A stretch of DNA of 64,000 nt from Fibrobacterota bacterium. GTDB lineage: Bacteria > Fibrobacterota > Fibrobacteria > UBA11236. This document shows, in pieces, positions 1 to 64,000 of this stretch; the first letter of the stretch is position 1; each line of letters starts with the position of its first letter. The position numbers and the translations under genes are program-made. The notes under the pieces are model-generated. The model was not told where the DNA came from, ran no database searches, and saw only the letters and a program-made list of their open reading frames with translations. The stretch spans positions 1 through 64,000 of the forward strand of contig JAQBPN010000127.1 of the NCBI GenBank assembly GCA_028287505.1, read 5' to 3'.

Positions 1-1527
1 CAAGCCATCTACGTCGAGAAATTCCAGAACTACCAGTACGCCCACTTCGCGTTCGCCGCGCCGGTGGAATGCGTGGTCACCGTCAAAGACAAAATCGACA
101 GCTTCACCGTCCACCCCCGCATCCGCGGCATCCAGGGACGGGCTGAGGGCAATGTCCTCCGTTTCACCCTGAGCCCCGACCCGATCAAACCGGGATACCT
201 GGTGGTGAACATCGATAAGCTGGGTAAGCTGGTGCTGCTCGGGGACAAACCGGAAACGGACGCCCCCAATCCCGCCGGGGCCAAAGTCCGAGTCATCACC
301 GCGGCCCCTTACAATGCCGACAGCTCCGGGAAGACCAATGTCACGGCGGTCATCCAAAAGGCCCTGGATGACATCGGGGCGGCGGGGGGAGGGATCCTCT
401 ATTTTCCTCCCGGCGTTTTCCAGGTGATCAAGACCCTGCAGGCCAGGAGCGGCGTTTCGATGTACCTGGCTCCCGGCGCGCGCATCCGCTCAAGCGCGAA
501 CAAAGCCGATTTCGGCGCCGCCGCTTTCCTCGCCGCGATGATCGAAACCAACGGAGTGTCGGATTTCCGCATCTTCGGCAGGGGAACCTGGGACGCCAGC
601 GGGATGGCGCTGATGAACCGGGACGATACCTCGAACCGGCGCAGGCTTTTTTCCGGAGGCGGCCTCAATAAGAACATCACCCTGGAAGGCGTCATCCTCC
701 GCGATGCCACTACCTGGACCATAGTCATGCACAATGCCGATTCCTGCCTGGTCCGCCACGTGAAGCTCCTGAACCATTGGGATCAGAGCGAAATCAAGAT
801 CCAGAATGACGGGATAGACCTGTGCGGCAGCCGCCATGGGACCGCGGACGCAAACTTCGTCATCACCGGGGACGATGCCATGTGCGCCAAGGGGGACGGC
901 AACGAAACCGCGTACCTGACCTTCAAGAACAATATCGTACTGAGCTTCGCGGCGGGCAACAAGGTGGGTATGCAATCCACCGCCCCCGTCCATGATATCC
1001 TGTTCTCCAACAACGACGTGGTTTCCTGCCGCAGGGGCATCGTGGTGGAGTCGTTGGAAGGCGCTTTGCCGATGACCAAGATCAAATTCGAGAATATCTC
1101 CATCGACGGCTACCAAAGCCTACCCGGTTGGGCTCAGAGGACGGTGGAATTCCTTGCGGAAAACGCCAAAATATCCGACGTGGAAATCAGCAACACGATC
1201 TCTTATGTCAGCAAGGACAGCCAACTGGACGGGATGGGGAATGGGATCCAGAATGTCACCTTCCTGGGATTGTGGCTCGAAAACACCCCCGTCCTGAGCG
1301 CGGCCCAAGGGCGGCTCACCCTGACCAATGCCACCGATATCGCTTTTCAAGCCGGCTCCCCGCCGTCGTCGGCGCTCGCCGGGCATCCGCGGCGGTTTCC
1401 GCTACCGGGCTCGGCCCGTGTGGCTGGTGGATTGATCCTTGCGCCCGGAAGCGGTTACGGAGTTTCCTTGCAGGCCTATCACGCCGATGGAAAACAGCTG
1501 CGTATCCAGGGCAATATCGGGTGGTAA
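1..1527 (+). CDS. Beta-helix polysaccharide hydrolase (GH28/GH49-like), 5' end outside window
   Basis: The frame is open from base 1 without a stop, so the gene begins upstream. A GTG at 64 is in frame but lies inside a folded-looking N-terminal beta-rich region and is not taken as the start. About 508 residues are visible. After roughly residue 100 comes the entry into a right-handed beta-helix typical of pectate-lyase-superfamily enzymes (AAPYNADSSGKTN, then GGGILYFPPGVF). Two acidic motifs follow in GH28/GH49 order: NDGIDL (bases 805-822) and GDDAMCAKG, whose Asp pair is at 871-876; these are the likely catalytic aspartates. The GHG motif of classic GH28 polygalacturonases is not evident, so a dextranase-like (GH49) or other clan-GH-N activity is equally possible. 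Probably secreted; the signal peptide would lie upstream. Confidence 0.8.
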   Translation, partial: QAIYVEKFQNYQYAHFAFAAPVECVVTVKDKIDSFTVHPRIRGIQGRAEGNVLRFTLSPDPIKPGYLVVNIDKLGKLVLLGDKPETDAPNPAGAKVRVITAAPYNADSSGKTNVTAVIQKALDDIGAAGGGILYFPPGVFQVIKTLQARSGVSMYLAPGARIRSSANKADFGAAAFLAAMIETNGVSDFRIFGRGTWDASGMALMNRDDTSNRRRLFSGGGLNKNITLEGVILRDATTWTIVMHNADSCLVRHVKLLNHWDQSEIKIQNDGIDLCGSRHGTADANFVITGDDAMCAKGDGNETAYLTFKNNIVLSFAAGNKVGMQSTAPVHDILFSNNDVVSCRRGIVVESLEGALPMTKIKFENISIDGYQSLPGWAQRTVEFLAENAKISDVEISNTISYVSKDSQLDGMGNGIQNVTFLGLWLENTPVLSAAQGRLTLTNATDIAFQAGSPPSSALAGHPRRFPLPGSARVAGGLILAPGSGYGVSLQAYHADGKQLRIQGNIGW

Positions 1528-1531
1528 GTCC

Positions 1532-2077
1532 TCATAGCGATTCCGCCAACTCGATCAACTTTCCCGTGGTCTCCAGGTTCCGCGTCGTGCACCGCACGCC
1601 CAGTTTCTTTTCCACGAAAGTATTCGAGAGCTTGGAGTTTCCATATCCTTTGTGGGCCAGGATATAAACTTCGTTGTTTTTGATCGTCAGCTCATCTATC
1701 GCGTCGATATGTTTTTCCAGGGCTTTGATGGCGTCCCGGGACGGGGCTTCTCCCAGGTAGGTGATGTACACGCGATCGCCATCGGCCAGTTTCCGTTTCG
1801 CATAGGGATTGCCGGCCAGGGCCGCGCCCAGCTCTTCCGGGGTTCTGACGATGACGGGAACCTCGAAGCCGAATTTTTTCAGGATGCCTGCTTCGATCTT
1901 CGCCGCCGTTTCTTTCCGATCGCCTTCCGCGCTTTTGAAAACCACGTTGCCGGACTGGATGAAAGTCTTGGCTCCCTTGAACCCCAGCTTTTCGAAAAGC
2001 TTTTGCAACTCCGCCATGGGTACGGGTTTATGGCCGCTGACATTGATGCCCCTCAAAAGCGCGATATAGGTCGTCAT
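1532..2077 (-). CDS. DUF1697 family protein
   Basis: A 181-residue protein opening with MTTYIALLRGINVSGHKPVP, the hallmark start of the DUF1697 family, followed by the family's AELQKLFEKLGF and IQSGNVVFKS segments. Length matches the family's usual 170-185 residues. No signal peptide, so cytoplasmic. The biochemical role of the family is not established. It is convergent with the upstream glycoside hydrolase (stops 4 bases apart) and divergent from the exported thioredoxin-like gene, with 48 bases between the start codons that must hold both promoters. Confidence 0.9.
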   Translation of the reverse strand: MTTYIALLRGINVSGHKPVPMAELQKLFEKLGFKGAKTFIQSGNVVFKSAEGDRKETAAKIEAGILKKFGFEVPVIVRTPEELGAALAGNPYAKRKLADGDRVYITYLGEAPSRDAIKALEKHIDAIDELTIKNNEVYILAHKGYGNSKLSNTFVEKKLGVRCTTRNLETTGKLIELAESL

Positions 2078-2125
2078 GCTTCAATAGTAATTCGTACATT
2101 AAAAGTCTCGAATGGAGGAAGCGCT

Positions 2126-2995
2126 ATGAAGTGGACTTCGCAATCGGCTGGCTTGATCCTGGTGGTCGGTTTGACGGCTTGGCCGGGCGTTCCGGCTTGG
2201 GGAGCCCCGGCCGCTGCGCCGGCCAAATCCATGGCCGCCCAACCTCCCGCAAGCAAACCGGCCGCCTGGCTGGGCGTTTCCATCGCCGATGTCCCCCCCG
2301 CCGGCCTGCCCGCCGCCTATGCTCCCGTCACCCAGGAAGGCGCGGTGCGCATCCAGCAGATTTTCAAAGGCACTTCCGCGGACCAAGCGGGCCTGAAGGA
2401 AGGCGACGTGATCCTGGCCATCAACGGGACTCCGTTGGAGGGCCGGAAGACCCTGCTCGATACTATCCATTCCAAAACCGTGGGCGAGGTGGTGGAATTG
2501 CGCTTGGGCCGCGACGGGAAGGTTTCCACCCAGAAGATGGCCCTTTCCCCCCGGCCGGAAGACATGCGCGCCATCACCCAGATGCTGGTGGGAAGTCCCG
2601 CCCCCGTCCTGGACGGCAAGTATTACTCCGGCGACGCCGGCTCCCTGGCCAAGAACAAAGGCAAGGTGGTGCTGCTGGATTTCTGGGCCACCTGGTGCGG
2701 CCCCTGCCGCATGACCATCCCCGCGTTGGATGCCGTCTACAGGAAGTACCACGACAAGGGCCTGGAAGTCATCGGCGTCAGTTCGGAAAGCATGGAGGAT
2801 TTGAAATCGTTCCAGGCCCCGGGAAAGATGAGCTATCCGCTGTTCAATGACGTGGGCCAGCTCACCACCCGCCAATACCAGGCCTATGCCTATCCCACCC
2901 TGGTCATGATCGATCGCCAGGGAATCATCCAGCGCATCGAAGTGGGCGCCCACCCCCAGGCGGCCATCGAGAAATGGGTGCTCGAGTACTTATAA
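2126..2995 (+). CDS. Exported PDZ-thioredoxin (TlpA-like) protein
   Basis: A 289-residue protein. The frame is open further upstream, but ATG 2126 is chosen because GGAGGA (2114-2119) sits 6 bases before it and the protein then begins with a clean signal peptide (MKWTSQSAGLILVVGL...VPAWGA). Residues ~50-140 form a PDZ domain (WLGVSIADV, IFKGTSADQAGLKEGDVILAINGTP). Residues ~155-289 form a TlpA/AhpC-TSA-type thioredoxin fold with the redox pair WCGPC after LLDFWATWCGPC and a cis-Pro segment (YAYPTLVMID). Likely an envelope thiol-disulfide oxidoreductase; the PDZ domain may bind exported partners. The PDZ-then-thioredoxin order is less common than a stand-alone TlpA. Substrate unknown. Confidence 0.9.
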   Translation: MKWTSQSAGLILVVGLTAWPGVPAWGAPAAAPAKSMAAQPPASKPAAWLGVSIADVPPAGLPAAYAPVTQEGAVRIQQIFKGTSADQAGLKEGDVILAINGTPLEGRKTLLDTIHSKTVGEVVELRLGRDGKVSTQKMALSPRPEDMRAITQMLVGSPAPVLDGKYYSGDAGSLAKNKGKVVLLDFWATWCGPCRMTIPALDAVYRKYHDKGLEVIGVSSESMEDLKSFQAPGKMSYPLFNDVGQLTTRQYQAYAYPTLVMIDRQGIIQRIEVGAHPQAAIEKWVLEYL

Positions 2996-3344
2996 GAGCC
3001 ATTGCGGGCTTTACCGCGCCTTCCCTCGTCGGGCGTACAGGCCGCCCTCCTGGGGGTGCTGCTTCGCCCTTTGGCGTCGGGCGTCGGGCGTTAAGAAAAA
3101 GCTGGTTCATAAGGTTTAAGACCTCCGGGAAGCGCGCCTCGCCGAAACCGGCGAGGCGGCGGCGAATGCCCGCGAACGGCCCTAGGGGCTGTAAGCCACC
3201 CGCTAGACACCTACAACTGCCGCGAGGCAATGCCGCCCAGCTTCTCTTTTTTCTTAACGCCCGACGCCCGACGCCCGAAGAAATGTTTCAGATAAGCTTA
3301 TCCTAAATCTCAAATCAAAATTTTCCCGAACCGATCTTCCTCCG
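2996..3344. other. Gene-free stretch with nested inverted repeats
   Basis: 349 bases between the PDZ-thioredoxin stop and the radC stop (convergent genes). No credible gene. It holds an imperfect long inverted repeat (3073-3105 against 3237-3275) and, inside it, a 9-bp hairpin (3136-3144/3149-3157). The last part is AT-rich. No strong U-tract terminator is seen, although two genes converge here. Confidence 0.7.
3073..3275. repeat. Long imperfect inverted repeat, ~33-bp arms
   Basis: The left arm (3073-3105) contains two tandem GGCGTC/GGGCGTC units then GTTAAGAAAAAGCTGG. The right arm (3237-3275) is its reverse complement except for about six extra bases in the A/T tract. The 131-base interior includes a GC-rich 9-bp hairpin with an AAAC loop. 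Neither arm overlaps a gene. The architecture resembles a non-autonomous palindromic element or a large cruciform; no transposase is nearby. Confidence 0.75.
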
Positions 3345-4016
3345 CTAACCGAAATACGCGGGAAACCGTTCCCGGATGGACAGGAACCCTCCCTCGGACA
3401 CGATCATGTGATCGAGTAGCGGGATGCCCAGGGTCTTGGACACTTCCACCAGCCTGCGCGTGGCGATGAGATCCGATTCCGACGGCTCCAGGTTTCCGGA
3501 CGGATGGTTGTGGGCCACCAGAATGCTTACCGCGCGATCCTGGATGGCCGGGTAAAAGGTTTCCCTCGGATGGATCTGGCTCTGATTGGCCAGGCCGCGG
3601 GTGATGGGATGGACCTTGATCACCTGATTGTTTCCGTCCAGGGTCAGGACCACCACGCTTTCCTGGGCCGCGGAACGCAGCCCGCCCAACAACGGCATGG
3701 CGTCCTTGGGCGTGCGGATCTTGATCTTCTTCCGTGCGGTCAGGAAGCGGCGTGAAAACTCGATGCTGGCCAGGATTTGGCAGCCCTTGGTGGGGCCGAT
3801 GCCGCCGATATCCAGGAGCGTGTCCAGGGTCAGGTCATCCTGGAGCGCACCCAGTTTTTCCACCACTTCCGCGGCCAGGGCCAGCACGTCCTTGCCGGGC
3901 TGCCCGCGGCCCAGGATGATGGCGAGCAGCTCCGCGTTGGTGAGGCTGTCCGGGCCGGTGCCGATGAGTTTTTCCCGGGGCCATTCGGCCGGGGCTAGGT
4001 CTTTCAGGGTGTTCAT
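3345..4016 (-). CDS. radC: RadC-family JAB1/MPN metalloprotein
   Basis: A 223-residue protein. The frame is open to 4181, but ATG 4016 is chosen because AAAGGAA lies 6 bases upstream and the protein then starts at the family's usual point (MNTLKDLAPAEWPREKLI). Residues ~1-80 hold a helix-hairpin-helix-like part (LLDIGGIGPTKG). Residues ~100-223 are the RadC MPN/JAMM domain with the metal-binding motif VAHNHPSGNLEPSESD. RadC proteins were once linked to DNA repair; their biochemical role is unsettled. Single gene, facing away from the ilv operon. Confidence 0.93.
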   Translation of the reverse strand: MNTLKDLAPAEWPREKLIGTGPDSLTNAELLAIILGRGQPGKDVLALAAEVVEKLGALQDDLTLDTLLDIGGIGPTKGCQILASIEFSRRFLTARKKIKIRTPKDAMPLLGGLRSAAQESVVVLTLDGNNQVIKVHPITRGLANQSQIHPRETFYPAIQDRAVSILVAHNHPSGNLEPSESDLIATRRLVEVSKTLGIPLLDHMIVSEGGFLSIRERFPAYFG

Positions 4017-4370
4017 GGGGTTCCTTTCATGGTGGAAAGGAAGATAAGGGAATCCGAAGCGCGCGAAAATGCGCGTGGTCACTCCCCGACATACCATACT
4101 TTCGGGTAAATACGCGATTTTCAGGTGATGTTCGCTTCTATATGTCTGAATATGGGGGTAAAATAGGCGATATTGGAACAAAATGGGGCTTGGATCTGAA
4201 TAGTTTGCCTAATAAAAAGGTATTTTTAAACAATAGACGGCTAACTCTGTCAAAACTTCAGCCATAAGTATCTGTTTTGGTGAAAAATATCATGGCCGTG
4301 TTTGCATTTTCGGGAAAAAAGATTATAATTTGGTTCAAGTTGAATTAAGTCTTTCAAGAAGAGGCAAAAA
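4017..4370. other. AT-rich intergenic region between radC and ilvB
   Basis: 354 bases separating divergent radC and ilvB. Clearly richer in A+T than its surroundings, particularly 4180-4370. It carries the ilvB promoter (4301-4329). I see no attenuator-type leader peptide with runs of branched-chain codons and no RNA gene. Confidence 0.65.
4301..4329 (+). promoter_or_regulatory. Predicted sigma-70 promoter of ilvB
   Basis: A perfect -10 hexamer TATAAT (4324-4329) and a 4/6 -35 match TTTGCA (4301-4306) separated by 17 bases, in an AT-rich tract 42 bases before the ilvB ATG. The ribosome site AAGAAGAGG (4356-4364) lies 6 bases before the start. Confidence 0.7.
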
Positions 4371-6086
4371 ATGGCCAACAAAACCTGCACCGGAGCCGAA
4401 GCTCTAATCCATTGCATCCATCAGCATGGGGTCGAATACATATTCGGCCATCCCGGCGGAGCCGCCATCCCCATTTTCGATGCCTTGGTGGACTCGCCCA
4501 TCAAGTTCATCCTCACGCGCCATGAACAGGGCGCCACGCATATGGCCGATGGAATGGCGCGGGCGACCGGCAAGGCCGGCGTGGTGCTGGTCACTTCGGG
4601 ACCGGGCGCGACCAACACCATCACCGGTATCATGACCGCGGCGATGGATTCGGTTCCCATGGTCGTTATCACCGGTCAGACCATCCAGAGCATGCTGGGC
4701 CTGGACGCATTCCAGGAAGCGGACGTGGTGGGAATCTCCTATCCGGCCGTCAAGCACTCGTACCTGGTCCGGAACGTGAACGACATTCCCCGCATCATCA
4801 AGGAAGCCTTCTATATAGCGGAGTCGGGCCGTCCCGGTCCCGTGCTCATCGATATTCCCAAGGACGTTTCCGGCGCCATGTTCGAGCCCAACTATAACGT
4901 CGAGATCGATTTGCCCGGCTATACCATCCCGACCAACGGGGATTCGGCCGCCATCGCGAAATGCGCCGACATGCTGGCCAAGGCCAAGCGGCCGTTGCTG
5001 TTGATCGGCCATGGCGCCGTGATTTCGGACGCGAGCCGGGCCCTCAAGCAACTTGCGGAAAAGCTGCAGATTCCCGTGACCAACACTCTGTTGGGCAAGG
5101 GCGCCTTCCCGGAAACCCATGAGCTGAGCCTGGGCATGCTGGGCATGCACGGAACGGCCTATGCCAACAAGGCCGTGGTGGACTGCGATTTGATCATGTC
5201 CATCGGCTCCCGCTGGGATGATCGCATTTGCGGCAAGTATTCGGCCTTCTGCCCCAATGCGGTGAAGATCCACGTGGACATCGACCCGGCGGAAATCGGG
5301 AAGATGATCAAGCCCGATTGCTCCATCGTCGGCGACGCCCGCCTGGTGATCGAGGAGTTGATCCCCCTCACCCGTAAAGGCGATACCGAGGACTGGCTGG
5401 CCCAGCTCAAGAAGTGGAAGAAGCAGTTCCCGCTCAAGTACGGCAAGCAAGGCGGCCTCAAGGCCCAGTACGTTCTGGACGAAGTCTACCGCCTTTCCAA
5501 GGGCAAGGCCATCGTCACCACCGACGTGGGTCAGCATCAGATGTGGGCGGCCCAGTTCTACAAGACCGACAGCCGATTCCATTGGATCTCCTCCGGCGGC
5601 GCCGGCACCATGGGTTTCGGCATGCCCGCCGCCATCGGCGCGCAATTCGCCCGTCCGGATTCCATGGTTATCGCCGTGGTGGGCGACGGCGGCTTCCAGA
5701 TGACCTTGTCGGAGCTGGCCACAGCCGTGGTGAACAAGCTTCCCATCAAGATCCTCATCATCAACAACAAGTATCTGGGCATGGTCCGCCAATGGCAGGC
5801 CCTGTTCTTCGAGAACCGCCTCTCCGGCGTGGACCTGGAAGGCAATCCGAACTTCGTGAAGCTGGCCGAGGCCTACGGCATGAAGGGATTCCGCATCAAG
5901 CGCAACGCCGATGTCACCAAGACCCTGGCGGCCGCGCTGGCCTACAACGACGGCCCTTGCATCATCGAGGCCGAAGTGGAGAAGGAAGACAACGTGTTCC
6001 CCATGATCCCGGCCGGATCGGCGATTTCGGAAATGGTATTGGAAGCGCCCAAGAAGGCGATGGCCAAGCCCGTGGGAAGCACCTGA
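4371..6086 (+). CDS. ilvB: Acetolactate synthase, large catalytic subunit
   Basis: A 571-residue enzyme that condenses pyruvate (or pyruvate with 2-ketobutyrate) in the first committed step of valine, leucine and isoleucine synthesis. It shows the three TPP-enzyme domains. The N-terminal Pyr domain has the catalytic Glu region RHEQGATHMADG; the middle FAD/regulatory-type domain follows; the C-terminal PP domain has the TPP/Mg motif GDGGFQMTLSEL...NN and the anabolic AHAS signature GMVRQWQALFF. Length is normal for the family. Start ATG is set by AAGAAGAGG upstream. Followed after 187 bases by the regulatory subunit ilvN on the same strand. Confidence 0.97.
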   Translation: MANKTCTGAEALIHCIHQHGVEYIFGHPGGAAIPIFDALVDSPIKFILTRHEQGATHMADGMARATGKAGVVLVTSGPGATNTITGIMTAAMDSVPMVVITGQTIQSMLGLDAFQEADVVGISYPAVKHSYLVRNVNDIPRIIKEAFYIAESGRPGPVLIDIPKDVSGAMFEPNYNVEIDLPGYTIPTNGDSAAIAKCADMLAKAKRPLLLIGHGAVISDASRALKQLAEKLQIPVTNTLLGKGAFPETHELSLGMLGMHGTAYANKAVVDCDLIMSIGSRWDDRICGKYSAFCPNAVKIHVDIDPAEIGKMIKPDCSIVGDARLVIEELIPLTRKGDTEDWLAQLKKWKKQFPLKYGKQGGLKAQYVLDEVYRLSKGKAIVTTDVGQHQMWAAQFYKTDSRFHWISSGGAGTMGFGMPAAIGAQFARPDSMVIAVVGDGGFQMTLSELATAVVNKLPIKILIINNKYLGMVRQWQALFFENRLSGVDLEGNPNFVKLAEAYGMKGFRIKRNADVTKTLAAALAYNDGPCIIEAEVEKEDNVFPMIPAGSAISEMVLEAPKKAMAKPVGST

Positions 6087-6088
6087 TA

Positions 6089-6256
6089 TAGGCTTATCGC
6101 TTCTGAGTTTGCGATGCAAACTCAACGCGATTCGCTTATTGAATGGTTTAGGCTCATCGCTTCTGGGTTGGCATTTGTAGCTATCGCTGAGGTGGCTCAC
6201 AGCCCTTGTTGGGCTGTTCGCGAGCAAACTCAACGCGATTCGCTTTTGGAATTTGG
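6089..6256 (+). repeat. Duplicated stem-loop sequence between ilvB and ilvN
   Basis: Two imperfect direct copies fill the 187-base gap. Both start with TAGGCTyATCGCTTCTGrGTT (6089-6109 and 6149-6169) and both end with the same 22 bases, GCAAACTCAACGCGATTCGCTT split over 6116-6137 and 6224-6245. In copy 1 an 8-bp stem (6105-6112/6116-6123) closes a GAT loop. In copy 2 the middle is expanded by about 48 bases that form another hairpin, AGCCC-TTGTT-GGGCT (6201-6215). The ilvN ribosome site follows immediately. Confidence 0.8.
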
Positions 6257-6273
6257 ATAAGGAAGGATTGAAC

Positions 6274-6840
6274 ATGTTGAACGGAATAAATGGAACTACG
6301 ACGAAACTCTCCGTGATCGAGAGCAAGGCATCCAAGGCGTTGCCCAACGGCTCGCCCCAGCATTCCATCAGTCTGCTGGTGAACAACCGCCCGGGCGTGC
6401 TCATCCGCATCGCCCTGGTTTTCAACCGGCGCGGGTACAATATCGAGTCCCTGGTGGTCTCGCCCGCGCACAACGGCAAGTTCTCGCGCATGAATATCAC
6501 CGCTTCCGGGGAGCCCAAGACCCTGGAGCAGATCATCAAGCAGTTGAACAAGCTCATCGACGTGATCCACGCCAAGGACCATACGGACGAAGTCACCGTG
6601 GAAAAGGAACTGGCGCTGATCAAGATCAATTGCCCGGCGGACAAGCGCACGGAGATCCTGCAGATCGCCGAGCATTTCAAGAGCCAGACCGTCGACATCA
6701 GCGATACCACCCTGATGCTCCAGGTTACCGGCAGCACCGAGAAGCTGGACGCCATGGAATTGATGATGGACAAGTACGGCATCAAGGAGATGGTGCGGAC
6801 GGGGAAGATCATCATGGCGCGGGGGTCGGCGGATACCTGA
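6274..6840 (+). CDS. ilvN: Acetolactate synthase, small regulatory subunit
   Basis: A 188-residue regulatory subunit with an N-terminal ACT domain (HSISLLVNNRPGVLIRIALVF, residues ~30-105) that binds valine for feedback inhibition, followed by the ALS small-subunit C-terminal domain. ATG 6274 is preferred over the in-frame TTG at 6253 because GGAAGGA (6261-6267) lies 6 bases before it. The N-terminal ~28 residues before the ACT domain are longer than in many homologues. Forms the holoenzyme with the ilvB product; co-transcribed with it through the repeat-filled spacer. Confidence 0.95.
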   Translation: MLNGINGTTTKLSVIESKASKALPNGSPQHSISLLVNNRPGVLIRIALVFNRRGYNIESLVVSPAHNGKFSRMNITASGEPKTLEQIIKQLNKLIDVIHAKDHTDEVTVEKELALIKINCPADKRTEILQIAEHFKSQTVDISDTTLMLQVTGSTEKLDAMELMMDKYGIKEMVRTGKIIMARGSADT

Positions 6841-6871
6841 GGGCGGCGGTGAAATGCGGAGTGCGGTGGCG

Positions 6872-6987
6872 GGTTTGCCCGGCGCGTCCTGCCATGCTTC
6901 GCCAACTCGCGCACATCCTTCTTTGGTTTCTCTCGCCGGGCGTGCGCTCAGACAAGTCTACGCATGGCAGGACGCGCCGGGCAAACC
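6872..6987. repeat. Perfect 26-bp inverted repeat, 64-base loop
   Basis: Bases 6872-6897 (starting GGTTTGCCCGGCGCGTCC) are the exact reverse complement of 6962-6987. The loop is 6898-6961. No coding sequence overlaps it. It lies 31 bases after the ilvN stop and would form a very stable hairpin in the ilv transcript, but lacks a following U tract, so it is not a classic terminator. Confidence 0.9.
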
Positions 6988-7093
6988 TGGCATCAGACCG
7001 CGGCTTCCATCAGCACTCTCGAAAATCCCGTAACCGGCGGCAACCATCGAGCGATGATGTTCTCGATTCGCATGCGGTTAATGCGAATACAAA

Positions 7094-7130
7094 CAAAAAA
7101 AGCCCCTGGTGTTCCAGGGCTTTTTCTTTT
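7094..7130. terminator. Rho-independent terminator, first of a pair
   Basis: A-tract, then GCCCCTGG-TGTT-CCAGGGC (one bulged C) followed by TTTTTCTTTT. The flanking A and T tracts make it usable on both strands, so it can end ilvBN transcription and/or minus-strand transcription from the oxidoreductase. Confidence 0.8.
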
Positions 7131-7275
7131 GGGGAGCAGTGGAGGGGCGAACCGGACGACCCACGATTGCATTCCGCGTATTTTCATCTGCGTCGTTCTT
7201 AGCATCCGGTCCCTAAGAATCCGGACTCCGGTCACGAGTGATATTCCGTTTCACATCGGGTTAGGCGGTCTGAGT

Positions 7276-7313
7276 AAAAAAAGCCCATCGGTTTCCCGTG
7301 GGCTTTTTCTTTT
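7276..7313. terminator. Rho-independent terminator, second of a pair
   Basis: A-tract, then GCCCA(T)CGG-TTT-CCG-TGGGC followed by TTTTTCTTTT. Closely similar in layout and in its flanks to the one at 7094-7130. It lies 32 bases past the stop of the minus-strand oxidoreductase and is bidirectional in form. Confidence 0.8.
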
Positions 7314-7344
7314 GTGCGGGGCTTTCCCGCTTGGAGCCGGGTGG

Positions 7345-9336
7345 CTAAAGGGATTTCAGGAATTTGATTAGGGCGGCGGCGTCGGTGGGGGATAGGGATT
7401 TGAAGGCGGTGGCGGCTTTGGTGGCTTCGCCGGCGTGCCAGAGGATGGCTTCTTGCAAGGTTCTGGCGCGGCCGTCGTGGAGGTAGCCTTCTTCGCCGCT
7501 TACTTCGGCGGTGAGGCCGATATTCCATAGGGGGGCGGTGCGCCATTCGGATCCCGATGCGCCTTCTTCGGACAGGTTGTCCGCGAGTCCGGGTCCCAGG
7601 TCATGAAGCAGCAAATCAGTATAGGGGTGGATGGTCTGATTGCGCAATTCCGCCTTGGGATGATAGGCGCTGGTGGTGAAGGTCGGCATGTGGCAGGCGG
7701 CGCATCCGGTGCTGGTGAACAGGGACTCGCCCCGGAGGGCTTGCGGGTCCTGGAGATCCCGGCGGGCGATGATCCCCAATAGGCCGATGTAGTCGACCAG
7801 GTTTTTGAAATCGGCATCGCTGATTTCGCTGCCCGGGTTGCCGCACCCCGTTTGCTCGGAGCCGCAGTCGGGGGAAGGCAGGATGGACGTCATGACGCCC
7901 ATGTCGGTATTGAGGGCGCCGGCCACCTGATGGGATACGCTTTCCTTGCCCGCCTTCCAACCGAAGCGTCCCACGCGGGGCACTCCCGATTCGAGATCGG
8001 CCACGATTTGCACGCGGCCGGAAACGCCGTCGCCATCCGCATCGTCCGGGTCCGCCAGGGCCTGGATGGCGCTTTCCGGGATCGCTTCCAGCAAACCCAT
8101 CCCCACCAATTGCGGGGAGATGCGGACGGAAAAACGGACCGGTTCGGGACCTCCCAGGAAATCGAATTGGGGCCGGCGCAGGCCGCCGCTTTCGGTCCAG
8201 CGGGTGATCTCGATATGGCCCTCCGCGAAGCCGCTGGTCTTTTGGGGTTGCAGGACTTTTCCGAAGCGCGGATCCGGATTGCCGTTCGCATCGCCCACTT
8301 TGGCGACGAAGACGTAAAGCGGGCCGCCGAAGAAAGGCGCCAAGGCCCTGCCGTTGTTGGCGTGGCAGGCGATGCAGGAGGTGTTCACGAAATTGTCCCC
8401 GGTCTTGCCGGCCATGTCCTTAAGGATGGGAGCCACTGAGTCGCCATCCACGCCGCCGGTGGTGAAGTTGATCCTCTGGACGCGCTCACCCGCCAGGAAG
8501 GCCTGGCCGTTTCCGGGCGCGATGTTCGGCGTCATTTGCGAAAAGCGGTCGGCCGCTTTGACGGAATCCCGGTAGGGAAGGGTGGCGTGTCCCCCCAACC
8601 AGCCTTCGGCGGGAATGGGTGGCGCCACTTCCGTGAAATCCGGCTGAAGCGGAGTCGTGCCGTCATACAAGGGTGCGATGGACGGCTTGCTGAAATCCAG
8701 GGTGGCGGTGGTTCCATCCGGGACCCGGTAGGCTTGCGCGGGGTATCCGGATTTGCCGCATACGATGAAGGCATCCCGGGCCTCGCGGGTGGCATCGGAT
8801 TTGGCCGCGGCTTTCGCAGAGGAGGCAGGGGATGTTACCCCTTCAAAAACCAATCCGCCACCCAGGTTTACAAACCGCCCTTGGGTGGAGAAATTCCGGC
8901 CGAGGATGACCGCGAAATAAACGCCTCTATCTTTTCCTGGAAACCTGATCCGATCCCCCAAGGAGACTTCGCGGCGAAGAACGATTCGTCCGTCCATATC
9001 CGCCACGGTCAAGGTGGCCTTCTCTCCGGCGGACAGGGGAATCCGGGAAAGCGGTATCCGGCCATTTGGATTTAGCCGCGGCGGAAGTCTGGAAATCCCA
9101 CTGACAGCCTGGAGCGTCAATGTACCTGTCGCGTCGGAAACGGCCGGGACGCCTCCGTACTGGGCGCAGGTGACACCCTGGATAGGGTTGCTTTGGGAAT
9201 CCCGCAGCTTGAGGATGATTTCCGCCCGGATAGGTTGCGCGCCGATCAACGCGATAAGGCTTAGTGCCCCGACAGCCCAATGGTGAGACGAAGGCGGCGA
9301 GGGAGCGAAGATGCCATCCAGGCATCTGAGCCCCAT
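7345..9336 (-). CDS. Secreted di-haem thiol-oxidoreductase-like cytochrome (DHOR/DUF1111)
   Basis: About 663 residues from ATG 9336, chosen because a signal peptide follows (HHWAVGALSLIALIGAQPIRA) and GAGG precedes it by 7 bases; the open frame runs much further upstream with non-coding-like composition. The N-terminal ~150 residues are a beta-sandwich-like part ending in a GVYFAVI segment, a style usually seen at C-termini of surface proteins in this group. The remainder is a di-haem oxidoreductase with two haem-binding motifs, CIACH (residue ~319) and CAACH (~544), plus the family segments GRALAPFFGG and YLHDGRARTLQEAILWH. Likely periplasmic or surface electron transfer; substrate unknown. 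The start codon falls inside the inverted-repeat element 9262-9491. Confidence 0.85.
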   Translation of the reverse strand: MGLRCLDGIFAPSPPSSHHWAVGALSLIALIGAQPIRAEIILKLRDSQSNPIQGVTCAQYGGVPAVSDATGTLTLQAVSGISRLPPRLNPNGRIPLSRIPLSAGEKATLTVADMDGRIVLRREVSLGDRIRFPGKDRGVYFAVILGRNFSTQGRFVNLGGGLVFEGVTSPASSAKAAAKSDATREARDAFIVCGKSGYPAQAYRVPDGTTATLDFSKPSIAPLYDGTTPLQPDFTEVAPPIPAEGWLGGHATLPYRDSVKAADRFSQMTPNIAPGNGQAFLAGERVQRINFTTGGVDGDSVAPILKDMAGKTGDNFVNTSCIACHANNGRALAPFFGGPLYVFVAKVGDANGNPDPRFGKVLQPQKTSGFAEGHIEITRWTESGGLRRPQFDFLGGPEPVRFSVRISPQLVGMGLLEAIPESAIQALADPDDADGDGVSGRVQIVADLESGVPRVGRFGWKAGKESVSHQVAGALNTDMGVMTSILPSPDCGSEQTGCGNPGSEISDADFKNLVDYIGLLGIIARRDLQDPQALRGESLFTSTGCAACHMPTFTTSAYHPKAELRNQTIHPYTDLLLHDLGPGLADNLSEEGASGSEWRTAPLWNIGLTAEVSGEEGYLHDGRARTLQEAILWHAGEATKAATAFKSLSPTDAAALIKFLKSL

Positions 9337-9491
9337 ATCGATGCCTCGAATGGGGTTCAGGGCAAGGCCCCAGCAAGGCTGGGGTCCGCGCCCCGAAGCA
9401 GGAATAGTGGGCCTATTCCAAGGAGGGGCAACGCAGCCCTGGGCCCCAAGACCCGGCGAAAGCGGCTCACCATTGGGCTGTCGGGGCACTA
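9262..9491. repeat. 230-base element with perfect 26-bp terminal inverted repeats
   Basis: Bases 9262-9287 (starting TAGTGCCCCGACAGCCC) are the exact reverse complement of 9466-9491. The 178-base interior is itself stacked with hairpins: AGATGCC/GGCATCT (9309-9315/9321-9327), TGAGCCCCAT/ATGGGGTTCA (9327-9336/9350-9359), GGCCCCAGC-AAG-GCTGGGGTC (9366-9386) and GGAATAG/CTATTCC (9401-9407/9413-9419). It overlaps the start and signal-peptide codons of the di-haem oxidoreductase. No transposase ORF inside. Confidence 0.9.
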
Positions 9492-9731
9492 GGGCCGCCG
9501 CATGCGCAAAAGGCCGATGGCGATTCCAACGCTCCAGGATTTTTGCGAGGCTGTTTAGGCGGCCCACCCGGATTCCCCAAGGGTACGGCAGAGGCCTGAA
9601 TCGGCGCTCGCCGCTATTTAGAATAGCACGGGGGGAGGCGGGCGGCTGAAGCCCGCGGGTTGGCTTAAGTGACTTCCGGGAACAATCCGATTCTGCGATC
9701 GGAACCGGCTGCCGGGCCCGTTCCACCTAGA

Positions 9732-10229
9732 TCAAACCTTGAATTCGGCTCCGGCGGTGGTGAAGAGGATCCAGCGCGGGGGTTTCTGTTCCGGCGAAGC
9801 GGGGAATTGCACGCTGACGGAAAGGCCCAGGCCGAAGAGGACCTCGCAGGGAGGATCGATGGTGAATCCGTTGGCGCGATCGAGAACGCGGGCGTGGTCG
9901 CCGGCGAGGCGGAGATTGTCATAAGCCTTGATGAGGCGCGGGCCGTCGTAAATGTGGACGGCATTGATGGGCGAGCGCGAAGTATTGTGGAAAAACAGGA
10001 ACACCCGGGTGAGCTTGGGGCGGCCACCATCGAGGAAGTTGGGAACGGACAAGGGAATATGGAACCAGTTGGTGGTGTCTTCCTTGCCCCAGAAAGTGGT
10101 GCCCCAGCCTTTTCGGGAGACCTCGTCGATGTTCTCCGGGTATTCGGGATTTACGATATTGCCATGGACGCAGACCGTTGCCTTGGGCGTCATGGTTTTG
10201 GCGGCGGAGTTGGAACTCGAGAGCTTCAT
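9732..10229 (-). CDS. Hypothetical protein, 165 aa
   Basis: Not recognised. A soluble, beta-rich-looking protein with no signal peptide. It is rich in aromatic residues around WGTTFWGKEDTTNWFHIPL and contains short strand-like segments (TRVFLFFHNTSRSPINAVHIYDG). Coding character is supported by GC-rich third positions and by a sensible 112-base divergent gap to the ABC exporter. No Shine-Dalgarno is visible before ATG 10229; the 25 bases upstream are A/T-rich. Ends 395 bases beyond the oxidoreductase start on the same strand, with the inverted-repeat element between them. Confidence 0.65.
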   Translation of the reverse strand: MKLSSSNSAAKTMTPKATVCVHGNIVNPEYPENIDEVSRKGWGTTFWGKEDTTNWFHIPLSVPNFLDGGRPKLTRVFLFFHNTSRSPINAVHIYDGPRLIKAYDNLRLAGDHARVLDRANGFTIDPPCEVLFGLGLSVSVQFPASPEQKPPRWILFTTAGAEFKV

Positions 10230-10340
10230 ATGGTTTTATTTTAGCATTTTACCCCGGAACGGGAAAGAAAAATTGGCAATATCGGCCCCCTCGGTATAAC
10301 TTTGTTTTCCAGGCGGGGTCACCCCGCAGGAAGCGGTAGC

Positions 10341-12119
10341 ATGGACATACTCTGGCGATATCTGCGGCAATACTGGAAGCTGGTGGCGCTGGCCCTGGGT
10401 CTGGCCACGATCAATCAGGTCTTCTCCCTGCTGGACCCCCTGATTTTCCGGCATATCATCGACAATTACGTCACCAGGACCCATGCCTTGACCTACTCGC
10501 AATTCTTCCGCGGGGTGGGGTTGCTATTACTCGGATCGATAGGCGTGGCGTTCGTGTCCCGGGTGGCCAAGAATTTCCAGGACTATTACCTGAACGTCAT
10601 CATCCAGAAAGTGGGCGCGCGCGTCTATGCGGACGGGCTCGCCCATTCCCTGGAGCTGCCTTATTCCGTGTTCGAGGATCAGCGCAGCGGAGAAACCCTG
10701 GGCAAGCTGCAAAAGGTCAGGACCGATATCGAGAAGCTCCTGACCGTCTCCGTGAACGTGGTGTTCACCACCCTGATCGGGGTGATTTTCGTGGCCGTAT
10801 ATTCCTTTCGCGTGCACTGGGCGGTGGCGCCCGCCTATTTCGCCACCATTCCCATCCTGGGATTCCTGAGTTCCGCCCTGGGGAAGCGCATCAAGCGGAT
10901 CCAAACCGTCATCGTCAAGGAAACGGCGGCTTTGGCGGGATCGACCACGGAATCCCTGCGCAATATCGAATTGGTGAAAAGCCTGGGGCTGGCGAGCCAG
11001 GAGATCCAGCGATTGAATGCCACGACCAAGAAAATCCTGGATTTGGAATTGAAGAAGGTGAAATACATCCGATCCCTGAGCTTCATCCAGGGCACCTGCG
11101 TGAATGCCTTGCGTACCGGCATCATGTTCCTGATGCTGTACCTGATTTTTTCAGGCCGCATCACAGTGGGCCAGTTCTTCTCCCTGTGGATTTATTCCTT
11201 CTTCATTTTCGGACCTTTGCAGGAAATGGGAAACGTCATCAACGTCTTCCGGGAGTCGGAAGCCTCCCTCAAGAACTTTTCCGACATCATGGCCACCCCC
11301 AAAGAGGTCCGTCCGGCGAATCCCGTGCTGGTGGGGGACATCCGCAAGCTGTCCTTCGATCGGGTAACCTTCAAGCACCAATCGGCTTCCACCCACGCCT
11401 TGAGCGATATCTCATTCCAGGCGTCCACGGGGGAGACGGTGGCCTTCGTGGGTCCTTCCGGCTCCGGCAAAACCACCTTGGTGAAGCTGTTGGTGGGTCT
11501 GTATGCGCCCCAAACCGGCCGCATCCTGTACAATGGGCACGAGGCTCCCACCGTGGATCTGGAAGCCTTGCGCGAGCGCATCGGATTCGTGACCCAGGAT
11601 ACCCAATTGTTCTCGGGAACCATCCGCGAGAATCTGCTGTTCGTGAACCCGGCGGCATCGGACAAGGATTGTCTGGACGTCCTGCAAAAGGCGGCCTGCC
11701 AAGGGTTGCTGGCCCGCGCGGACAAGGGATTGGATACCTTGATCGGCGAAGGCGGGGTCAAGGTGTCCGGCGGCGAAAGGCAACGGTTGTCCATCTCCCG
11801 CGCGCTCCTGCGCCGTCCCAGCCTGCTGGTGTTCGACGAGGCCACTTCCTCCTTGGATTCCCTGACGGAAGAGGAGATTACCGAAACCATCCGGGACGTT
11901 TCCCAAAGCCGCGACCTCATCACCATCCTCATCGCCCATCGGCTTTCCACCATCATGCACGCGGATTGCATCCATGTGCTGGAGCGGGGCCGCATCGTGG
12001 AATCCGGACGCCATGCCGAATTGCTGGAGCTGAAAGGATTGTATTACGCGATGTGGCGCCAGCAGATAGGCGAGCGGAGCGAGGCTACATCGCATTTCAA
12101 GGCCGCCGCCGCCGCGTGA
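10341..12119 (+). CDS. ABC exporter, fused permease-ATPase
   Basis: A 592-residue half-transporter of the MsbA/multidrug-lipid exporter type. Residues ~1-310 form a six-helix ABC type-1 membrane domain. Residues ~340-575 are the nucleotide-binding domain with Walker A GPSGSGKTTL, Q-loop VTQDTQLF, signature VSGGERQRLS, Walker B LLVFDEATSSLD and switch His in IAHRLST. ATG 10341 is used: AGGAAG (10329-10334) precedes it and the protein then begins at the first membrane helix. A homodimer in the inner membrane is expected. Substrate (lipid, peptide or drug) cannot be told from sequence. It converges with cheY1, 15 bases apart. Confidence 0.93.
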   Translation: MDILWRYLRQYWKLVALALGLATINQVFSLLDPLIFRHIIDNYVTRTHALTYSQFFRGVGLLLLGSIGVAFVSRVAKNFQDYYLNVIIQKVGARVYADGLAHSLELPYSVFEDQRSGETLGKLQKVRTDIEKLLTVSVNVVFTTLIGVIFVAVYSFRVHWAVAPAYFATIPILGFLSSALGKRIKRIQTVIVKETAALAGSTTESLRNIELVKSLGLASQEIQRLNATTKKILDLELKKVKYIRSLSFIQGTCVNALRTGIMFLMLYLIFSGRITVGQFFSLWIYSFFIFGPLQEMGNVINVFRESEASLKNFSDIMATPKEVRPANPVLVGDIRKLSFDRVTFKHQSASTHALSDISFQASTGETVAFVGPSGSGKTTLVKLLVGLYAPQTGRILYNGHEAPTVDLEALRERIGFVTQDTQLFSGTIRENLLFVNPAASDKDCLDVLQKAACQGLLARADKGLDTLIGEGGVKVSGGERQRLSISRALLRRPSLLVFDEATSSLDSLTEEEITETIRDVSQSRDLITILIAHRLSTIMHADCIHVLERGRIVESGRHAELLELKGLYYAMWRQQIGERSEATSHFKAAAAA

Positions 12120-12134
12120 CGGCGCGCAGGCCCC

Positions 12135-12500
12135 TCAGGCCTTGATTACGGCGGTGATTTTCTCTTTCAAGGTTTCCGGCTGGAAGGGCTTGACCACGTA
12201 ATTGGCCGCGCCCGACTGTAGGGCTTCGATGATCCTGGTCTTTTCCGACTCGGAAGTGACCATGATGACGGGGATGGCCTTGAGGGTCTCGTCCGCCTTG
12301 ATCTTCTTCAGCGCTTCTATGCCCGTCATATTGGGCATGTTCCAATCCATCAGAATCAGGTCGAATTTTCCGGCAGCGAGCTTTTTGAGGGCGTCCGCGC
12401 CGTCCTCCGCTTCGGTCACGTCCGTATGCCCGAGTTTTTCCAGGGTGTTCCGTTCGATACGGCGCATGGTGCTGGAATCGTCAACCAAAAGTATCCGCAT
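12135..12500 (-). CDS. cheY: CheY-type single-domain response regulator (cheY1)
   Basis: 121 residues, a bare receiver domain. Acidic pair D7-D8 (LLVDDSS), phospho-acceptor D52 (LMDWNMP), switch Thr in VTSES and the conserved Lys in VVKPFQ are all present, so it should be phosphorylated by CheA. GGAG lies 8 bases before ATG 12500. Second gene of a two-gene minus-strand operon behind cheX1 (41-base gap), divergent from cheA. Likely output is a motility or surface-behaviour motor rather than a promoter, since there is no DNA-binding domain. Confidence 0.95.
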   Translation of the reverse strand: MRILLVDDSSTMRRIERNTLEKLGHTDVTEAEDGADALKKLAAGKFDLILMDWNMPNMTGIEALKKIKADETLKAIPVIMVTSESEKTRIIEALQSGAANYVVKPFQPETLKEKITAVIKA

Positions 12501-12541
12501 GTGTTTTTCTCCAAGGGAACCGGATTAAAAGGGAATGTCGA

Positions 12542-13015
12542 TCAAATTTCGCTTTTGAAACTGACGATCAGGCTGAATTCGCCGAAGGGGGTATCAAAGG
12601 GGACCAGCATGGGAATGATATCCTTGGGTCCGCCTACCTCATGTCCCGCGCCGATGACCACGGTGGGGAGCGAAATGTTGATCTTGTATTGCGCCAAGTC
12701 CCGCTTGGCGGCGCCCGCGACGATGTTGGCCAATTCGCCGATGGCGTCGGTGACCATATCGTCCAAGGCCACGACCTTCATGCCCACGAATTGGCTGACG
12801 ACCTTCAGGGCCGCTATCCGCGGAAAGCTCAGGATGACGGAACCCTTGGCCCCGCCGCTCAACCCGATTATGCCCGAGACGTCGGAAAGCAGCTTCGAAT
12901 CCTTTTTCAAGGTGACCTTTCCCGGCTTGATCTCGGTTTTCATCATGGTGCGGAACGTCTCCATGGTCGCGACTACGAAAGGGTTGATATGCTCGACTCG
13001 AACCGTTGACGCCAT
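12542..13015 (-). CDS. cheX: CheX-type CheY-P phosphatase (cheX1)
   Basis: 157 residues with the CheX fold pattern. The catalytic E-x-x-N motif is E94-N97 (DAIGELANIVAGAAK), preceded by the helix DDMVTDAI. CheX proteins remove the phosphoryl group from CheY-P. GGAGAA lies 7 bases before ATG 13015. Directly upstream of cheY1, the natural substrate. One of four ExxN proteins in this window (others at 19545, 25500 and 28596). Confidence 0.92.
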   Translation of the reverse strand: MASTVRVEHINPFVVATMETFRTMMKTEIKPGKVTLKKDSKLLSDVSGIIGLSGGAKGSVILSFPRIAALKVVSQFVGMKVVALDDMVTDAIGELANIVAGAAKRDLAQYKINISLPTVVIGAGHEVGGPKDIIPMLVPFDTPFGEFSLIVSFKSEI

Positions 13016-13323
13016 GTCTGTTCTCCGTTGGTTTATGGAAGCGATTATAGGGGAAGACGGGACGGATGGGAAGGAAATAGATCCGAAATCTTTAGGGTAA
13101 CATCTGTGTAACCTAGGCGCAATCCCATACCGTAAAAGCGCCGGCGTCGTTCCGGAATAAAAATCGCGTCGAAAGCGTACGTTACTTGATTAAGATTTTA
13201 CCGTGGCAAGATTGACTTATTTGATTGTCACCCCCTACTATCAGCCCGTTCAGACCACCCGAAATGAACGGATTCTAAAATTTTGCAGAACCTACGACTT
13301 CCCGCTTACCGCAAAGCCTCCAA
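13016..13323. other. Divergent promoter region between cheX1 and cheA
   Basis: 308 bases without a gene. It carries a good sigma-70 promoter toward cheA (13212-13241) and must also hold the cheX1-cheY1 promoter, which I could not place. The stretch just before cheA is A/T-rich. No sigma-28 type promoter was recognised. Confidence 0.6.
13212..13241 (+). promoter_or_regulatory. Predicted sigma-70 promoter of the cheA operon
   Basis: TTGACT (13212-13217) and TACTAT (13236-13241) separated by 18 bases, giving a leader of about 75 bases to the cheA start. Confidence 0.65.
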
Positions 13324-15549
13324 GTGAAAGAAACCTGCCGCAAAATACTTGAAGATCTCTCGGGAGCTTTGGTGGCCGCCGAGCCCGGGGACCTTCAGGC
13401 TTTGGGGGCCCTGCACCTCAACTTTCAACAAATCCGCGAAGCCTGGACCGGCCCAGCCGCTTCCGAGGTGGCCGGCCTGTGCGCCATGGCGCAAGGACTC
13501 CTCGAAAAAATCATCATGGCGGAATCCGGAGACGCGGCTTCCGACCTCGAACGCGTTTCCGAGGCCACCTCCCTGCTCCAAGCCCTGATCTGCGAGGAAA
13601 GAACGCCACAGGAACTGGTTTTCCCTCCGGGTTTCCACGATCTGAAGCGATCGCATTCCAAAGGCGAAGGGGGTGTCGGGGAATTGGAAGACGATGCGGC
13701 CAACGCCGATCCCTCCCTGACCATGGACTTCGTGCGCGAATCCAATGAACATCTGGAAAACGCCGATGTCCTCCTGATGACTCTCGAGTCCGATCCCGGC
13801 AATGCCGAGGCCATCAACGCGGTTTTCCGGGCATTCCATACCATCAAAGGCGTGGCCGGTTTTCTCGGTTTCAAATCCATCCAGGCCTTCGCCCATGAAA
13901 CGGAAAATCTGCTGGACCTGGTCCGCATGGAAAAGCTTCGGCTCGACAGCTCGCTTCTGGACACGATATTCGCGGCCGTGGACCTTCTCAAGAAACGCAT
14001 CCAGTGGGTGTCGGAAAATGGAGGGGCCGCGTGGCCCCCGGATCAGGCCAAGGAAATGGTGTTGGTGCTGGGCATGGTAAAGGCCTCGGCGGGTGGAATG
14101 CCCGTGGAGGAGCGTCCTGCCGAACTCCCGCCGGCCCAACCGGGCATGCGCCTGGGGGAAATCCTGGTGGAAGCGGGCACCATTCCCGAGTATGCGGTGG
14201 AGGACGCTTTGCGCGCCCAGGAGGAAGTCAAGAACCCGCCCTTGGGCGAGATGTTGGTGAAAAATTCGGCGGCTACGCCCCGGGAAGTGGCGCTTGCGCT
14301 GCGCAGCCAGAAGCAGGCCAATGAAGGCGATCCGCCCGGCCCCAGGGAAACGCCCAAAGAAGCCGTCAAGGAAACGGTCAAGGTGGAAGCGGACAGGCTG
14401 GATCGGTTGCTGGATGCCATCGGCGAACTGGTGATCGCGGAAAGCATGATCTTCCAGTCTCCCGAGCTCAAAGGAAAGAAAAGTCCCGCCCTGGCCGCGC
14501 AAATGGCCCTGTTGGACAAGATCACCCGGGAGCTGCAGAAGATGGGGACGTCGCTCCGCATGGTGCCCGTGCGCCCGGTGTTCCAGAAGATGGCGAGATT
14601 GGTCCGCGACCTGTCCCGCAAGGCCGGCAAGGAGGTGGAATTCATCTGCTCCGGCGACGAGACCGAGTTGGACAAGACGGTGGTGGACAAAATCGGAGAT
14701 CCGCTGGTCCACATGGTGAGGAACTCGGTAGACCATGGTATCGAGGCGGATCAGGCCGCGCGCATCGAAGCGGGCAAGCCGATCCAGTCCAAAGTGATGT
14801 TGCGCGCCTTTCAAAAGGGCGGCAGCGTTTGCATCCAAATCCAGGACGACGGCAAGGGCCTGAACCGCGAGGCCATTCTCCGCAAGGCCCGGGAACGGGG
14901 CTTGATCAAGGACGATGGGGCGGCGTTGTCCGATCAGGAAGTCTGGCGCTTTATCTTCGAAGCCGGCTTTTCGACCGCCGCCCAGGTGACGGAGATTTCC
15001 GGCCGGGGAGTGGGCATGGACGTGGTGCGGCGGAACATCGAAGAGCTCAGGGGCAGGATCGATATCGAGAGCGCCGCGGGCAAGGGGACGACCTTCAGCA
15101 TCTGGCTGCCTCTGACCCTGGCCATCATCGATGGGATGATCGTGCGAGTGGCCCGGCAGCGTCTGGTCTTTCCGACCCTTTCCATCCTGCGCATCGTCCC
15201 GCTGAAGGCCGAAGCCATCCGGAGCATAGTGGGACGGGGAGAAGTGCTCCATCTTCAGGATGAATTGATCCCGCTCTTCCGATTGGATGGCTTGCTTCCG
15301 GAAGGCGGGTCCGCTGAGCCCGCGGCCAACCGGTTGGTGGTCATCGTGGAAAGCGGCGAGGGGAAGGTGGGCCTTCCCGTGGACGAACTGATCGGTCAGC
15401 AGCAAGTGGTCATCAAGGGACTGGGCGAGTCCATGAAGCAGATAGCGGGGCTTACGGGAGGCGCGATTCTTTCCGACGGAACCGTGGGGATAATACTGGA
15501 TGTGGACGGGCTGATGAAGGCCCCGCGCACGGAACCCGTGGGCGCATAA
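13324..15549 (+). CDS. cheA: Chemotaxis histidine kinase CheA with embedded MshEN-like motifs
   Basis: 741 residues from GTG 13324 (no good Shine-Dalgarno, so the start is the weak point). Residues 1-120: helical region of unknown role. Residues ~130-235: Hpt domain with phosphorylatable H172 (FHTIKG). Residues 276-299 and 306-329: two 24-residue RLGEILVEAG...ALRAQ-type motifs resembling the MshEN c-di-GMP-binding domain, where CheA usually has the P2 domain. Residues ~352-415: dimerisation. ~440-600: HATPase (HMVRNSVDHGIE, GRGVGMDVVRRNI). ~600-735: CheW-like domain. Autophosphorylates and feeds the CheY proteins and CheB; complexes with CheW and the receptor encoded next. Confidence 0.95.
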   Translation: MKETCRKILEDLSGALVAAEPGDLQALGALHLNFQQIREAWTGPAASEVAGLCAMAQGLLEKIIMAESGDAASDLERVSEATSLLQALICEERTPQELVFPPGFHDLKRSHSKGEGGVGELEDDAANADPSLTMDFVRESNEHLENADVLLMTLESDPGNAEAINAVFRAFHTIKGVAGFLGFKSIQAFAHETENLLDLVRMEKLRLDSSLLDTIFAAVDLLKKRIQWVSENGGAAWPPDQAKEMVLVLGMVKASAGGMPVEERPAELPPAQPGMRLGEILVEAGTIPEYAVEDALRAQEEVKNPPLGEMLVKNSAATPREVALALRSQKQANEGDPPGPRETPKEAVKETVKVEADRLDRLLDAIGELVIAESMIFQSPELKGKKSPALAAQMALLDKITRELQKMGTSLRMVPVRPVFQKMARLVRDLSRKAGKEVEFICSGDETELDKTVVDKIGDPLVHMVRNSVDHGIEADQAARIEAGKPIQSKVMLRAFQKGGSVCIQIQDDGKGLNREAILRKARERGLIKDDGAALSDQEVWRFIFEAGFSTAAQVTEISGRGVGMDVVRRNIEELRGRIDIESAAGKGTTFSIWLPLTLAIIDGMIVRVARQRLVFPTLSILRIVPLKAEAIRSIVGRGEVLHLQDELIPLFRLDGLLPEGGSAEPAANRLVVIVESGEGKVGLPVDELIGQQQVVIKGLGESMKQIAGLTGGAILSDGTVGIILDVDGLMKAPRTEPVGA

Positions 15550-15576
15550 AAGTTTCAACAGGGAAAGGAAGAACTG

Positions 15577-16077
15577 ATGCCTGAAAATATTGCCAAAGAC
15601 AAGACAGGGATAGCCAAGGCGGGGAAATACCTCACCTTCCAATTGGGTCGGGAGGTGTACGGGATTGAAATCCTCAAGGTGCAGGAAATCATCGGCATGA
15701 TGGCCATCACCCATGTGCCCAAGACGCCTGCATTCGTCCGGGGCGTGATCAACTTGCGCGGCAAGGTGATTCCCGTGGTGGAGCTCCGCAGCAAGTTCGG
15801 AATGGAAAGCAAGGAAGACACCGACCGGACCTGCATCGTGGTGGTCCAGGTATCCTGGGCCGCGGCCACGGTGACCATGGGCATGCTGGTCGATGAGGTC
15901 TCGGAGGTTCTGAACGTGACCCATGAACAGATAGAAGCTCCGCCCTCCTTCGGCGCCAGCGTGGACACGGATTTCATCCTGGGCATGGGGAAAGTGGGCC
16001 AGAAGGTGGTGATGCTGCTCGACGCGGACAAGGTGCTCGCCGCCGAGGAAATAGCGGTCATCAGCAAAGTGGAATAA
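15577..16077 (+). CDS. cheW: Chemotaxis coupling protein CheW
   Basis: 166 residues, one CheW (SH3-like) domain from ~residue 17 (KYLTFQLGREVYGIEILKVQEI) with the family segments VPKTPAFVRGVINLRGKVIPVV and FGM. Couples the receptor array to CheA. 27 bases after cheA; GGAAAGGAAGA lies upstream of ATG 15577. Length is typical with a short N-terminal extension. Confidence 0.96.
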   Translation: MPENIAKDKTGIAKAGKYLTFQLGREVYGIEILKVQEIIGMMAITHVPKTPAFVRGVINLRGKVIPVVELRSKFGMESKEDTDRTCIVVVQVSWAAATVTMGMLVDEVSEVLNVTHEQIEAPPSFGASVDTDFILGMGKVGQKVVMLLDADKVLAAEEIAVISKVE

Positions 16078-16167
16078 GGCGGAAGAAAACGGAAGGTCCG
16101 GAAAATCCCCGGATCGCCCGGAATCGTCGGAAACAATTAACCGGAACTAATCGAGGAGAACGAATAC

Positions 16168-17871
16168 ATGTTGAAAAGTCTTGGCCTGAGCGGAAAATTA
16201 TACATCGGGTTCGGCTGTGTCGTATTCATCGCCGCGGCGCTGGGCGTGTTCGCCTATACGCGCCTGCTGGCCATCAACGCGTCCTCCACGATCATCACCA
16301 AGGATTGCCTGCCCGGCGTTCTCGCCATCGGAAAAATCAACAGCTTGGCGAAGGACAACATGCGCTGGACCACGGCGACCTTCCTTGCCGACAACAAGGC
16401 CGAAGTCGCGGTCGAAGAGGACAAGGTCAAGGAAAACATGCTGGCGATGGAAAAGACCCTCAAGGAATACGAGTCCACCATCACCTATCCCAAGGACCGG
16501 GAATTGTTCGAGGCCATCAAAGCGCCGATGGAGGCGTTGCGGAAGGCCCGCACCGTGGTGTTCGAACTCAACTCGGCCGGGAAAATGAAGGAAGCCGAAG
16601 TCGCCTTGAAATCCGACGTCCGGCCGGCGAACGCGAATTTGGAGGAAGGCATCAACGCCCTCATCGATTTCAATACCGAGAACTCCGATAAGGAATCGGT
16701 CGAAATCACCTCGGCGGTGACATCGGCGAAATCCGGCATCGTGATAGGGCTGGCGCTCGCCATCGCTCTGGGCGCATTCATCGGCATCTTCCTCAGCCGC
16801 TCGATCGCCGCGGCCTTGAACCAGGTCATCACTTCCCTGTCGGCGGGCAGCGAGCAGGTATCTTCCGCATCCAGCCAGGTGAGCCAGTCCAGCCAGCAAA
16901 TGGCGGAAGGCGCCAGCGAGCAGGCTTCCTCCCTGGAAGAGACTTCCGCTTCCCTGGAAGAGATGTCCTCCATGACCAAGCAGAACAGCGAGAACTCCCG
17001 TCAGGCCAATGTCATGGCCACGGAAACCCGCACCGCCGTGGAAAAGAGCCGCGAGGCCATGAACCGCATGGGCGATGCCATCGTGAAGATCAAAGGCTCA
17101 TCCGATCAGACGGCCAAGATCATCAAGACCATCGACGAGATAGCCTTCCAGACCAACCTGCTTGCCCTGAACGCCGCTGTGGAAGCGGCCCGCGCCGGCG
17201 ATGCCGGCAAGGGCTTCGCGGTGGTGGCCGAAGAAGTGCGCAACCTGGCGCAACGCAGCGCCGAGGCGGCCAAGACCACGGCTTCCTTGATCGAGGAATC
17301 CCAACAGAATGCCAACAACGGCGTATCCGTGTCCAACGAAGTGGCGGGAATCCTCACCCAGATTGTGGAGAGCGTAAGCAAGTTGGCCCAGCTTATCGGC
17401 GAAGTGTCGGCTGCCAGCGATGAACAAAGCAAAGGCATCGAGCAGATCGGCACCGCGGTCACCCAGATGGACAAGCTCACCCAGTCCAACGCGGCCAATG
17501 CCGAGGAATCGGCGAGCGCCAGCGAGGAGTTGGCCGCCCAGGCCAAGGAGCTCGGAGACATGGTGCAGGTGCTGGTGGGCATCGTCAAAGGCGCCGGCGC
17601 CCGGGGAGAAGCGATTTCGATGGCTTCCGCCGGACCCAAGTCCGTTTCCCGCCCAACGGCCCCGGCCGTCCGCAAGGCGCCCGTTTCCGCGGCCTCCAAG
17701 CCCGTTTCCCGGAATGCCCATGGGAAAGACTGGAGCCCCGCCGGTTCCAACGGAAAGCCGGCGCACATCGGACGCAACGGACATGCCCGCGTGGCGGTAT
17801 CCTCCAATGGACATGCCCTCAACTCCGATCAGGTGATCCCCATGGACGATTCGGATATGAAGGATTTTTGA
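16168..17871 (+). CDS. Methyl-accepting chemotaxis protein without a clear HAMP domain
   Basis: 567 residues. TM1 ~10-31; periplasmic four-helix-bundle-like sensor ~35-188; TM2 ~189-210. The long cytoplasmic coiled coil starts almost at once ([20 protein letters not shown]) without a recognisable HAMP. The signalling tip is at ~320-345 ([41 protein letters not shown]). Glu/Gln-rich methylation segments flank it ([34 protein letters not shown]). The tail (~480-567) is Ala/Pro/Ser-rich and ends in an acidic DDSDMKDF. It lies between cheW and cheR, so it is probably the cognate receptor. Ligand unknown. Confidence 0.94.
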
Positions 17872-17879
17872 AATTGGAA

Positions 17880-18686
17880 ATGAATCAGGATTCTTTCGAT
17901 GAGTTCCGCTCGCTGGTCTACGCCAAGAGCGGAATCACCCTGGGCCAAGGCAAGGAAGCCCTGGTCAGTTCCCGCGTGGGCAAGCGCATGCGCCAGTTGG
18001 GCCTGGGCGATTTCCGGTCCTACCTGGATTGGGTGAAAGGCAAGGGCGGCGAAGACGAGATGGTCCAGCTCCTGGACGCCATCTCCACCAACGTCACCAG
18101 CTTCTTCCGGGAGCCGGAGCATTTCGACTTCGTCCGGGAGAAGATGACCGACTGGCTGGGGAAGAAGCAGACGCGCTTCCGCCTATGGTCCGCGGCCTCT
18201 TCCACGGGGGAGGAACCCTATACCCTGGCCATGACCCTGCGGGAGTGCCAGCCCGGGCCGGAATGCGACATCCGCATCCTGGCGACGGACATTTCCACGC
18301 GCGTCCTTGCGGCCGCGCAGGAAGGCATCTACCCCGAGTCCAAGATGTCGACCCTTCCCGGCGGCTATGCGGCGCGGTATTTCACGAAGCGGCGGGACAA
18401 GGATTCCGTGGTCTATGCCGCGGGTGAAAATCTGCGCAACCTGATCCTCTACAAAAGGCTCAACCTGGCCTTCCCTCCTTTCCCGATGCAAGGACCCATG
18501 GACATGATCCTCTGCAGGAACGTGATGATTTATTTCGACAACCCCGTGCGGGAACGGCTCCTGGCCGAATTCCACCGCTTGCTCAGGCCCGGCGGTTATC
18601 TCCTGGTGGGGCACTCCGAAAGCCTCACCGGACTGAGCGTCGGCTTCAAGAGCATCCGTCCTTCCATTTATCGGAAGGATGCATGA
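17880..18686 (+). CDS. cheR: Chemotaxis methyltransferase CheR
   Basis: 268 residues from ATG 17880; an in-frame TTG at 17868 would overlap the receptor stop and cannot be excluded. The N-terminal helical domain (~1-75) is followed by the SAM-dependent methyltransferase with WSAASSTGEEPYTLAM (SAM motif), NVMIYFDNPVRERLL and LLRPGGYLLVGHSESL. Methylates receptor glutamates using S-adenosylmethionine. Starts within a few bases of the receptor stop and overlaps cheD by 4 bases (ATGA), so it is translationally coupled. Confidence 0.95.
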   Translation: MNQDSFDEFRSLVYAKSGITLGQGKEALVSSRVGKRMRQLGLGDFRSYLDWVKGKGGEDEMVQLLDAISTNVTSFFREPEHFDFVREKMTDWLGKKQTRFRLWSAASSTGEEPYTLAMTLRECQPGPECDIRILATDISTRVLAAAQEGIYPESKMSTLPGGYAARYFTKRRDKDSVVYAAGENLRNLILYKRLNLAFPPFPMQGPMDMILCRNVMIYFDNPVRERLLAEFHRLLRPGGYLLVGHSESLTGLSVGFKSIRPSIYRKDA

Positions 18687-19159
18687 GCATTATCGTCGGC
18701 ATATCCGACATGAAAATATCCTCCGATCCGGGCGACGTGCTGGCCACCTACGCGCTGGGTTCCTGCGTGGGCCTTTCCCTGTTCGATCCCGAAAGGCGCA
18801 TCGGCGGCCTGATCCACTGCATGCTGCCCCTTTCCAAGATCGATCCGGTCAAGGCGGGAAACAATCCCTACATGTTCGTCGATACGGGGGTATCCGCCAT
18901 GCTCCAGATCCTGTTCGACATGGGCGCGCAGAGGAAAAGCCTGCAGGCCAAGGTGGCGGGCGCGTCCAAGATCATGGACGCCAACAGCGTGTTCAACATC
19001 GGCGAGCGCAACCACACGGTGTTGCGGAAAGTCCTCTGGAAAAACAATATCCTGGTTTCCGGGGAAGACGTGGGGGGCAACGCGCCCCGGACCATGTACC
19101 TGCATATGGACACCGGGAAGACGATCCTCAAGGTCGCCGGCGAAGAGAAGGAGATCTGA
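18683..19159 (+). CDS. cheD: Chemoreceptor glutamine deamidase CheD
   Basis: 158 residues with the CheD active-site residues C28 (TYALGSCVG) and H45 (GGLIHCMLP). Deamidates receptor glutamines; in several bacteria it also binds CheC/CheX-type phosphatases and stimulates them, which is relevant because cheX2 is two genes on. Start ATG overlaps the cheR stop. Normal family length. Confidence 0.95.
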   Translation: MSIIVGISDMKISSDPGDVLATYALGSCVGLSLFDPERRIGGLIHCMLPLSKIDPVKAGNNPYMFVDTGVSAMLQILFDMGAQRKSLQAKVAGASKIMDANSVFNIGERNHTVLRKVLWKNNILVSGEDVGGNAPRTMYLHMDTGKTILKVAGEEKEI

Positions 19160-19162
19160 TCC

Positions 19163-19544
19163 ATGGCCTACAACATTCTCGTGGTGGACGATTCCGCGAC
19201 CGTCAGGGCCGTCATCGCCAAGTCCCTGAACCTGGCGGGCGTGGACTTGGGCTCCCTGTTCCAGGCGGCGAACGGGGCGGAAGGCCTTGAGATTCTCCGC
19301 AAGGAATGGGTGGATCTGGTGCTGGCCGATATCAACATGCCCGTCATGGGCGGCGTGGCCATGGTGGAGGAAATGAAGGGGGATGAGTCCCTGAAGGGCA
19401 TTCCCGTGATCATCGTTTCCACCGAGGGCAGCGTCACGCGGCTGCAAGGGCTTAAGGATAAGGGCGTCAGCGCCTTTCTGCGCAAACCCTTCGCGCCCGA
19501 GGATCTCAAGAGAGCGGTGGACTCCCTGTTGAAAGGAGACGGCA

Positions 19545-19552
<8 letters not shown>
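19163..19552 (+). CDS. cheY: CheY-type response regulator (cheY2)
   Basis: 129-residue receiver domain. D9-D10 (VVDDSAT), phospho-acceptor D56 (LADINMPVMGG), Thr/Ser of VSTEGS and the Lys of LRKPF are present. It has an insert-like stretch, NLAGVDLGSLFQA, before beta-2. No output domain. 3 bases after cheD; its 3' end overlaps cheX2 by 8 bases, pairing this regulator with a dedicated phosphatase. Confidence 0.95.
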
Positions 19553-21981
<2,429 letters not shown>

Positions 21982-22058
21982 TTTTTCCAAGCTCACTTAT
22001 ACGCGACCGGAATCGTTCCCCTCCGATCTTTTCATTGGGTTGGATGTAAATTTCAACC

Positions 22059-22520
22059 ATGTCCGAAAAAACCCTTCGCTACGCCGCCAAGGCCTTGATC
22101 ATAGAGAACGGCCGGGTGTTGTGCCTGCGCAAGCAAGGCGACATCGGCGGGTACTACGTTCTGCCGGGAGGCGGGCAGGATCCCGGGGAGCTCCTGCCCG
22201 GAACGTTGGCGCGGGAATGTCTGGAAGAGCTCGGAGCCAAGGTGGAAGTGGGCCGCCTGCGCTTTGTGCAGGAGTATATCGGCGGCAACCATCTGTTCAA
22301 GGATGTGCATGGGAAGATGCATTTCGTGAACCTGTATTTCGAATGCCGGTTGTCGGAGCCGGTGCTGTCCCATCCCTTGTCTCCGGACGCGGGCCAGGTG
22401 GGGTTGGAATGGCTCGAGATCGAAAAGCTGGGCGAGGCGGCCTTCTTTCCCCGGGCGCTGGCCGGCAGGTTGGGGCGGGATGGGGAAGCTGGGCCGGTTT
22501 ATCTGGGGGACTCGGTTTGA
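22059..22520 (+). CDS. NUDIX hydrolase
   Basis: 153 residues with a complete Nudix box GGGQDPGELLPGTLAREC continuing to LEELGA (pattern Gx5Ex7RExxEExG), the metal-dependent site that hydrolyses nucleoside-diphosphate-linked substrates. Precise substrate unknown; the small single-domain form is typical of nucleotide or NDP-sugar housekeeping enzymes. Not part of the che operon (77-base gap, different style). Followed after 16 bases by the GyrI-like gene. Confidence 0.92.
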   Translation: MSEKTLRYAAKALIIENGRVLCLRKQGDIGGYYVLPGGGQDPGELLPGTLARECLEELGAKVEVGRLRFVQEYIGGNHLFKDVHGKMHFVNLYFECRLSEPVLSHPLSPDAGQVGLEWLEIEKLGEAAFFPRALAGRLGRDGEAGPVYLGDSV

Positions 22521-22536
22521 AAAATGGAGAGGCATG

Positions 22537-22995
22537 ATGGCTGACGTGGGTTTCAAGCATATGACGGCTGAACCTTTCACTTTTCTGCATGGGAAGGTGG
22601 AAACCGGCTTCGACGGAATCGGAGAGGCCGGTCAGGAGATCCTGGCCGGACTGGAACCGTTCATCGCAGCGAATGGCATCACGGTCACTGGCCCCGGTGT
22701 GTGGAGCTATAATCAACTGGGAGGCGGAAGGGTCCTTCTCAGGGCCGGGGTTCCCATCCAGGCAGGGCCGCAGTCCCGGGACGGATTCTTCGTGACCCGG
22801 GAAGACGAATGGAAATGCGTTTCCACGGAATACCTGGGATCGATGGCCGGGATTGGGATTGCATGGGATCGATTCATCGCGGCGATTCTGGAGGCGGGCC
22901 TGGTTCCTGCCAAGGAAAACCGGGAAATCTACCGCAAGTGGATCGCCATGGACTCGCCCGAAAACGTGACGGAACTTCAGGTGAGGATAGCATGA
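22537..22995 (+). CDS. GyrI-like / AraC effector-binding-type small-molecule binding protein
   Basis: 152 residues resembling the stand-alone SHS2-type effector-binding domain (GyrI-like): paired strands such as GPGVWSYNQLGGGRVLLRAGVPI and a final acidic beta strand NVTELQVRIA. ATG 22537 is chosen over 22534 because GGAGAGG (22526-22532) then has a 4-base spacer. These domains bind diverse small molecules; some are hydrolases. Runs directly into the next gene with a 4-base ATGA overlap if that gene starts at 22992. Confidence 0.7.
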   Translation: MADVGFKHMTAEPFTFLHGKVETGFDGIGEAGQEILAGLEPFIAANGITVTGPGVWSYNQLGGGRVLLRAGVPIQAGPQSRDGFFVTREDEWKCVSTEYLGSMAGIGIAWDRFIAAILEAGLVPAKENREIYRKWIAMDSPENVTELQVRIA

Positions 22996-23021
22996 GGCGA
23001 TGCCTAAGGATGGATGAAAGA

Positions 23022-23450
23022 ATGAAACCGATACGGATGATCTTGTTTCTGGTTTTCGCCTGTCTTGGCGCGGCCAAGGCGGATGAGCGGATGAACGCCA
23101 TGGTGGGCCTTTGGTATGGTCCCTACAACGGCTATTCCTTCGAATACGATTTGATCGCCCAGTTCTGGAAGAGCAACGGATGGAAGGGCAACATCACGGG
23201 TCCCTACCTGTCGGACGAGATCGGGACCGAGTCCAACCGCCTGGGGATCGGGTTCGCCACGGGACGACGGGTCGATGAGAGGGGCACCTTCGCCGTCGCA
23301 GCGACCTTGTTCGAACAGAATCGTTGGGGCCGATTTTCGGAAACGGACGTCGGGGCCGAGGCGCGCATGAGCCTGTTCATCTTCGGGGTGAAGCTGGGGT
23401 TGATCGAGAATTGGAAAAAGCTGTATTGGCAGGTGGGCTTGAGCTATTGA
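23022..23450 (+). CDS. Small exported hypothetical protein
   Basis: 142 residues from ATG 23022 (an alternative ATG at 22992 overlaps the upstream stop). A signal peptide (MKPIRMILFLVFACLGAAKA) precedes a mature part with alternating aromatic strands (VGLWYGPYNGYSFEYDL, LFIFGVKLGLIENWKKLYWQVGLSY), ending on Tyr like many outer-membrane proteins. Looks like a small beta barrel or periplasmic beta protein. Not recognised. Converges with the kinase gene, 6 bases apart. Confidence 0.6.
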   Translation: MKPIRMILFLVFACLGAAKADERMNAMVGLWYGPYNGYSFEYDLIAQFWKSNGWKGNITGPYLSDEIGTESNRLGIGFATGRRVDERGTFAVAATLFEQNRWGRFSETDVGAEARMSLFIFGVKLGLIENWKKLYWQVGLSY

Positions 23451-23456
23451 ACGGTT

Positions 23457-25034
23457 TCAGGGCAGTTTTTTCTGTCCCAGGGGCGGCAGTTCGATCGCGA
23501 AGCGGGTGCCTTCTCCCGGCCTTGAATAGACATAGAGATTGCCCCCGCGATCGCTGACGCAGCGGGCGGCCAAGGCAAGCCCCAGGCCCCGGCCGGAAAC
23601 CATGTCCGCTTCCTGCCGCGTAGTGAACCGTTCCAGGAAAATCAGTCCCAGCTTGCCCACGTCGTCCAAGGCATCGGCATCCGCGCGGGAAAGCAGCCCC
23701 AGCGCCACGCCCCTGTCGGCGATGACGGCGGGATCCATGCCCCTGCCGTCGTCGCGGATGCGCAGGAAAATCCGATCTTCCTCGGCCACGTATTCGAACC
23801 CGATTTCGGCTTCGCCCTTGCCAGCGGCTTCGCGCTCGGCCGGGGATTCTATGCCATGGTCCACCATGTTGCGCAGGATATGCACCAAGGCCTCGTCCAC
23901 GCGGGAGAACGATTCCGGATGCACGTCGCCGGTATTGCTGGTGACGCGGAAGTTGACCTGCTTGCCCAGGTTGTGGGCGATGCGCTCCACCAGGTTCCCG
24001 TATTTGCGCGCCAGGTAGGCGGGACTCAGGAAGGGCAGCTTGCGGGTGGCCTCGATGACGGCGCGCAGGGGCGGTTCCAGCCTGGCCGGATCCAATTCGG
24101 CCGAACCCGCGACCAGGCGATCCAGTTTCCATTTCAGGATGCGCGTCATGGCGTCCTGGCCTTCGCCCGCAATCAGCTTCATGGCCCTGATGAGTTCGTC
24201 CAGCTGCATCCGCAGGCCCGCCAGGGAAGCGGTCAATCTCGACGAGGTCCTTTCGGAACCCGCGGTCGGATGTTTCAGCGCTTCCAACAGGTCTTCCGAT
24301 TCCTGCGCTCCGGCCGCCAGGCTTTCGAACCCGAAAGCGCCGGCGTTGCCTTTGACCATGTGCAGCTCCCGGAACAGGCGTTGGCCCGCGCTCTCGTCGG
24401 CGCTTATGCTTTCAGCGGTGCCTACGCTTTCAGCAACGCTTTCGCTCTTAGCGACGCTTCCCTGCCATAGGCCCGGCTGGTTTTCCCCGGCGCGCGCGCG
24501 GGAGGCCAGGAATCTTTCCCATTCGCGCCGCGCTCCTTCCAGGCGCATGCGGGCGTCCTCCAGGAAGGCGCCCACCGTTTCCGGAGGGTTGGCGGCGAGG
24601 GCCAGTACGTCGCGGATTTCCAGCTTGTGCCGCTCGCGCTCCTCTTCAAGCTGCCGCACCATGGCGCGGCTGGGAGCGGTGTCGATGGCGAACACGGCGA
24701 TGGCGATCAGGTTTCCGTTCCCATCCTCCAGCTTGCGATACGCCAGGCGGACGGGGCCTTCGTCTTCTTTCCTACCGCTCCAGATTTCCTGCACCGGAGC
24801 CAATGGCGCCAATTTGTCCCAGCGCATATCGCGATGCCGCTTGCCTACCAGATCGAGCCACTTGCCGAATTGGAGTTCCTGTTCCGCGTTGAGGCCGAAG
24901 GCCTTGTTCAACGGGATGCGGGCCGCGGGCGCGCCCGGTCCGCCAGCGGCCGACAGTTGCCCGGCCAGCGCGGCGGAAGACGTTACCGTTCCGTCCAGAT
25001 GGATGAGGAAAAAGCCTGCGCTACCGGCGTCCAT
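23457..25034 (-). CDS. CheA-like hybrid-free histidine kinase with Hpt and ATPase domains only
   Basis: 525 residues. Residues ~1-120 are PAS-like (GFFLIHLDGTV); a coiled coil follows (~125-180); then a low-complexity Ser/Ala/Glu linker (SVAKSESVAESVGTAES). The Hpt-like domain has H225 (FRELHMVKGNAGAFGF). The C-terminal HATPase of CheA type has the N box HILRNMVDHGIE and G boxes RIRDDGRGMD and SGRGLGLALA. No CheW-like domain and no obvious CheA dimerisation domain, so it probably does not join a receptor array. The receiver gene 25056-25442 lies immediately upstream on the same strand and is the likely phosphorylation target. Confidence 0.88.
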   Translation of the reverse strand: MDAGSAGFFLIHLDGTVTSSAALAGQLSAAGGPGAPAARIPLNKAFGLNAEQELQFGKWLDLVGKRHRDMRWDKLAPLAPVQEIWSGRKEDEGPVRLAYRKLEDGNGNLIAIAVFAIDTAPSRAMVRQLEEERERHKLEIRDVLALAANPPETVGAFLEDARMRLEGARREWERFLASRARAGENQPGLWQGSVAKSESVAESVGTAESISADESAGQRLFRELHMVKGNAGAFGFESLAAGAQESEDLLEALKHPTAGSERTSSRLTASLAGLRMQLDELIRAMKLIAGEGQDAMTRILKWKLDRLVAGSAELDPARLEPPLRAVIEATRKLPFLSPAYLARKYGNLVERIAHNLGKQVNFRVTSNTGDVHPESFSRVDEALVHILRNMVDHGIESPAEREAAGKGEAEIGFEYVAEEDRIFLRIRDDGRGMDPAVIADRGVALGLLSRADADALDDVGKLGLIFLERFTTRQEADMVSGRGLGLALAARCVSDRGGNLYVYSRPGEGTRFAIELPPLGQKKLP

Positions 25035-25055
25035 GCAGTGCCGTCGCGGTCCGTG

Positions 25056-25442
25056 TTACGGGGATTGGAGGATCTCGGCCACGGTGGCCTTGAAGTCCCG
25101 GACGAAATCGTCCTTGTCGAAGCGGAGGGGCTTTTCGACATAACTCTTGGCGCCGATGGCCAGGCATTCCAGCAGCAGCGGGCCTTTCACGGCGGAAATC
25201 ACCAGCACGCGGGCGTCCGGAAACTCCTTCATGATCAGGGAGAGCGCTCCGCGGCCGTCCAGCTTGGGCATGGTCAGGTCCATGGTGATCAAATCCGGTT
25301 TGTGGGCACGGTACATCTCCACGGCTTCTTCGCCGTTCTCGCCGGTGGCGGCCACCTTGAATCCCATCACGTCGGCGAAGAACCTGCCCAATTGCATGGT
25401 CTGGAACTTCGAATCGTCGACGATGACCACGGTCTTATCCAC
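25056..25442 (-). CDS. CheY-like response regulator (partner of CheA-like kinase)
   Basis: 128-residue receiver domain with D9-D10 (VIVDDSK), phospho-acceptor D55 (ITMDLTMPKLDG), Ser of ISAVKG and Lys of VEKPLR. The start is GTG 25442 with GGGGAA 5 bases before it. Positioned 21 bases before the CheA-like kinase, forming a two-gene operon; the CheX-like gene just upstream (25500-26000) could dephosphorylate it. Confidence 0.93.
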   Translation of the reverse strand: MDKTVVIVDDSKFQTMQLGRFFADVMGFKVAATGENGEEAVEMYRAHKPDLITMDLTMPKLDGRGALSLIMKEFPDARVLVISAVKGPLLLECLAIGAKSYVEKPLRFDKDDFVRDFKATVAEILQSP

Positions 25443-25499
25443 GGATTCCCCTTTCGCCCATTATATCACCGCGCTCCGTTCCCGGCCATCTCTTGCCTT

Positions 25500-26000
25500 T
25501 CATGCGATGGATTGGATGCAGGTGGCGAACTTGAAGGCCAGGTTTTGGGGGATGCAGGCGAATTCGAAAAAGACCCCTTCTTCGGCGCGGATGCGAAAAG
25601 CCTGGGTGCCGGAGAAATTGCCCACTTTGGGCGGCGAAATCTCGGTGTTGGGGGCGTTTTCCAGCTTGGAGAGCAGCCAGGCCAGGCGGGAGGATACGAA
25701 GTTCAGGATTTCCGCGTTGGCGGAAATCACCAGTTTCAGGGCCTCTTCCCGGGGCCGATCCGGCAGCATGCGCTTGCCCAACCGCACCATGGAATCGGTT
25801 TCCATTACCAGGAAAGACAGGACCTGGGAAGCCGGGGACATGGCCAATTGGGAGATGACCACGGGGGATTGCACCGTATAAAGCCCCTGGGTTTTGGCGG
25901 ACCGGCCCGCAAAAGGGTCGGGATAAACCCCTTGCAGGCCGCCGGTGATGAGACGGACGAGATTATTCCCGATAAGATCCCGGACGACGGATTCCTTCAT
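25500..26000 (-). CDS. CheX-like phosphatase candidate (third copy)
   Basis: 166 residues from ATG 26000; the open frame continues upstream without a better start. The second half carries the CheC/CheX-type helix with E97-N100 (SANAEILNFVSSRLAWLL), and the protein ends in two strands as in CheX. Weak overall similarity to cheX1/cheX2, so the assignment rests on the ExxN helix and its context: upstream of a receiver and a CheA-like kinase on the same strand. 57 bases separate it from the receiver gene. Confidence 0.65.
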   Translation of the reverse strand: MKESVVRDLIGNNLVRLITGGLQGVYPDPFAGRSAKTQGLYTVQSPVVISQLAMSPASQVLSFLVMETDSMVRLGKRMLPDRPREEALKLVISANAEILNFVSSRLAWLLSKLENAPNTEISPPKVGNFSGTQAFRIRAEEGVFFEFACIPQNLAFKFATCIQSIA

Positions 26001-26085
26001 GGACTCTGCGATTATAGCATAGGCGGTTCCGGAAAGGCTCCGGCCCCATTGACTTGCCCCATAAGGCTGTGATTTAATTTCCCCA

Positions 26086-26559
26086 GTGCAGACCACCGCC
26101 TCGCCCGGTAAGGATATCCCCAGGGTTCTCCATATCGATTTCCCTGCGGCCATCCTGAAATTATTGGAGACCACCTTCCAGAATCGTGGCCTGGCTTGGG
26201 AGTCGTGCGATTCCGGGGTCCAGGGATTCCACATGGCCCTGGTGCAGGACTACAATCTCATTTTCCTGGCGGTGCGGGAAAACACCATCGACGGTTTGCG
26301 CATCGTCAAAGGTCTGCACCGCGCCGGGGTGAAATCGCCCATCATCCTCTTCATGCCTTCCAGGGAATTGGAGCTCCGCCGGGGGGAATTTGCCCGTTAC
26401 CCCAATGTGATCGCCTGCCTGGCCAAGCCTCTGGACCTGAGGCAGGTGGACAAGGCCATGGACTTCCTGCGCCATCCCCCTTCTTTGAAGCCTCAGGACA
26501 AGGCCAAGCTGCTCGAGGTCCTGGCGCGGATCGAAAGGACCGTCAGTGCCGAAGTTTAG
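26086..26559 (+). CDS. Receiver-like protein lacking the phospho-acceptor Asp
   Basis: 157 residues from GTG 26086. Residues ~12-130 follow the receiver fold (VLHIDFPAAILKLLE, then LIFLAVRENTIDGLRIVKGLH and CLAKPLDLRQ). At the position of the phosphorylated Asp it has A62, and the usual acidic pair is reduced to a single D18; the conserved Lys (K114) remains. It should therefore not be phosphorylated in the normal way and is probably an atypical, protein-binding receiver. Its 3' end overlaps the FapA gene by 14 bases, so the two are co-translated. Confidence 0.8.
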   Translation: MQTTASPGKDIPRVLHIDFPAAILKLLETTFQNRGLAWESCDSGVQGFHMALVQDYNLIFLAVRENTIDGLRIVKGLHRAGVKSPIILFMPSRELELRRGEFARYPNVIACLAKPLDLRQVDKAMDFLRHPPSLKPQDKAKLLEVLARIERTVSAEV

Positions 26560-28582
26560 CGTTTCCCTTTCCGGCGACGGCATGGGCGCCAAGCTCCGCA
26601 TCGAAGGCTTCACCGCCGACGGCTGGCGATCGGAATGGTCCGGCCCCACGGGCCTGGAAGGCGCGGACAAGCTGCGCGCATTGCTGATGGCGCAAGGGAT
26701 AGCGCCCGCATGCATCCGGGACGACATCCTTACCTGGATTTGCCAGACCCTGACCCATGCGCCCGATTCGTCCCTGGCCAAGGAATTGGAAGCGGTCCAG
26801 GACGTGGATGTGGCCCAGGGCACCGCGCCCGTGCCCGAAGAACCCCAGGGTCTGGTGTTCCACCATTCCTATCTGGGCAATGCCGAGGCTATCGCCGATT
26901 TGCGCCGCAAGGCCGATGCCTGGGGCTTCGGCGGCATCCGCGAGTCCATCGATCCGGCCTACTGGGTCAACTCGGGCGAACCCGTATTCAGCTTCCAGAG
27001 CGCGGCAAAGGGAAAGGCGGGCATGGACGTATTGGGGGCGCCCATCCCCTTCCAGACCGTCCGCGACCGCCTCCCGCCCTTCGGCAAATCCCTGTTCCTG
27101 AACGAGAAGAAGCTCATCGCGGTATGCGAAGGCGCCCTGATCATCGACAGCGGCCGCATCAAGGTGCTGGGATCCGACAGCCTGCCCACCTGCCAGGTGG
27201 TGGTGGCCGAGGACAAGATGTCCGCCAATCTGGTGCTGGGCGGCAACTATCTGAACGATTGGACCGTCACCCTGGAAATGGTGCGGAACTCCCTGCGCGA
27301 ACAAGGCGTGCTCTGCATGTTGCCGGAATCGGAAGTGCAAGCGGCCTTGAACCGCTTCAACCAGGATCATCTTCCCCTCACGCTCCTGATCGGGCGCGGA
27401 CGGGTCCCCGTTCCCGGCCAGGACGGCCGCCTCTCATTGCTGGTCGATCCCGAACCCGACGTACCGCTTCCCGGATCGGACGGCAGCATCGACTTCAAGG
27501 ACTTTTCCTTTTTCAAGACCGTGGCCCAGGGCGTGCGCCTGGCGGAAGTGCTGCCGCCCACGGTGGGCGAGCCCGGCATGAACGTGCATGGCGAGGAGAT
27601 CCCTCCGCCGGATGCGCGTCCTTTTTCGGCCGAGCCGGGATTGAATACCGTCCTGGAAGGTTTCGATCCCCTTTATATCGTGGCCAAGGTCCCGGGCCGG
27701 CTGGCCATCAGGGCGGGCATTCCCGAAGTGGTGGAAGTCCTGGACGTGGGCGGCGACGTTTCCCTCAAGACCGGGAATATCGATTTCCCCGGCGCGGTGA
27801 AGGTGGCCGGCGACGTCCACAGCCGCATGGAAATCCATTCCACCGGGGACGTGGAAGTGGCCGGCACGGTCGAGGACAGCATCATCAAATCGGACGGCGC
27901 CATCGTCATCAGGGGCGGGGTGAACGGGTCGGGCGGCGGCCTCATCAAATCCCGCTTCAGTTCGGTCACCATCGGCTACCTGCACAACCAGCGCATCGAA
28001 TCGCATTCCCATATCGTGGTCTTCAACGAAATCATCAACAGCATCCTGCTGGCGCGCAAGACCATCCAGATGCGGTATGGGAGATACTCCGTGCTGAGCG
28101 GCCATCTCCTGGCCGGCGAAGGCATGGATCTGTTCAACGTGGGTTCGGAGACGGGCGGCAAGACCATCCTGGAAGTGGGCAAGGATTTCGAAGTGGAAGC
28201 GGATATCGAGGGCAAGAATGCCCGGCTCTTGGAGCATTCCCATGATTTCGAATTCCTCAGGGACATGGAAGACCAGTTGACCGGGGTCATCCGCCTGCGG
28301 CGCGGCGCCTCGGACGAGGACGTGCTCCTTCAGAAGCGCACCCAGGGAGCCATGGAGATCCTCGAGCGCTGGATCGCGTCGCTGCGCAAGGAGCTCGCGG
28401 AGCTTTCCAAACGCCTTTACATCCGGGAACCCTGCCAGATCCTCATCCGCGGCATCGCCCATCCGGGCACGGTATTCAAATACCGGGACGAGATAGTGGT
28501 GGTGACGAAGCCGGTGGTGAACCGCAAATGGGTGTTCCGGGAAAAGGGCGCGCTTCCGACGCCGGAAGGCCAGCCGATCTAA
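26546..28582 (+). CDS. FapA/DUF342 family protein
   Basis: 678 residues from GTG 26546, inside the end of the pseudo-receiver gene. The N-terminal ~270 residues include a FapA N-terminal-like part. Residues ~280-520 are the FapA right-handed beta-helix core (VGEPGMNVHGEEIPPP, then VGGDVSLKTGNIDFPGAVKVAGDV and stacked VEVAGTVEDSIIKSDGAIVI turns). The C-terminal ~110 residues are a coiled coil and a short beta tail. FapA proteins are cytoplasmic and poorly understood; one studied in Vibrio affects flagellar assembly. Here the neighbours are chemosensory, with no flagellar gene in the window. A second FapA is at 33160-34530. Confidence 0.9.
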   Translation: MPKFSVSLSGDGMGAKLRIEGFTADGWRSEWSGPTGLEGADKLRALLMAQGIAPACIRDDILTWICQTLTHAPDSSLAKELEAVQDVDVAQGTAPVPEEPQGLVFHHSYLGNAEAIADLRRKADAWGFGGIRESIDPAYWVNSGEPVFSFQSAAKGKAGMDVLGAPIPFQTVRDRLPPFGKSLFLNEKKLIAVCEGALIIDSGRIKVLGSDSLPTCQVVVAEDKMSANLVLGGNYLNDWTVTLEMVRNSLREQGVLCMLPESEVQAALNRFNQDHLPLTLLIGRGRVPVPGQDGRLSLLVDPEPDVPLPGSDGSIDFKDFSFFKTVAQGVRLAEVLPPTVGEPGMNVHGEEIPPPDARPFSAEPGLNTVLEGFDPLYIVAKVPGRLAIRAGIPEVVEVLDVGGDVSLKTGNIDFPGAVKVAGDVHSRMEIHSTGDVEVAGTVEDSIIKSDGAIVIRGGVNGSGGGLIKSRFSSVTIGYLHNQRIESHSHIVVFNEIINSILLARKTIQMRYGRYSVLSGHLLAGEGMDLFNVGSETGGKTILEVGKDFEVEADIEGKNARLLEHSHDFEFLRDMEDQLTGVIRLRRGASDEDVLLQKRTQGAMEILERWIASLRKELAELSKRLYIREPCQILIRGIAHPGTVFKYRDEIVVVTKPVVNRKWVFREKGALPTPEGQPI

Positions 28583-28595
28583 TCGGCGGACAATC

Positions 28596-29150
28596 TCACG
28601 CGGCCGCGGAATAGCGCGCTGCGGCGGAAAGCATGGGGACGGCTTCCTGGACCGCGAAGGAAAAATGGATCCAGGCTCCCGCCAGGCGGAGCGAGCCGCG
28701 CACCGTGCGGGAACCGGCCGCCGGGCGGGCGGCGCCGGAGCAGGGGACGCACGGGATCAGATAGCCGAACTCTTCCGAGAACGCGCTGTCCGCCAGGATC
28801 GATCCGCAAATGCAATTGGCCAGCTCGCAATAGGCGTCCATCTTCAGCTGGTCGGAAACCCCTTCGGGAAAAAGCGTGTCATATCCGGCCTTGTCCGCGG
28901 TGAGGTTGCAGAGCAGTTCGTATTTCTCTCCGATGTTCTTTTGCGAGCACCGCAGGGTTTCCTTCTCCGCGATGCGCGGGGCTTCCCATGCGCTTCCCGG
29001 GAAAGCCTGCGAGCAGAAGAAGGCTCCGGCCGTCTCGGCGGCCGTTCGCGTCAGTGAGGCCGCCAGGCGCCGCATGCCGGATTCGATCGGGCACGGCGGG
29101 CGGGCGATGGGGAGCGGGCGGATTTCCGGGGTCTCTTGCAGGGTCGGCAT
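28596..29150 (-). CDS. CheX-like phosphatase candidate (fourth copy)
   Basis: 184 residues from ATG 29150, chosen for its strong GGAGG five bases upstream; the open frame runs on to 29300. The ExxN helix is E109-N112 (DAYCELANCICGSILAD), with CheX-like strands around it. The N-terminal 25 residues are Pro-rich. Cys-rich for a cytoplasmic protein (about seven Cys, including CVPCSG). It converges with the FapA gene (13-base gap). Substrate could be any of the nearby receivers. Confidence 0.7.
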   Translation of the reverse strand: MPTLQETPEIRPLPIARPPCPIESGMRRLAASLTRTAAETAGAFFCSQAFPGSAWEAPRIAEKETLRCSQKNIGEKYELLCNLTADKAGYDTLFPEGVSDQLKMDAYCELANCICGSILADSAFSEEFGYLIPCVPCSGAARPAAGSRTVRGSLRLAGAWIHFSFAVQEAVPMLSAAARYSAAA

Positions 29151-29415
29151 ACCATCCTCCGGCATCGGGTCCGGGGCGCTCGCTACGGCGTTTCCCCCGG
29201 GTCCGGTCCTATTATGGATTTCGGACCGGCCGGAAAAATCCTTTAGCCCTAACCCGGATTTATCTTGCCTCCCCCCCGTCCGGATCTCTAGGTTTAACAT
29301 ATCCGGGCGCGCCCACTAATAACGATAGCGCCCGGCAATTTCTCCAGCATCTAAATCCCCGGCGGGGGATCCCGGAGCGCAAAGTACTGATGGGAAGAAA
29401 AGCCTAGGTTTGGAA

Positions 29416-29430
29416 TTAGAATAATTCTAA
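29416..29430. promoter_or_regulatory. PerR-box-like operator upstream of perR-dps
   Basis: Perfect 15-bp palindrome TTAGAAT-A-ATTCTAA, close to the classic PerR box (TTATAATNATTATAA). It ends 3 bases before the perR GTG and overlaps a -10-like TAGAAT, fitting autorepression of the operon. Confidence 0.8.
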
Positions 29431-29433
29431 ATT

Positions 29434-29901
29434 GTGGGTATGAATGATTCCAGGCAAGCGAAGGAAGGCACGGACGCAAAGGAAGGGAACGGCGGCAAAG
29501 CAACGGAGGCATCCCTGACGCCCCATCGCATGGCCGTACTCACCTTGGTAAGGATGGGCAAGAATCATCCCACCGCCCGGGAAGTGTTCGAGCGCTCAGG
29601 CGCGCATTCGCCGCGCCTGAGCTTTGCCACGGTCTACAACGCGCTGAAGTTCCTCACCGGATTGAAGCTGCTGCGCATGATCCGAGTGGGCGACGACGCG
29701 GTGCGCTACGATCCGGTCCTGGAGCGGCACGATCACCTGATTTGCCGCGTCTGCGGCAGCATCGATGACTCCATGGGCCCGGCGCCGCAAGGACCCACCG
29801 CGGGTCTTTCCGGCCGCAAGGGGTTCCAGGTGGAAGAGATCACCGTGCAGTTCACGGGCATTTGCGCCAAGTGCCGCAAAGCCGAAGCCGGAAAAAAATG
29901 A
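29434..29901 (+). CDS. perR: PerR/Fur-family peroxide-responsive repressor
   Basis: 155 residues from GTG 29434 (ATG 29440 is also possible). The winged-helix domain starts at [12 protein letters not shown] and contains the recognition helix region [13 protein letters not shown]. The Fur-type dimer/metal domain follows with [18 protein letters not shown], and C-terminal [12 protein letters not shown] gives the two CxxC zinc pairs. The PerR assignment (over Fur or Zur) rests on the adjacent PerR box and the co-transcribed dps gene. The N-terminal 25 residues are a charged extension. Confidence 0.88.
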
Positions 29902-29929
29902 TATTCACACAACCAATCGGGAGAACGCA

Positions 29930-30397
29930 ATGCAGATAGACATCGGAATCGGGGAAAAGGAACGGAAGGACATCACGGACGGCCTGTCCAAGGTGCTCGC
30001 GGATACCTATACCCTTTATCTCAAGACCCACAACTACCACTGGAACGTCACGGGGCCCATGTTCCAGACCCTGCACCTCATGTTCGAAGGGCAATACAAT
30101 GAATTGGCCCTGGCGGTGGATCTGGTGGCCGAGCGCATCCGCGCCCTGGGCTTTCCGGCTCCCGCCACCTACGCGGAATTCGTCCGCCTATCGTCCATCC
30201 CGGATGAGGCCGGCGTTCCCGCCGCGCAGGACATGATCCGGAAAATCCTGTTGGGCCATGAGGCCGTGGTCCGGACCGCGCGCACGGTCTATGCCGTGGC
30301 CGAAAAATCCAGCGATCAGCCGACCCTGGATCTGCTGACCCAGCGCATGCAGTTGCATGAAAAGACGGCCTGGATGCTGCGCAGCATGCTGGCCTGA
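29930..30397 (+). CDS. dps: Dps-type DNA-protecting ferritin
   Basis: 155 residues with the Dps ferroxidase segment: [17 protein letters not shown] followed by [21 protein letters not shown], providing the inter-subunit His/His/Asp/Glu ligands. Oxidises Fe(II) with H2O2 and stores it in a 12-mer. ATG 29930 is set by GGGAGAA just upstream; the open frame reaches back into perR. It lies 28 bases after perR, so it is co-transcribed with its presumed regulator. A strong terminator follows. Confidence 0.96.
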
Positions 30398-30401
30398 ACT
30401 G

Positions 30402-30430
30402 AAAAGGCCGCCCGGTCGGGCGGCCTTTTC
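30402..30430 (+). terminator. Rho-independent terminator after perR-dps
   Basis: AAAAGGCCGCCCG-GT-CGGGCGGCCTTTT then CGTTT: a 13-bp near-perfect stem with a 2-base loop, starting 4 bases after the dps stop. Usable in both directions, so it may also serve the convergent VOC gene. Confidence 0.92.
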
Positions 30431-30459
30431 GTTTCGACGGCGTCCGTAGGGCGCGGACT

Positions 30460-30936
30460 TCAACCTTGCGGCATGGCCGCCATGCGCTCTTTCATCTCTT
30501 CCGGAGATACGTCCTCGGTGTGAGTGGAGATGATCCAGACATGTCCGAACGGATCTTCCAGGGTGCCGCTGCGGTCCCCGTAGAATTGATCCTTGATCGG
30601 GCGCTTCACCTTTCCTCCCGCATCGATGGCGCGTTGGAACCGCGCGTCCACGTCGGGCACGTAGACGTTGAAAGCCATGGTGGTGCCGCCCAGGGCCTGT
30701 GGGCTTTTGCTGAGAGCGTCCGGCATTTCCGGAAACTCATCGGCCAGCATGAAGCGGCTGTCGCCGATCTGGAGTTCCGCGTGGCCCACCTTGTTGCCGG
30801 GCATATCCATGCGGACGAGCTCCTCGGCACCGAAGGCTTTCTTGTAGAAAGCGATCGCATCGGAAGCGTTGCGCACGCTGATATAGGGTGTGATAGTGTG
30901 ATATCCGTCGGGAACGGGTTTGACCTTGCCGGCCAT
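30460..30936 (-). CDS. VOC-superfamily (PhnB/glyoxalase-like) protein
   Basis: 158 residues with the PhnB-like glyoxalase pattern: ITPYISVRNASDAIAFYKKAFGAEE at the start, HAELQIGDSRFMLADEFPE in the middle and the C-terminal DPFGHVWIISTH with the putative metal Glu/His. Small cytoplasmic VOC proteins of this type have varied or unknown activities. GGAGGA lies 6 bases before ATG 30936. Single gene, convergent with dps. Confidence 0.9.
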   Translation of the reverse strand: MAGKVKPVPDGYHTITPYISVRNASDAIAFYKKAFGAEELVRMDMPGNKVGHAELQIGDSRFMLADEFPEMPDALSKSPQALGGTTMAFNVYVPDVDARFQRAIDAGGKVKRPIKDQFYGDRSGTLEDPFGHVWIISTHTEDVSPEEMKERMAAMPQG

Positions 30937-31040
30937 GATGTCCTCCTGGGTTGGGGCGATTGCCGTCGGGAAGATAAAATGATCCGGCCCCGCGCGCCAG
31001 CTTCCCGCCGTTTCAGCGGTGATTCAGGCCCCCTAACCCC

Positions 31041-31760
31041 TTAGTGGCAGGGCTGGGACTTCTGCAAAACGGCGGCGAAAAGGCTGTCCGACTGGAAGTA
31101 GAAATTGACTCCCTCGAATACGTCGTAGGCGGTGTAGTCGGCGGCCGTGCTCAAGGTATCCCCTTCCTCGCGGACGGGTGGAACGGACGGATGGCGGGAG
31201 AGATAGCGCAGCACTCCGGGCTGTTTGTAAAGCGGGGCTCCCAACGCGTCGAGAATATCCCGTTCCTTCAATCCCATGCGCAGCCATTTGGCGGGATGCA
31301 GGAATTGTCCGGAGAGAACGTAGTTGGTGGCGCAAGGATGATCCTGGGTGTACAGGCCGTTGCCGTAGGAGTTACGGTAGAGGGTGTCGTCCCGGAAGGA
31401 ATCGTCATACCCGTAGGGCATGGAGGCTTCGGGATTCTGGGGAAAGACAAACGAGGTGTCGAACAACTGGGAGATGCGCAAGGTGTCCGCGGCGTCCGGA
31501 TCGCCTTTCCAGCTTTTCGGATCCCCGCTGAGACTGTCCAGGCGCGCTATCTCCTTGAAGACCGTGAACGTGCTTTCCGGGCCCGCGTAGGCGTAGCCTT
31601 CCAGGGTTTTGGGCGAGAACTTGGCCGGATCCCAGGGAGGCGTCAGCCCGCCGCTGCTGAGCGGCTTGTCCGGTTTTTCCTTTACCATGCAGCCGCAGAG
31701 CAGCAGAGCGGCCATGCCGGCGGCAAAGAAGGACTCGGTAATGCGGAAGGCCGTGGTCAT
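31041..31760 (-). CDS. Lipoprotein of unknown function
   Basis: 239 residues from ATG 31760. Signal peptide with lipobox-like end (MAALLLCGC, modified Cys ~22-24). The mature part is rich in Asp, Tyr and Pro (WDPAKFSPKTLEGYAYAGPE, MPYGYDDSFRDDTLYRNSYGNGLY). Not recognised. The open frame continues 5' to 31916, but the lipoprotein signal decides the start. A palindrome lies in the 185-base gap to the HD-GYP gene upstream. Confidence 0.75.
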   Translation of the reverse strand: MTTAFRITESFFAAGMAALLLCGCMVKEKPDKPLSSGGLTPPWDPAKFSPKTLEGYAYAGPESTFTVFKEIARLDSLSGDPKSWKGDPDAADTLRISQLFDTSFVFPQNPEASMPYGYDDSFRDDTLYRNSYGNGLYTQDHPCATNYVLSGQFLHPAKWLRMGLKERDILDALGAPLYKQPGVLRYLSRHPSVPPVREEGDTLSTAADYTAYDVFEGVNFYFQSDSLFAAVLQKSQPCH

Positions 31761-31872
31761 GCGCTCGCCTTTATCTGGGCCGTCGGGCCGGGACGGAAAT
31801 AAAGATACTTTAAGACGAAGATCGGTTGGGAATCGGTTTGGAGACTTTGACCTTGGGAGCTTTGTGGCGTTA

Positions 31873-31890
31873 TTTCGTCGGGCGACGAAA
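31873..31890. repeat. Short palindrome TTTCGTCG-GG-CGACGAAA
   Basis: An 8-bp inverted repeat with a 2-base centre in the gap between the minus-strand HD-GYP gene (ends 31946) and the lipoprotein (starts 31760). Could be an operator for the lipoprotein gene; no U-tract follows on the minus strand. Confidence 0.6.
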
Positions 31891-31945
31891 CGTCGTTCAG
31901 GGTGCCGCAACGTCAAATTTACGTCAGGCTTCTCTCGTCGCTCTT

Positions 31946-33148
31946 CTAGAATCCGTCCAGCGGGCTGTTGGAAATGGAATGATTCGGCAAGGCTTCCACG
32001 ATCTTCTCCTCGGACTTGGACAGATCGATTTGCACGATTTGGATCCGGGGCAGGGGGGACCCGCTTTCGTCGGTGAGCACTGAAACGGTGGGTTTGGTGA
32101 ACTCGGACGCGTTGGGGCTCACCACCTTCGCCACCCGTCCGCTGGTGAGCCGGACAAGGGAACCCAGGGGGAAGATGGACATGGTTTTCAGGAACTGTTT
32201 GATGTTCTCCCCGTCCAAATGGCCGGCGCCGCCCATGGAAAGCACGGCGACCATCGCCTGATAAGGAACGATGGATTCCCGATAGGTACGCTGGTTGATG
32301 AGCGCCGTAAACACATCCGCGATGCTCACGATGCGGGAGAAACGGCTCACCAATGCGCCGGAGCGGTTGTCCGGGTAGCCGTTTCCGGAAATGCGTTCAT
32401 GGTGCTGGTAGGGGATGACGAGGACGGCCTCGGAAAGCCCATGGATATGCTCCAGGAGGCTCAGGCCCAGGATGGGATGCTTGCGCATTTCGAATTGTTC
32501 GCTCTCGCTCAGCTTGCCGCGCTTGAGCCGGATGCGCTCGGGAACCAGCATCATGCCCACGTCGGCCAACAGGGCGCCTTGGGCGATTTCGATGGATTGG
32601 CTGCGGGAATAACCGGCCGCGGAAGCCAGCGAAAGCGAGAGCAGGCACATCTTGACGGAATGGTCGTAAAGATAATCCAGGCCGGTTTGCGGGAAGGCGG
32701 CCAGGTTGAGGAGCAGGTTCTGATCCTTCATGAACGTGTCCATGAAGGAACCGACGATGGCGCGGATGATGGAGTTGCTGGCGATTTCCCCGCGCACGAT
32801 TTTCCCGAACAGGATGCGCACCTGGCCCACGGCGTCTTCGAACAGCTTGCGGGTCTCCTGCTTGTAGGGTTCCGTCCTGTCGCGCACCATCACCTGGGTC
32901 ATGAACTGGGTCAGGGCCGGGCCCACCGGGTTGTCCATGGGTTTCAACACTTGCACCTTGCGCGCGAAAACCGCCCCCTTGCTCAACTGAGCGGAGATGA
33001 CGCTCTGAAGCTTCACCTCGTCGGGAATGGCCGATTGCGGCTGCAGCCCCTCGAAATACCCCGCATCGGCCAAAGCGCGCAATTCGCTCAGGGTCTGGCG
33101 GATCTCCCGATCGCGGCGGGTGTCCCAATAATGCTCTGGTTTGCTCAT
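31946..33148 (-). CDS. Degenerate HD-GYP domain protein
   Basis: 400 residues from ATG 33148. Residues ~1-145 are helical without a recognised domain. Residues ~155-320 follow the HD-GYP layout: H163 (DHSVKM), then A195-D196 where the HD pair should be (GALLADVGM instead of LLHDIGK), H224 (KHPILG), H249-H250 and GYP 257-259 (HHERISGNGYP), and D in SIADVF. HD-GYP proteins hydrolyse c-di-GMP at a bi- or tri-iron centre; loss of one ligand His makes activity doubtful. The C-terminal ~75 residues are a beta tail. Second gene of an operon behind the FapA gene (11-base gap). Confidence 0.88.
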   Translation of the reverse strand: MSKPEHYWDTRRDREIRQTLSELRALADAGYFEGLQPQSAIPDEVKLQSVISAQLSKGAVFARKVQVLKPMDNPVGPALTQFMTQVMVRDRTEPYKQETRKLFEDAVGQVRILFGKIVRGEIASNSIIRAIVGSFMDTFMKDQNLLLNLAAFPQTGLDYLYDHSVKMCLLSLSLASAAGYSRSQSIEIAQGALLADVGMMLVPERIRLKRGKLSESEQFEMRKHPILGLSLLEHIHGLSEAVLVIPYQHHERISGNGYPDNRSGALVSRFSRIVSIADVFTALINQRTYRESIVPYQAMVAVLSMGGAGHLDGENIKQFLKTMSIFPLGSLVRLTSGRVAKVVSPNASEFTKPTVSVLTDESGSPLPRIQIVQIDLSKSEEKIVEALPNHSISNSPLDGF

Positions 33149-33159
33149 GAGGTCCCGGC

Positions 33160-34530
33160 TCAGCGCACTTGGATGGCGCCATCTTTGGCGAAAAAGGTTT
33201 TCGGACCCGACATGATCTCTTCCACCAGCAGCATTTCCTTCCCGATTTTCACGACCACGCCGGGGAATGCCTTCTTGTGGACGGTGATGGTCGCGGATTC
33301 CGGCTCGGTGGCCTGGCGCTCCAATACGGAGAAGCGTTCGCGTTGCTGGTTGATCTTGGCGTCCACCTTGTCGCGCATCTTTTCCAGTTCGAACATCAGA
33401 TCGATGGCCCAGGGTTCCAGGCCGCGGTTGAGCTTCTCGGCATCCTGGAGCTGGCGCAGGGAATCCTCCAGCTTCTTGGCGTACTTGCCCATCTTGTCCA
33501 TCTCCGCGCGGATCTCGATCAGTTCTTCCGCCGCCGTAAAATCGTAGCCCGCTTCCATGTGGGTGGGCGTGCCGGTTTCGGTGCCGGCCACCTGGCATTC
33601 GATGGCGAAGCGCGCCTGGACCCTGCCTCCGGCCAGAAGACCGTTCACGGAGACCGATTGGCGCGCCTGCAGGCGGCTGTTCACCGCCTCCTTCAGCACC
33701 TTTATCTCGTTCTCGCTCCGCACTTGCTGGTTGCGGACGTATCCCAGGGTGATGTCCCCGCGGGCTTGCAGGAATCCCTTGCCCTGGCCGGTGAAGCCGC
33801 CCTTGACCAGCACCTTCCCCTGGGCCTTCACGGTGCAATCCTCTATCAATCCAGTAACCTCTACGTCACCTCCGGCATCCAGGGAGAACCCGGACTTGAT
33901 ATCCCCGCGCACCTGGACGGATTTCCCGAAGGAGATGTTCCCGGAAGCGTAGTCCACGTCTCCGTCCACCAGGTAGAATTCCTGCACTTCCAGGACGCCT
34001 TCCAGAAGGCGCGCATGGCCCACGGCGGCGGCCACCACCAGGTTGGGATCATGGGCGGACCGTTCCGTATTGGGACCCAGGCGGGGATTCAGGGCCTTTC
34101 CCGGTTCCGCGGCCACCAGGTGGCGGAACACGTCGATGCCGGGTTGTCCGGCCGTGGGCGGATGGATCAGCGCCAAGGGCTGGCCCGGCGTTACGTTATG
34201 GATCAGGGACGCGCGCAAATCGACCCCTCCGCCCTCAGACGCGGTAGGGGAGAAGCCGCCCCCGAAATCGATCAGGTGTTCCAGGTAGCCGTCTTTGCCG
34301 CGGATGGGCGGGATGCCGCGCGCGGCCACTGCTTCGACGCCCATGCCTTGGGCCATGCGGACCAATCCCGCTTCCAGGGACGCGGTGTCCATGGGAGTGA
34401 GTACGCCTTTTTCCTTGAGGAAGAATTCAAGTTCGGAAAGGGAGGGAACGGCATAGCCCCCCTCGTCTTTGCGGATGGGCGTCAGGATCAGGCGGGCTTC
34501 CAGTCCGCCTTTTGCGATTTTCAGTTCCAA
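33160..34530 (-). CDS. FapA/DUF342 family protein (second copy)
   Basis: 456 residues from TTG 34530 (CAGGT upstream; no better start). Shorter than the FapA at 26546, but with the same order: N-terminal part (~1-140), beta-helix core (VQEFYLVDGDVDYASGNISFG, VQVRGDIKSGFSLDAGGDV, VTGLIEDCTVKAQGKVLVKGG), then a coiled coil (~335-410) and a short beta tail. Co-transcribed with the degenerate HD-GYP gene 11 bases downstream, suggesting a functional pair. Confidence 0.9.
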   Translation of the reverse strand: MELKIAKGGLEARLILTPIRKDEGGYAVPSLSELEFFLKEKGVLTPMDTASLEAGLVRMAQGMGVEAVAARGIPPIRGKDGYLEHLIDFGGGFSPTASEGGGVDLRASLIHNVTPGQPLALIHPPTAGQPGIDVFRHLVAAEPGKALNPRLGPNTERSAHDPNLVVAAAVGHARLLEGVLEVQEFYLVDGDVDYASGNISFGKSVQVRGDIKSGFSLDAGGDVEVTGLIEDCTVKAQGKVLVKGGFTGQGKGFLQARGDITLGYVRNQQVRSENEIKVLKEAVNSRLQARQSVSVNGLLAGGRVQARFAIECQVAGTETGTPTHMEAGYDFTAAEELIEIRAEMDKMGKYAKKLEDSLRQLQDAEKLNRGLEPWAIDLMFELEKMRDKVDAKINQQRERFSVLERQATEPESATITVHKKAFPGVVVKIGKEMLLVEEIMSGPKTFFAKDGAIQVR

Positions 34531-34591
34531 GCAGACCTGTCAACGGGCGCTCCCCATCGCACCGGCCAGAATCGGCCGATTCCAATGGCTT

Positions 34592-34620
34592 CGGGGGCCC
34601 AAATCCATTATAGGCCCCCG
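34592..34620. repeat. GC-rich hairpin between minus-strand genes
   Basis: CGGGGGCC/GGCCCCCG with a 13-base AT-rich loop, between the exported protein (ends 34707) and FapA (starts 34530). Lacks a U tract on the minus strand, so it is a poor terminator; another hairpin-like CCGGCG/CGCCGG abuts it. Confidence 0.5.
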
Positions 34621-34706
34621 GCGTCGCCGGGGTCAATCAAGCATGCGGTAAGCAGATGGACAAACCCTGGAAAAACGCCTAGATCGGCACGATTGGCCGG
34701 TAAGGG

Positions 34707-35537
34707 CTATCGGCCGGCTTTGACGGACTTCCAGATATCCAGGGTGGTGGTATCCTTGCCTGCCGGGGTTTCCTGGGGGCCGGCCTTGGTATAGAGGATG
34801 CGCGTCCTGGTCTTGATGAAACGCAGGAGGGGTCCGCCCGAAGGGGCTTTTTTCCCTTTGGCGATTTCGCACGTCAACGCGGAATCCACCACTTCATCGA
34901 CCGGCTGATCCGCATTGATCTTTTCCAGGATCTTCTGCACGGGAATTTCGCTGCGGTTGGTGCGGCGGGCCACCTCCTTGAGCTTGTCCGGGGTTTGCAA
35001 CCGGAAAAGCCGGAAGTCCTGCAGATTGACCCCTGCGTCGGAACCTTCCCCCTTGAGGATAAGGAGCAGCGAATTGTCGGGGAGGAGCGCTTTGGCGAAC
35101 ACGTAGGTTTCGCCCAGGTCCAGAGGGAAGCTTTGCGGATAGGCTTTGACGAACTCCAGATCTTCCCCAACGCTTTTCCACTGGGTCAGGAACACATTGT
35201 TCTGATCCCCGGAGGAAAGCTCGTTGAGCACGACCCATTTTGAACGGGCGTTGGGAAAATCGACCGAATACCTGGACCAGGAAAAGGGTTTGCCTTCCAG
35301 GAACCCCAGCACCACTTTACCGCCCGCCGCCAATTCCGGAGCGGTTGGATCCGGGATTTCTTCTCCCACCTTGCCGCTGAGGACAAAGCCCTGGGCCGCG
35401 CCGGGACAGGCTTCCCCATCCCATTTGCAATCGATGGAGCCGGCGAATTTAGGGAAATCGATCTTGGAGATCCGGAATCCCAAAGCGGGAATTCCCGCCA
35501 CCAATACCGCCAAGGCGCCCAGTTTAAGAGTCGACAT
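34707..35537 (-). CDS. Exported hypothetical protein
   Basis: 276 residues from ATG 35537, chosen because GGGAGGC lies just upstream and a signal-anchor-like segment follows (MSTLKLGALAVLVAGIPALGF). The mature part has two Cys close together (SIDCKWDGEAC), probably a disulfide, and mixed alpha/beta character (VVLNELSSGDQNNVFLTQW, FRLFRLQTPDKLKEVARR). No known family recognised. Likely periplasmic or surface. Confidence 0.7.
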   Translation of the reverse strand: MSTLKLGALAVLVAGIPALGFRISKIDFPKFAGSIDCKWDGEACPGAAQGFVLSGKVGEEIPDPTAPELAAGGKVVLGFLEGKPFSWSRYSVDFPNARSKWVVLNELSSGDQNNVFLTQWKSVGEDLEFVKAYPQSFPLDLGETYVFAKALLPDNSLLLILKGEGSDAGVNLQDFRLFRLQTPDKLKEVARRTNRSEIPVQKILEKINADQPVDEVVDSALTCEIAKGKKAPSGGPLLRFIKTRTRILYTKAGPQETPAGKDTTTLDIWKSVKAGR

Positions 35538-35897
35538 GCCGCTGCCTCCCATGGCATTCCCAATCGTTCCCGACCCTGAAATTGGAGTCAAGACGCCGAT
35601 TCCGGAAAAAAATGAATGGGAAAAAACTAGCTAAGCTTGCCTCGGAGGAGGGCTTAAGAAAGGGACGTGGGGTCAATTTGCCCCTGACCCCCGGGAGGGA
35701 ACCGCCCTGTTTTCACCCGGACCAGGGGTATTTTTCGGAGGAGTCGGCCCTCGGATCCGTCCCCGTCCGGTTTTCCGCGGGGATTGGGTTCGGAATCTCA
35801 CGTCGGTAGGTATATTTGGTTTCGGGTGGGGGAGATGCGATCCAGAGATACTTGAGTGGCGCGTCTTTTTAAAAGAATACAATTGAAAGGCTTTATC
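35538..35897. other. Intergenic region before the sugar dehydrogenase gene
   Basis: 360 bases between divergent exported-protein genes. No ORF or RNA gene seen. It turns A/T-rich toward 35800-35890, and GAAAGG (35885-35890) is the ribosome site of the next gene. I could not place a promoter with proper spacing. Confidence 0.5.
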
Positions 35898-37571
35898 ATG
35901 GTGAACAGAAGCATATTGGCTTCCTACGCTTGCGTATTCTCTCTTGCGGTGGCAAGCGGGGTCTCTGCCCAGCAAAAATGGACTTGGCCGGGTTGCACGG
36001 ATGTCTCCTCGGCGGATTTCACCAAGGTGGTACTGGTGAACAAGGCCAATGATCCCTCGCTTACGGAACCGACCCGCATGGACTTCGCGCCCGACGGGCG
36101 CATCTTCTACAGCGAGCGCACCGGGAAGCTCAAGATTTTCAAACCCTCCGCGCCGGGCGCGAGCACGGGAACCATCGTCACCGCGGCCACCATGGACGTC
36201 TATTCGGGCACGTACAAGGACGGCAGCCAGAGCGAAAGCGGCATCCAGGGCATGGTGCTCGATCCCGGCTTCGCGACCAACAACTACATCTACCTCGACT
36301 ACTCCCCCAAGGCCGATTCCCAGTGGAACGTTTCCCGGTTCACCATGACGGGCGACGTGCTCGACAAGGCTTCGGAAAAAATCCTCTTCAGCGTGCACGT
36401 CCAGCGCGTCCATTGCTGCCACACCGGCGGCGGTATGGAGTTCGACGCCAAGGGCGACCTGTGGATGAGCTTGGGCAACAACACCGCCAATCCCGTCGAT
36501 AACGCGGATCAGAATTCCTTCATCAACGAAAACGCCCAGGGCGGAATCGGCGACGACCAGGGTCATGCCGCCAATACCAACGATCTGCGCGGCAAGATCA
36601 TCCGCATCCATCCCACCCCGGACGGCAAGTACACCATTCCGGCCGGCAACCTCTTTCCCGCCGGCACCGCCAAGACCCGCGGGGAAATCTATACCATGGG
36701 ACATCGCAACGCCTACACCATCGCGCTCGATAAATACCGCGGATGGCTGGCCTGGGGCGATGTCGGCCCGGATCAACAAGGCCAGACCGAAGAACACAAC
36801 CTGGTCACCAAACCCGGTTTCATGGGCTGGCCCTACTTCGTCGGCGGCCTGAACAGCCACACCACCAGCGATGGCGCCAGCCCCGTATACAGCTACCGCG
36901 GAAACAAGAATCCCGCCGCTCCCATGAATACGTCGATCAACAACACCGGCATCCAGAACCTGCCTCCGGCCAATCCCGCCATCCTGCCCTACAATGAGAG
37001 CGCGGCCATGACCGGTCCCATCTTCCACTACGATGGCGCCAACCCTTCCAAGATCAAGCTGCCGCCCCACTTCAATGAAAAGTGGTTCATCTCGGATTGG
37101 AACAACGGCCAGGGTTACATGAAGGTCGTCTCCCTGAACGCGGACGGTTCCGCCGTGACGGACAACCGCGTTCTGTTCGCGAACAATTCCATGGTCGGCC
37201 CCATCACCATCAAGGTCGGTCCGGACGGCGCCCTCTACGTGCTGGAATACGGCGGCGCCTACTTCGCCACCACCGGTGACACCAAAATCGCGCGTTACGA
37301 GTACAAGGGCACCTGCCTTCCGGCCACGCCCACCCTTCCCTCCACGGGGATCGGGGACGTTGCCGCCAAGTCGGTGCACGGTCTCATCACCAGCATGAAC
37401 ATCGGCCTGAACCGGGAAGTCACCGTACCGGCCTCCGCGAAAGCCTTCAGCGTGTTCAACCTGCAGGGCAAAGTGGTCTGGGAATACCGGGTCGGCAGCC
37501 AGGCCGAAACCCGCGTGACCTTGCCTTCCGCTTTGAGCGAAGGTCTTTACCGCGTCAAGTTCGAATTCTGA
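35898..37571 (+). CDS. Secreted glucose/sorbosone dehydrogenase-like beta-propeller (PQQ-type) with C-terminal sorting-like domain
   Basis: 557 residues from ATG 35898 (GAAAGG 7 bases upstream). Signal peptide MVNRSILASYACVFSLAVASGVSA. Residues ~45-470 are a six-bladed soluble glucose dehydrogenase-type propeller (MDFAPDGRIFYSERTG, GIQGMVLDP, HTGGGMEFDAKGDLWMSLG, NDLRGKIIRIHP, MGHRNAYTI, PGFMGWPYF, GPITIKVGPDGALYVLEYG). Two adjacent Cys (VHCCHTGG) sit near the expected active-site His. The last ~70 residues (VFNLQGKVVWEYRV ... SEGLYRVKFEF) look like a type IX-style C-terminal sorting or anchoring domain. It may oxidise sugars at the cell surface; PQQ dependence is inferred. Confidence 0.88.
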   Translation: MVNRSILASYACVFSLAVASGVSAQQKWTWPGCTDVSSADFTKVVLVNKANDPSLTEPTRMDFAPDGRIFYSERTGKLKIFKPSAPGASTGTIVTAATMDVYSGTYKDGSQSESGIQGMVLDPGFATNNYIYLDYSPKADSQWNVSRFTMTGDVLDKASEKILFSVHVQRVHCCHTGGGMEFDAKGDLWMSLGNNTANPVDNADQNSFINENAQGGIGDDQGHAANTNDLRGKIIRIHPTPDGKYTIPAGNLFPAGTAKTRGEIYTMGHRNAYTIALDKYRGWLAWGDVGPDQQGQTEEHNLVTKPGFMGWPYFVGGLNSHTTSDGASPVYSYRGNKNPAAPMNTSINNTGIQNLPPANPAILPYNESAAMTGPIFHYDGANPSKIKLPPHFNEKWFISDWNNGQGYMKVVSLNADGSAVTDNRVLFANNSMVGPITIKVGPDGALYVLEYGGAYFATTGDTKIARYEYKGTCLPATPTLPSTGIGDVAAKSVHGLITSMNIGLNREVTVPASAKAFSVFNLQGKVVWEYRVGSQAETRVTLPSALSEGLYRVKFEF

Positions 37572-37624
37572 GTCGCGTCCGGCCGGGAGCCGGCCGGATT
37601 CTTTCCCTTTCCTTTTTCATGAAG

Positions 37625-37652
37625 GCCGCCCCATCCGGGGCGGCTTTTTTTT
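37625..37652 (+). terminator. Rho-independent terminator after the sugar dehydrogenase
   Basis: GCCGCCCC-ATCC-GGGGCGGC followed by eight T. A weaker GC hairpin (TCCGGCC/GGCCGGA, 37579-37599) precedes it. Confidence 0.9.
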
Positions 37653-37670
37653 GCCCTTTATGATGCCTTA

Positions 37671-38141
37671 TCAGTCCGGCACCTTGCGGTAACGCGGGGA
37701 AAACACCTTATGCTGGCATAGGGGCGACGTGGCGAAGCTCAGGGTGTCCCGGCTGAGGGTGAAGGCGGACTTGAGCGAGTCGTCGGGATTGGAACCGCGG
37801 AAACGATAGAGCGTATCCTTGGCGACCCGGTACGAGGAGGGTTCGTCGATGACGGAGGTGAAGGTCATGCTGCCGTCCTCGCGCAGGATGAGGGTATCCG
37901 GACCGCAGGGTTCCTCCGCGGTGGAATCGTAAAAACAGCATTCGCGGACCAGGGTCCCGGGGGCATTGGCAAGATCGGCCCATTTTCCGACCAGACCCTT
38001 GGCCGCGCCGGAATCCGGTTGGCTGGGAGAATGTTTGCCGCAGCTTTGGGCAAGGGCCAGGACGCAGGCAAGGGCCGGCGCCAGCCAAGGCTTCCCGCTT
38101 CCGCCGCTTGAGGTTACGGTGCATTCCGATTCGGTGGCCAT
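37671..38141 (-). CDS. Small lipoprotein, unknown function
   Basis: 156 residues from ATG 38141. The signal peptide ends in a lipobox (LALAQSC, Cys ~34). The mature part has a Cys pair region (RECCFYDSTAEEPCGPD) and a pattern of short strands with DTL repeats (DTLILREDGSMTF, DTLYRFRGS, DTLSFATS), like the small lipocalin-type lipoproteins common in this group. No firm family. Convergent with the sugar dehydrogenase. Confidence 0.7.
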   Translation of the reverse strand: MATESECTVTSSGGSGKPWLAPALACVLALAQSCGKHSPSQPDSGAAKGLVGKWADLANAPGTLVRECCFYDSTAEEPCGPDTLILREDGSMTFTSVIDEPSSYRVAKDTLYRFRGSNPDDSLKSAFTLSRDTLSFATSPLCQHKVFSPRYRKVPD

Positions 38142-38269
38142 GAGGGGCAAAGCTAGCTTTTCCCGGGCCGCCGGTCCGGAATCGGGAGTACCGTCCCCCC
38201 GTGATGCTTCCGGCCTCCGCGCGGAATTACTTTCCCGCCCGGCACGGTTTGAGTGCCGAAGGAGCGGCC

Positions 38270-38515
38270 ATGAAAGCATCCATCATCCGTTCTCCGGCGG
38301 CATGGGTGATCCTTTGCATGGCCGCCCTTTGCGTGAACTCCGTCGCGGGAGCGACCCTGTCGGTCCTGGATACTTCGGCCGTCCATAAGCTTTTCCTGGA
38401 CGGGGATTTCGAGAAGGCGACGGGGATGTTGGAAGCGGGGTTGCGAAAGGCGGCAAAGCCGGATCCGCCCTTCCGGGGACCACGTTTCAATCTCCGCTTC
38501 CGGAGAAATACCTAG
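38270..38515 (+). pseudogene. Truncated paralogue of the small exported anchor proteins
   Basis: 81-residue ORF from ATG 38270 with GGAGCGG upstream and a good signal peptide (MKASIIRSPAAWVILCMAAL...). After it, VHKLFLDGDFEKATGMLEAGL matches the start of the domain in the proteins at 40675 (IRSYYHDGEFDKVIKDLEGFL) and 43071 (IHAAYNEGDFDKVTSLIDGFI). The match ends at about residue 62; the remaining ~19 residues are basic and unrelated, and the rest of the domain, linker and membrane anchor are missing. Best read as a decayed third copy, although a short secreted protein cannot be excluded. Confidence 0.6.
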
Positions 38516-38582
38516 ATTAACCTCGTCCGATTTCCATCCCTCCCTGAAGGCGATGCCAGCCATCCGCCCGGAAAGGAATACG

Positions 38583-38906
38583 ATGCCCCAGCCCCAGACC
38601 CGCGAACCGGCCTCCCTCGCCGAACTGCTCGAATCCCCGGAGTTCCACGCCATCACAGCGCGCAAGAACAAGGTATCCCTGATGCTTACCCTGGCCATCC
38701 TGGCCGTCTATTTCGGCTTCATCTTCCTGATCGCTTTCCGCAAGGACCTGGTAGGCGCCAACCTCACGGCCAACGTAACCTGGGGGATACCCATGGGCCT
38801 GGGCGTGATCGCGGCGGCCTGGGTGCTGACCGGCATCTACGTGGTCTGGGCCAATTCCAGGTACGACGTCATGGTCGAAAACCTCCGCAAGAAGTGGGGC
38901 AAGTGA
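38583..38906 (+). CDS. DUF485 membrane protein
   Basis: 107 residues from ATG 38583 (GGAAAGGA upstream). DUF485 pattern: a cytoplasmic N-terminal helix ([15 protein letters not shown]), TM1 ([20 protein letters not shown]) and TM2 ([19 protein letters not shown]), then the basic tail NLRKKWGK. In many bacteria it is the small partner encoded just before ActP. Its stop overlaps the actP start (TGATG), so the two are coupled. Confidence 0.93.
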
Positions 38907-40465
38907 TGGCGCCGGCGGCACCCGCGGTCCAGACCCTCATCGGCCAGAGCAATCCCGTCGCCATCGGCTTTTTCCTCGTGTTCGTATTGCTCACCCTCGC
39001 GATCACCTATTGGGCGGCCAAGCGGACCCGGACCACCAAGGAGTTCTACGCCGCCGGCCGCAGCGTCACGGGCTTCCAGAACGGCTTGGCCCTGGCCGGG
39101 GACTTCATGAGCGCCGCTTCTTTCCTGGGTATCGCCGGATTGGTTTCCCTCAAGGGGTTCGACGGCCTCATCTATTCCGTGGGCTGGCTGGTGGGATGGC
39201 CCGTGGTCCTCTTCCTGATCGCCGAACCTCTGCGCAACCTGGGCAAGTACACCTTCGCGGACGTGGTGGCCTACCGCCTGAGCCCGCGGCCCGTGCGCAC
39301 GGCCTCCTCCCTGGGGGCCATCGTGACCGTTCTCTTCTACCTCATCGCTCAGATGGTGGGAGCGGGTACCTTGGTCAAACTGCTCTTCGGCCTGCCCTAT
39401 GAACTGGCCGTGGTGGCGGTGGGCGCGCTCATGATCGCCTATGTGCTCTTCGGCGGCATGCTCGCCACCACCTGGGTGCAGATCATCAAGGCGGTGCTGC
39501 TCCTGGGCGGCGCCACCGTGCTGGTGCTCCTGGTGCTGGTCCGGTTCCATTTCAGCTACAATGCCCTGTTCGGCGCGGCCATCGCCAAGTACGGCGGGAC
39601 ATTCATGCAGCCGGGCGGCCTGGTCAGCAATCCCCTGGACGCCATTTCCCTGGGTCTGGCGCTGATGTTCGGCACGGCCGGCCTGCCCCATATCCTCATG
39701 CGCTTCTATACGGTGCCCAACGCCAAGGAGGCCCGCAAGTCCGTATTCTACGCCACCGGCTTCATAGGCTACTTCTACATCCTCACCTTCACCATCGGCT
39801 TCGGCGCGGCGGTGCTGGTGGGACAGGATCTGATCAAGGGCATCGATAAAGGCGGCAACATGGCCGCGCCCCTTCTGGCCGAGGTCCTGGGCGGCAGCGT
39901 CTTCCTGGGTTTCCTCTCCGCCGTCGCATTCGCCACCATCCTGGCGGTGGTGGCCGGGCTCACCCTGGCCGGCGCCTCGGCGCTTTCGCACGATATCTAC
40001 GTGGGCGTGATCAAGCGCGGCGCGGCCTCGGAGAAGGACGAAGTCAAGGTCGCGCGCGGCGCCACCATCGCTTTGGGCGTGCTCGCGGTCCTGCTCGGCA
40101 TCCTTTTCAAGGGACAGAACGTGGCTTTCATGGTGGGATTGGCTTTCGCCATCGCGGCCAGCGCCAATTTCCCCACCCTGCTGCTCGCCATTTTCTGGAA
40201 GCGCTTCACCACCCGGGGCGCCGTGGCGGGCATCCTCACCGGATTGATCCTGGCCATCGTCCTGATCGTCATCAGCCCCACGGTGTGGGTGGACATCCTG
40301 AAAAAACCGGCCGCCCCGTTCCCCCTCAAGAACCCGGGTCTCTTTTCCATGGCCGGCGGATTCCTGGCGGCCGTGATCGGCTCCCTCACATCGCGCGAGA
40401 AATCGGCCGAGGAGATGTTCGCGGGACAGAAACTCCGGAGTTACGTCGGGGTGGGGGCGGAATAG
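38906..40465 (+). CDS. actP: Cation/acetate symporter (SSS family)
   Basis: 519 residues from ATG 38906, which overlaps the DUF485 stop. A sodium:solute symporter with about 13 TM segments and typical SSS segments ([52 protein letters not shown]). With the DUF485 partner this is the arrangement of acetate permease ActP; related short-chain monocarboxylates remain possible. Located in the inner membrane; consistent with scavenging fermentation products. No local acs gene is seen. Confidence 0.92.
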
Positions 40466-40674
40466 CCTTTTCGCCGAATACGCCCAATCCGCTTCAACTT
40501 CCGCTGCAAGTCCCGCTTTCCCTTCAGGGTCCGCTGCAACTCCCGCTGTAACTTCCCGGTAACGGGCGCGCCTTCCTCGACGCGGAGCTTGCGCGCGGGC
40601 CGCCCCCGCCCTTATCATTGCCATGCCGCCGGTCCCTTTCCCGGCGGCCCCTAGCCGGGAATGGAGGACGCCTT

Positions 40675-41604
40675 ATGGCCGCCGCGGCCTTTCGCAATTT
40701 TCTTTTCACCCTCGCAGCCTGCGCCACGGTTTACGCCGCCGCTCCCCAGCGCCCGCTCGATCAGGGCCGCATCCGCTCCTATTACCATGACGGGGAATTC
40801 GACAAGGTGATCAAGGATCTGGAAGGCTTCCTGAAATCCGGCAAATCCTGTCCGTCCGCGGACAGCCTGTTCATCGAGAAGCATCTGGCCGTGGTCTATG
40901 CGGCCAATCCGGGCACCCGGGAACTTGGGCGTTACCATATGTTCCGCATGCTGGACCTGGCTCCGGGCTCCGATCTGTTGGACATGTTCGTCGGGGAAGA
41001 GGTGGATGCCGTGTTCGAAAAGGTGCGCAAGGAGTATTCCCTGCGCACGGCCGCCAAGAAGCCCGCGCCGGCAGCGGTTGCGAAAGCCGCCGCTCCGCTC
41101 CCGTCCGCGCCCAAAGTCGCGGCCCGGCAACCCATCCGCGCCCCGCTCCCCGCCGCCAAACCCGTCCGTGCCGCCGCGGCTCCGGTTCCGGCCAAACCGG
41201 CTTGGGAAACCGCCGCCGCCATCCCTGTCGCCGCCAAATCGTCCTGGGAAAACCCCGGGGCAGGCAAACCCAAACCGGTACGGGAAACCGTCCCTGCGCC
41301 CGCGCCCGCCAAACCTTCCTGGGACAGCTTCGTTCCCAAAACCGCGGGAGCTCCCGCTCCGGCCGGTTCCACTCCCAATCTGTCCGGACAGACAGCCGCG
41401 TCCGGGAGCGGAACGGCAACCTCCGGTTCCCGGCAGGATGCCGTGGAGTTCCACTCCTCATCGGCTTCCGCGTGGAAGGAACCGGGGCTCTGGATCGGCG
41501 GGGGAGCGGCCCTCGCAGTCGTGGCATTCACCCTGTTCTATTCGGGATCCTCCCATGCTCCCGATTCCAAAACCTATTTCGTCCCCGCCAATGTCTCCAA
41601 TTGA
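40675..41604 (+). CDS. Exported protein with helical domain, A/P-rich linker and C-terminal membrane anchor (module 1)
   Basis: 309 residues from ATG 40675 (GGAGG 7 bases upstream). Signal peptide up to ~AAP (residue ~24). Residues ~27-125 form a helical, TPR-like domain (RSYYHDGEFDKVIKDLEGFL ... IEKHLAVVYAANP ... GRYHMFRMLDLAP ... VFEKVRKEY). A long Ala/Pro/Lys linker (~130-260) contains repeated KPAWE/KSSWE/KPSWD units. The TM anchor ~272-290 is WIGGGAALAVVAFTLFYSG, and a short tail ends near PAN. Paralogue of 43071. The next lipoprotein start lies inside its last 14 bases, so the two are coupled. Family not recognised. Confidence 0.8.
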   Translation: MAAAAFRNFLFTLAACATVYAAAPQRPLDQGRIRSYYHDGEFDKVIKDLEGFLKSGKSCPSADSLFIEKHLAVVYAANPGTRELGRYHMFRMLDLAPGSDLLDMFVGEEVDAVFEKVRKEYSLRTAAKKPAPAAVAKAAAPLPSAPKVAARQPIRAPLPAAKPVRAAAAPVPAKPAWETAAAIPVAAKSSWENPGAGKPKPVRETVPAPAPAKPSWDSFVPKTAGAPAPAGSTPNLSGQTAASGSGTATSGSRQDAVEFHSSSASAWKEPGLWIGGGAALAVVAFTLFYSGSSHAPDSKTYFVPANVSN

Positions 41605-42895
41605 TTTCCGGCAAGGACCCCGGCGGTCCGGGTCCCGGGCGCGGACGGGCGTCCCGGGCTTCCGGTTGCTTCCCGCGGCTTTGGCTTTCCTGGCCGCGCT
41701 GCTGTCCGCTTGCGTGAACGCTCCCGATCAGAGCGAAACCTATTTCCGCCTGGAAGCCGATCCCGATCTGGTCACCTACCACAGGATCACCATCCAGCTG
41801 GCCGACAGCCTGGGTAACCTGCAAGCCACCCTATACGACGATTCGCTCCCGACCCTGGACAGATTGATCCGCCTGCCCGCCGGGCCCTACCGGGGCGGCA
41901 CCGCGCGCATCACCATCCTAGCCTACCGGGGCGACCGCCTGGCGTACCGGGAGACGCGCCTGTACGACGGCGAAATCCAGCAGATCATTTCCGTGGAAGT
42001 CTTCCTGGTCGATCCGGCGAGCCCGGATCCGGAGACGGTCTTGGCCAAACCCGGCGGGCATGCGCCCACTTTCGCGGTTTTTCCCGGCGACACCCTGGTC
42101 ACCCTGCGGGATTCCGTGCCGCTCAACTCCGAGGTGGTGGATCAGGACGGGGATCTGGCGGGGTACACATGGGATTGCGACGGGGACGGCCATCCCGAGG
42201 ATTCGGCGTCCCTGCCGGGCGACTATCGTTCCAAAATCCGTTTCGGCCGCGCCTATCCCGATTCCGGCACGCATTTTTGCATTCTCAAGGTATGGGACAA
42301 GGCCGGAGCATCGGTCCAAGGCAAGGTCCGCATCCGGGTGATCACGGATCCTCCCGCCGCCCGGGCGGGCAATGACACTACCGTGGTCGTGGAATCGGCC
42401 ATCCATCTCCATGCCATGGGCGAAGATGGGATGGGTCCCATCGTTTCCCGGGAATGGAAAATAGGCGGCACGGATTTCAAACCCGTCACCCAGCAGGAGA
42501 CTTCCATCCAGGCGCCCGCTTCTCCGGGGGATTTGCTTTGCGTGCTGCGCGTGACCGATTCCGACAGCCTGACCAGCCTCGACACTTTGAGGGTCAAAGT
42601 GATTTACAGTCCGGACAACACCCTTTCGGATTTGCGGACGAACATAGGCGGCCTGGAACCGGCCTTCCGCAAAGACGTGCGCCATTATCTGGTCACCTTG
42701 GGCCAGGCGGACAGTCTCCTGACGATTACCCCCAAGGTCAGCGAGCCCCATGCCCGCGTCACGGTGGAGGCCGCGGACGCCTCGGGAGCCGTGCCCGTCG
42801 CCTTGGGCGAAAATTCCTTCACCGTCGGGGTTACCGCCCAGGACGGATCCACGCTCCAATACTCCGTAACCGTGCGCCGGGAAGGAACCCGGTAG
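41591..42895 (+). CDS. Lipoprotein with PKD-like and cadherin-like beta-sandwich domains (module 1)
   Basis: 434 residues from ATG 41591, overlapping the upstream stop by 14 bases. The lipobox is LLSAC (Cys ~41). An N-terminal beta domain (~45-145) is shared with the two giant lipoproteins (IQLADSLGNLQATLYDDSLPTLDRL...). Two PKD-like domains follow (~150-245 with WDCDGDGHPEDS; ~245-335 with NDTTVVVE). A cadherin-like beta-sandwich (PF12733 type) at ~340-434 starts LSDLRTNIGGLEPAF and ends LQYSVTVRR. Outer-membrane-anchored surface protein; binding target unknown. A terminator follows. Confidence 0.82.
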   Translation: MSPIDFRQGPRRSGSRARTGVPGFRLLPAALAFLAALLSACVNAPDQSETYFRLEADPDLVTYHRITIQLADSLGNLQATLYDDSLPTLDRLIRLPAGPYRGGTARITILAYRGDRLAYRETRLYDGEIQQIISVEVFLVDPASPDPETVLAKPGGHAPTFAVFPGDTLVTLRDSVPLNSEVVDQDGDLAGYTWDCDGDGHPEDSASLPGDYRSKIRFGRAYPDSGTHFCILKVWDKAGASVQGKVRIRVITDPPAARAGNDTTVVVESAIHLHAMGEDGMGPIVSREWKIGGTDFKPVTQQETSIQAPASPGDLLCVLRVTDSDSLTSLDTLRVKVIYSPDNTLSDLRTNIGGLEPAFRKDVRHYLVTLGQADSLLTITPKVSEPHARVTVEAADASGAVPVALGENSFTVGVTAQDGSTLQYSVTVRREGTR

Positions 42896-42907
42896 GAATT
42901 CCCATTT

Positions 42908-42933
42908 CTCCGGTCGGCGCGACCGGAGTTTTT
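42908..42933 (+). terminator. Rho-independent terminator after module 1
   Basis: CTCCGGTCG-GCG-CGACCGGAG followed by TTTTTGGG: a perfect 9-bp stem 12 bases after the lipoprotein stop. Confidence 0.9.
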
Positions 42934-43070
42934 GGGAGTATTAGGGTTCCTTTTCGCATCGTATGCGGTTATTCCCGCGTGATTGGGCTCACGTGGGACC
43001 TAGGGCTTTCAACCAGAATAATTAGATTTTGCTTGCCTTCGAAATCACACATTTCCAGCTTGGAAAGCGC

Positions 43071-43838
43071 ATGCAAAACCATTCTTCCTTTGTAAAGACA
43101 ACATTGGTCCTGGCCTTCGGCCTGGCCCTGCCGCTTTTCGCCGCTCAGCCCGCGCCCGCCCAGAAAGCCGCCGCTGCCGCCCCGGTTCCCGCGGCCGCCG
43201 CGCCTTCCAAATCCGCCGCGGTCCAGAACCAGAAGGTGGTCCTGAACCAGAAGGATATCCACGCCGCATACAATGAAGGCGATTTCGACAAGGTGACCAG
43301 CTTGATCGATGGCTTCATCAAAGCCAACAAGACCTATTCCCGCGCAGACAGCATTTTCATCGCCAAGCATCTCGCGGTAGTGTATTCCGCCAATCCCCAG
43401 TCCCGGGAAAAAGGCAGGTACTTCATGTATCGGCTGCTGGAGATGATGCCCTCCGCGGAGTTGGTGGACATGTTCGTCAGCGACGAGATCGACCGCATCT
43501 TCGACAAGGTGCGCCGGGAATTCCTCGCGCGGCAGAAGGGGTTCGGCGTGGACAGCACCCAGATCTCCACCCCGGAAAAGGCTTCCACCGGGTCGGCCGC
43601 GGCCACGACCGGCACCGCCTCCGCCAAACCCGCCCAGACCGCCAATCCCGGACCCTCGAGCGAATTCCTCGCCGCGGGCAATGAAGAAAAGCAGCCTTAC
43701 TGGAAGCGCAACGGCTTCTGGATCGCCGGAGGCGTGGGCCTGATCGTGGCGGGCACCGCCGCCTACTTCATCTATACCCAGGATGAACCCACCGGCAAAA
43801 AAATCGTGATTCCCGCCCAAACAACCGCGCAGCAATAA
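43071..43838 (+). CDS. Exported protein with helical domain, linker and C-terminal membrane anchor (module 2)
   Basis: 255 residues from ATG 43071 (GGAAAG upstream). Signal peptide to ~LFAAQ; short Ala/Pro segment; helical domain ~55-155 (IHAAYNEGDFDKVTSLIDGFI, IAKHLAVVYSANPQSREKGRYFMYRLLEM, FDKVRREF); Thr/Ala linker; TM anchor ~222-240 (WIAGGVGLIVAGTAAYFIY); tail ending IPAQTTAQQ. Clear paralogue of 40675, in both the helical domain and the WI-GG anchor. Five bases before the 1504-residue lipoprotein, so co-transcribed. May be an inner-membrane or periplasmic assembly partner for that lipoprotein (inference). Confidence 0.82.
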   Translation: MQNHSSFVKTTLVLAFGLALPLFAAQPAPAQKAAAAAPVPAAAAPSKSAAVQNQKVVLNQKDIHAAYNEGDFDKVTSLIDGFIKANKTYSRADSIFIAKHLAVVYSANPQSREKGRYFMYRLLEMMPSAELVDMFVSDEIDRIFDKVRREFLARQKGFGVDSTQISTPEKASTGSAAATTGTASAKPAQTANPGPSSEFLAAGNEEKQPYWKRNGFWIAGGVGLIVAGTAAYFIYTQDEPTGKKIVIPAQTTAQQ

Positions 43839-43843
43839 CGGAA

Positions 43844-46800
43844 ATGCGCAAACTCCTAATAGTCGCCGCGGTTTTCGCACTTTCACTTTTCTGGGCCTGC
43901 CATCTTTCCCCCGCTGACGCCGAGGATCACTTCGATGTGATCGGCGACAGCACCTGGACCACGTGCGACACGGTGCTGGTGGAACTGGTCGACAAGGACG
44001 GGAAGACCGTCGATACCCTGTTCAACGATGTTCTGCTTGCCATCTCCCAGCTCAAGAACCTTTCCGCGGCGAAGTATGACGGCAGCAAGGCCGCCCTGGT
44101 CATCACGGGAAAGAAGGCCGGAGGGCTTTGCTTCGAGGAGAAACGGTCCTTCGAAGGCGACGGCGCGTCCCTGGTCATCGATACCATCAAGAGCACCAGC
44201 GCGAAGGTCCTGAGCGTCAGCGTGGATCCGGAAACCCTTTCGGTCCCTCTGGGCGGATCGCCCGTCGCCGTGAAGGCATCCGCCCTGCCGGCCTATGCCG
44301 ATCAAACCATGCTCTGGTCCCTTGCCGGCGACGGCGTGGTTTCCCTGATCCTGCCTACCGGCGGGGACGGCACCCAGGTGAAATTGAAACCGGAAAAAAT
44401 CGGCGCGACCATGGTGACCGTCCGCAGCGTGAAAGACGCGGCCATCACCGCCCAGCTCTTGGTCAACGTCACGGCCCCATCCGGAATAGAAATCAATCTG
44501 GACCGCGATTCCCTTTTGCTTTACGTGGGCGGAGGGATGGACTCCCTCAAGGCAACGATCCTTCCCGCCTCCGCCAGCCAGAAGGTGGAATGGAAATCCC
44601 TGGATCCGTCCGTCGCCACCATCGACTCCCTGGGACGGATCAAACCCGTCGGAGTGGGGGATATCTTCGTGGTCGCGAAATCCGTCGCCAGCGGCATTCC
44701 CGCCTCGGCGCGCGTAATCGTGAAGCGCGACATTCCCAAGCTGACCGTGGCCTCCAAGACCGGCGCGCCCGTCAACACCAACATCACCTTCTCCCCCAAA
44801 GTCATTCAAGACTACGGCTCCATCGTCATGTACAAGTGGGATCTGGACGGGAACGACGTATGGGACGACTCCATCGCCAACCCCGGCGTGGGACTCAGCC
44901 TCGACCTGGCTCCCCAGACCACGAAGTATTCCAAGGAAGGCAGCTACCTCGCCAAGTTCATGGTCCGCGACGGGGAAGGCAACGAAGCCCTGGCGAACGT
45001 GCCCTTGGACATCGGCAACCAGGCTCCGGAAATCCTGGCCATCCGCGCCGACGCGGACATCTCCATCCAGGACTCCATCGCCATGACCGCCAAGGTCCAC
45101 GACGTGGACGGCAAGGTGGCCTGGTGCGGCTGGGATTATGAAGGCGACGGCATTTACGACGATTCCTTAATCACGGCGGATTCCTCCGTGGAAGTGGTGC
45201 TGGGGCACCGTTATCCGGACGCGGGCCTTTTCCTCGCGGTGTTCAAGGCCAAGGACGAGAGCGGCAAGACCCGGTTGGATACGGTGCACGTCAAAGTGGA
45301 GCTCGATCGTCCGGTCGCCAACCTCGGCAACGATACCACGGTCACGGTGGGATCCCAGATCCTCATCCACGCCAAGGGAACGGACAAGTTCGGCAAGATT
45401 GAAAAACGCGAACTCCTCATCCAAGGCGCGGGCGCCGCCTTCCATCTCCTTTCCAAGGAAGATACCACGCTGACGGCCCCCACCGATCCCGGCCCGTTCA
45501 CGGTCCTCCTCCGCGTCACGGATGACGACGGCCTGACGGACATGGATACCCTCAACGTGACCGTCATCCTGAGCGCCAATGCGGACCTGTCCAACCTCGT
45601 CTTCTCGGCGGGTCCTCTCGATCCCGTCTTCAAATCCAGCATCTCCTTCTTCTCCGCCCACGCGAACTACGTGGATAGCACTGTCACGGTGACCCCCACG
45701 GCAAAGGATGCCTCGGCCAAGATCTCCGTGAATGCCAAACCCGTCGCTTCCGGTTCGGCTTCGGATCCGGTGAAGATTGCGGTGGGCTCCAACATCAACG
45801 CCTTCCAGATCGTGGTGACGGCCGCGGACGGGACCCAGCGGGTATACAGCCTTTCCATCGCCCGGGATCCCAGCGCCGACGCCTCCTTGAGCAAGCTGGA
45901 TGTCACCGGGTTCATCCTACACCCCTCGTTCGCGGCCAACATCGTGGACTATTCGGATACGGTCGCCAGCACCGTGGCGTCCGTCACCCTGAAGCCCACC
46001 CTGGCGGTGGCCACCGCTTCCCTTACCGTCAATGACAGCGCCATGGCTTCGGGAACCGCCACATTCCCCATGCCCCTGGCCATCGGCGAGAATCTTTTCA
46101 AAATCAACGTGACGTCCCAGAGCGGCCTGATCAAGACCGTCTACCAGATCAAGGTGGTGCGCCGCGTGCAATTGGTCCTGCTGCGGAGCCTGGGCGGCAA
46201 GCCCGCAACCCAGACCGATTCCTCGGAAGTGGCCCCGGGAGCGCCCCGCACCGTCCTCAGCCCCCCGGCCACGGGATACCATTTCGTCAAGTGGACTTTG
46301 CTGGAAGGGACCGCGGTCTTCTCGGATACCGCCGCCAATCCCGCGGCCCTGACGCTCAAATCGCCCAAGGTCCGGGCCCAGGCCGAGTTCGTCATCAACA
46401 AGTACGCCATCACCGCGGGCTCCAATGCCGGCGGCAGCATTTCGCCTTCCGGGATCATCTCCGTCGATCACGGGCAGAACCAGATTTTCACGATTGCCGC
46501 AACCGCAGGCAACCGTCTCAAGAGCGCAGCCGTGGACGGCTCCGACGCCACCGCCGCCATCGCGGGCGGCGCCTATACCTTCTTCAATGTCACCTCGGAC
46601 CACAGCATCGGCGCCGTATTCGTGAAACTCGACACCATCACCACCAAGGTGGGAGCGGGCGGAAACATCACGCCCGATAAAGCCATCGTGGACGAAGGTT
46701 CGGATACCACCATTACCATCACTCCGAATGCGGGCTTCAAGATCGCCGCCTTCCTGGTGGACGAGAAGGATGCTTTCAAGGATCTTGTCGGCAACAAATA

Positions 46801-48358
46801 CACTTTCACCAAGGTTTCCGGAAACCATTTTGTGCAGGTGAGCTTCGTCCAGGGATTCACTCTGATCGGAGTGGCCGGTCCGGGCGGAACCATCACTCCG
46901 ATCAGCGTGGGCGTGAACAAAGGCGACAACCAGGTTTTCACCGTCACCGCCGCCGCGAACTATCGGACCAAGGGATTGCTGGACAACGGCAAGGATGTTT
47001 TCGGCTCCATCGTGGGCGGACAATACACTATCAACGCCGTAGATACCGTCCATACGGTCGTGGCTGTCTTCATCCGGAGATTTCCCATTACCGTGGACGT
47101 TTCCGGGAACGGAGTCGGCACCGCGGATCCTTCCGTCATCGTGGATTCCCTGGCCGGCGCAACCCTCAATTTCAAAGCCTCCATCGGCAACAGATTGACT
47201 TCCCTGAAAGCGGACGGCGTCGATGTGGCCAATACCGGGAGCTTTACCTTCTCTTCGGTCACGATCCCCCACACCTTGTCCATCGTCTTCACCAAGGTCA
47301 CCTATGATTTGACCGGCAAGATCGGCCTGGGGAAGGGGACCATCGCTCCCGCCGCCTTGACGGTTGATTCCAATGCCAACCAGACCTTCACCTTCGGCCC
47401 GAGCGCGAACTACCGCTTCCATCATCTCAGCGACAATGGTAAGACCATGGATGTCAGCGCCACTCCGGGCCAGTATGCTTTGAACCAGATCAAGCTTACG
47501 CACGACATCGTCGTATTCTATTGGCGCCAATGGAATATCACTTCGGTCGACAACGGCGAAGGCAAGATCAGCATTCCCACCCCGTTGGTCGACTCCGCCT
47601 CGGTCACGACCTCTACGGTTACAGTCACCCCCAGGAGCGGGTATCGCGTGATGAGCGTGCTCGACAATGGAACCCCGGTGGCCACCAGCGGCTTTTCGCC
47701 TTATTCCGATCAGAGCTTCACCCTCAGCAACATCACCGGTGATCATCAGATTTCCGCGATCTTCAAGCGCTATTTCACGGTAACGGCCTCTACCACGGAT
47801 CCGGCAACGGGCTCGATAACGCCGGCCTCGAGCCTTGTGGATTCGTTGAGCGGCGTGTCGCTCACCATCACCCCGGCGGCCGGTACCGCCTACCAACTGT
47901 CTTCCCTGTTGGATAATGACAAACCCGTCCTGGCCTCCGGAAATCTCTACGCCTTGTCGAATGTCGTTGAGGATCACAAGGTGGTCGCTACCTTCAATAC
48001 CGTGGCCCATTTCAATTTGACCGTCGGGGATTCCGCCAACGGCCTGACCAAGGATCAAACCTCCGGCCATGCGAAAGTCTGCGTCACCATAGTGAAGAGC
48101 GGAGCGCAAACCTGCGATGTCGCCCCCCTTACGTTGAGCCTTGAGGGCGGCACCGAGTACATCGTAGAAGCCGCCAAGGAAATCACCTATTCCGATTGCT
48201 CCGGCATCCGTTGCAATCCTACCTCTGCGGGTTTCGCGGAATGGGTGCTGGTGACGTCAAAGGGAGGCGCGACCGTTCTCGATCAGCCCAACCCTACCAA
48301 TGTTCAGAGCCTGAAAGCGAATATCTCCATGAAAGCGGTGTATTCGAACGCCTTTTAG
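43844..48358 (+). CDS. Giant multidomain surface lipoprotein, 1504 aa (module 2)
   Basis: Lipobox FWAC with Cys19 (CHLSPADAEDHFD). Domains by rough residue: 20-120 N-terminal beta domain shared with 41591 and 48465; 122-210 and 212-300 Big2-like Ig domains (LSVPLGGSPVAVKA; LLLYVGGGMDSLKA); ~302-575 three PKD-like domains (YKWDLDGNDVWDDS, WDYEGDGIYDDS, NDTTVTVG); 575-675 and 675-770 cadherin-like beta-sandwiches (NADLSNLVFSAGPLDPVF; DASLSKLDVTGFILHPSF). About eight InlB-B-like repeats of 73-80 residues run 772-1388 (each with GxITP and ends like HxxxAVF), then a Cys-containing cap 1389-1504. Likely a long stalk projecting from the outer membrane, adhesin-like; ligand unknown. Confidence 0.85.
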   Translation: MRKLLIVAAVFALSLFWACHLSPADAEDHFDVIGDSTWTTCDTVLVELVDKDGKTVDTLFNDVLLAISQLKNLSAAKYDGSKAALVITGKKAGGLCFEEKRSFEGDGASLVIDTIKSTSAKVLSVSVDPETLSVPLGGSPVAVKASALPAYADQTMLWSLAGDGVVSLILPTGGDGTQVKLKPEKIGATMVTVRSVKDAAITAQLLVNVTAPSGIEINLDRDSLLLYVGGGMDSLKATILPASASQKVEWKSLDPSVATIDSLGRIKPVGVGDIFVVAKSVASGIPASARVIVKRDIPKLTVASKTGAPVNTNITFSPKVIQDYGSIVMYKWDLDGNDVWDDSIANPGVGLSLDLAPQTTKYSKEGSYLAKFMVRDGEGNEALANVPLDIGNQAPEILAIRADADISIQDSIAMTAKVHDVDGKVAWCGWDYEGDGIYDDSLITADSSVEVVLGHRYPDAGLFLAVFKAKDESGKTRLDTVHVKVELDRPVANLGNDTTVTVGSQILIHAKGTDKFGKIEKRELLIQGAGAAFHLLSKEDTTLTAPTDPGPFTVLLRVTDDDGLTDMDTLNVTVILSANADLSNLVFSAGPLDPVFKSSISFFSAHANYVDSTVTVTPTAKDASAKISVNAKPVASGSASDPVKIAVGSNINAFQIVVTAADGTQRVYSLSIARDPSADASLSKLDVTGFILHPSFAANIVDYSDTVASTVASVTLKPTLAVATASLTVNDSAMASGTATFPMPLAIGENLFKINVTSQSGLIKTVYQIKVVRRVQLVLLRSLGGKPATQTDSSEVAPGAPRTVLSPPATGYHFVKWTLLEGTAVFSDTAANPAALTLKSPKVRAQAEFVINKYAITAGSNAGGSISPSGIISVDHGQNQIFTIAATAGNRLKSAAVDGSDATAAIAGGAYTFFNVTSDHSIGAVFVKLDTITTKVGAGGNITPDKAIVDEGSDTTITITPNAGFKIAAFLVDEKDAFKDLVGNKYTFTKVSGNHFVQVSFVQGFTLIGVAGPGGTITPISVGVNKGDNQVFTVTAAANYRTKGLLDNGKDVFGSIVGGQYTINAVDTVHTVVAVFIRRFPITVDVSGNGVGTADPSVIVDSLAGATLNFKASIGNRLTSLKADGVDVANTGSFTFSSVTIPHTLSIVFTKVTYDLTGKIGLGKGTIAPAALTVDSNANQTFTFGPSANYRFHHLSDNGKTMDVSATPGQYALNQIKLTHDIVVFYWRQWNITSVDNGEGKISIPTPLVDSASVTTSTVTVTPRSGYRVMSVLDNGTPVATSGFSPYSDQSFTLSNITGDHQISAIFKRYFTVTASTTDPATGSITPASSLVDSLSGVSLTITPAAGTAYQLSSLLDNDKPVLASGNLYALSNVVEDHKVVATFNTVAHFNLTVGDSANGLTKDQTSGHAKVCVTIVKSGAQTCDVAPLTLSLEGGTEYIVEAAKEITYSDCSGIRCNPTSAGFAEWVLVTSKGGATVLDQPNPTNVQSLKANISMKAVYSNAF

Positions 48359-48464
48359 CCTTTGTGACCGGCGTCACTGAATCCGGCCCCGGAAAAATCT
48401 CATTTCAGGGAATGGGATTCGGCTGTGCGGAACATCAACTTTTCGAAAATGCGGGTGGCATAAT

Positions 48465-51400
48465 ATGACCGAACGAAATCTCTTCCATCGCCTTGCGGGT
48501 TTCCGCGCCCTTGGCGTCGTGGCCGCCTTGGCCGGACTGACCATTTTCTGGGCCTGCCATCTCAACTCCACGGACAGCCAGGATCATTTCGACCTCCAAG
48601 CCGACAGCACCTGGGCCAAATGCGATAGCCTGACCGTAATCCTGGAGGATACTTCGGGCACGGTCATCGATACGCTTTTCAACGATACCCTGGTTTCCCT
48701 TTCCCAGTTGAGCAACCTCTCCGCCGACAAGTACACCGGGGGCAAGGCCCGGGTCCGCATCGTGGGACACAAGAACGGCGGCCTTTGCGTGGAGCAGACC
48801 CGCTCCTTCGATGATCACGGCGGTCCCGTTTTCATCGACACCGTGGCGCTTCCCGGCGCCGTGCCCAAGTCCGTGGAAATCACTCCCGCCACCCTGGAAA
48901 TCTCCGTGGGAGATCCCAGCGTCGAAGTCAAGGCCACCATCAAACCGGCTTTCGCGGACCAGGCTTTCGAGTGGTCCGTGGAGGACGCCTCCATCGCCAC
49001 CATCGATTTCCCCAACGGGGCCAATGGCGGCAGGATCCTGGTGATTCCCCAGAAGAACGGCACGGTGAGAATCCTCGCCCGCGCCAAGCAGGATACCTCC
49101 AAGAGCGCGGAGCTGGTGGTGCACGTGGGTTCCGTTTCCGGCAAGACGATTTCCCTGTCTCCGGATACCTTGCATCTTTACATCGGCGGTCCCGATAGCG
49201 CGTTCACCGCCAATGTCTCTCCGGAAGGTTCCGATGTGGCCATTGCCTGGAGCTCCGTGGATGAGAAGATCGCGAAGGTGGATTCCAAAGGGTCGGTCAC
49301 CGCCATCGGCGTGGGCGCAACCCGCATCAAGGCCAAGTTCGGCGATGCCGCGGCCCTGGCTGATGTCTTGGTCAAACTCGACGTTCCCGTGCTGACGGTG
49401 GCTTCGAAATCCGGCGCGGGCGTGAACGTTCCCATCGTGTTCTCCCCCAAGGCGACCCAGGAGTTCGGCTCCATCGTCATGTTCAAATGGGACCTGTTGG
49501 GCGACGGCGAATGGGATGATTCCCTTCCGGGCCCTTTCCTGGGCACCAATGTGGATCTGCCCCCGCAGATCGCCAAGTACGCCAAGCAAGGCGTCTTCAT
49601 CGCGCGCTTCCTGGTCCGCGATTCCGAAGGCAATGAGGCCGTGGTATCGGTCCATCTCGATATCGGGGACCAACCGCCGGAAGTCGTCTCCATCAGCAAT
49701 GACACCATCATCTCCATCAAGGACTCCGTTCCCCTGCATGCCAAAGTCCGGGACCTGGAAGGCAAAGTCGCCTGGATCGGATGGGATTTCGAAAACGACG
49801 GCAAGTTCGACGACACCTTGAAGACCAATGACTCCACCTTCGACTTCAAGTCCGGCCACCGCTATCCCAAGCAGGGAACGTTCTTCGCCATGCTGCGCGC
49901 CCTGGACGACAACGGCAAGGTCAGGCTGGATTCGGTCAAGGTCACGGTCCTGCTCGATCCGCCCGTCGCCGATGCCGGCAAGGATACCACCGTCATCGCC
50001 GGGACCCCGGTGAATTTCCACGCCTACGGCAAGGACTCCCTGGGCGCAATCGCCAAGCGCGAACTAAAGGTGGGAGCCGGCTCCTTCATCAACCTGGGCA
50101 AACAGGACACCACTTTCAAGCTTCCCGGGGACTCCGGCTCGGTTACCTGCGTGGTACGCGTCACGGATGACGACGGGAGCACGGACGAGGACACCATGAT
50201 CGTGACCATCGTGGCCCCGGACAAATCGAACAACCAATTGGCCGGATTGGTTCCTTCCGCCGGCATCCTCGCGCCGTCCTTCAAGGCCGTGACCATCATC
50301 TATTCCCTGGCGGTTGCCTATGAGGACAGCCAGGTGACCATGACCGCATCCACCTTCGATCCTTCCGCCACACTGGCCATCAACGGCAAGCCCACGGCCA
50401 GCGGAACGCCTTCCGATCCCGTGGATGTGAAAGTGGGAACCACCGTCGATGTCTTCAAGATCGTGGTCACCGCCCAGGACGGAACGCAGAAGGTGTATTC
50501 GGTTTCCGTAACGCGCAACCCCAGCACGGACGCCTCCCTCTCCAAGCTGGATCCGGTCGGCTTCTCGCTCAAGCCGGGCTTCTCGCCCGCCGTGTTGGAT
50601 TACGCGGATACAGTCGCCTTCGCGGTAGGCTCGGTCACCCTCAAGCCCACCGCCAGCCATCCCGCCGCCAAGGTGATGGTCAACGACACCGCCGTCGTCT
50701 CCGGAGCCGCGAGCAAGGCTTTGCCCCTGGTCGTGGGCGACAACCTCATCAAGGTTTCCGTGACGGCCCAGGACGGCAAGACCAAGGCCGCCTATAACGT
50801 CAAGGTGGTGCGCCGCGCCAAGCTCATCCTGGTGCGGGTCGCCGGAGCAGGCAACACGTCGGTGACGGATTCGCTGGAGTTCCCCCTGGGATCCACCGTG
50901 CCCATCACCACCCCGGACACCGTCGGGTTCCATTTCCAGAAATGGACGGTCACTTTCGGCACGGGTACGCTCGAGGATTCCCTCGCCAAGGCCGGAACCC
51001 TGACCCTCAAGTCCGCGGTCGTGAGGGTATTGGCGGTCCATGTCATCAACGTCTACAAGATCAGCACCGCCATTTCCGGTTACGTGGGTGGGATCTTCGA
51101 TCCCACTGTGATAAACATCCAGCATGGGAAGGATACCTCCCTTACCATCAAGCCTTTGGTGGGGTACCGCGTGTTCTCCCTGACCGACAACGGGAAACCG
51201 GCGACCCTTTCGGAAACCCCGGGCAATTTCGGGCCGCGCACGTACACGCTGACCGGAGTGACCGAAGCGCACGATTTGGTCGCGACCTTCCTGAAGACCT
51301 ACACCCTGACTTCCAGCGTCACCGGCACCGGAACCATCGTGCCCCTGGGCACCATCGAAGTGGATTCCGGCACCACCAAGGCGTTCACCCTGACCTCCGG

Positions 51401-51992
51401 ATCTCCGGCCACGGGAATCATCCTCTCCTCCCTGGTGGACAGCGTCGAGAAAAAAGGCAGTCCGGATCTGGGCGGCGATGAAATGAACATCTCCACCTAC
51501 ACCCTGGCCGGCATCAAGTCCAACCACACCATCGCCGCCACCTTCGCGGTCAAGACCTTCCAGATGAAGCTGACCGGCCATGACCTCTGCTATTATCAGA
51601 TCGTACCTTGTACCGGGGATCCCAGGTTCTGCCTGCTCCATTTCTGCCTCGCCGGGAGCGGTCCCGATACGGTCACGGTTACCGCGGACTATGGAACGAA
51701 TTGGAGCGTTAGGACAGCCGACAGCTCGGTGGCCAAGCAGCCTTTGATCAATTGGAATATCAACGGGACTCTGGCCGGCAATACGACGAACCCGCAAACG
51801 ATCAGTAATGTCAAGTCGAACCAGACCGTTTCCGCGGTTTACAACGTGAAAGTCGTACCGTGCTGCCCCAACGGATTCTGCTGTACCATCGGGGGAGGCC
51901 CGATACTGACCGAGCCGATCCAGGCCGCCCCTTCCACCTCGACGGTGCCGGAAGCCATCACTCCTCCGCTTCCCATCTCCAAAGAGAACTGA
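48465..51992 (+). CDS. Large multidomain surface lipoprotein, 1175 aa, Cys-rich C-terminus (module 2)
   Basis: Paralogue of the preceding gene. Lipobox FWAC with Cys31 (CHLNSTDSQDHFD). Same order: N-terminal beta domain (32-135), two Ig-like domains, three PKD-like domains (KWDLLGDGEWDDS, WDFENDGKFDDT, KDTTVIAG), two cadherin-like sandwiches (586-685 and 687-783) and only about three InlB-B-like repeats (785-1030). The last ~145 residues are different: a Cys-rich cap with eight Cys (CYYQIVPC, FCLLHFC, PCCPNGFCC). GGTGG lies 7 bases before ATG 48465. It is 106 bases after the 1504-residue gene, with no terminator seen between them. Confidence 0.85.
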   Translation: MTERNLFHRLAGFRALGVVAALAGLTIFWACHLNSTDSQDHFDLQADSTWAKCDSLTVILEDTSGTVIDTLFNDTLVSLSQLSNLSADKYTGGKARVRIVGHKNGGLCVEQTRSFDDHGGPVFIDTVALPGAVPKSVEITPATLEISVGDPSVEVKATIKPAFADQAFEWSVEDASIATIDFPNGANGGRILVIPQKNGTVRILARAKQDTSKSAELVVHVGSVSGKTISLSPDTLHLYIGGPDSAFTANVSPEGSDVAIAWSSVDEKIAKVDSKGSVTAIGVGATRIKAKFGDAAALADVLVKLDVPVLTVASKSGAGVNVPIVFSPKATQEFGSIVMFKWDLLGDGEWDDSLPGPFLGTNVDLPPQIAKYAKQGVFIARFLVRDSEGNEAVVSVHLDIGDQPPEVVSISNDTIISIKDSVPLHAKVRDLEGKVAWIGWDFENDGKFDDTLKTNDSTFDFKSGHRYPKQGTFFAMLRALDDNGKVRLDSVKVTVLLDPPVADAGKDTTVIAGTPVNFHAYGKDSLGAIAKRELKVGAGSFINLGKQDTTFKLPGDSGSVTCVVRVTDDDGSTDEDTMIVTIVAPDKSNNQLAGLVPSAGILAPSFKAVTIIYSLAVAYEDSQVTMTASTFDPSATLAINGKPTASGTPSDPVDVKVGTTVDVFKIVVTAQDGTQKVYSVSVTRNPSTDASLSKLDPVGFSLKPGFSPAVLDYADTVAFAVGSVTLKPTASHPAAKVMVNDTAVVSGAASKALPLVVGDNLIKVSVTAQDGKTKAAYNVKVVRRAKLILVRVAGAGNTSVTDSLEFPLGSTVPITTPDTVGFHFQKWTVTFGTGTLEDSLAKAGTLTLKSAVVRVLAVHVINVYKISTAISGYVGGIFDPTVINIQHGKDTSLTIKPLVGYRVFSLTDNGKPATLSETPGNFGPRTYTLTGVTEAHDLVATFLKTYTLTSSVTGTGTIVPLGTIEVDSGTTKAFTLTSGSPATGIILSSLVDSVEKKGSPDLGGDEMNISTYTLAGIKSNHTIAATFAVKTFQMKLTGHDLCYYQIVPCTGDPRFCLLHFCLAGSGPDTVTVTADYGTNWSVRTADSSVAKQPLINWNINGTLAGNTTNPQTISNVKSNQTVSAVYNVKVVPCCPNGFCCTIGGGPILTEPIQAAPSTSTVPEAITPPLPISKEN

Positions 51993-52031
51993 GCGGGATT
52001 TCCGGCTTCAAGCCGGACCCACGATATCATC

Positions 52032-52058
52032 GGCCTCCCTCGGGAGGCCTTTTCTTTT
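52032..52058. terminator. Bidirectional-type terminator between convergent genes
   Basis: GGCCTCCC-TC-GGGAGGCC followed by TTTTCTTTT, between the 1175-residue lipoprotein (+) and the FG-GAP lipoprotein (-). Confidence 0.88.
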
Positions 52059-52063
52059 CCCCT

Positions 52064-53287
52064 TTACTTCACCTTGATCCACAACCTGGGCCGCGTATCC
52101 CCCCGCCAATCCGCCCCCAGGATGTCCCAATCCCCGTCCGGCCCGATATCGGCGATGGCGATGTTGTGGGATCCTTCATGAGATATCCCCCGATACTTCC
52201 ACGATGTTCCCGCCCCGTCCCGGTTCAGGAAAATCCCCACCCGGCTGCCCGGGACTTCATCCTGCTCGGCGAAGACCAGATCCAGATCCTTGTCGCCGTC
52301 CAGGTCCACCACGTGGAACCGATGCACGAATCCCGCCTTGTCGATGAAATGCTCCTTCCAGCCGTCCCGTTCCGGATCCGCCGGCGCCTGGAACCAGGAA
52401 AGCCTTCCGTTGCCGTGTCCCACCGACAGGAAAACATCCCCCTTCCCATCCCGGTTCATGTCCGCGATGGCCACCGCGCTGGTCCGGTCCCAGGGAACGA
52501 TTTCGTGCCGCTCCCACTCGCCGTCGCGCGGATTCTCCGGTTGCTTCAGCCAATAGCCGCTCTCCGCCACGTCCGCACGCCCGTCCCCGTCGATGTCCCC
52601 CAGGGCCAAGCCGGTCCCGCCGTTGGCCGCATGCAACTCCCGGGTCAGCCAATGGTCTTTGCCATCCTGGAAAAAGATCAAGGTGGGCCCGTTCTCGATG
52701 CGGGAGGCCACGTCTGGTTTTCCGTCCCGATCGATGTCGGCGATGGCCAGATCATGGGAGCCCTTGCTCGCATACAGGATATGCTCCTGCCAGGCGCCCG
52801 GGGCCAGGTCTCCGCCCGGGTTATGGTACCAGGCGATGACGCCGCCGTTGGTGACGACATCCAGGCGTCCGTCCCCGTCCAAATCGGCCACCTGCAAATC
52901 GTCTCCGCCGTGCTCGGGGATCAGGACCGCTTTTTCCCAGCCGGGGGCGCGATACCAATAGATGGGACCGTCCAGGGTTCCCACCAGGGCATCCGGCTTC
53001 CCATCGCCGTCGATATCGCCCAACGCTTTGCCCCAAGGCTTGGGCAGGTTGATGGAATCGAGGATGAGTTCCGCATAGCCGGATGGGCCCGGTTCGCCGG
53101 GCGTGAGCGTATCGCCCGGTTGCGGCTCCGCCGGGGCCGTGGGATTGGAGGAATCCGCCGACCGGGTGCAGCCGATATATGAAAAGGCCAAGGCCAGGAT
53201 CAGGAACTGCGCGAAGAGAATGGGAATCCTGAGGAAGCGACCGGGGCTTTGGGAGCGGCGTCGGCTTCGACCTTGGGTCAAGCCCAT
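52064..53287 (-). CDS. FG-GAP/VCBS beta-propeller lipoprotein
   Basis: 407 residues from ATG 53287; the longer open frame upstream is Arg-rich shadow. A basic N-terminus and hydrophobic segment lead to a lipobox-like SYIGC (Cys ~40). Seven FG-GAP/VCBS-like repeats follow, each with a calcium-type Asp loop (DIDGDGKPD, DLDGDGRLD, DIDRDGKPD, DIDGDGRAD, DMNRDGKGD, DLDGDKDLD, DIGPDGDWD), enough for a seven-bladed propeller. Outer-membrane or surface protein, role unknown. Divergent from the AraC regulator. Confidence 0.9.
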   Translation of the reverse strand: MGLTQGRSRRRSQSPGRFLRIPILFAQFLILALAFSYIGCTRSADSSNPTAPAEPQPGDTLTPGEPGPSGYAELILDSINLPKPWGKALGDIDGDGKPDALVGTLDGPIYWYRAPGWEKAVLIPEHGGDDLQVADLDGDGRLDVVTNGGVIAWYHNPGGDLAPGAWQEHILYASKGSHDLAIADIDRDGKPDVASRIENGPTLIFFQDGKDHWLTRELHAANGGTGLALGDIDGDGRADVAESGYWLKQPENPRDGEWERHEIVPWDRTSAVAIADMNRDGKGDVFLSVGHGNGRLSWFQAPADPERDGWKEHFIDKAGFVHRFHVVDLDGDKDLDLVFAEQDEVPGSRVGIFLNRDGAGTSWKYRGISHEGSHNIAIADIGPDGDWDILGADWRGDTRPRLWIKVK

Positions 53288-53478
53288 ATAGAGGAAATAA
53301 TCTCTTCGCCGCCGCCGCACAACGCGTAAAGAATAACGGCGGCAGGGAACCGACGCGATATCCCCCGCCGGCCAACCGCGCGAGGACTGCGGATGTATCT
53401 TTTCCTTTTCATGGCCGTCTCCGGGAAAATCGCCTGAACAAGATCCCACTGGAAAATATCGAGGTCATAGCCGAAGGA

Positions 53479-54327
53479 TTGCCCGAGGTCGGCAACTATT
53501 TCCAAGGCATCGTATCTTCGCAACCGGAGCTGCCCCGGAACCTCATTCTTTTCCGCCGCGATCGGGCGGCTATGCTCGGACTGGAGCACGATTACCATTT
53601 CCGCTTCGTCCTCATCGTCAACCTGCGCACCGTAGGTTCCGTGGTGGTCGACAAACGGAGCTTCGAATTGCAGCCCGGCGAGACTTTGCTGATTTTTCCG
53701 AACCAATTCCATCACTACCACTCGGTGCGCTCCGAATCCATCTGCTGGTTGTTCGTCACCTTCGAGTGCAGCTCCCACGAGGGCCTCGCGACTCTGCGGA
53801 ACCGGATCCATCGCATGTCGGATGCATGCCTCGGATATCTGGAGCATCTGGTCGCGCGGTACGCGGAGCAGGTCGGAACCTCCCCGGGTTCCGCCGTCAA
53901 GAAGGATGGCGGCGCGTCGATGAATATCCTCATGGGGCTGGTGCTGCTGGACCTGATGAAGCAGGATGGGCGCTCCGGCAGCCGGGCCGGCGCCATGCGG
54001 CCTTCCATCATCGATCAAATCACCCTTTACGTCTGGGACAATTTCGATAAGGATCTGAAGCGCTCGGATCTGAAGGAAAAGTTCCCGTATTCGGAGAGCC
54101 ATTTGCGCATGCTTTTCCGCAAGCGCATGGGAATGAGCCTGGGGGCTTACATCCAGAAGGTGAGGATGAATCGCGCGCAGTCGCTGCTGGTGGGTTCGAG
54201 CCTGAGCGTTTCGGAAGCGGGGCTGCTCTGCGGATACGCATCGTTGCACAGTTTCAGCAGAGCGTTCAAGAAAATGCTGGGGCTGTCCCCTTTGGCCTAT
54301 AAGAACCTGAACGCGGGCAAATATTAA
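53479..54327 (+). CDS. AraC-family transcriptional regulator
   Basis: About 282 residues. No ATG or GTG precedes the conserved part; TTG 53479 is the only standard start and GAAGGA abuts it, so the true start is uncertain (the frame is open further 5'). The N-terminal cupin-type sensor domain has VDKRSFELQPGETLLIFPNQFHHYH. The C-terminal AraC DNA-binding domain (~185-282) has two helix-turn-helix parts (KEKFPYSESHLRMLFRKRMG; VSEAGLLCGYASLHSFSRAFKKMLGLSPLAY). It converges on the xylFGH-type transporter genes, 30 bases apart, and is the natural candidate regulator, with a sugar as effector. Confidence 0.9.
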   Translation: MPEVGNYFQGIVSSQPELPRNLILFRRDRAAMLGLEHDYHFRFVLIVNLRTVGSVVVDKRSFELQPGETLLIFPNQFHHYHSVRSESICWLFVTFECSSHEGLATLRNRIHRMSDACLGYLEHLVARYAEQVGTSPGSAVKKDGGASMNILMGLVLLDLMKQDGRSGSRAGAMRPSIIDQITLYVWDNFDKDLKRSDLKEKFPYSESHLRMLFRKRMGMSLGAYIQKVRMNRAQSLLVGSSLSVSEAGLLCGYASLHSFSRAFKKMLGLSPLAYKNLNAGKY

Positions 54328-54357
54328 GCGGGTTTAATGTATCACACCCTCTAAGCG

Positions 54358-55428
54358 CTATCTCCGGTGCCGCCACCTCAGATCCGCGGTCACGGCCGCG
54401 ACCAGGATCGTGCCTTTGATGATGGGCTGCCAGAACGCCTCCGTATTCAGAAGGCTCATTCCGTTGTCCAGGGAGGCCATGACCGTGGCGCCGAGGATGG
54501 CTCCCCAAACGCTTCCCCTGCCGCCGAGCAGGGAGGTTCCCCCGATGACGGCGGCGGCGATGGCGTCCAGCTCCAGCATCTTTCCCGCATCCGCCGAGGC
54601 CGCTCCGACGCGCGCGGTCAGCACCACTCCCGCCGAAGCCGAAACGGCGCCCATGATTGTGAAGATGGCGATGATGCGCTTGTTGATGGGAACGCCGGCG
54701 TAGAAGGCTGCGTCGCGATTGCCGCCGATGGCATAGAGCTGGCGGCCGAAGGCGGTGTGCTCGGCCAAGACCCAGAAACAGGCGGCGAGCAGCAGCATCA
54801 ACAGCACCGGAAGCGGCAGGCCCTGGTAGGCGTTGAACAAAGCCGCCACGCCCACGGCCATCACTGCGGATAGTCCCCAGACCAGCAAGCCTTTGCCGCG
54901 CTTGACCTGCCACAGGCACACCGCCGACCCGGCGGCGCCCAAAGCCCAAGTGGCCGACTTGGGCAGGAATTCCTGGCCGATCCTGAGGAAGCCCGCGGGC
55001 GGGACGATGGATACGCCTTTGGTGAGCCCCAGCAGGATGCCCTGGAAAATCAACATGCCTCCCAGCGTTACGATGAACGGGGGGACGCCGAAGCGGGACA
55101 CCACCACGCCTTGGGAAAATCCGAGGGTCGCGCCCAGGGTCAGGGCGATGGCGATGGAAAGCGCTACTCCCAAGCCGAGATTGGTGCAGCCCATGGCCGC
55201 CACGGCGCCGCAGAGTCCGGCCAGCGAGCCGGCGGAAAGATCGATTTGGCCGGAAACGATCAGGAGGACGATTCCCGTGGTCGCGATCGCGGTCACGGCC
55301 ATCTGCCGGGACAGCAGCGCGAGATTGCGCGGGCTCAGGAACACGCCGTCGGTGGTAATGGAGAAGGCCGCCCAAACCAGGATCAGCGCGCCCAACATAC
55401 CCAATGTCTGCCAACTTATTTTTGTCAT
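54358..55428 (-). CDS. xylH: Sugar ABC transporter permease (XylH/RbsC type)
   Basis: 356 residues, about ten TM segments, of the BPD_transp_2 family (MAVTAIATTGIVLLIVSGQIDLSAGSLAGL; AIAAAVIGGTSLLGGRGSVWGAILGATVMA). AGGAAG lies just before ATG 55428. Last gene of the three-gene importer; 43 bases after the ATPase stop. Assigned xylH rather than rbsC because the cognate binding protein is XylF-like; substrate is inferred. Confidence 0.88.
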   Translation of the reverse strand: MTKISWQTLGMLGALILVWAAFSITTDGVFLSPRNLALLSRQMAVTAIATTGIVLLIVSGQIDLSAGSLAGLCGAVAAMGCTNLGLGVALSIAIALTLGATLGFSQGVVVSRFGVPPFIVTLGGMLIFQGILLGLTKGVSIVPPAGFLRIGQEFLPKSATWALGAAGSAVCLWQVKRGKGLLVWGLSAVMAVGVAALFNAYQGLPLPVLLMLLLAACFWVLAEHTAFGRQLYAIGGNRDAAFYAGVPINKRIIAIFTIMGAVSASAGVVLTARVGAASADAGKMLELDAIAAAVIGGTSLLGGRGSVWGAILGATVMASLDNGMSLLNTEAFWQPIIKGTILVAAVTADLRWRHRR

Positions 55429-55471
55429 AACTTCCTTGTAATCCCTGACCGGGCGGGGCCGGGTCGCTTTG

Positions 55472-57061
55472 CTAGCCGGCCGTGGCCGCGTGCATCACGG
55501 CGACCTGGCTGAATTGATCGCGTTCCAGCAGGGCCGTTTGCCGTCCGCCGCTGAGCACGATGAGCCTGTGGCTGAGGCCCAGGAGTTCCGAGAGGTCCGA
55601 TGAGGCGACCACGACGCTCATCCCTTTGGCCGCGAAATCCCGGATCAGCGCGTGGATCTCGGCCTTGGAGCCCACATCGATGCCGCGGGTGGGCTCGTCC
55701 AGCAAGAGGATCGACGGCCCGGTCTTCAGCCATTTGGCGATGACGATTTTTTGCTGGTTGCCGCCGGAAAGGCTTCCCGCCTCGACTTCCAAGCTTGCCG
55801 CCCTCACCTGCAGGCTCGCGGCGATCTCCGCCGCCTCCCTGCGCAGGGAGGGCCAATTGAGCAGTCCCCGCCGTTGATAGGCGGGAAGCGTGGCCAGGGC
55901 GATGTTCTCGTTGAGGCTGGCGCAAAGCACCAGGCCCTGCCCCTTGCGATCCTCGCTGACCAGGGCCATTCCGTGCGCCATGGCTTCCCGGGGACCCTGG
56001 AAAGGTCCTCGCCAGGGAGAATCGCCCCGCCGCAAGCGTCCCGTATTGAGGGTGCGGGCGGCTCCGAAAAGGCTGGTCAATAGGGCGGTGCGGCCCGAAC
56101 CCATCAATCCGGCGATACCGAGGATCTCGCCGGGATGGAGGTCGAAGCTGATGTCTTCCACCGCGAACCTGCCGGGGATGCTGGGATGCGCCAGCGACCA
56201 ATGTTCCACCGTCAGGGAGGCGGCCGTCTTGCCCTTTACGGGCGCGGGCGCGTGCAACGCGTCCTCGGCGAGCGCGCGGCCGACCATGGCTTCCACCACG
56301 CTGGACCGGGTCCAACCGGAGGCCGGGCCGGAGGCGACGGTTTTTCCGTCCCGCAGCACGGTGATGGTATCGGAGATCGCGAAGACCTCTTCCAGGCGAT
56401 GGCTCACATAGAGGCATCCCACGCCCTGGTCCACCAGGGTGCGGACGAGGGCGTTCAATTTTTCGGCATCCGAGGCGGTCAGGGCGGCGGTGGGTTCGTC
56501 CAGGATCAGGACGCGGGCTTCTTTATCCAGGGCCTTGGCGATTTCCACCAGCTGCTGTCGCCCCACGCTGAGCGAGGCGACCAGGGCATTCGGGTTCTCA
56601 TCGAGGCCGACGCGTTGCATGGCGATGACGCAACGGCGCTGCATCTCCTCCTTCCGCAACAAGCCGTATCGGCTCAGCTCGCGGCCCAGGAACATGTTTT
56701 CGAAAATGGAGAGTTCGGGAACCAGGGCCAGTTCCTGAGCCACCAGCGCGATGCCGGCGGCGTCCGCATCGGCGGGGGAAAGCATGTGTAGCGGGCCGGA
56801 TTCGCCCTTGAGATCGCCTCCGTAGCTGCCGAAAGGATGGCAGCCCGCCAGGATTTTCAGCAAGGTGCTCTTTCCGGCGCCGTTCTCCCCGCAAAGCGCG
56901 TGGACCTCGCTCCGTTTCAAGGACAAATCCACGCCGGCCAGGGCCAGCACACCGGGAAACTGTTTGGTTAACCCGATGGCCTGCAGTAGGTCATTATTTT
57001 GCGGCAGTCTGGTTTTCCTTGGGAACGTTCTTGTAAACGTCTTCTTTTTTCTGGAAGCCAT
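55472..57061 (-). CDS. xylG: Sugar ABC transporter ATP-binding protein, duplicated (XylG/RbsA type)
   Basis: 529 residues, two fused nucleotide-binding domains. Domain 1 has Walker A GENGAGKSTLLKIL, signature LSVGRQQLVEIAKAL and Walker B VLILDEPTAAL. Domain 2 has the degenerate Walker A GLMGSGRTALL usual for this family, signature LSGGNQQKIVIAKWL and Walker B ILLLDEPTRGID. The start is problematic: ATG 57061 lies 68 bases inside xylF and has no Shine-Dalgarno. The family's usual start (around LLQAIGLTKQF) has no ATG, GTG or TTG, so a CTG start near 57010 is an alternative. Confidence 0.9.
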   Translation of the reverse strand: MASRKKKTFTRTFPRKTRLPQNNDLLQAIGLTKQFPGVLALAGVDLSLKRSEVHALCGENGAGKSTLLKILAGCHPFGSYGGDLKGESGPLHMLSPADADAAGIALVAQELALVPELSIFENMFLGRELSRYGLLRKEEMQRRCVIAMQRVGLDENPNALVASLSVGRQQLVEIAKALDKEARVLILDEPTAALTASDAEKLNALVRTLVDQGVGCLYVSHRLEEVFAISDTITVLRDGKTVASGPASGWTRSSVVEAMVGRALAEDALHAPAPVKGKTAASLTVEHWSLAHPSIPGRFAVEDISFDLHPGEILGIAGLMGSGRTALLTSLFGAARTLNTGRLRRGDSPWRGPFQGPREAMAHGMALVSEDRKGQGLVLCASLNENIALATLPAYQRRGLLNWPSLRREAAEIAASLQVRAASLEVEAGSLSGGNQQKIVIAKWLKTGPSILLLDEPTRGIDVGSKAEIHALIRDFAAKGMSVVVASSDLSELLGLSHRLIVLSGGRQTALLERDQFSQVAVMHAATAG

Positions 57062-58028
57062 CGGCGACGATGGTGGCCATCATGTTGTCCTTGTCGACGC
57101 TCATGGGGACCAGGAGAATGCTGGGCACGTCCTTCTTGCCGTTGGGAACCATGGTGGTCTTTTCGGTGAGCGGCTCGTTCTTGGCCATCGCCACGGCCAT
57201 TTCGGCGGCCTTGTACGCTTCTTCGGTTAAGGACTTGTAGATGGTCATGGACTGGGTGCCCTCGGCAATCCGCTGGCAAGCGGCGAGGTCCGCGTCCTGT
57301 CCCGTAACCAGCACCTTGCCTGCCAGTTTCTGTTCGGCCAAAGCCTGGATGGCGCCGCCGGCCATGCCGTCGTTGGAGGCCAGAACCGCGTCCACCTTGT
57401 TTCCGGTGCGGGTCAAGGTATTCTCCATGATCTTGAGCGCTTCCACGGGAAGCCAATCCTTGGCCCATTGATCGCCCACGATCTTGATGTCGCCCCGGTC
57501 GATATAGGGTTTCAGCACTTCCATCTGCCCCTGGCGCAGGAGCGCGGCGTTGTTGTCGGTGGGGGCGCCTTCGATGATCACGTAATTTCCCTTGGGCAAT
57601 TTCTTCACCAGGTACTCGGCCTGCCGGGCGCCTACGCCGACGGCATCGATGGAAACGTATAGATCCAGGTCGCTGTTCATAATCAGGCGGTCATAGGCGA
57701 TCACCTTCACGCCTGCTTTGTGGGATGCGTCCACGATGGTGGCCGCGGTGGTGCCGTTATGGGGGATCACCACCAGCACGCTGGCTCCCTGGGTCAGCAG
57801 GTTTTCCGCCTGGGAGTTCATGGTGGCGTCGCTGCCGTTGGCAACCTGCACCAGCACCTGGGCGCCCAGCTCTCCGCAACGCTTCACGAATGCGTCCCTA
57901 TCGTGCTGCCAGCGCTCGGTCTGCAGAGTATCCATCAATAGACCAATTTTGATGGTCTTGTTCTTCGAATCGCATCCCTGCAGCAGGGCAAGCAGGCACA
58001 ATGCCAGGATTTTCGGTCGCATGAACAT
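56994..58028 (-). CDS. xylF: Sugar-binding lipoprotein of ABC importer (XylF-like)
   Basis: 344 residues from ATG 58028 (AGAGGTGAT 6 bases upstream). Signal peptide with lipobox LLQGC (Cys ~19). Periplasmic-binding-protein type 1 fold typical of XylF: IKIGLLMDTLQTERWQHDRDAF, NGSDATMNSQAENLLTQGASVLVV, VKVIAYDRLIMNSDLDLYVS, VDAVLASNDGMAGGAIQAL, KVLVTGQDADLAACQRI. Delivers a monosaccharide, probably xylose, to XylGH. First gene of the operon; promoter within 58029-58150. Confidence 0.92.
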   Translation of the reverse strand: MFMRPKILALCLLALLQGCDSKNKTIKIGLLMDTLQTERWQHDRDAFVKRCGELGAQVLVQVANGSDATMNSQAENLLTQGASVLVVIPHNGTTAATIVDASHKAGVKVIAYDRLIMNSDLDLYVSIDAVGVGARQAEYLVKKLPKGNYVIIEGAPTDNNAALLRQGQMEVLKPYIDRGDIKIVGDQWAKDWLPVEALKIMENTLTRTGNKVDAVLASNDGMAGGAIQALAEQKLAGKVLVTGQDADLAACQRIAEGTQSMTIYKSLTEEAYKAAEMAVAMAKNEPLTEKTTMVPNGKKDVPSILLVPMSVDKDNMMATIVADGFQKKEDVYKNVPKENQTAAK

Positions 58029-58422
58029 GTATCACCTCTGGATTTGATATGCCGTCGCGCCCTAAAGAAACCGTCGGGCCCGGGTTAATTTAACAAAGCC
58101 GTTCCATCACCGTCATTTCCAGGCGGGTACGGATCCCGGGATCCGGGGCCTCCCGGGCCCGGTCCGTAATCGGCCCGGCGCGGACGGATCGCGGCGCGGG
58201 GGCGGCGGATGGTCCGCAATTCCGGAAAAACGCGGCCCTGGGCCTGTGGATCCCGGGTTGCGGGGTTTGAGGCTTCGGTTTACGGCGGATTGGGCCGGCC
58301 GGAAAGGATCATTCCCTAATTTGAAACCTTGGGATTTATTATTCGGGGATTGAGGTTAGTTTTTACATGGGGGACGATTGAGGCTTTCCATCGTTTTGAT
58401 CCATTCAGGGTATAGGAGCACC
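58029..58422. other. Divergent intergenic region between xylF and the GH20 gene
   Basis: 394 bases. The half near xylF has the palindrome GTTAA-T-TTAAC (58084-58094), a possible regulator site. The middle is extremely GC-rich with palindromes, notably the 14-bp GGATCCCGGGATCC (58131-58144). The last ~110 bases are A/T-rich and should carry the GH20 promoter. No gene or RNA recognised. Confidence 0.55.
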
Positions 58423-60186
58423 ATGACTCAGTATCGTTCTTCAGGCATGTATCTCGTTTTGGCCGTGCTTGCGTTTTTCGGCGGGAAAACGGGAGCCGCA
58501 GTGAATATCATCCCCCTTCCGAATACGGTGACGTTGGGTGCAGGCACTTTGGCTTTCGATGCGGCGGCGGCGGTTCCCATTTACAGGGATGCGTCATCGG
58601 ACTCGACCCTGCCTTGGGTCGAGAAGCTTTTCAAGAACGCGAAACTCACGACCTCACGGGTCCAGAGCGCTGCCGCGGCAAAGGTGGTCATCAACATGGC
58701 TCCCGACGCGGCCTTGGGCGCGGAAGGCTACAAGCTGAGCATCACGGCGACCCAGATCGTCATCACCGCCCCCACCTTGACCGGCCAGTTCTACGCCATC
58801 CAGTCCTTGCGTCAGGTGTTCCCCGTGAGCATCGAGGATTCTCTCGCCGCGAAGGTCGCCATCGCCTTGCCGGTGCTGGAAATCACCGACAAGCCGCGCT
58901 TCGAATACCGCGGCTGCATGATTGATCCGGTCCGCCACTTCCTGCCGCTGCCCTACCTCTACGAGCAAATCGATCGCATGGCCCTCTACAAGATGAATCG
59001 CCTTCACCTGTTGCTGAGCAATGACCAGGGATGGCGGATTGAAAGCAAGGTGTTCCCGCTCTTGCACGAGAAGGGATCCGTCACCCAGGTCGGCGGCGGC
59101 CAGCCCGCGGCCGGCGTGCGGTGGTATTACACCCAGGATGAAATGCGCGCCGTGGTCAAGTATGCGGCCTTGCGGAAAATCAAAATCATACCGGAAATCG
59201 ACATGCCCGGGCATTGCACGGCCATGGTCGTCTGTTATCCCAAGCTGGGCACCTACGGCAAGAACTCCAGCGACAATTCGAATCCGACCTTCACGGCCGG
59301 CATCCGTTCCAACGAGGACGTGCAGATCAGCACCATGAACATCAAGAGCACGGACGCGGACCGCCCTTATGTGCTTAACTTCATCGGCCAACTCTGGCGG
59401 GAAATGGCCACCATTTTCCCGGGCGATCAATACCAGATGGGCGGCGATGAGTGGGCCTTCAGCCTGGACGCCTTCAACTACGCGACCTTCGTGAAAGAGG
59501 TCCAGGACACCCTCACGAAAATCGGCAAGCGGACCGTCGCTTGGGACGAAGTGAAGTCCAACGGTGGCCTCAGGGCGGGCAATTGGTCCCAGGATTGGCA
59601 CCAGGGCAGCGCCAATGTCGGCGATATCGCCTCGAACTGCAACGCCTTCTATCTCGATCATCATAACGAAGCCAATGACGGGGCCAATGTCCTGACGTGG
59701 TGCGGTAATGAAGTGACGCTGGCGACCGTGTATTCGGCGCCGACCAGCAATACCCTGAAAGGCGTGGAAGCCATCATGTTCGCGGAGCGGCTGATCACCT
59801 ATCCCGATCATTGGGATCGCCAGATCTGGCCCCGCATCACCGCCGTCGCCGAAGTCGGCTGGGTTCCCGCCAATAATGCATTGGCGGGATACATGACCCG
59901 CTTGGGGTCCCATGGCGCGCGGTTTTCCGCCATGGGCATCAAGTATTTCAGCACCCACTACGCCAATCTGACCTGGCAAACCGCTCCGCTTCATGCCGGA
60001 ATGATCAATCTGTATGGCGGTTTCGTTCCGGAAATCACCCCGGATGCCACGGCCATCCGCCCGGTCGCCCGCGCCCAGGCTCCCGCCATGGGCAAGCGTG
60101 CGCAGGGATTCAATTCCCTGGGTCAACGGATTCGCCTGACTTCGGCCGGTTTTCCTGAAACGGCGCCCGCTTTCGTTAAGCCCTAG
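58423..60186 (+). CDS. GH20 beta-N-acetylhexosaminidase, secreted
   Basis: 587 residues from ATG 58423 (TAGGAG upstream). Signal peptide (YLVLAVLAFFGGKTGAA). Residues ~25-160: GH20 N-terminal domain. Residues ~165-510: catalytic (beta/alpha)8 barrel with FEYRGCMIDPVRHF, MALYKMNRLHLLLSNDQGWRIE and the catalytic Asp-Glu pair in QMGGDEW. The last ~50 residues (RAQAPAMGKRAQGFNSLGQRI...) resemble a short sorting-type tail. Removes terminal N-acetylhexosamine from chitin- or glycan-derived oligosaccharides. Followed 83 bases later by a beta-barrel protein. Confidence 0.93.
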   Translation: MTQYRSSGMYLVLAVLAFFGGKTGAAVNIIPLPNTVTLGAGTLAFDAAAAVPIYRDASSDSTLPWVEKLFKNAKLTTSRVQSAAAAKVVINMAPDAALGAEGYKLSITATQIVITAPTLTGQFYAIQSLRQVFPVSIEDSLAAKVAIALPVLEITDKPRFEYRGCMIDPVRHFLPLPYLYEQIDRMALYKMNRLHLLLSNDQGWRIESKVFPLLHEKGSVTQVGGGQPAAGVRWYYTQDEMRAVVKYAALRKIKIIPEIDMPGHCTAMVVCYPKLGTYGKNSSDNSNPTFTAGIRSNEDVQISTMNIKSTDADRPYVLNFIGQLWREMATIFPGDQYQMGGDEWAFSLDAFNYATFVKEVQDTLTKIGKRTVAWDEVKSNGGLRAGNWSQDWHQGSANVGDIASNCNAFYLDHHNEANDGANVLTWCGNEVTLATVYSAPTSNTLKGVEAIMFAERLITYPDHWDRQIWPRITAVAEVGWVPANNALAGYMTRLGSHGARFSAMGIKYFSTHYANLTWQTAPLHAGMINLYGGFVPEITPDATAIRPVARAQAPAMGKRAQGFNSLGQRIRLTSAGFPETAPAFVKP

Positions 60187-60256
60187 CGGCATCACGCCTC
60201 CCGCATCCGGACCGTCCAGAACCGGAGCGGGAGGTACTCGTTTTGAACATTCTTCC

Positions 60257-60272
60257 AAAGGAGTTCGCGTTG
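60257..60272 (+). promoter_or_regulatory. Ribosome-binding site deciding a TTG start
   Basis: AAAGGAG (60257-60263), 6 bases, then TTG at 60270. This favours TTG 60270 over the in-frame TTG at 60243, which has no such site, and places a normal signal peptide at the N-terminus. Confidence 0.75.
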
Positions 60273-61694
60273 AACTTGTCTTCTTCCTACCATGCATTGA
60301 TTGTCTGTGCGTGCCTGTTAGGGTCGCAATTCACGGCCCATGCCGCCGACACCGAAGCGCCCGCCGAGGAAACCTTCTCCATCGTTCCCCATGGCTTCGC
60401 GGGCATCCAATCCTTTCGCGTCAACCGCTTCAAGAACGGCGGCCTGGATTACCCCAGCGAAATCTTCAACAACTCGGTGCTCAATTTCACCTTCGATCTG
60501 CTTTCCGGAAAGCACTTGAGCATCCGGGCGGGCATGGAAGGTTATGTGAATTTCAGCACGATTCCCTATGACAAGTTGGGAACGGTCGGCTCGGGCGCCA
60601 CGGAAGTGGCCGGCCCGCTCTGGTCCTGGTACATGGCCCAGGGTGAAATGTCTTATTCGCTCGGGGAGAAGGATGATGATTTCCACGGCGATATCGGAGT
60701 CGGCTTGTTTCCCTACAAGTACAACGAAGACGCCCGCAACCTGGGGGAATACATGTTCCGCTCGGGAACCTATCCCGGCTGGCTGCTCACGACCTTCGAC
60801 TGGACCTCCACGCGCCTTACCGGCATACGGTTCAGCAGCACCCTATTCAACAAATGGCATAATGACATCATGCTCACCACGGAAATGGAATGGTTCCCCT
60901 TCTACGATCTTTCCCTCTCCTGGATCAGCAACCTGCCCGTGGGCAAGGTGCTGGACGTGGGCTGGGGCGTCGATTTCGCGCGCTTCCTGCCGGCCAACGA
61001 CGATCTCACCACGCCTCCGATTACCCAGCTCGGCGATAAGCGGATCACCAACTACTACACCTCGGGTTGCGACGCCACGAGTGCCAATTGCGACACCTCG
61101 TTCTACACCTTCACCGGCATAAAGCTGATGGGGCGGTTCGATTTCGATCCCAAGCGCTTCTTCGTTACGGAAACCAAGGATGAACTATTCAGCCTGGGAA
61201 AAGAGGATGGGAAGATTTTCGGGGAAGTGGCCGTGCTCGGCCTGAAAAACCAGGGAACGTTGTATCATGATGTCAAACAGCGCATGCCGGTCATGTTCGG
61301 CGTCAATATCCCGACCTTCAACCTCTTGGACGTGCTGGCCTTCCAGATGGAATATTATGCCATGCCTTATCCGAACGACTATTCCTATCAAGTCGAATTC
61401 GTCTCGGCAGGAGTCCCCCAGCCCACCAAGGGCTACCAGTACGGGAATCCGGATGTCAAGTACACCACCGCCAATGCCAATACCGGTCAGGCCAACTACT
61501 ATGCCAAGCACCATTGGTATTGGTCGGTATATTCCAGACGTTGGTTGGGAAAGCACCTGGCCATCGTGGCCCAGGCCTCGCGCGATCATTGGAGAACCAG
61601 CACGCCGTATTCCAACAAGCGTGATTTCGAAGAAGCGCTTTCCGATCCCGCTAAGCAGTGGTATGCCGCGCTCAAGATCGTGTCCGTCTGGTAA
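60270..61694 (+). CDS. Outer-membrane beta-barrel protein, unknown function
   Basis: 474 residues from TTG 60270 (see the ribosome site). Signal peptide ending TAHA (residue ~26). The mature protein is a run of amphipathic strands rich in Trp, Tyr and Phe (LWSWYMAQGEMSYSLG, GWLLTTFDWTSTRLTGIRF, EMEWFPFYDLSLSWIS, HWYWSVYSRRWLGKHLAIVAQ), ending AALKIVSVW with a terminal aromatic as expected for BAM-inserted barrels. An internal CDATSANC loop could form a disulfide. Might be an oligosaccharide porin paired with the GH20 enzyme (inference from position only). Confidence 0.78.
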   Translation: MNLSSSYHALIVCACLLGSQFTAHAADTEAPAEETFSIVPHGFAGIQSFRVNRFKNGGLDYPSEIFNNSVLNFTFDLLSGKHLSIRAGMEGYVNFSTIPYDKLGTVGSGATEVAGPLWSWYMAQGEMSYSLGEKDDDFHGDIGVGLFPYKYNEDARNLGEYMFRSGTYPGWLLTTFDWTSTRLTGIRFSSTLFNKWHNDIMLTTEMEWFPFYDLSLSWISNLPVGKVLDVGWGVDFARFLPANDDLTTPPITQLGDKRITNYYTSGCDATSANCDTSFYTFTGIKLMGRFDFDPKRFFVTETKDELFSLGKEDGKIFGEVAVLGLKNQGTLYHDVKQRMPVMFGVNIPTFNLLDVLAFQMEYYAMPYPNDYSYQVEFVSAGVPQPTKGYQYGNPDVKYTTANANTGQANYYAKHHWYWSVYSRRWLGKHLAIVAQASRDHWRTSTPYSNKRDFEEALSDPAKQWYAALKIVSVW

Positions 61695-61714
61695 GCGGCC
61701 CCGCTTCCCGGGCC

Positions 61715-61739
61715 GCCGTCCTCACAGCTTGAGGACGGC
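61715..61739. terminator. Hairpin at convergent ends of the beta-barrel gene and hemL
   Basis: GCCGTCCTCA-CAGCT-TGAGGACGGC, a perfect 10-bp stem overlapping the last codons of hemL. It lacks a clear T tract, so terminator function is uncertain. Confidence 0.5.
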
Positions 61740-63002
61740 CTTCCGGACCGCGGCCGCGGTCCGTTCCATCACTTCATCGTCATGGGCCGCCGAAAGGAAG
61801 GCCGCCTCGAATTGCGACGGGGCCAGGTAGATGCCCTGGTCCAGCATGGCGTGGAAGAAACGGCCATACGCCTTGGTATCGGCGGTCAGGGCCGAATCGT
61901 AGTCGCGCACGGGGCCGGGCGTAAAGAATAACGTCAGTAATGAACCCACCCGGTTGATACACCAGGGAATGGGCGCGTTCTTGAGGGCGCGGCGCAGGTC
62001 CGCCTCCCACGCTTCGGCGCGCTTGTGGAGGGTTTCGTAGAAACCCGGTTTGCGCAATTCCCTGAGCATGGCCAGGCCCGCGGCCGTGGCCAGGGGATTG
62101 CCGGCCAGGGTTCCCGCCTGATATACCGGTCCCACCGGGCTCAGCCTGTCCATGATGTCCGCGCGGCCCCCGTAAGCCGCCAAAGGGAGGCCGCCCCCCA
62201 GGATCTTCCCCAGGGTGGTGAGATCGGGTTTGACGCCGTAGTATCCTTGCGCGCCGGCCAATCCCAGGCGGAAGCCGGTGATGACTTCGTCGAAGATGAG
62301 CAGGGTGTTCCGGCCGTCGCAGAGCGCGCGCAGGCCTTCCAGGAAGCCTTTTTCCGGCACGAGCACGCCCATGTTGCCCGCCACCGGTTCCACGATGATG
62401 GCGGCGATTTCATCGCCGCAGGCCTTGAACAACGCCCGCACGGAGTCCAGATCGTTGTACTCGGCCAGCAAAGTGTCCTGGGCGGAGCCTTTGGTGACGC
62501 CGGGACTGGAAGGGTTTCCGAAGGTCATGGCGCCGGAGCCCGCCTGGATCAGGAAGCTGTCCCCATGGCCATGGTAACAGCCGCGGAACTTCACGATTTT
62601 CTCCCGGCCCGTGTAGCCGCGCGCCAAGCGCACGGCGCTCATGGTCGCTTCGGTTCCGGAGCAGACCAGACGCACCTTCTCCACCGAGGGCACGCAATCG
62701 CGGATGGCTTCCGCCATTTCCGTCTCCGCTTCCGTGCACGCGCCGAAGCTGGTGCCGTTGGCGGCCGCTTGCACCACTGCGCCGATGACGGAGGGATGCG
62801 CGTGGCCCAGGATCATGGGTCCCCAGGAGCAGACGAAATCGATGTACTCGCGGCCGTCCGCATCCGTGATGCGCGGGCCTTTGGCGGAACGGATGAAGAC
62901 GGGCGATCCGCCCACGGATTGGAAAGCCCGCACCGGCGAGTTCACGCCGCCCGGGATCACCTTGCTGGCGCGGGCGTGGCGGCTTGCATGGGAATCGGTC
63001 AT
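61722..63002 (-). CDS. hemL: Glutamate-1-semialdehyde 2,1-aminomutase
   Basis: 426 residues; a PLP enzyme converting glutamate-1-semialdehyde to 5-aminolevulinate in the C5 haem pathway. Family segments: GGVNSPVRAFQSVGGSPVFI near the start, SWGPMILGHAHP, CSGTEATMSAVRLARGYTGR, IVKFRGCYHGHGDSFL, LLIFDEVITGFR and the PLP-Lys region TTLGKILGGGLPLAAYGG. Normal length. Start ATG overlaps the hemD stop (4 bases), so it is coupled to hemD. Confidence 0.97.
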   Translation of the reverse strand: MTDSHASRHARASKVIPGGVNSPVRAFQSVGGSPVFIRSAKGPRITDADGREYIDFVCSWGPMILGHAHPSVIGAVVQAAANGTSFGACTEAETEMAEAIRDCVPSVEKVRLVCSGTEATMSAVRLARGYTGREKIVKFRGCYHGHGDSFLIQAGSGAMTFGNPSSPGVTKGSAQDTLLAEYNDLDSVRALFKACGDEIAAIIVEPVAGNMGVLVPEKGFLEGLRALCDGRNTLLIFDEVITGFRLGLAGAQGYYGVKPDLTTLGKILGGGLPLAAYGGRADIMDRLSPVGPVYQAGTLAGNPLATAAGLAMLRELRKPGFYETLHKRAEAWEADLRRALKNAPIPWCINRVGSLLTLFFTPGPVRDYDSALTADTKAYGRFFHAMLDQGIYLAPSQFEAAFLSAAHDDEVMERTAAAVRKAVLKL

Positions 63003-63859
63003 GCTTTCCCCTCCGAATCTTTGGTTTCCGGCTCTTTCTTCTCCGGCATCTTCTTAAGCACCTTGGTGGCGCTGCCGCCGAAGGCGGTCTTGAGGGCGTC
63101 CACCAGACTGGGATTGTCGGCATGGCGGGCCTGGCGGCATTTTTCGACGCCCTTTTCGGCCAGCACTTTGGACGTGGAGGGCCCGATGGAAACCGCAAAA
63201 AGCCCACCCGGCATTCCCACGCGGGCCGCCAATTCCGGCGCAACCTGGAAGAAATGCTCCACCGCCGAACCGGAACAGAAGACCACTGCGTCGGCATGCT
63301 TGCCTTCTTCGTTCAGTCGCTTGCCCGCATCCGCGGCCAGGCCGGGGCGGTACACGGGGACGTTTTCCACGCCGATTTTCTTTTCCTTGAACGCGACCGG
63401 GTCCAGGCGCGTGGATGCCGAGCAGGGATGCAGCCAGCGTTGCGCCAGGGTGAGTCCCGTGCCCGCCAGGCTCCCCGGCCCGGCGGCATTGGCCGCGGAG
63501 GCGGTATACTCCTTGAGGAATCCTTCCAGGGAAGCCTCTTGGGGATAGAAGGCCACTTTGCCGCCCAGGCTCGTCACCAAGCCTGCGGATTTGCCGCCCA
63601 CCAGGTAGAAGGGTTTTTCCAGCCAGATTTCCATTTCCGTTTCCAGGAGACCGGCCTGCATGTGGCGCAAGCCGTTGGGGCTGGACAGGAAAATCCCCGT
63701 GAACCCCCCCGGCGGAAGCTTCCGCATGCGCGCCAGTCCCTCTTCGTCGGGGACGATGTCCACCATGGGGATTTCCAGGGGTTCGAATCCCGCTTTGCGC
63801 AGCAGGTCGCTGAGCTCCCCGCTCTGATCCGCCGGACGCGTATTGATGACGACGGCCAC
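62999..63859 (-). CDS. hemD: Uroporphyrinogen-III synthase
   Basis: 286 residues from GTG 63859. Closes and inverts ring D of hydroxymethylbilane. HemD family features: start VVINTRPADQSGELSDLLRKAG, GIFLSSPNGLRHM, VGGKSAGLVTSLG, DAVVFCSGSAVEHFFQ, AVSIGPSTSKVL. A charged Lys/Glu tail (~35 residues) extends beyond the usual end. Overlaps hemL and starts 2 bases after the stop of an upstream gene, forming a haem operon. Confidence 0.92.
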   Translation of the reverse strand: MAVVINTRPADQSGELSDLLRKAGFEPLEIPMVDIVPDEEGLARMRKLPPGGFTGIFLSSPNGLRHMQAGLLETEMEIWLEKPFYLVGGKSAGLVTSLGGKVAFYPQEASLEGFLKEYTASAANAAGPGSLAGTGLTLAQRWLHPCSASTRLDPVAFKEKKIGVENVPVYRPGLAADAGKRLNEEGKHADAVVFCSGSAVEHFFQVAPELAARVGMPGGLFAVSIGPSTSKVLAEKGVEKCRQARHADNPSLVDALKTAFGGSATKVLKKMPEKKEPETKDSEGKA

Positions 63860-63861
63860 GG

Positions 63862-64000
63862 TCAGGGTGCTCCGTCGGCGAGCGGATCGCCGCCGTTCAA
63901 CAGATAGTGCGCGGGCAGGTCGTGGGGGAGGGGAATCCCCTTTTCCCGGCAGGCCTCCTCCATGCGCACGGCGAGCTCTTCCAGCAATTCATCCTCCTCA
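63862..64000 (-). CDS. C-terminal fragment of a gene upstream of hemD
   Basis: Only the last ~46 codons are in the window, ending with TGA at 63864-63862, two bases before hemD. The visible C-terminus is acidic-helical then Pro-rich (EELLEELAVRMEEACREKGI...LPAHYLLNGGDPLADGAP). Too short to identify; by position it is part of the haem operon. Confidence 0.6.
   Translation of the reverse strand, partial: EEDELLEELAVRMEEACREKGIPLPHDLPAHYLLNGGDPLADGAP

Follow-up and report, generated by a model that had tools for sequence, protein, structure and literature searches.

The window, i.e. the whole stretch of 64 000 nt that was analysed, carries a che cluster with the gene for the central kinase CheA. 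Features of the cluster, and the domains and motifs of CheA, are distributed as follows.

12135..12500, − strand: CheY-like receiver, divergent from cheA
12542..13015, − strand: second CheX-like phosphatase, divergent from cheA
13324..15549, + strand: cheA, 741 aa (ORF translation, Pfam domains, full-length model)
13324–13656 (CheA residues 1–111): N-terminal helical bundle
CheA residues 135–221: Hpt/P1 domain (Pfam)
14149..14310, + strand (residues 276–329): MshEN_N (NF053729, AlphaFold2, Foldseek/VIA, PDB profile search)
14149..14220, + strand (residues 276–299): motif I, RLGEILVEAGTIPEYAVEDALRAQ, contact set R-L-G-V-L-Q
14221..14238, + strand (residues 300–305): spacer EEVKNP, 6 residues
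14239..14310, + strand (residues 306–329): motif II, PLGEMLVKNSAATPREVALALRSQ, contact set P-L-G-V-L-Q
CheA residues 350–407: P3 dimerisation domain, H-kinase_dim (Pfam)
CheA residues 459–598: P4 domain, HATPase_c (Pfam)
CheA residues 604–733: P5 domain, CheW-like (Pfam)
15577..16077, + strand: cheW, 3′ of cheA (Pfam CheW, 4e-40)
16168..17871, + strand: methyl-accepting chemoreceptor (4HB_MCP_1 + MCPsignal)
17868..18686, + strand: cheR
18683..19159, + strand: cheD
19163..19552, + strand: cheY-like receiver
19545..20039, + strand: cheX-like phosphatase
20036..21076, + strand: cheB

The Hpt, H-kinase_dim, HATPase_c and CheW domains all lie on one chain within the che cluster, which identifies the protein as CheA. 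The cluster is flanked by two distinct CheX-type phosphatases (12542–13015, − strand, and 19545–20039, + strand), and a gene near it (23457–25034, − strand) encodes a kinase of CheA-like or hybrid type, which has Hpt and HATPase_c domains but lacks a CheW domain. Further away, a long ORF (7345–9726, − strand) contains two CxxCH haem-binding motifs (CIACH and CAACH, found by eye only); its product is likely, judging from these motifs, a secreted protein resembling di-haem oxidoreductases. In CheA itself, residues 1–111 form a confidently modelled helical bundle ahead of Hpt, without a Pfam match. Relatives from planctomycetes and deltaproteobacteria share this bundle, their match starting near residue 7–12. 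When the full CheA model is searched by fold, hits to CheA core domains fill the result, which is uninformative on the MshEN part and the N-terminal bundle.

The segment of interest lies between Hpt (135–221) and H-kinase_dim (350–407). An earlier note, made from the DNA alone, had described two 24-residue motifs with a 6-residue spacer at 14149–14310 and placed them between the Hpt and dimerisation domains; translation (24 + 6 + 24 residues) and the Pfam domain limits agree with it in every coordinate. Membership in the MshEN family was assessed with the 53-position NCBIfam profile NF053729 (‘cyclic di-GMP-binding domain-containing protein, MshE-related’; curated cut-off 38 bits). Against whole CheA the match spans positions 1–53 of 53 with E=8.1e-9 and 35.1 bits, slightly below the cut-off, whereas the segment alone scores 40.9 bits, above it. 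In a six-frame search of the 6 Mb genome, the profile finds exactly 14149–14310 (E=3.4e-9, 39.4 bits), while the best non-MshEN match reaches only E=0.67. A profile built from 40 MshEN sequences outside CheA gives the CheA linker 36.6 bits, compared with 7.0 for the best of 5000 linker shuffles. In the reverse direction, a profile of the CheA segments searched against the PDB retrieves PilF (E=2.6e-32), MshE (5htl, E=1.5e-11) and PilB (∼1e-11); for the CheA segment the best PDB sequence match is GSPII-C of Thermus thermophilus PilF (E=1.5e-9).

The predicted fold leads to the same family. Modelled by AlphaFold2 with 22 relatives as input, residues 267–341 form four helices with a core pLDDT of ∼90, and the best PDB matches of this model in Foldseek are PilF-GSPIIB and MshE, each with c-di-GMP. 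Superposition on the MshE·c-di-GMP complex (5htl_B) gives 0.9 Å over 57 columns, with a TM score of 0.71 by query length and a probability of 1.00. VIA-align with MshE 5htl gives Z 10.2 and an rmsd of 4.9 Å over 64 residues, this rmsd being large because the alignment runs into the low-confidence tail. Matches at probability near 1 are confined to MshEN/PilB structures. The MshEN-type domain proposed in the earlier note is thus borne out by profile, predicted fold and, as described below, conservation. The prediction yields the MshEN-type fold of 5htl; this fold is a four-helix bundle and not the two-helix bundle that had been anticipated. Residues 276–329 are a genuine MshEN_N, the GSPII N-subdomain.

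The profile check proposed at the outset, for which the lack of a T2SSE_N match was to count as a refutation, formally came out negative. The 90-position Pfam model PF05157 (MshEN, T2SSE_N) has no match in CheA at E≤10 and none on contig C90; NF053729 does match. In a PilB encoded by this genome, C39:78080–78334 is matched by PF05157 and the adjoining 78335–78493 by NF053729. PF05157 misses CheA because it models the C-subdomain that adjoins the 53-aa motif, and CheA carries only the N-subdomain. PF05157 was therefore rejected as a test of membership, since it covers the other subdomain. The absent C-subdomain is no obstacle to ligand binding, because isolated MshEN_N binds c-di-GMP alone with a KD of 0.35 µM, slightly tighter than the full domain (Wang et al., PMC5013675).

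In MshE, c-di-GMP is contacted in each motif by Arg1, Leu2, Gly3, Leu17, Leu21 and Gln24 (PMC5013675). The contact sets of CheA, RLGVLQ and PLGVLQ, are identical to those of MshE at 9 of 12 positions, with two Leu→Val replacements and one Arg→Pro. Both motifs retain the Gly of position 3 and the Gln of position 24 (G278, Q299, G308 and Q329). Motif I departs from the consensus at positions 11 (Thr) and 17 (Val) and has Gly at position 10 (G285). Motif II departs more, with Pro at position 1, Ser315 for Gly at position 10 (Ser/Ala in orthologues), Ala-Ala at 11–12 and Val for Leu at 17. Position 1 is Arg276 in motif I, whereas in motif II the Arg (in an extended definition, Lys or Leu) is replaced by Pro306.

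This Pro had already been raised as a caveat. The replacement is real and is largely answered by T. thermophilus PilF GSPII-C, in which motif II starts with Pro335 and the affinity for c-di-GMP is sub-µM, similar to that of MshEN (PMC11731258, PMC12002112); it is, however, not the sole deviation, as positions 10, 11–12 and 17 show. Arg, Lys or Leu at position 1 is not strictly defining, because GSPII-C with Pro still binds, and its motif II contact set, PLGVLQ, is the same as that of CheA at six positions out of six. Lys or Leu at motif position 1 also work in PilF GSPII-B (PMC11731258, PMC12002112). Motif II position 1 does matter, since Ser for Arg there abolished c-di-GMP binding in PilF GSPII-A constructs, and in GSPII-A consensus motifs alone were no guarantee of binding (PMC11731258, PMC12002112). 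The GSPII-C precedent is imperfect, because GSPII-C has a third motif. Separately, a PilB-type ATPase of the same genome (L006, on C39) has several consecutive MshEN-type motifs, one of them beginning PLG, so that CheA is not the only protein of this genome with a Pro at motif position 1.

Comparison with characterised systems delimits what the CheA segment shares. With the MshEN domain of Vibrio cholerae MshE (5htl) it has in common the two 24-residue motifs, the four-helix bundle and the 9/12 contact residues; MshE, however, has a 5-residue spacer instead of 6, Arg38 where CheA has Pro, Gly instead of Ser at motif II position 10, and a C-terminal MshEN_C subdomain as well as an ATPase, whereas the window protein has the N-subdomain only, inside CheA. 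Like PilF GSPII-C, the segment has Pro at motif II position 1, Val at 17 and a longer spacer, but GSPII-C resides in a pilus ATPase, carries a third motif and a C-subdomain, and keeps Gly at motif II position 10. The segment also gives a weak alignment with NF008411, the NCBIfam profile of NfrB (E=0.0028); in Escherichia coli, NfrB is a c-di-GMP-activated membrane glycosyltransferase and not a kinase. Relative to canonical five-domain CheA (E. coli, Thermotoga maritima), the Hpt, P3, P4 and P5 domains are common and modelled on known structures; unlike the canonical enzyme, the window CheA has no detected P2/CheY-binding domain, carries MshEN_N instead and has the extra N-terminal helical bundle.

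Conservation follows the contact residues. A whole-protein search finds orthologues in the genus at identities of 78% (G005), 65% (G001) and 64% (G002), one in each of these three further genomes. None of the four genus orthologues has lost either motif, and motif II position 1 is always Pro. Among these four, 10 of the 12 contact positions are invariant versus 14 of the 36 others (Fisher p=0.009); when seven CheAs of the genus are considered, the proportions are 8/12 and 8/36 (p=0.008). Contact positions are the best-conserved columns of CheA MshEN_N, and Gly278, Gln299, Gly308 and Gln329 are invariant across 20 aligned CheAs, rows that were chosen for having the motif. The same genome encodes a second CheA (C39:134306–136156, equivalent to L155:6307–8157; matched over C39:134384–136147 at 59% identity), with counterparts in G005 and G004. 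It has MshEN_N at the same place and is followed by CheW and chemoreceptors; its motifs begin RLG and, for motif II, KLG, nearer the consensus than those of the window CheA.

Beyond the genus, CheAs from about eight phyla have MshEN_N in the corresponding position; 25 of 90 sampled CheAs carry it. Those in the tree of the CheA core belong to Fibrobacterota, Planctomycetota, Zixiibacteriota, Myxococcota-type deltaproteobacteria, Nitrospirota, Spirochaetota and Sumerlaeota, and one further case, a Schekmanbacteria row, lies outside the tree. The window CheA and its paralogue fall in one supported clade. A single origin of MshEN-CheA is unsupported: with uneven sampling, some long branches and rows taken from a similarity search, the tree needs at least nine gains or losses on well-supported branches, so that MshEN_N appears to have been gained or lost repeatedly. 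Natural loss is seen in the L105 CheA and decay in the L028 CheA; thus the module is dispensable for CheA as such. In L028, a Phycisphaerae CheA, the decayed segment (near 3379, ORF offset) reads QLDQNAVEQG...QGPRSQ, and its close relatives L024 and L025 are intact.

In the full-length model, the module comprises helices 277–333, with low-confidence stretches on either side (262–266 and 335–354), which fits a domain that sits on a flexible tether. Between P1 and P3, no Pfam match to P2 at E≤10 and no separate folded unit were found in the linker, P2 profiles being known to be insensitive (PMC10542144). MshEN_N takes the place of P2 between Hpt and P3, where no P2 is detected.

From these comparisons, c-di-GMP binding by the CheA module is likely. 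Most likely, a single c-di-GMP would be bound by MshEN_N between P1 and P3 and would tune the access of P1 to P4 or CheY, a reading that we hold to be probable. The module is inserted in the flexible P1–P3 tether, where P2 would sit, and would bind one c-di-GMP, one guanine to each motif. The first guanine would be stacked upon by Arg276; at the second, the stacking Arg would be replaced by Pro306, in the manner of Pro335 in PilF GSPII-C, and hydrogen bonds would come from the Gly278 and Gly308 backbone and the Gln299 and Gln329 side chains. Binding would then stiffen the tether or alter what it touches, with consequences for the approach of P1 to the P4 kinase (or CheY), by which the cellular c-di-GMP level would be coupled directly to chemotaxis output. 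For the direct effect of c-di-GMP on CheA kinase output, its sign included, we argue by inference only.

An alternative of some weight, although an unlikely one, is that the fold is degenerate and non-binding, its role being that of a folded spacer or of a docking module for CheY, CheX or CheW that replaces P2. It would suit the location of the module, which is the usual site of a CheY-docking domain, and the state of motif II, where Pro at position 1 and Ser or Ala for Gly at position 10 are found in 4/4 orthologues; moreover, non-binding family members are known in Xcc GspE (PMC5013675) and PilF GSPII-A (PMC11731258, PMC12002112). Docking of CheY, however, would not require Gly3 and Gln24 to be conserved in both motifs. 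The conserved residues are those that contact the ligand and not those of the surface, motif I is near-perfect, and motif II has the contact set of a proven binder.

The Pro at the stacking position of one guanine site could also point to another ligand or nucleotide, e.g. cGAMP or another cyclic dinucleotide, and V. cholerae MshEN binds 3′,3′-cGAMP weakly (PMC5013675, figure legend). Such a specificity is nevertheless very improbable in view of the guanine-selecting Gly3 backbone contacts kept in both motifs and the diguanylate cyclase domains in the genome. Scarcely credible is a resemblance due to chance or to a generic helical hairpin unrelated to MshEN. A DUF4388-like hairpin was considered for its weak overlap with motif I only (E=0.063, 13.8 bits, below cut-off) and was rejected as the identity of the segment; the full-length NF053729 match at E about 1e-9, the shuffles at ≤7 bits versus 36.6 and a predicted fold matching nothing but MshEN/PilB structures at probability near 1 all speak against it. 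Binding of c-di-GMP remains the preferred reading.

The genome provides a setting for it. Nine GGDEF domains over the Pfam cut-off, two PilZ domains, several MshEN-type proteins (PilB among them) and the flagellar protein FliG are encoded. The messenger is thus plausible, and so is a motility output. The pairing of MshEN with CheA is not new: it has been known since 2016, when Wang et al. placed CheA among the MshEN-associated domains and proposed that the association brings c-di-GMP into regulatory processes (PMC5013675); in that work such fusions are only listed (Supplementary Table 4, Fig. 3b). The main text of a 2023 survey of CheA architectures does not mention the pairing (PMC10542144), and the open literature searched yielded no experimental test of MshEN-CheA or of c-di-GMP binding to CheA. 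The window CheA is therefore a further example of a kind apparently without experimental test. Worth keeping here are the PLG variant with its binding precedent and the two MshEN-CheA paralogues in one genome.

Known links between c-di-GMP and chemotaxis, such as the action of MapZ on CheR1 or chemoreceptors that bind c-di-GMP, are indirect or concern other parts of the pathway (reviewed in PMC12564702). No link from this settle-or-move signal to chemotaxis could be shorter than a c-di-GMP receptor domain within the central kinase. A broader proposal, which we put forward tentatively as a possibility, is that MshEN-CheAs constitute a widespread class of kinases in which c-di-GMP acts as a direct intracellular input at the place of P2, bypassing chemoreceptors and PilZ adaptors. 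If this were true, the two CheAs of this genome, with PLG and KLG in motif II, may differ in affinity and would respond at two thresholds of the messenger.
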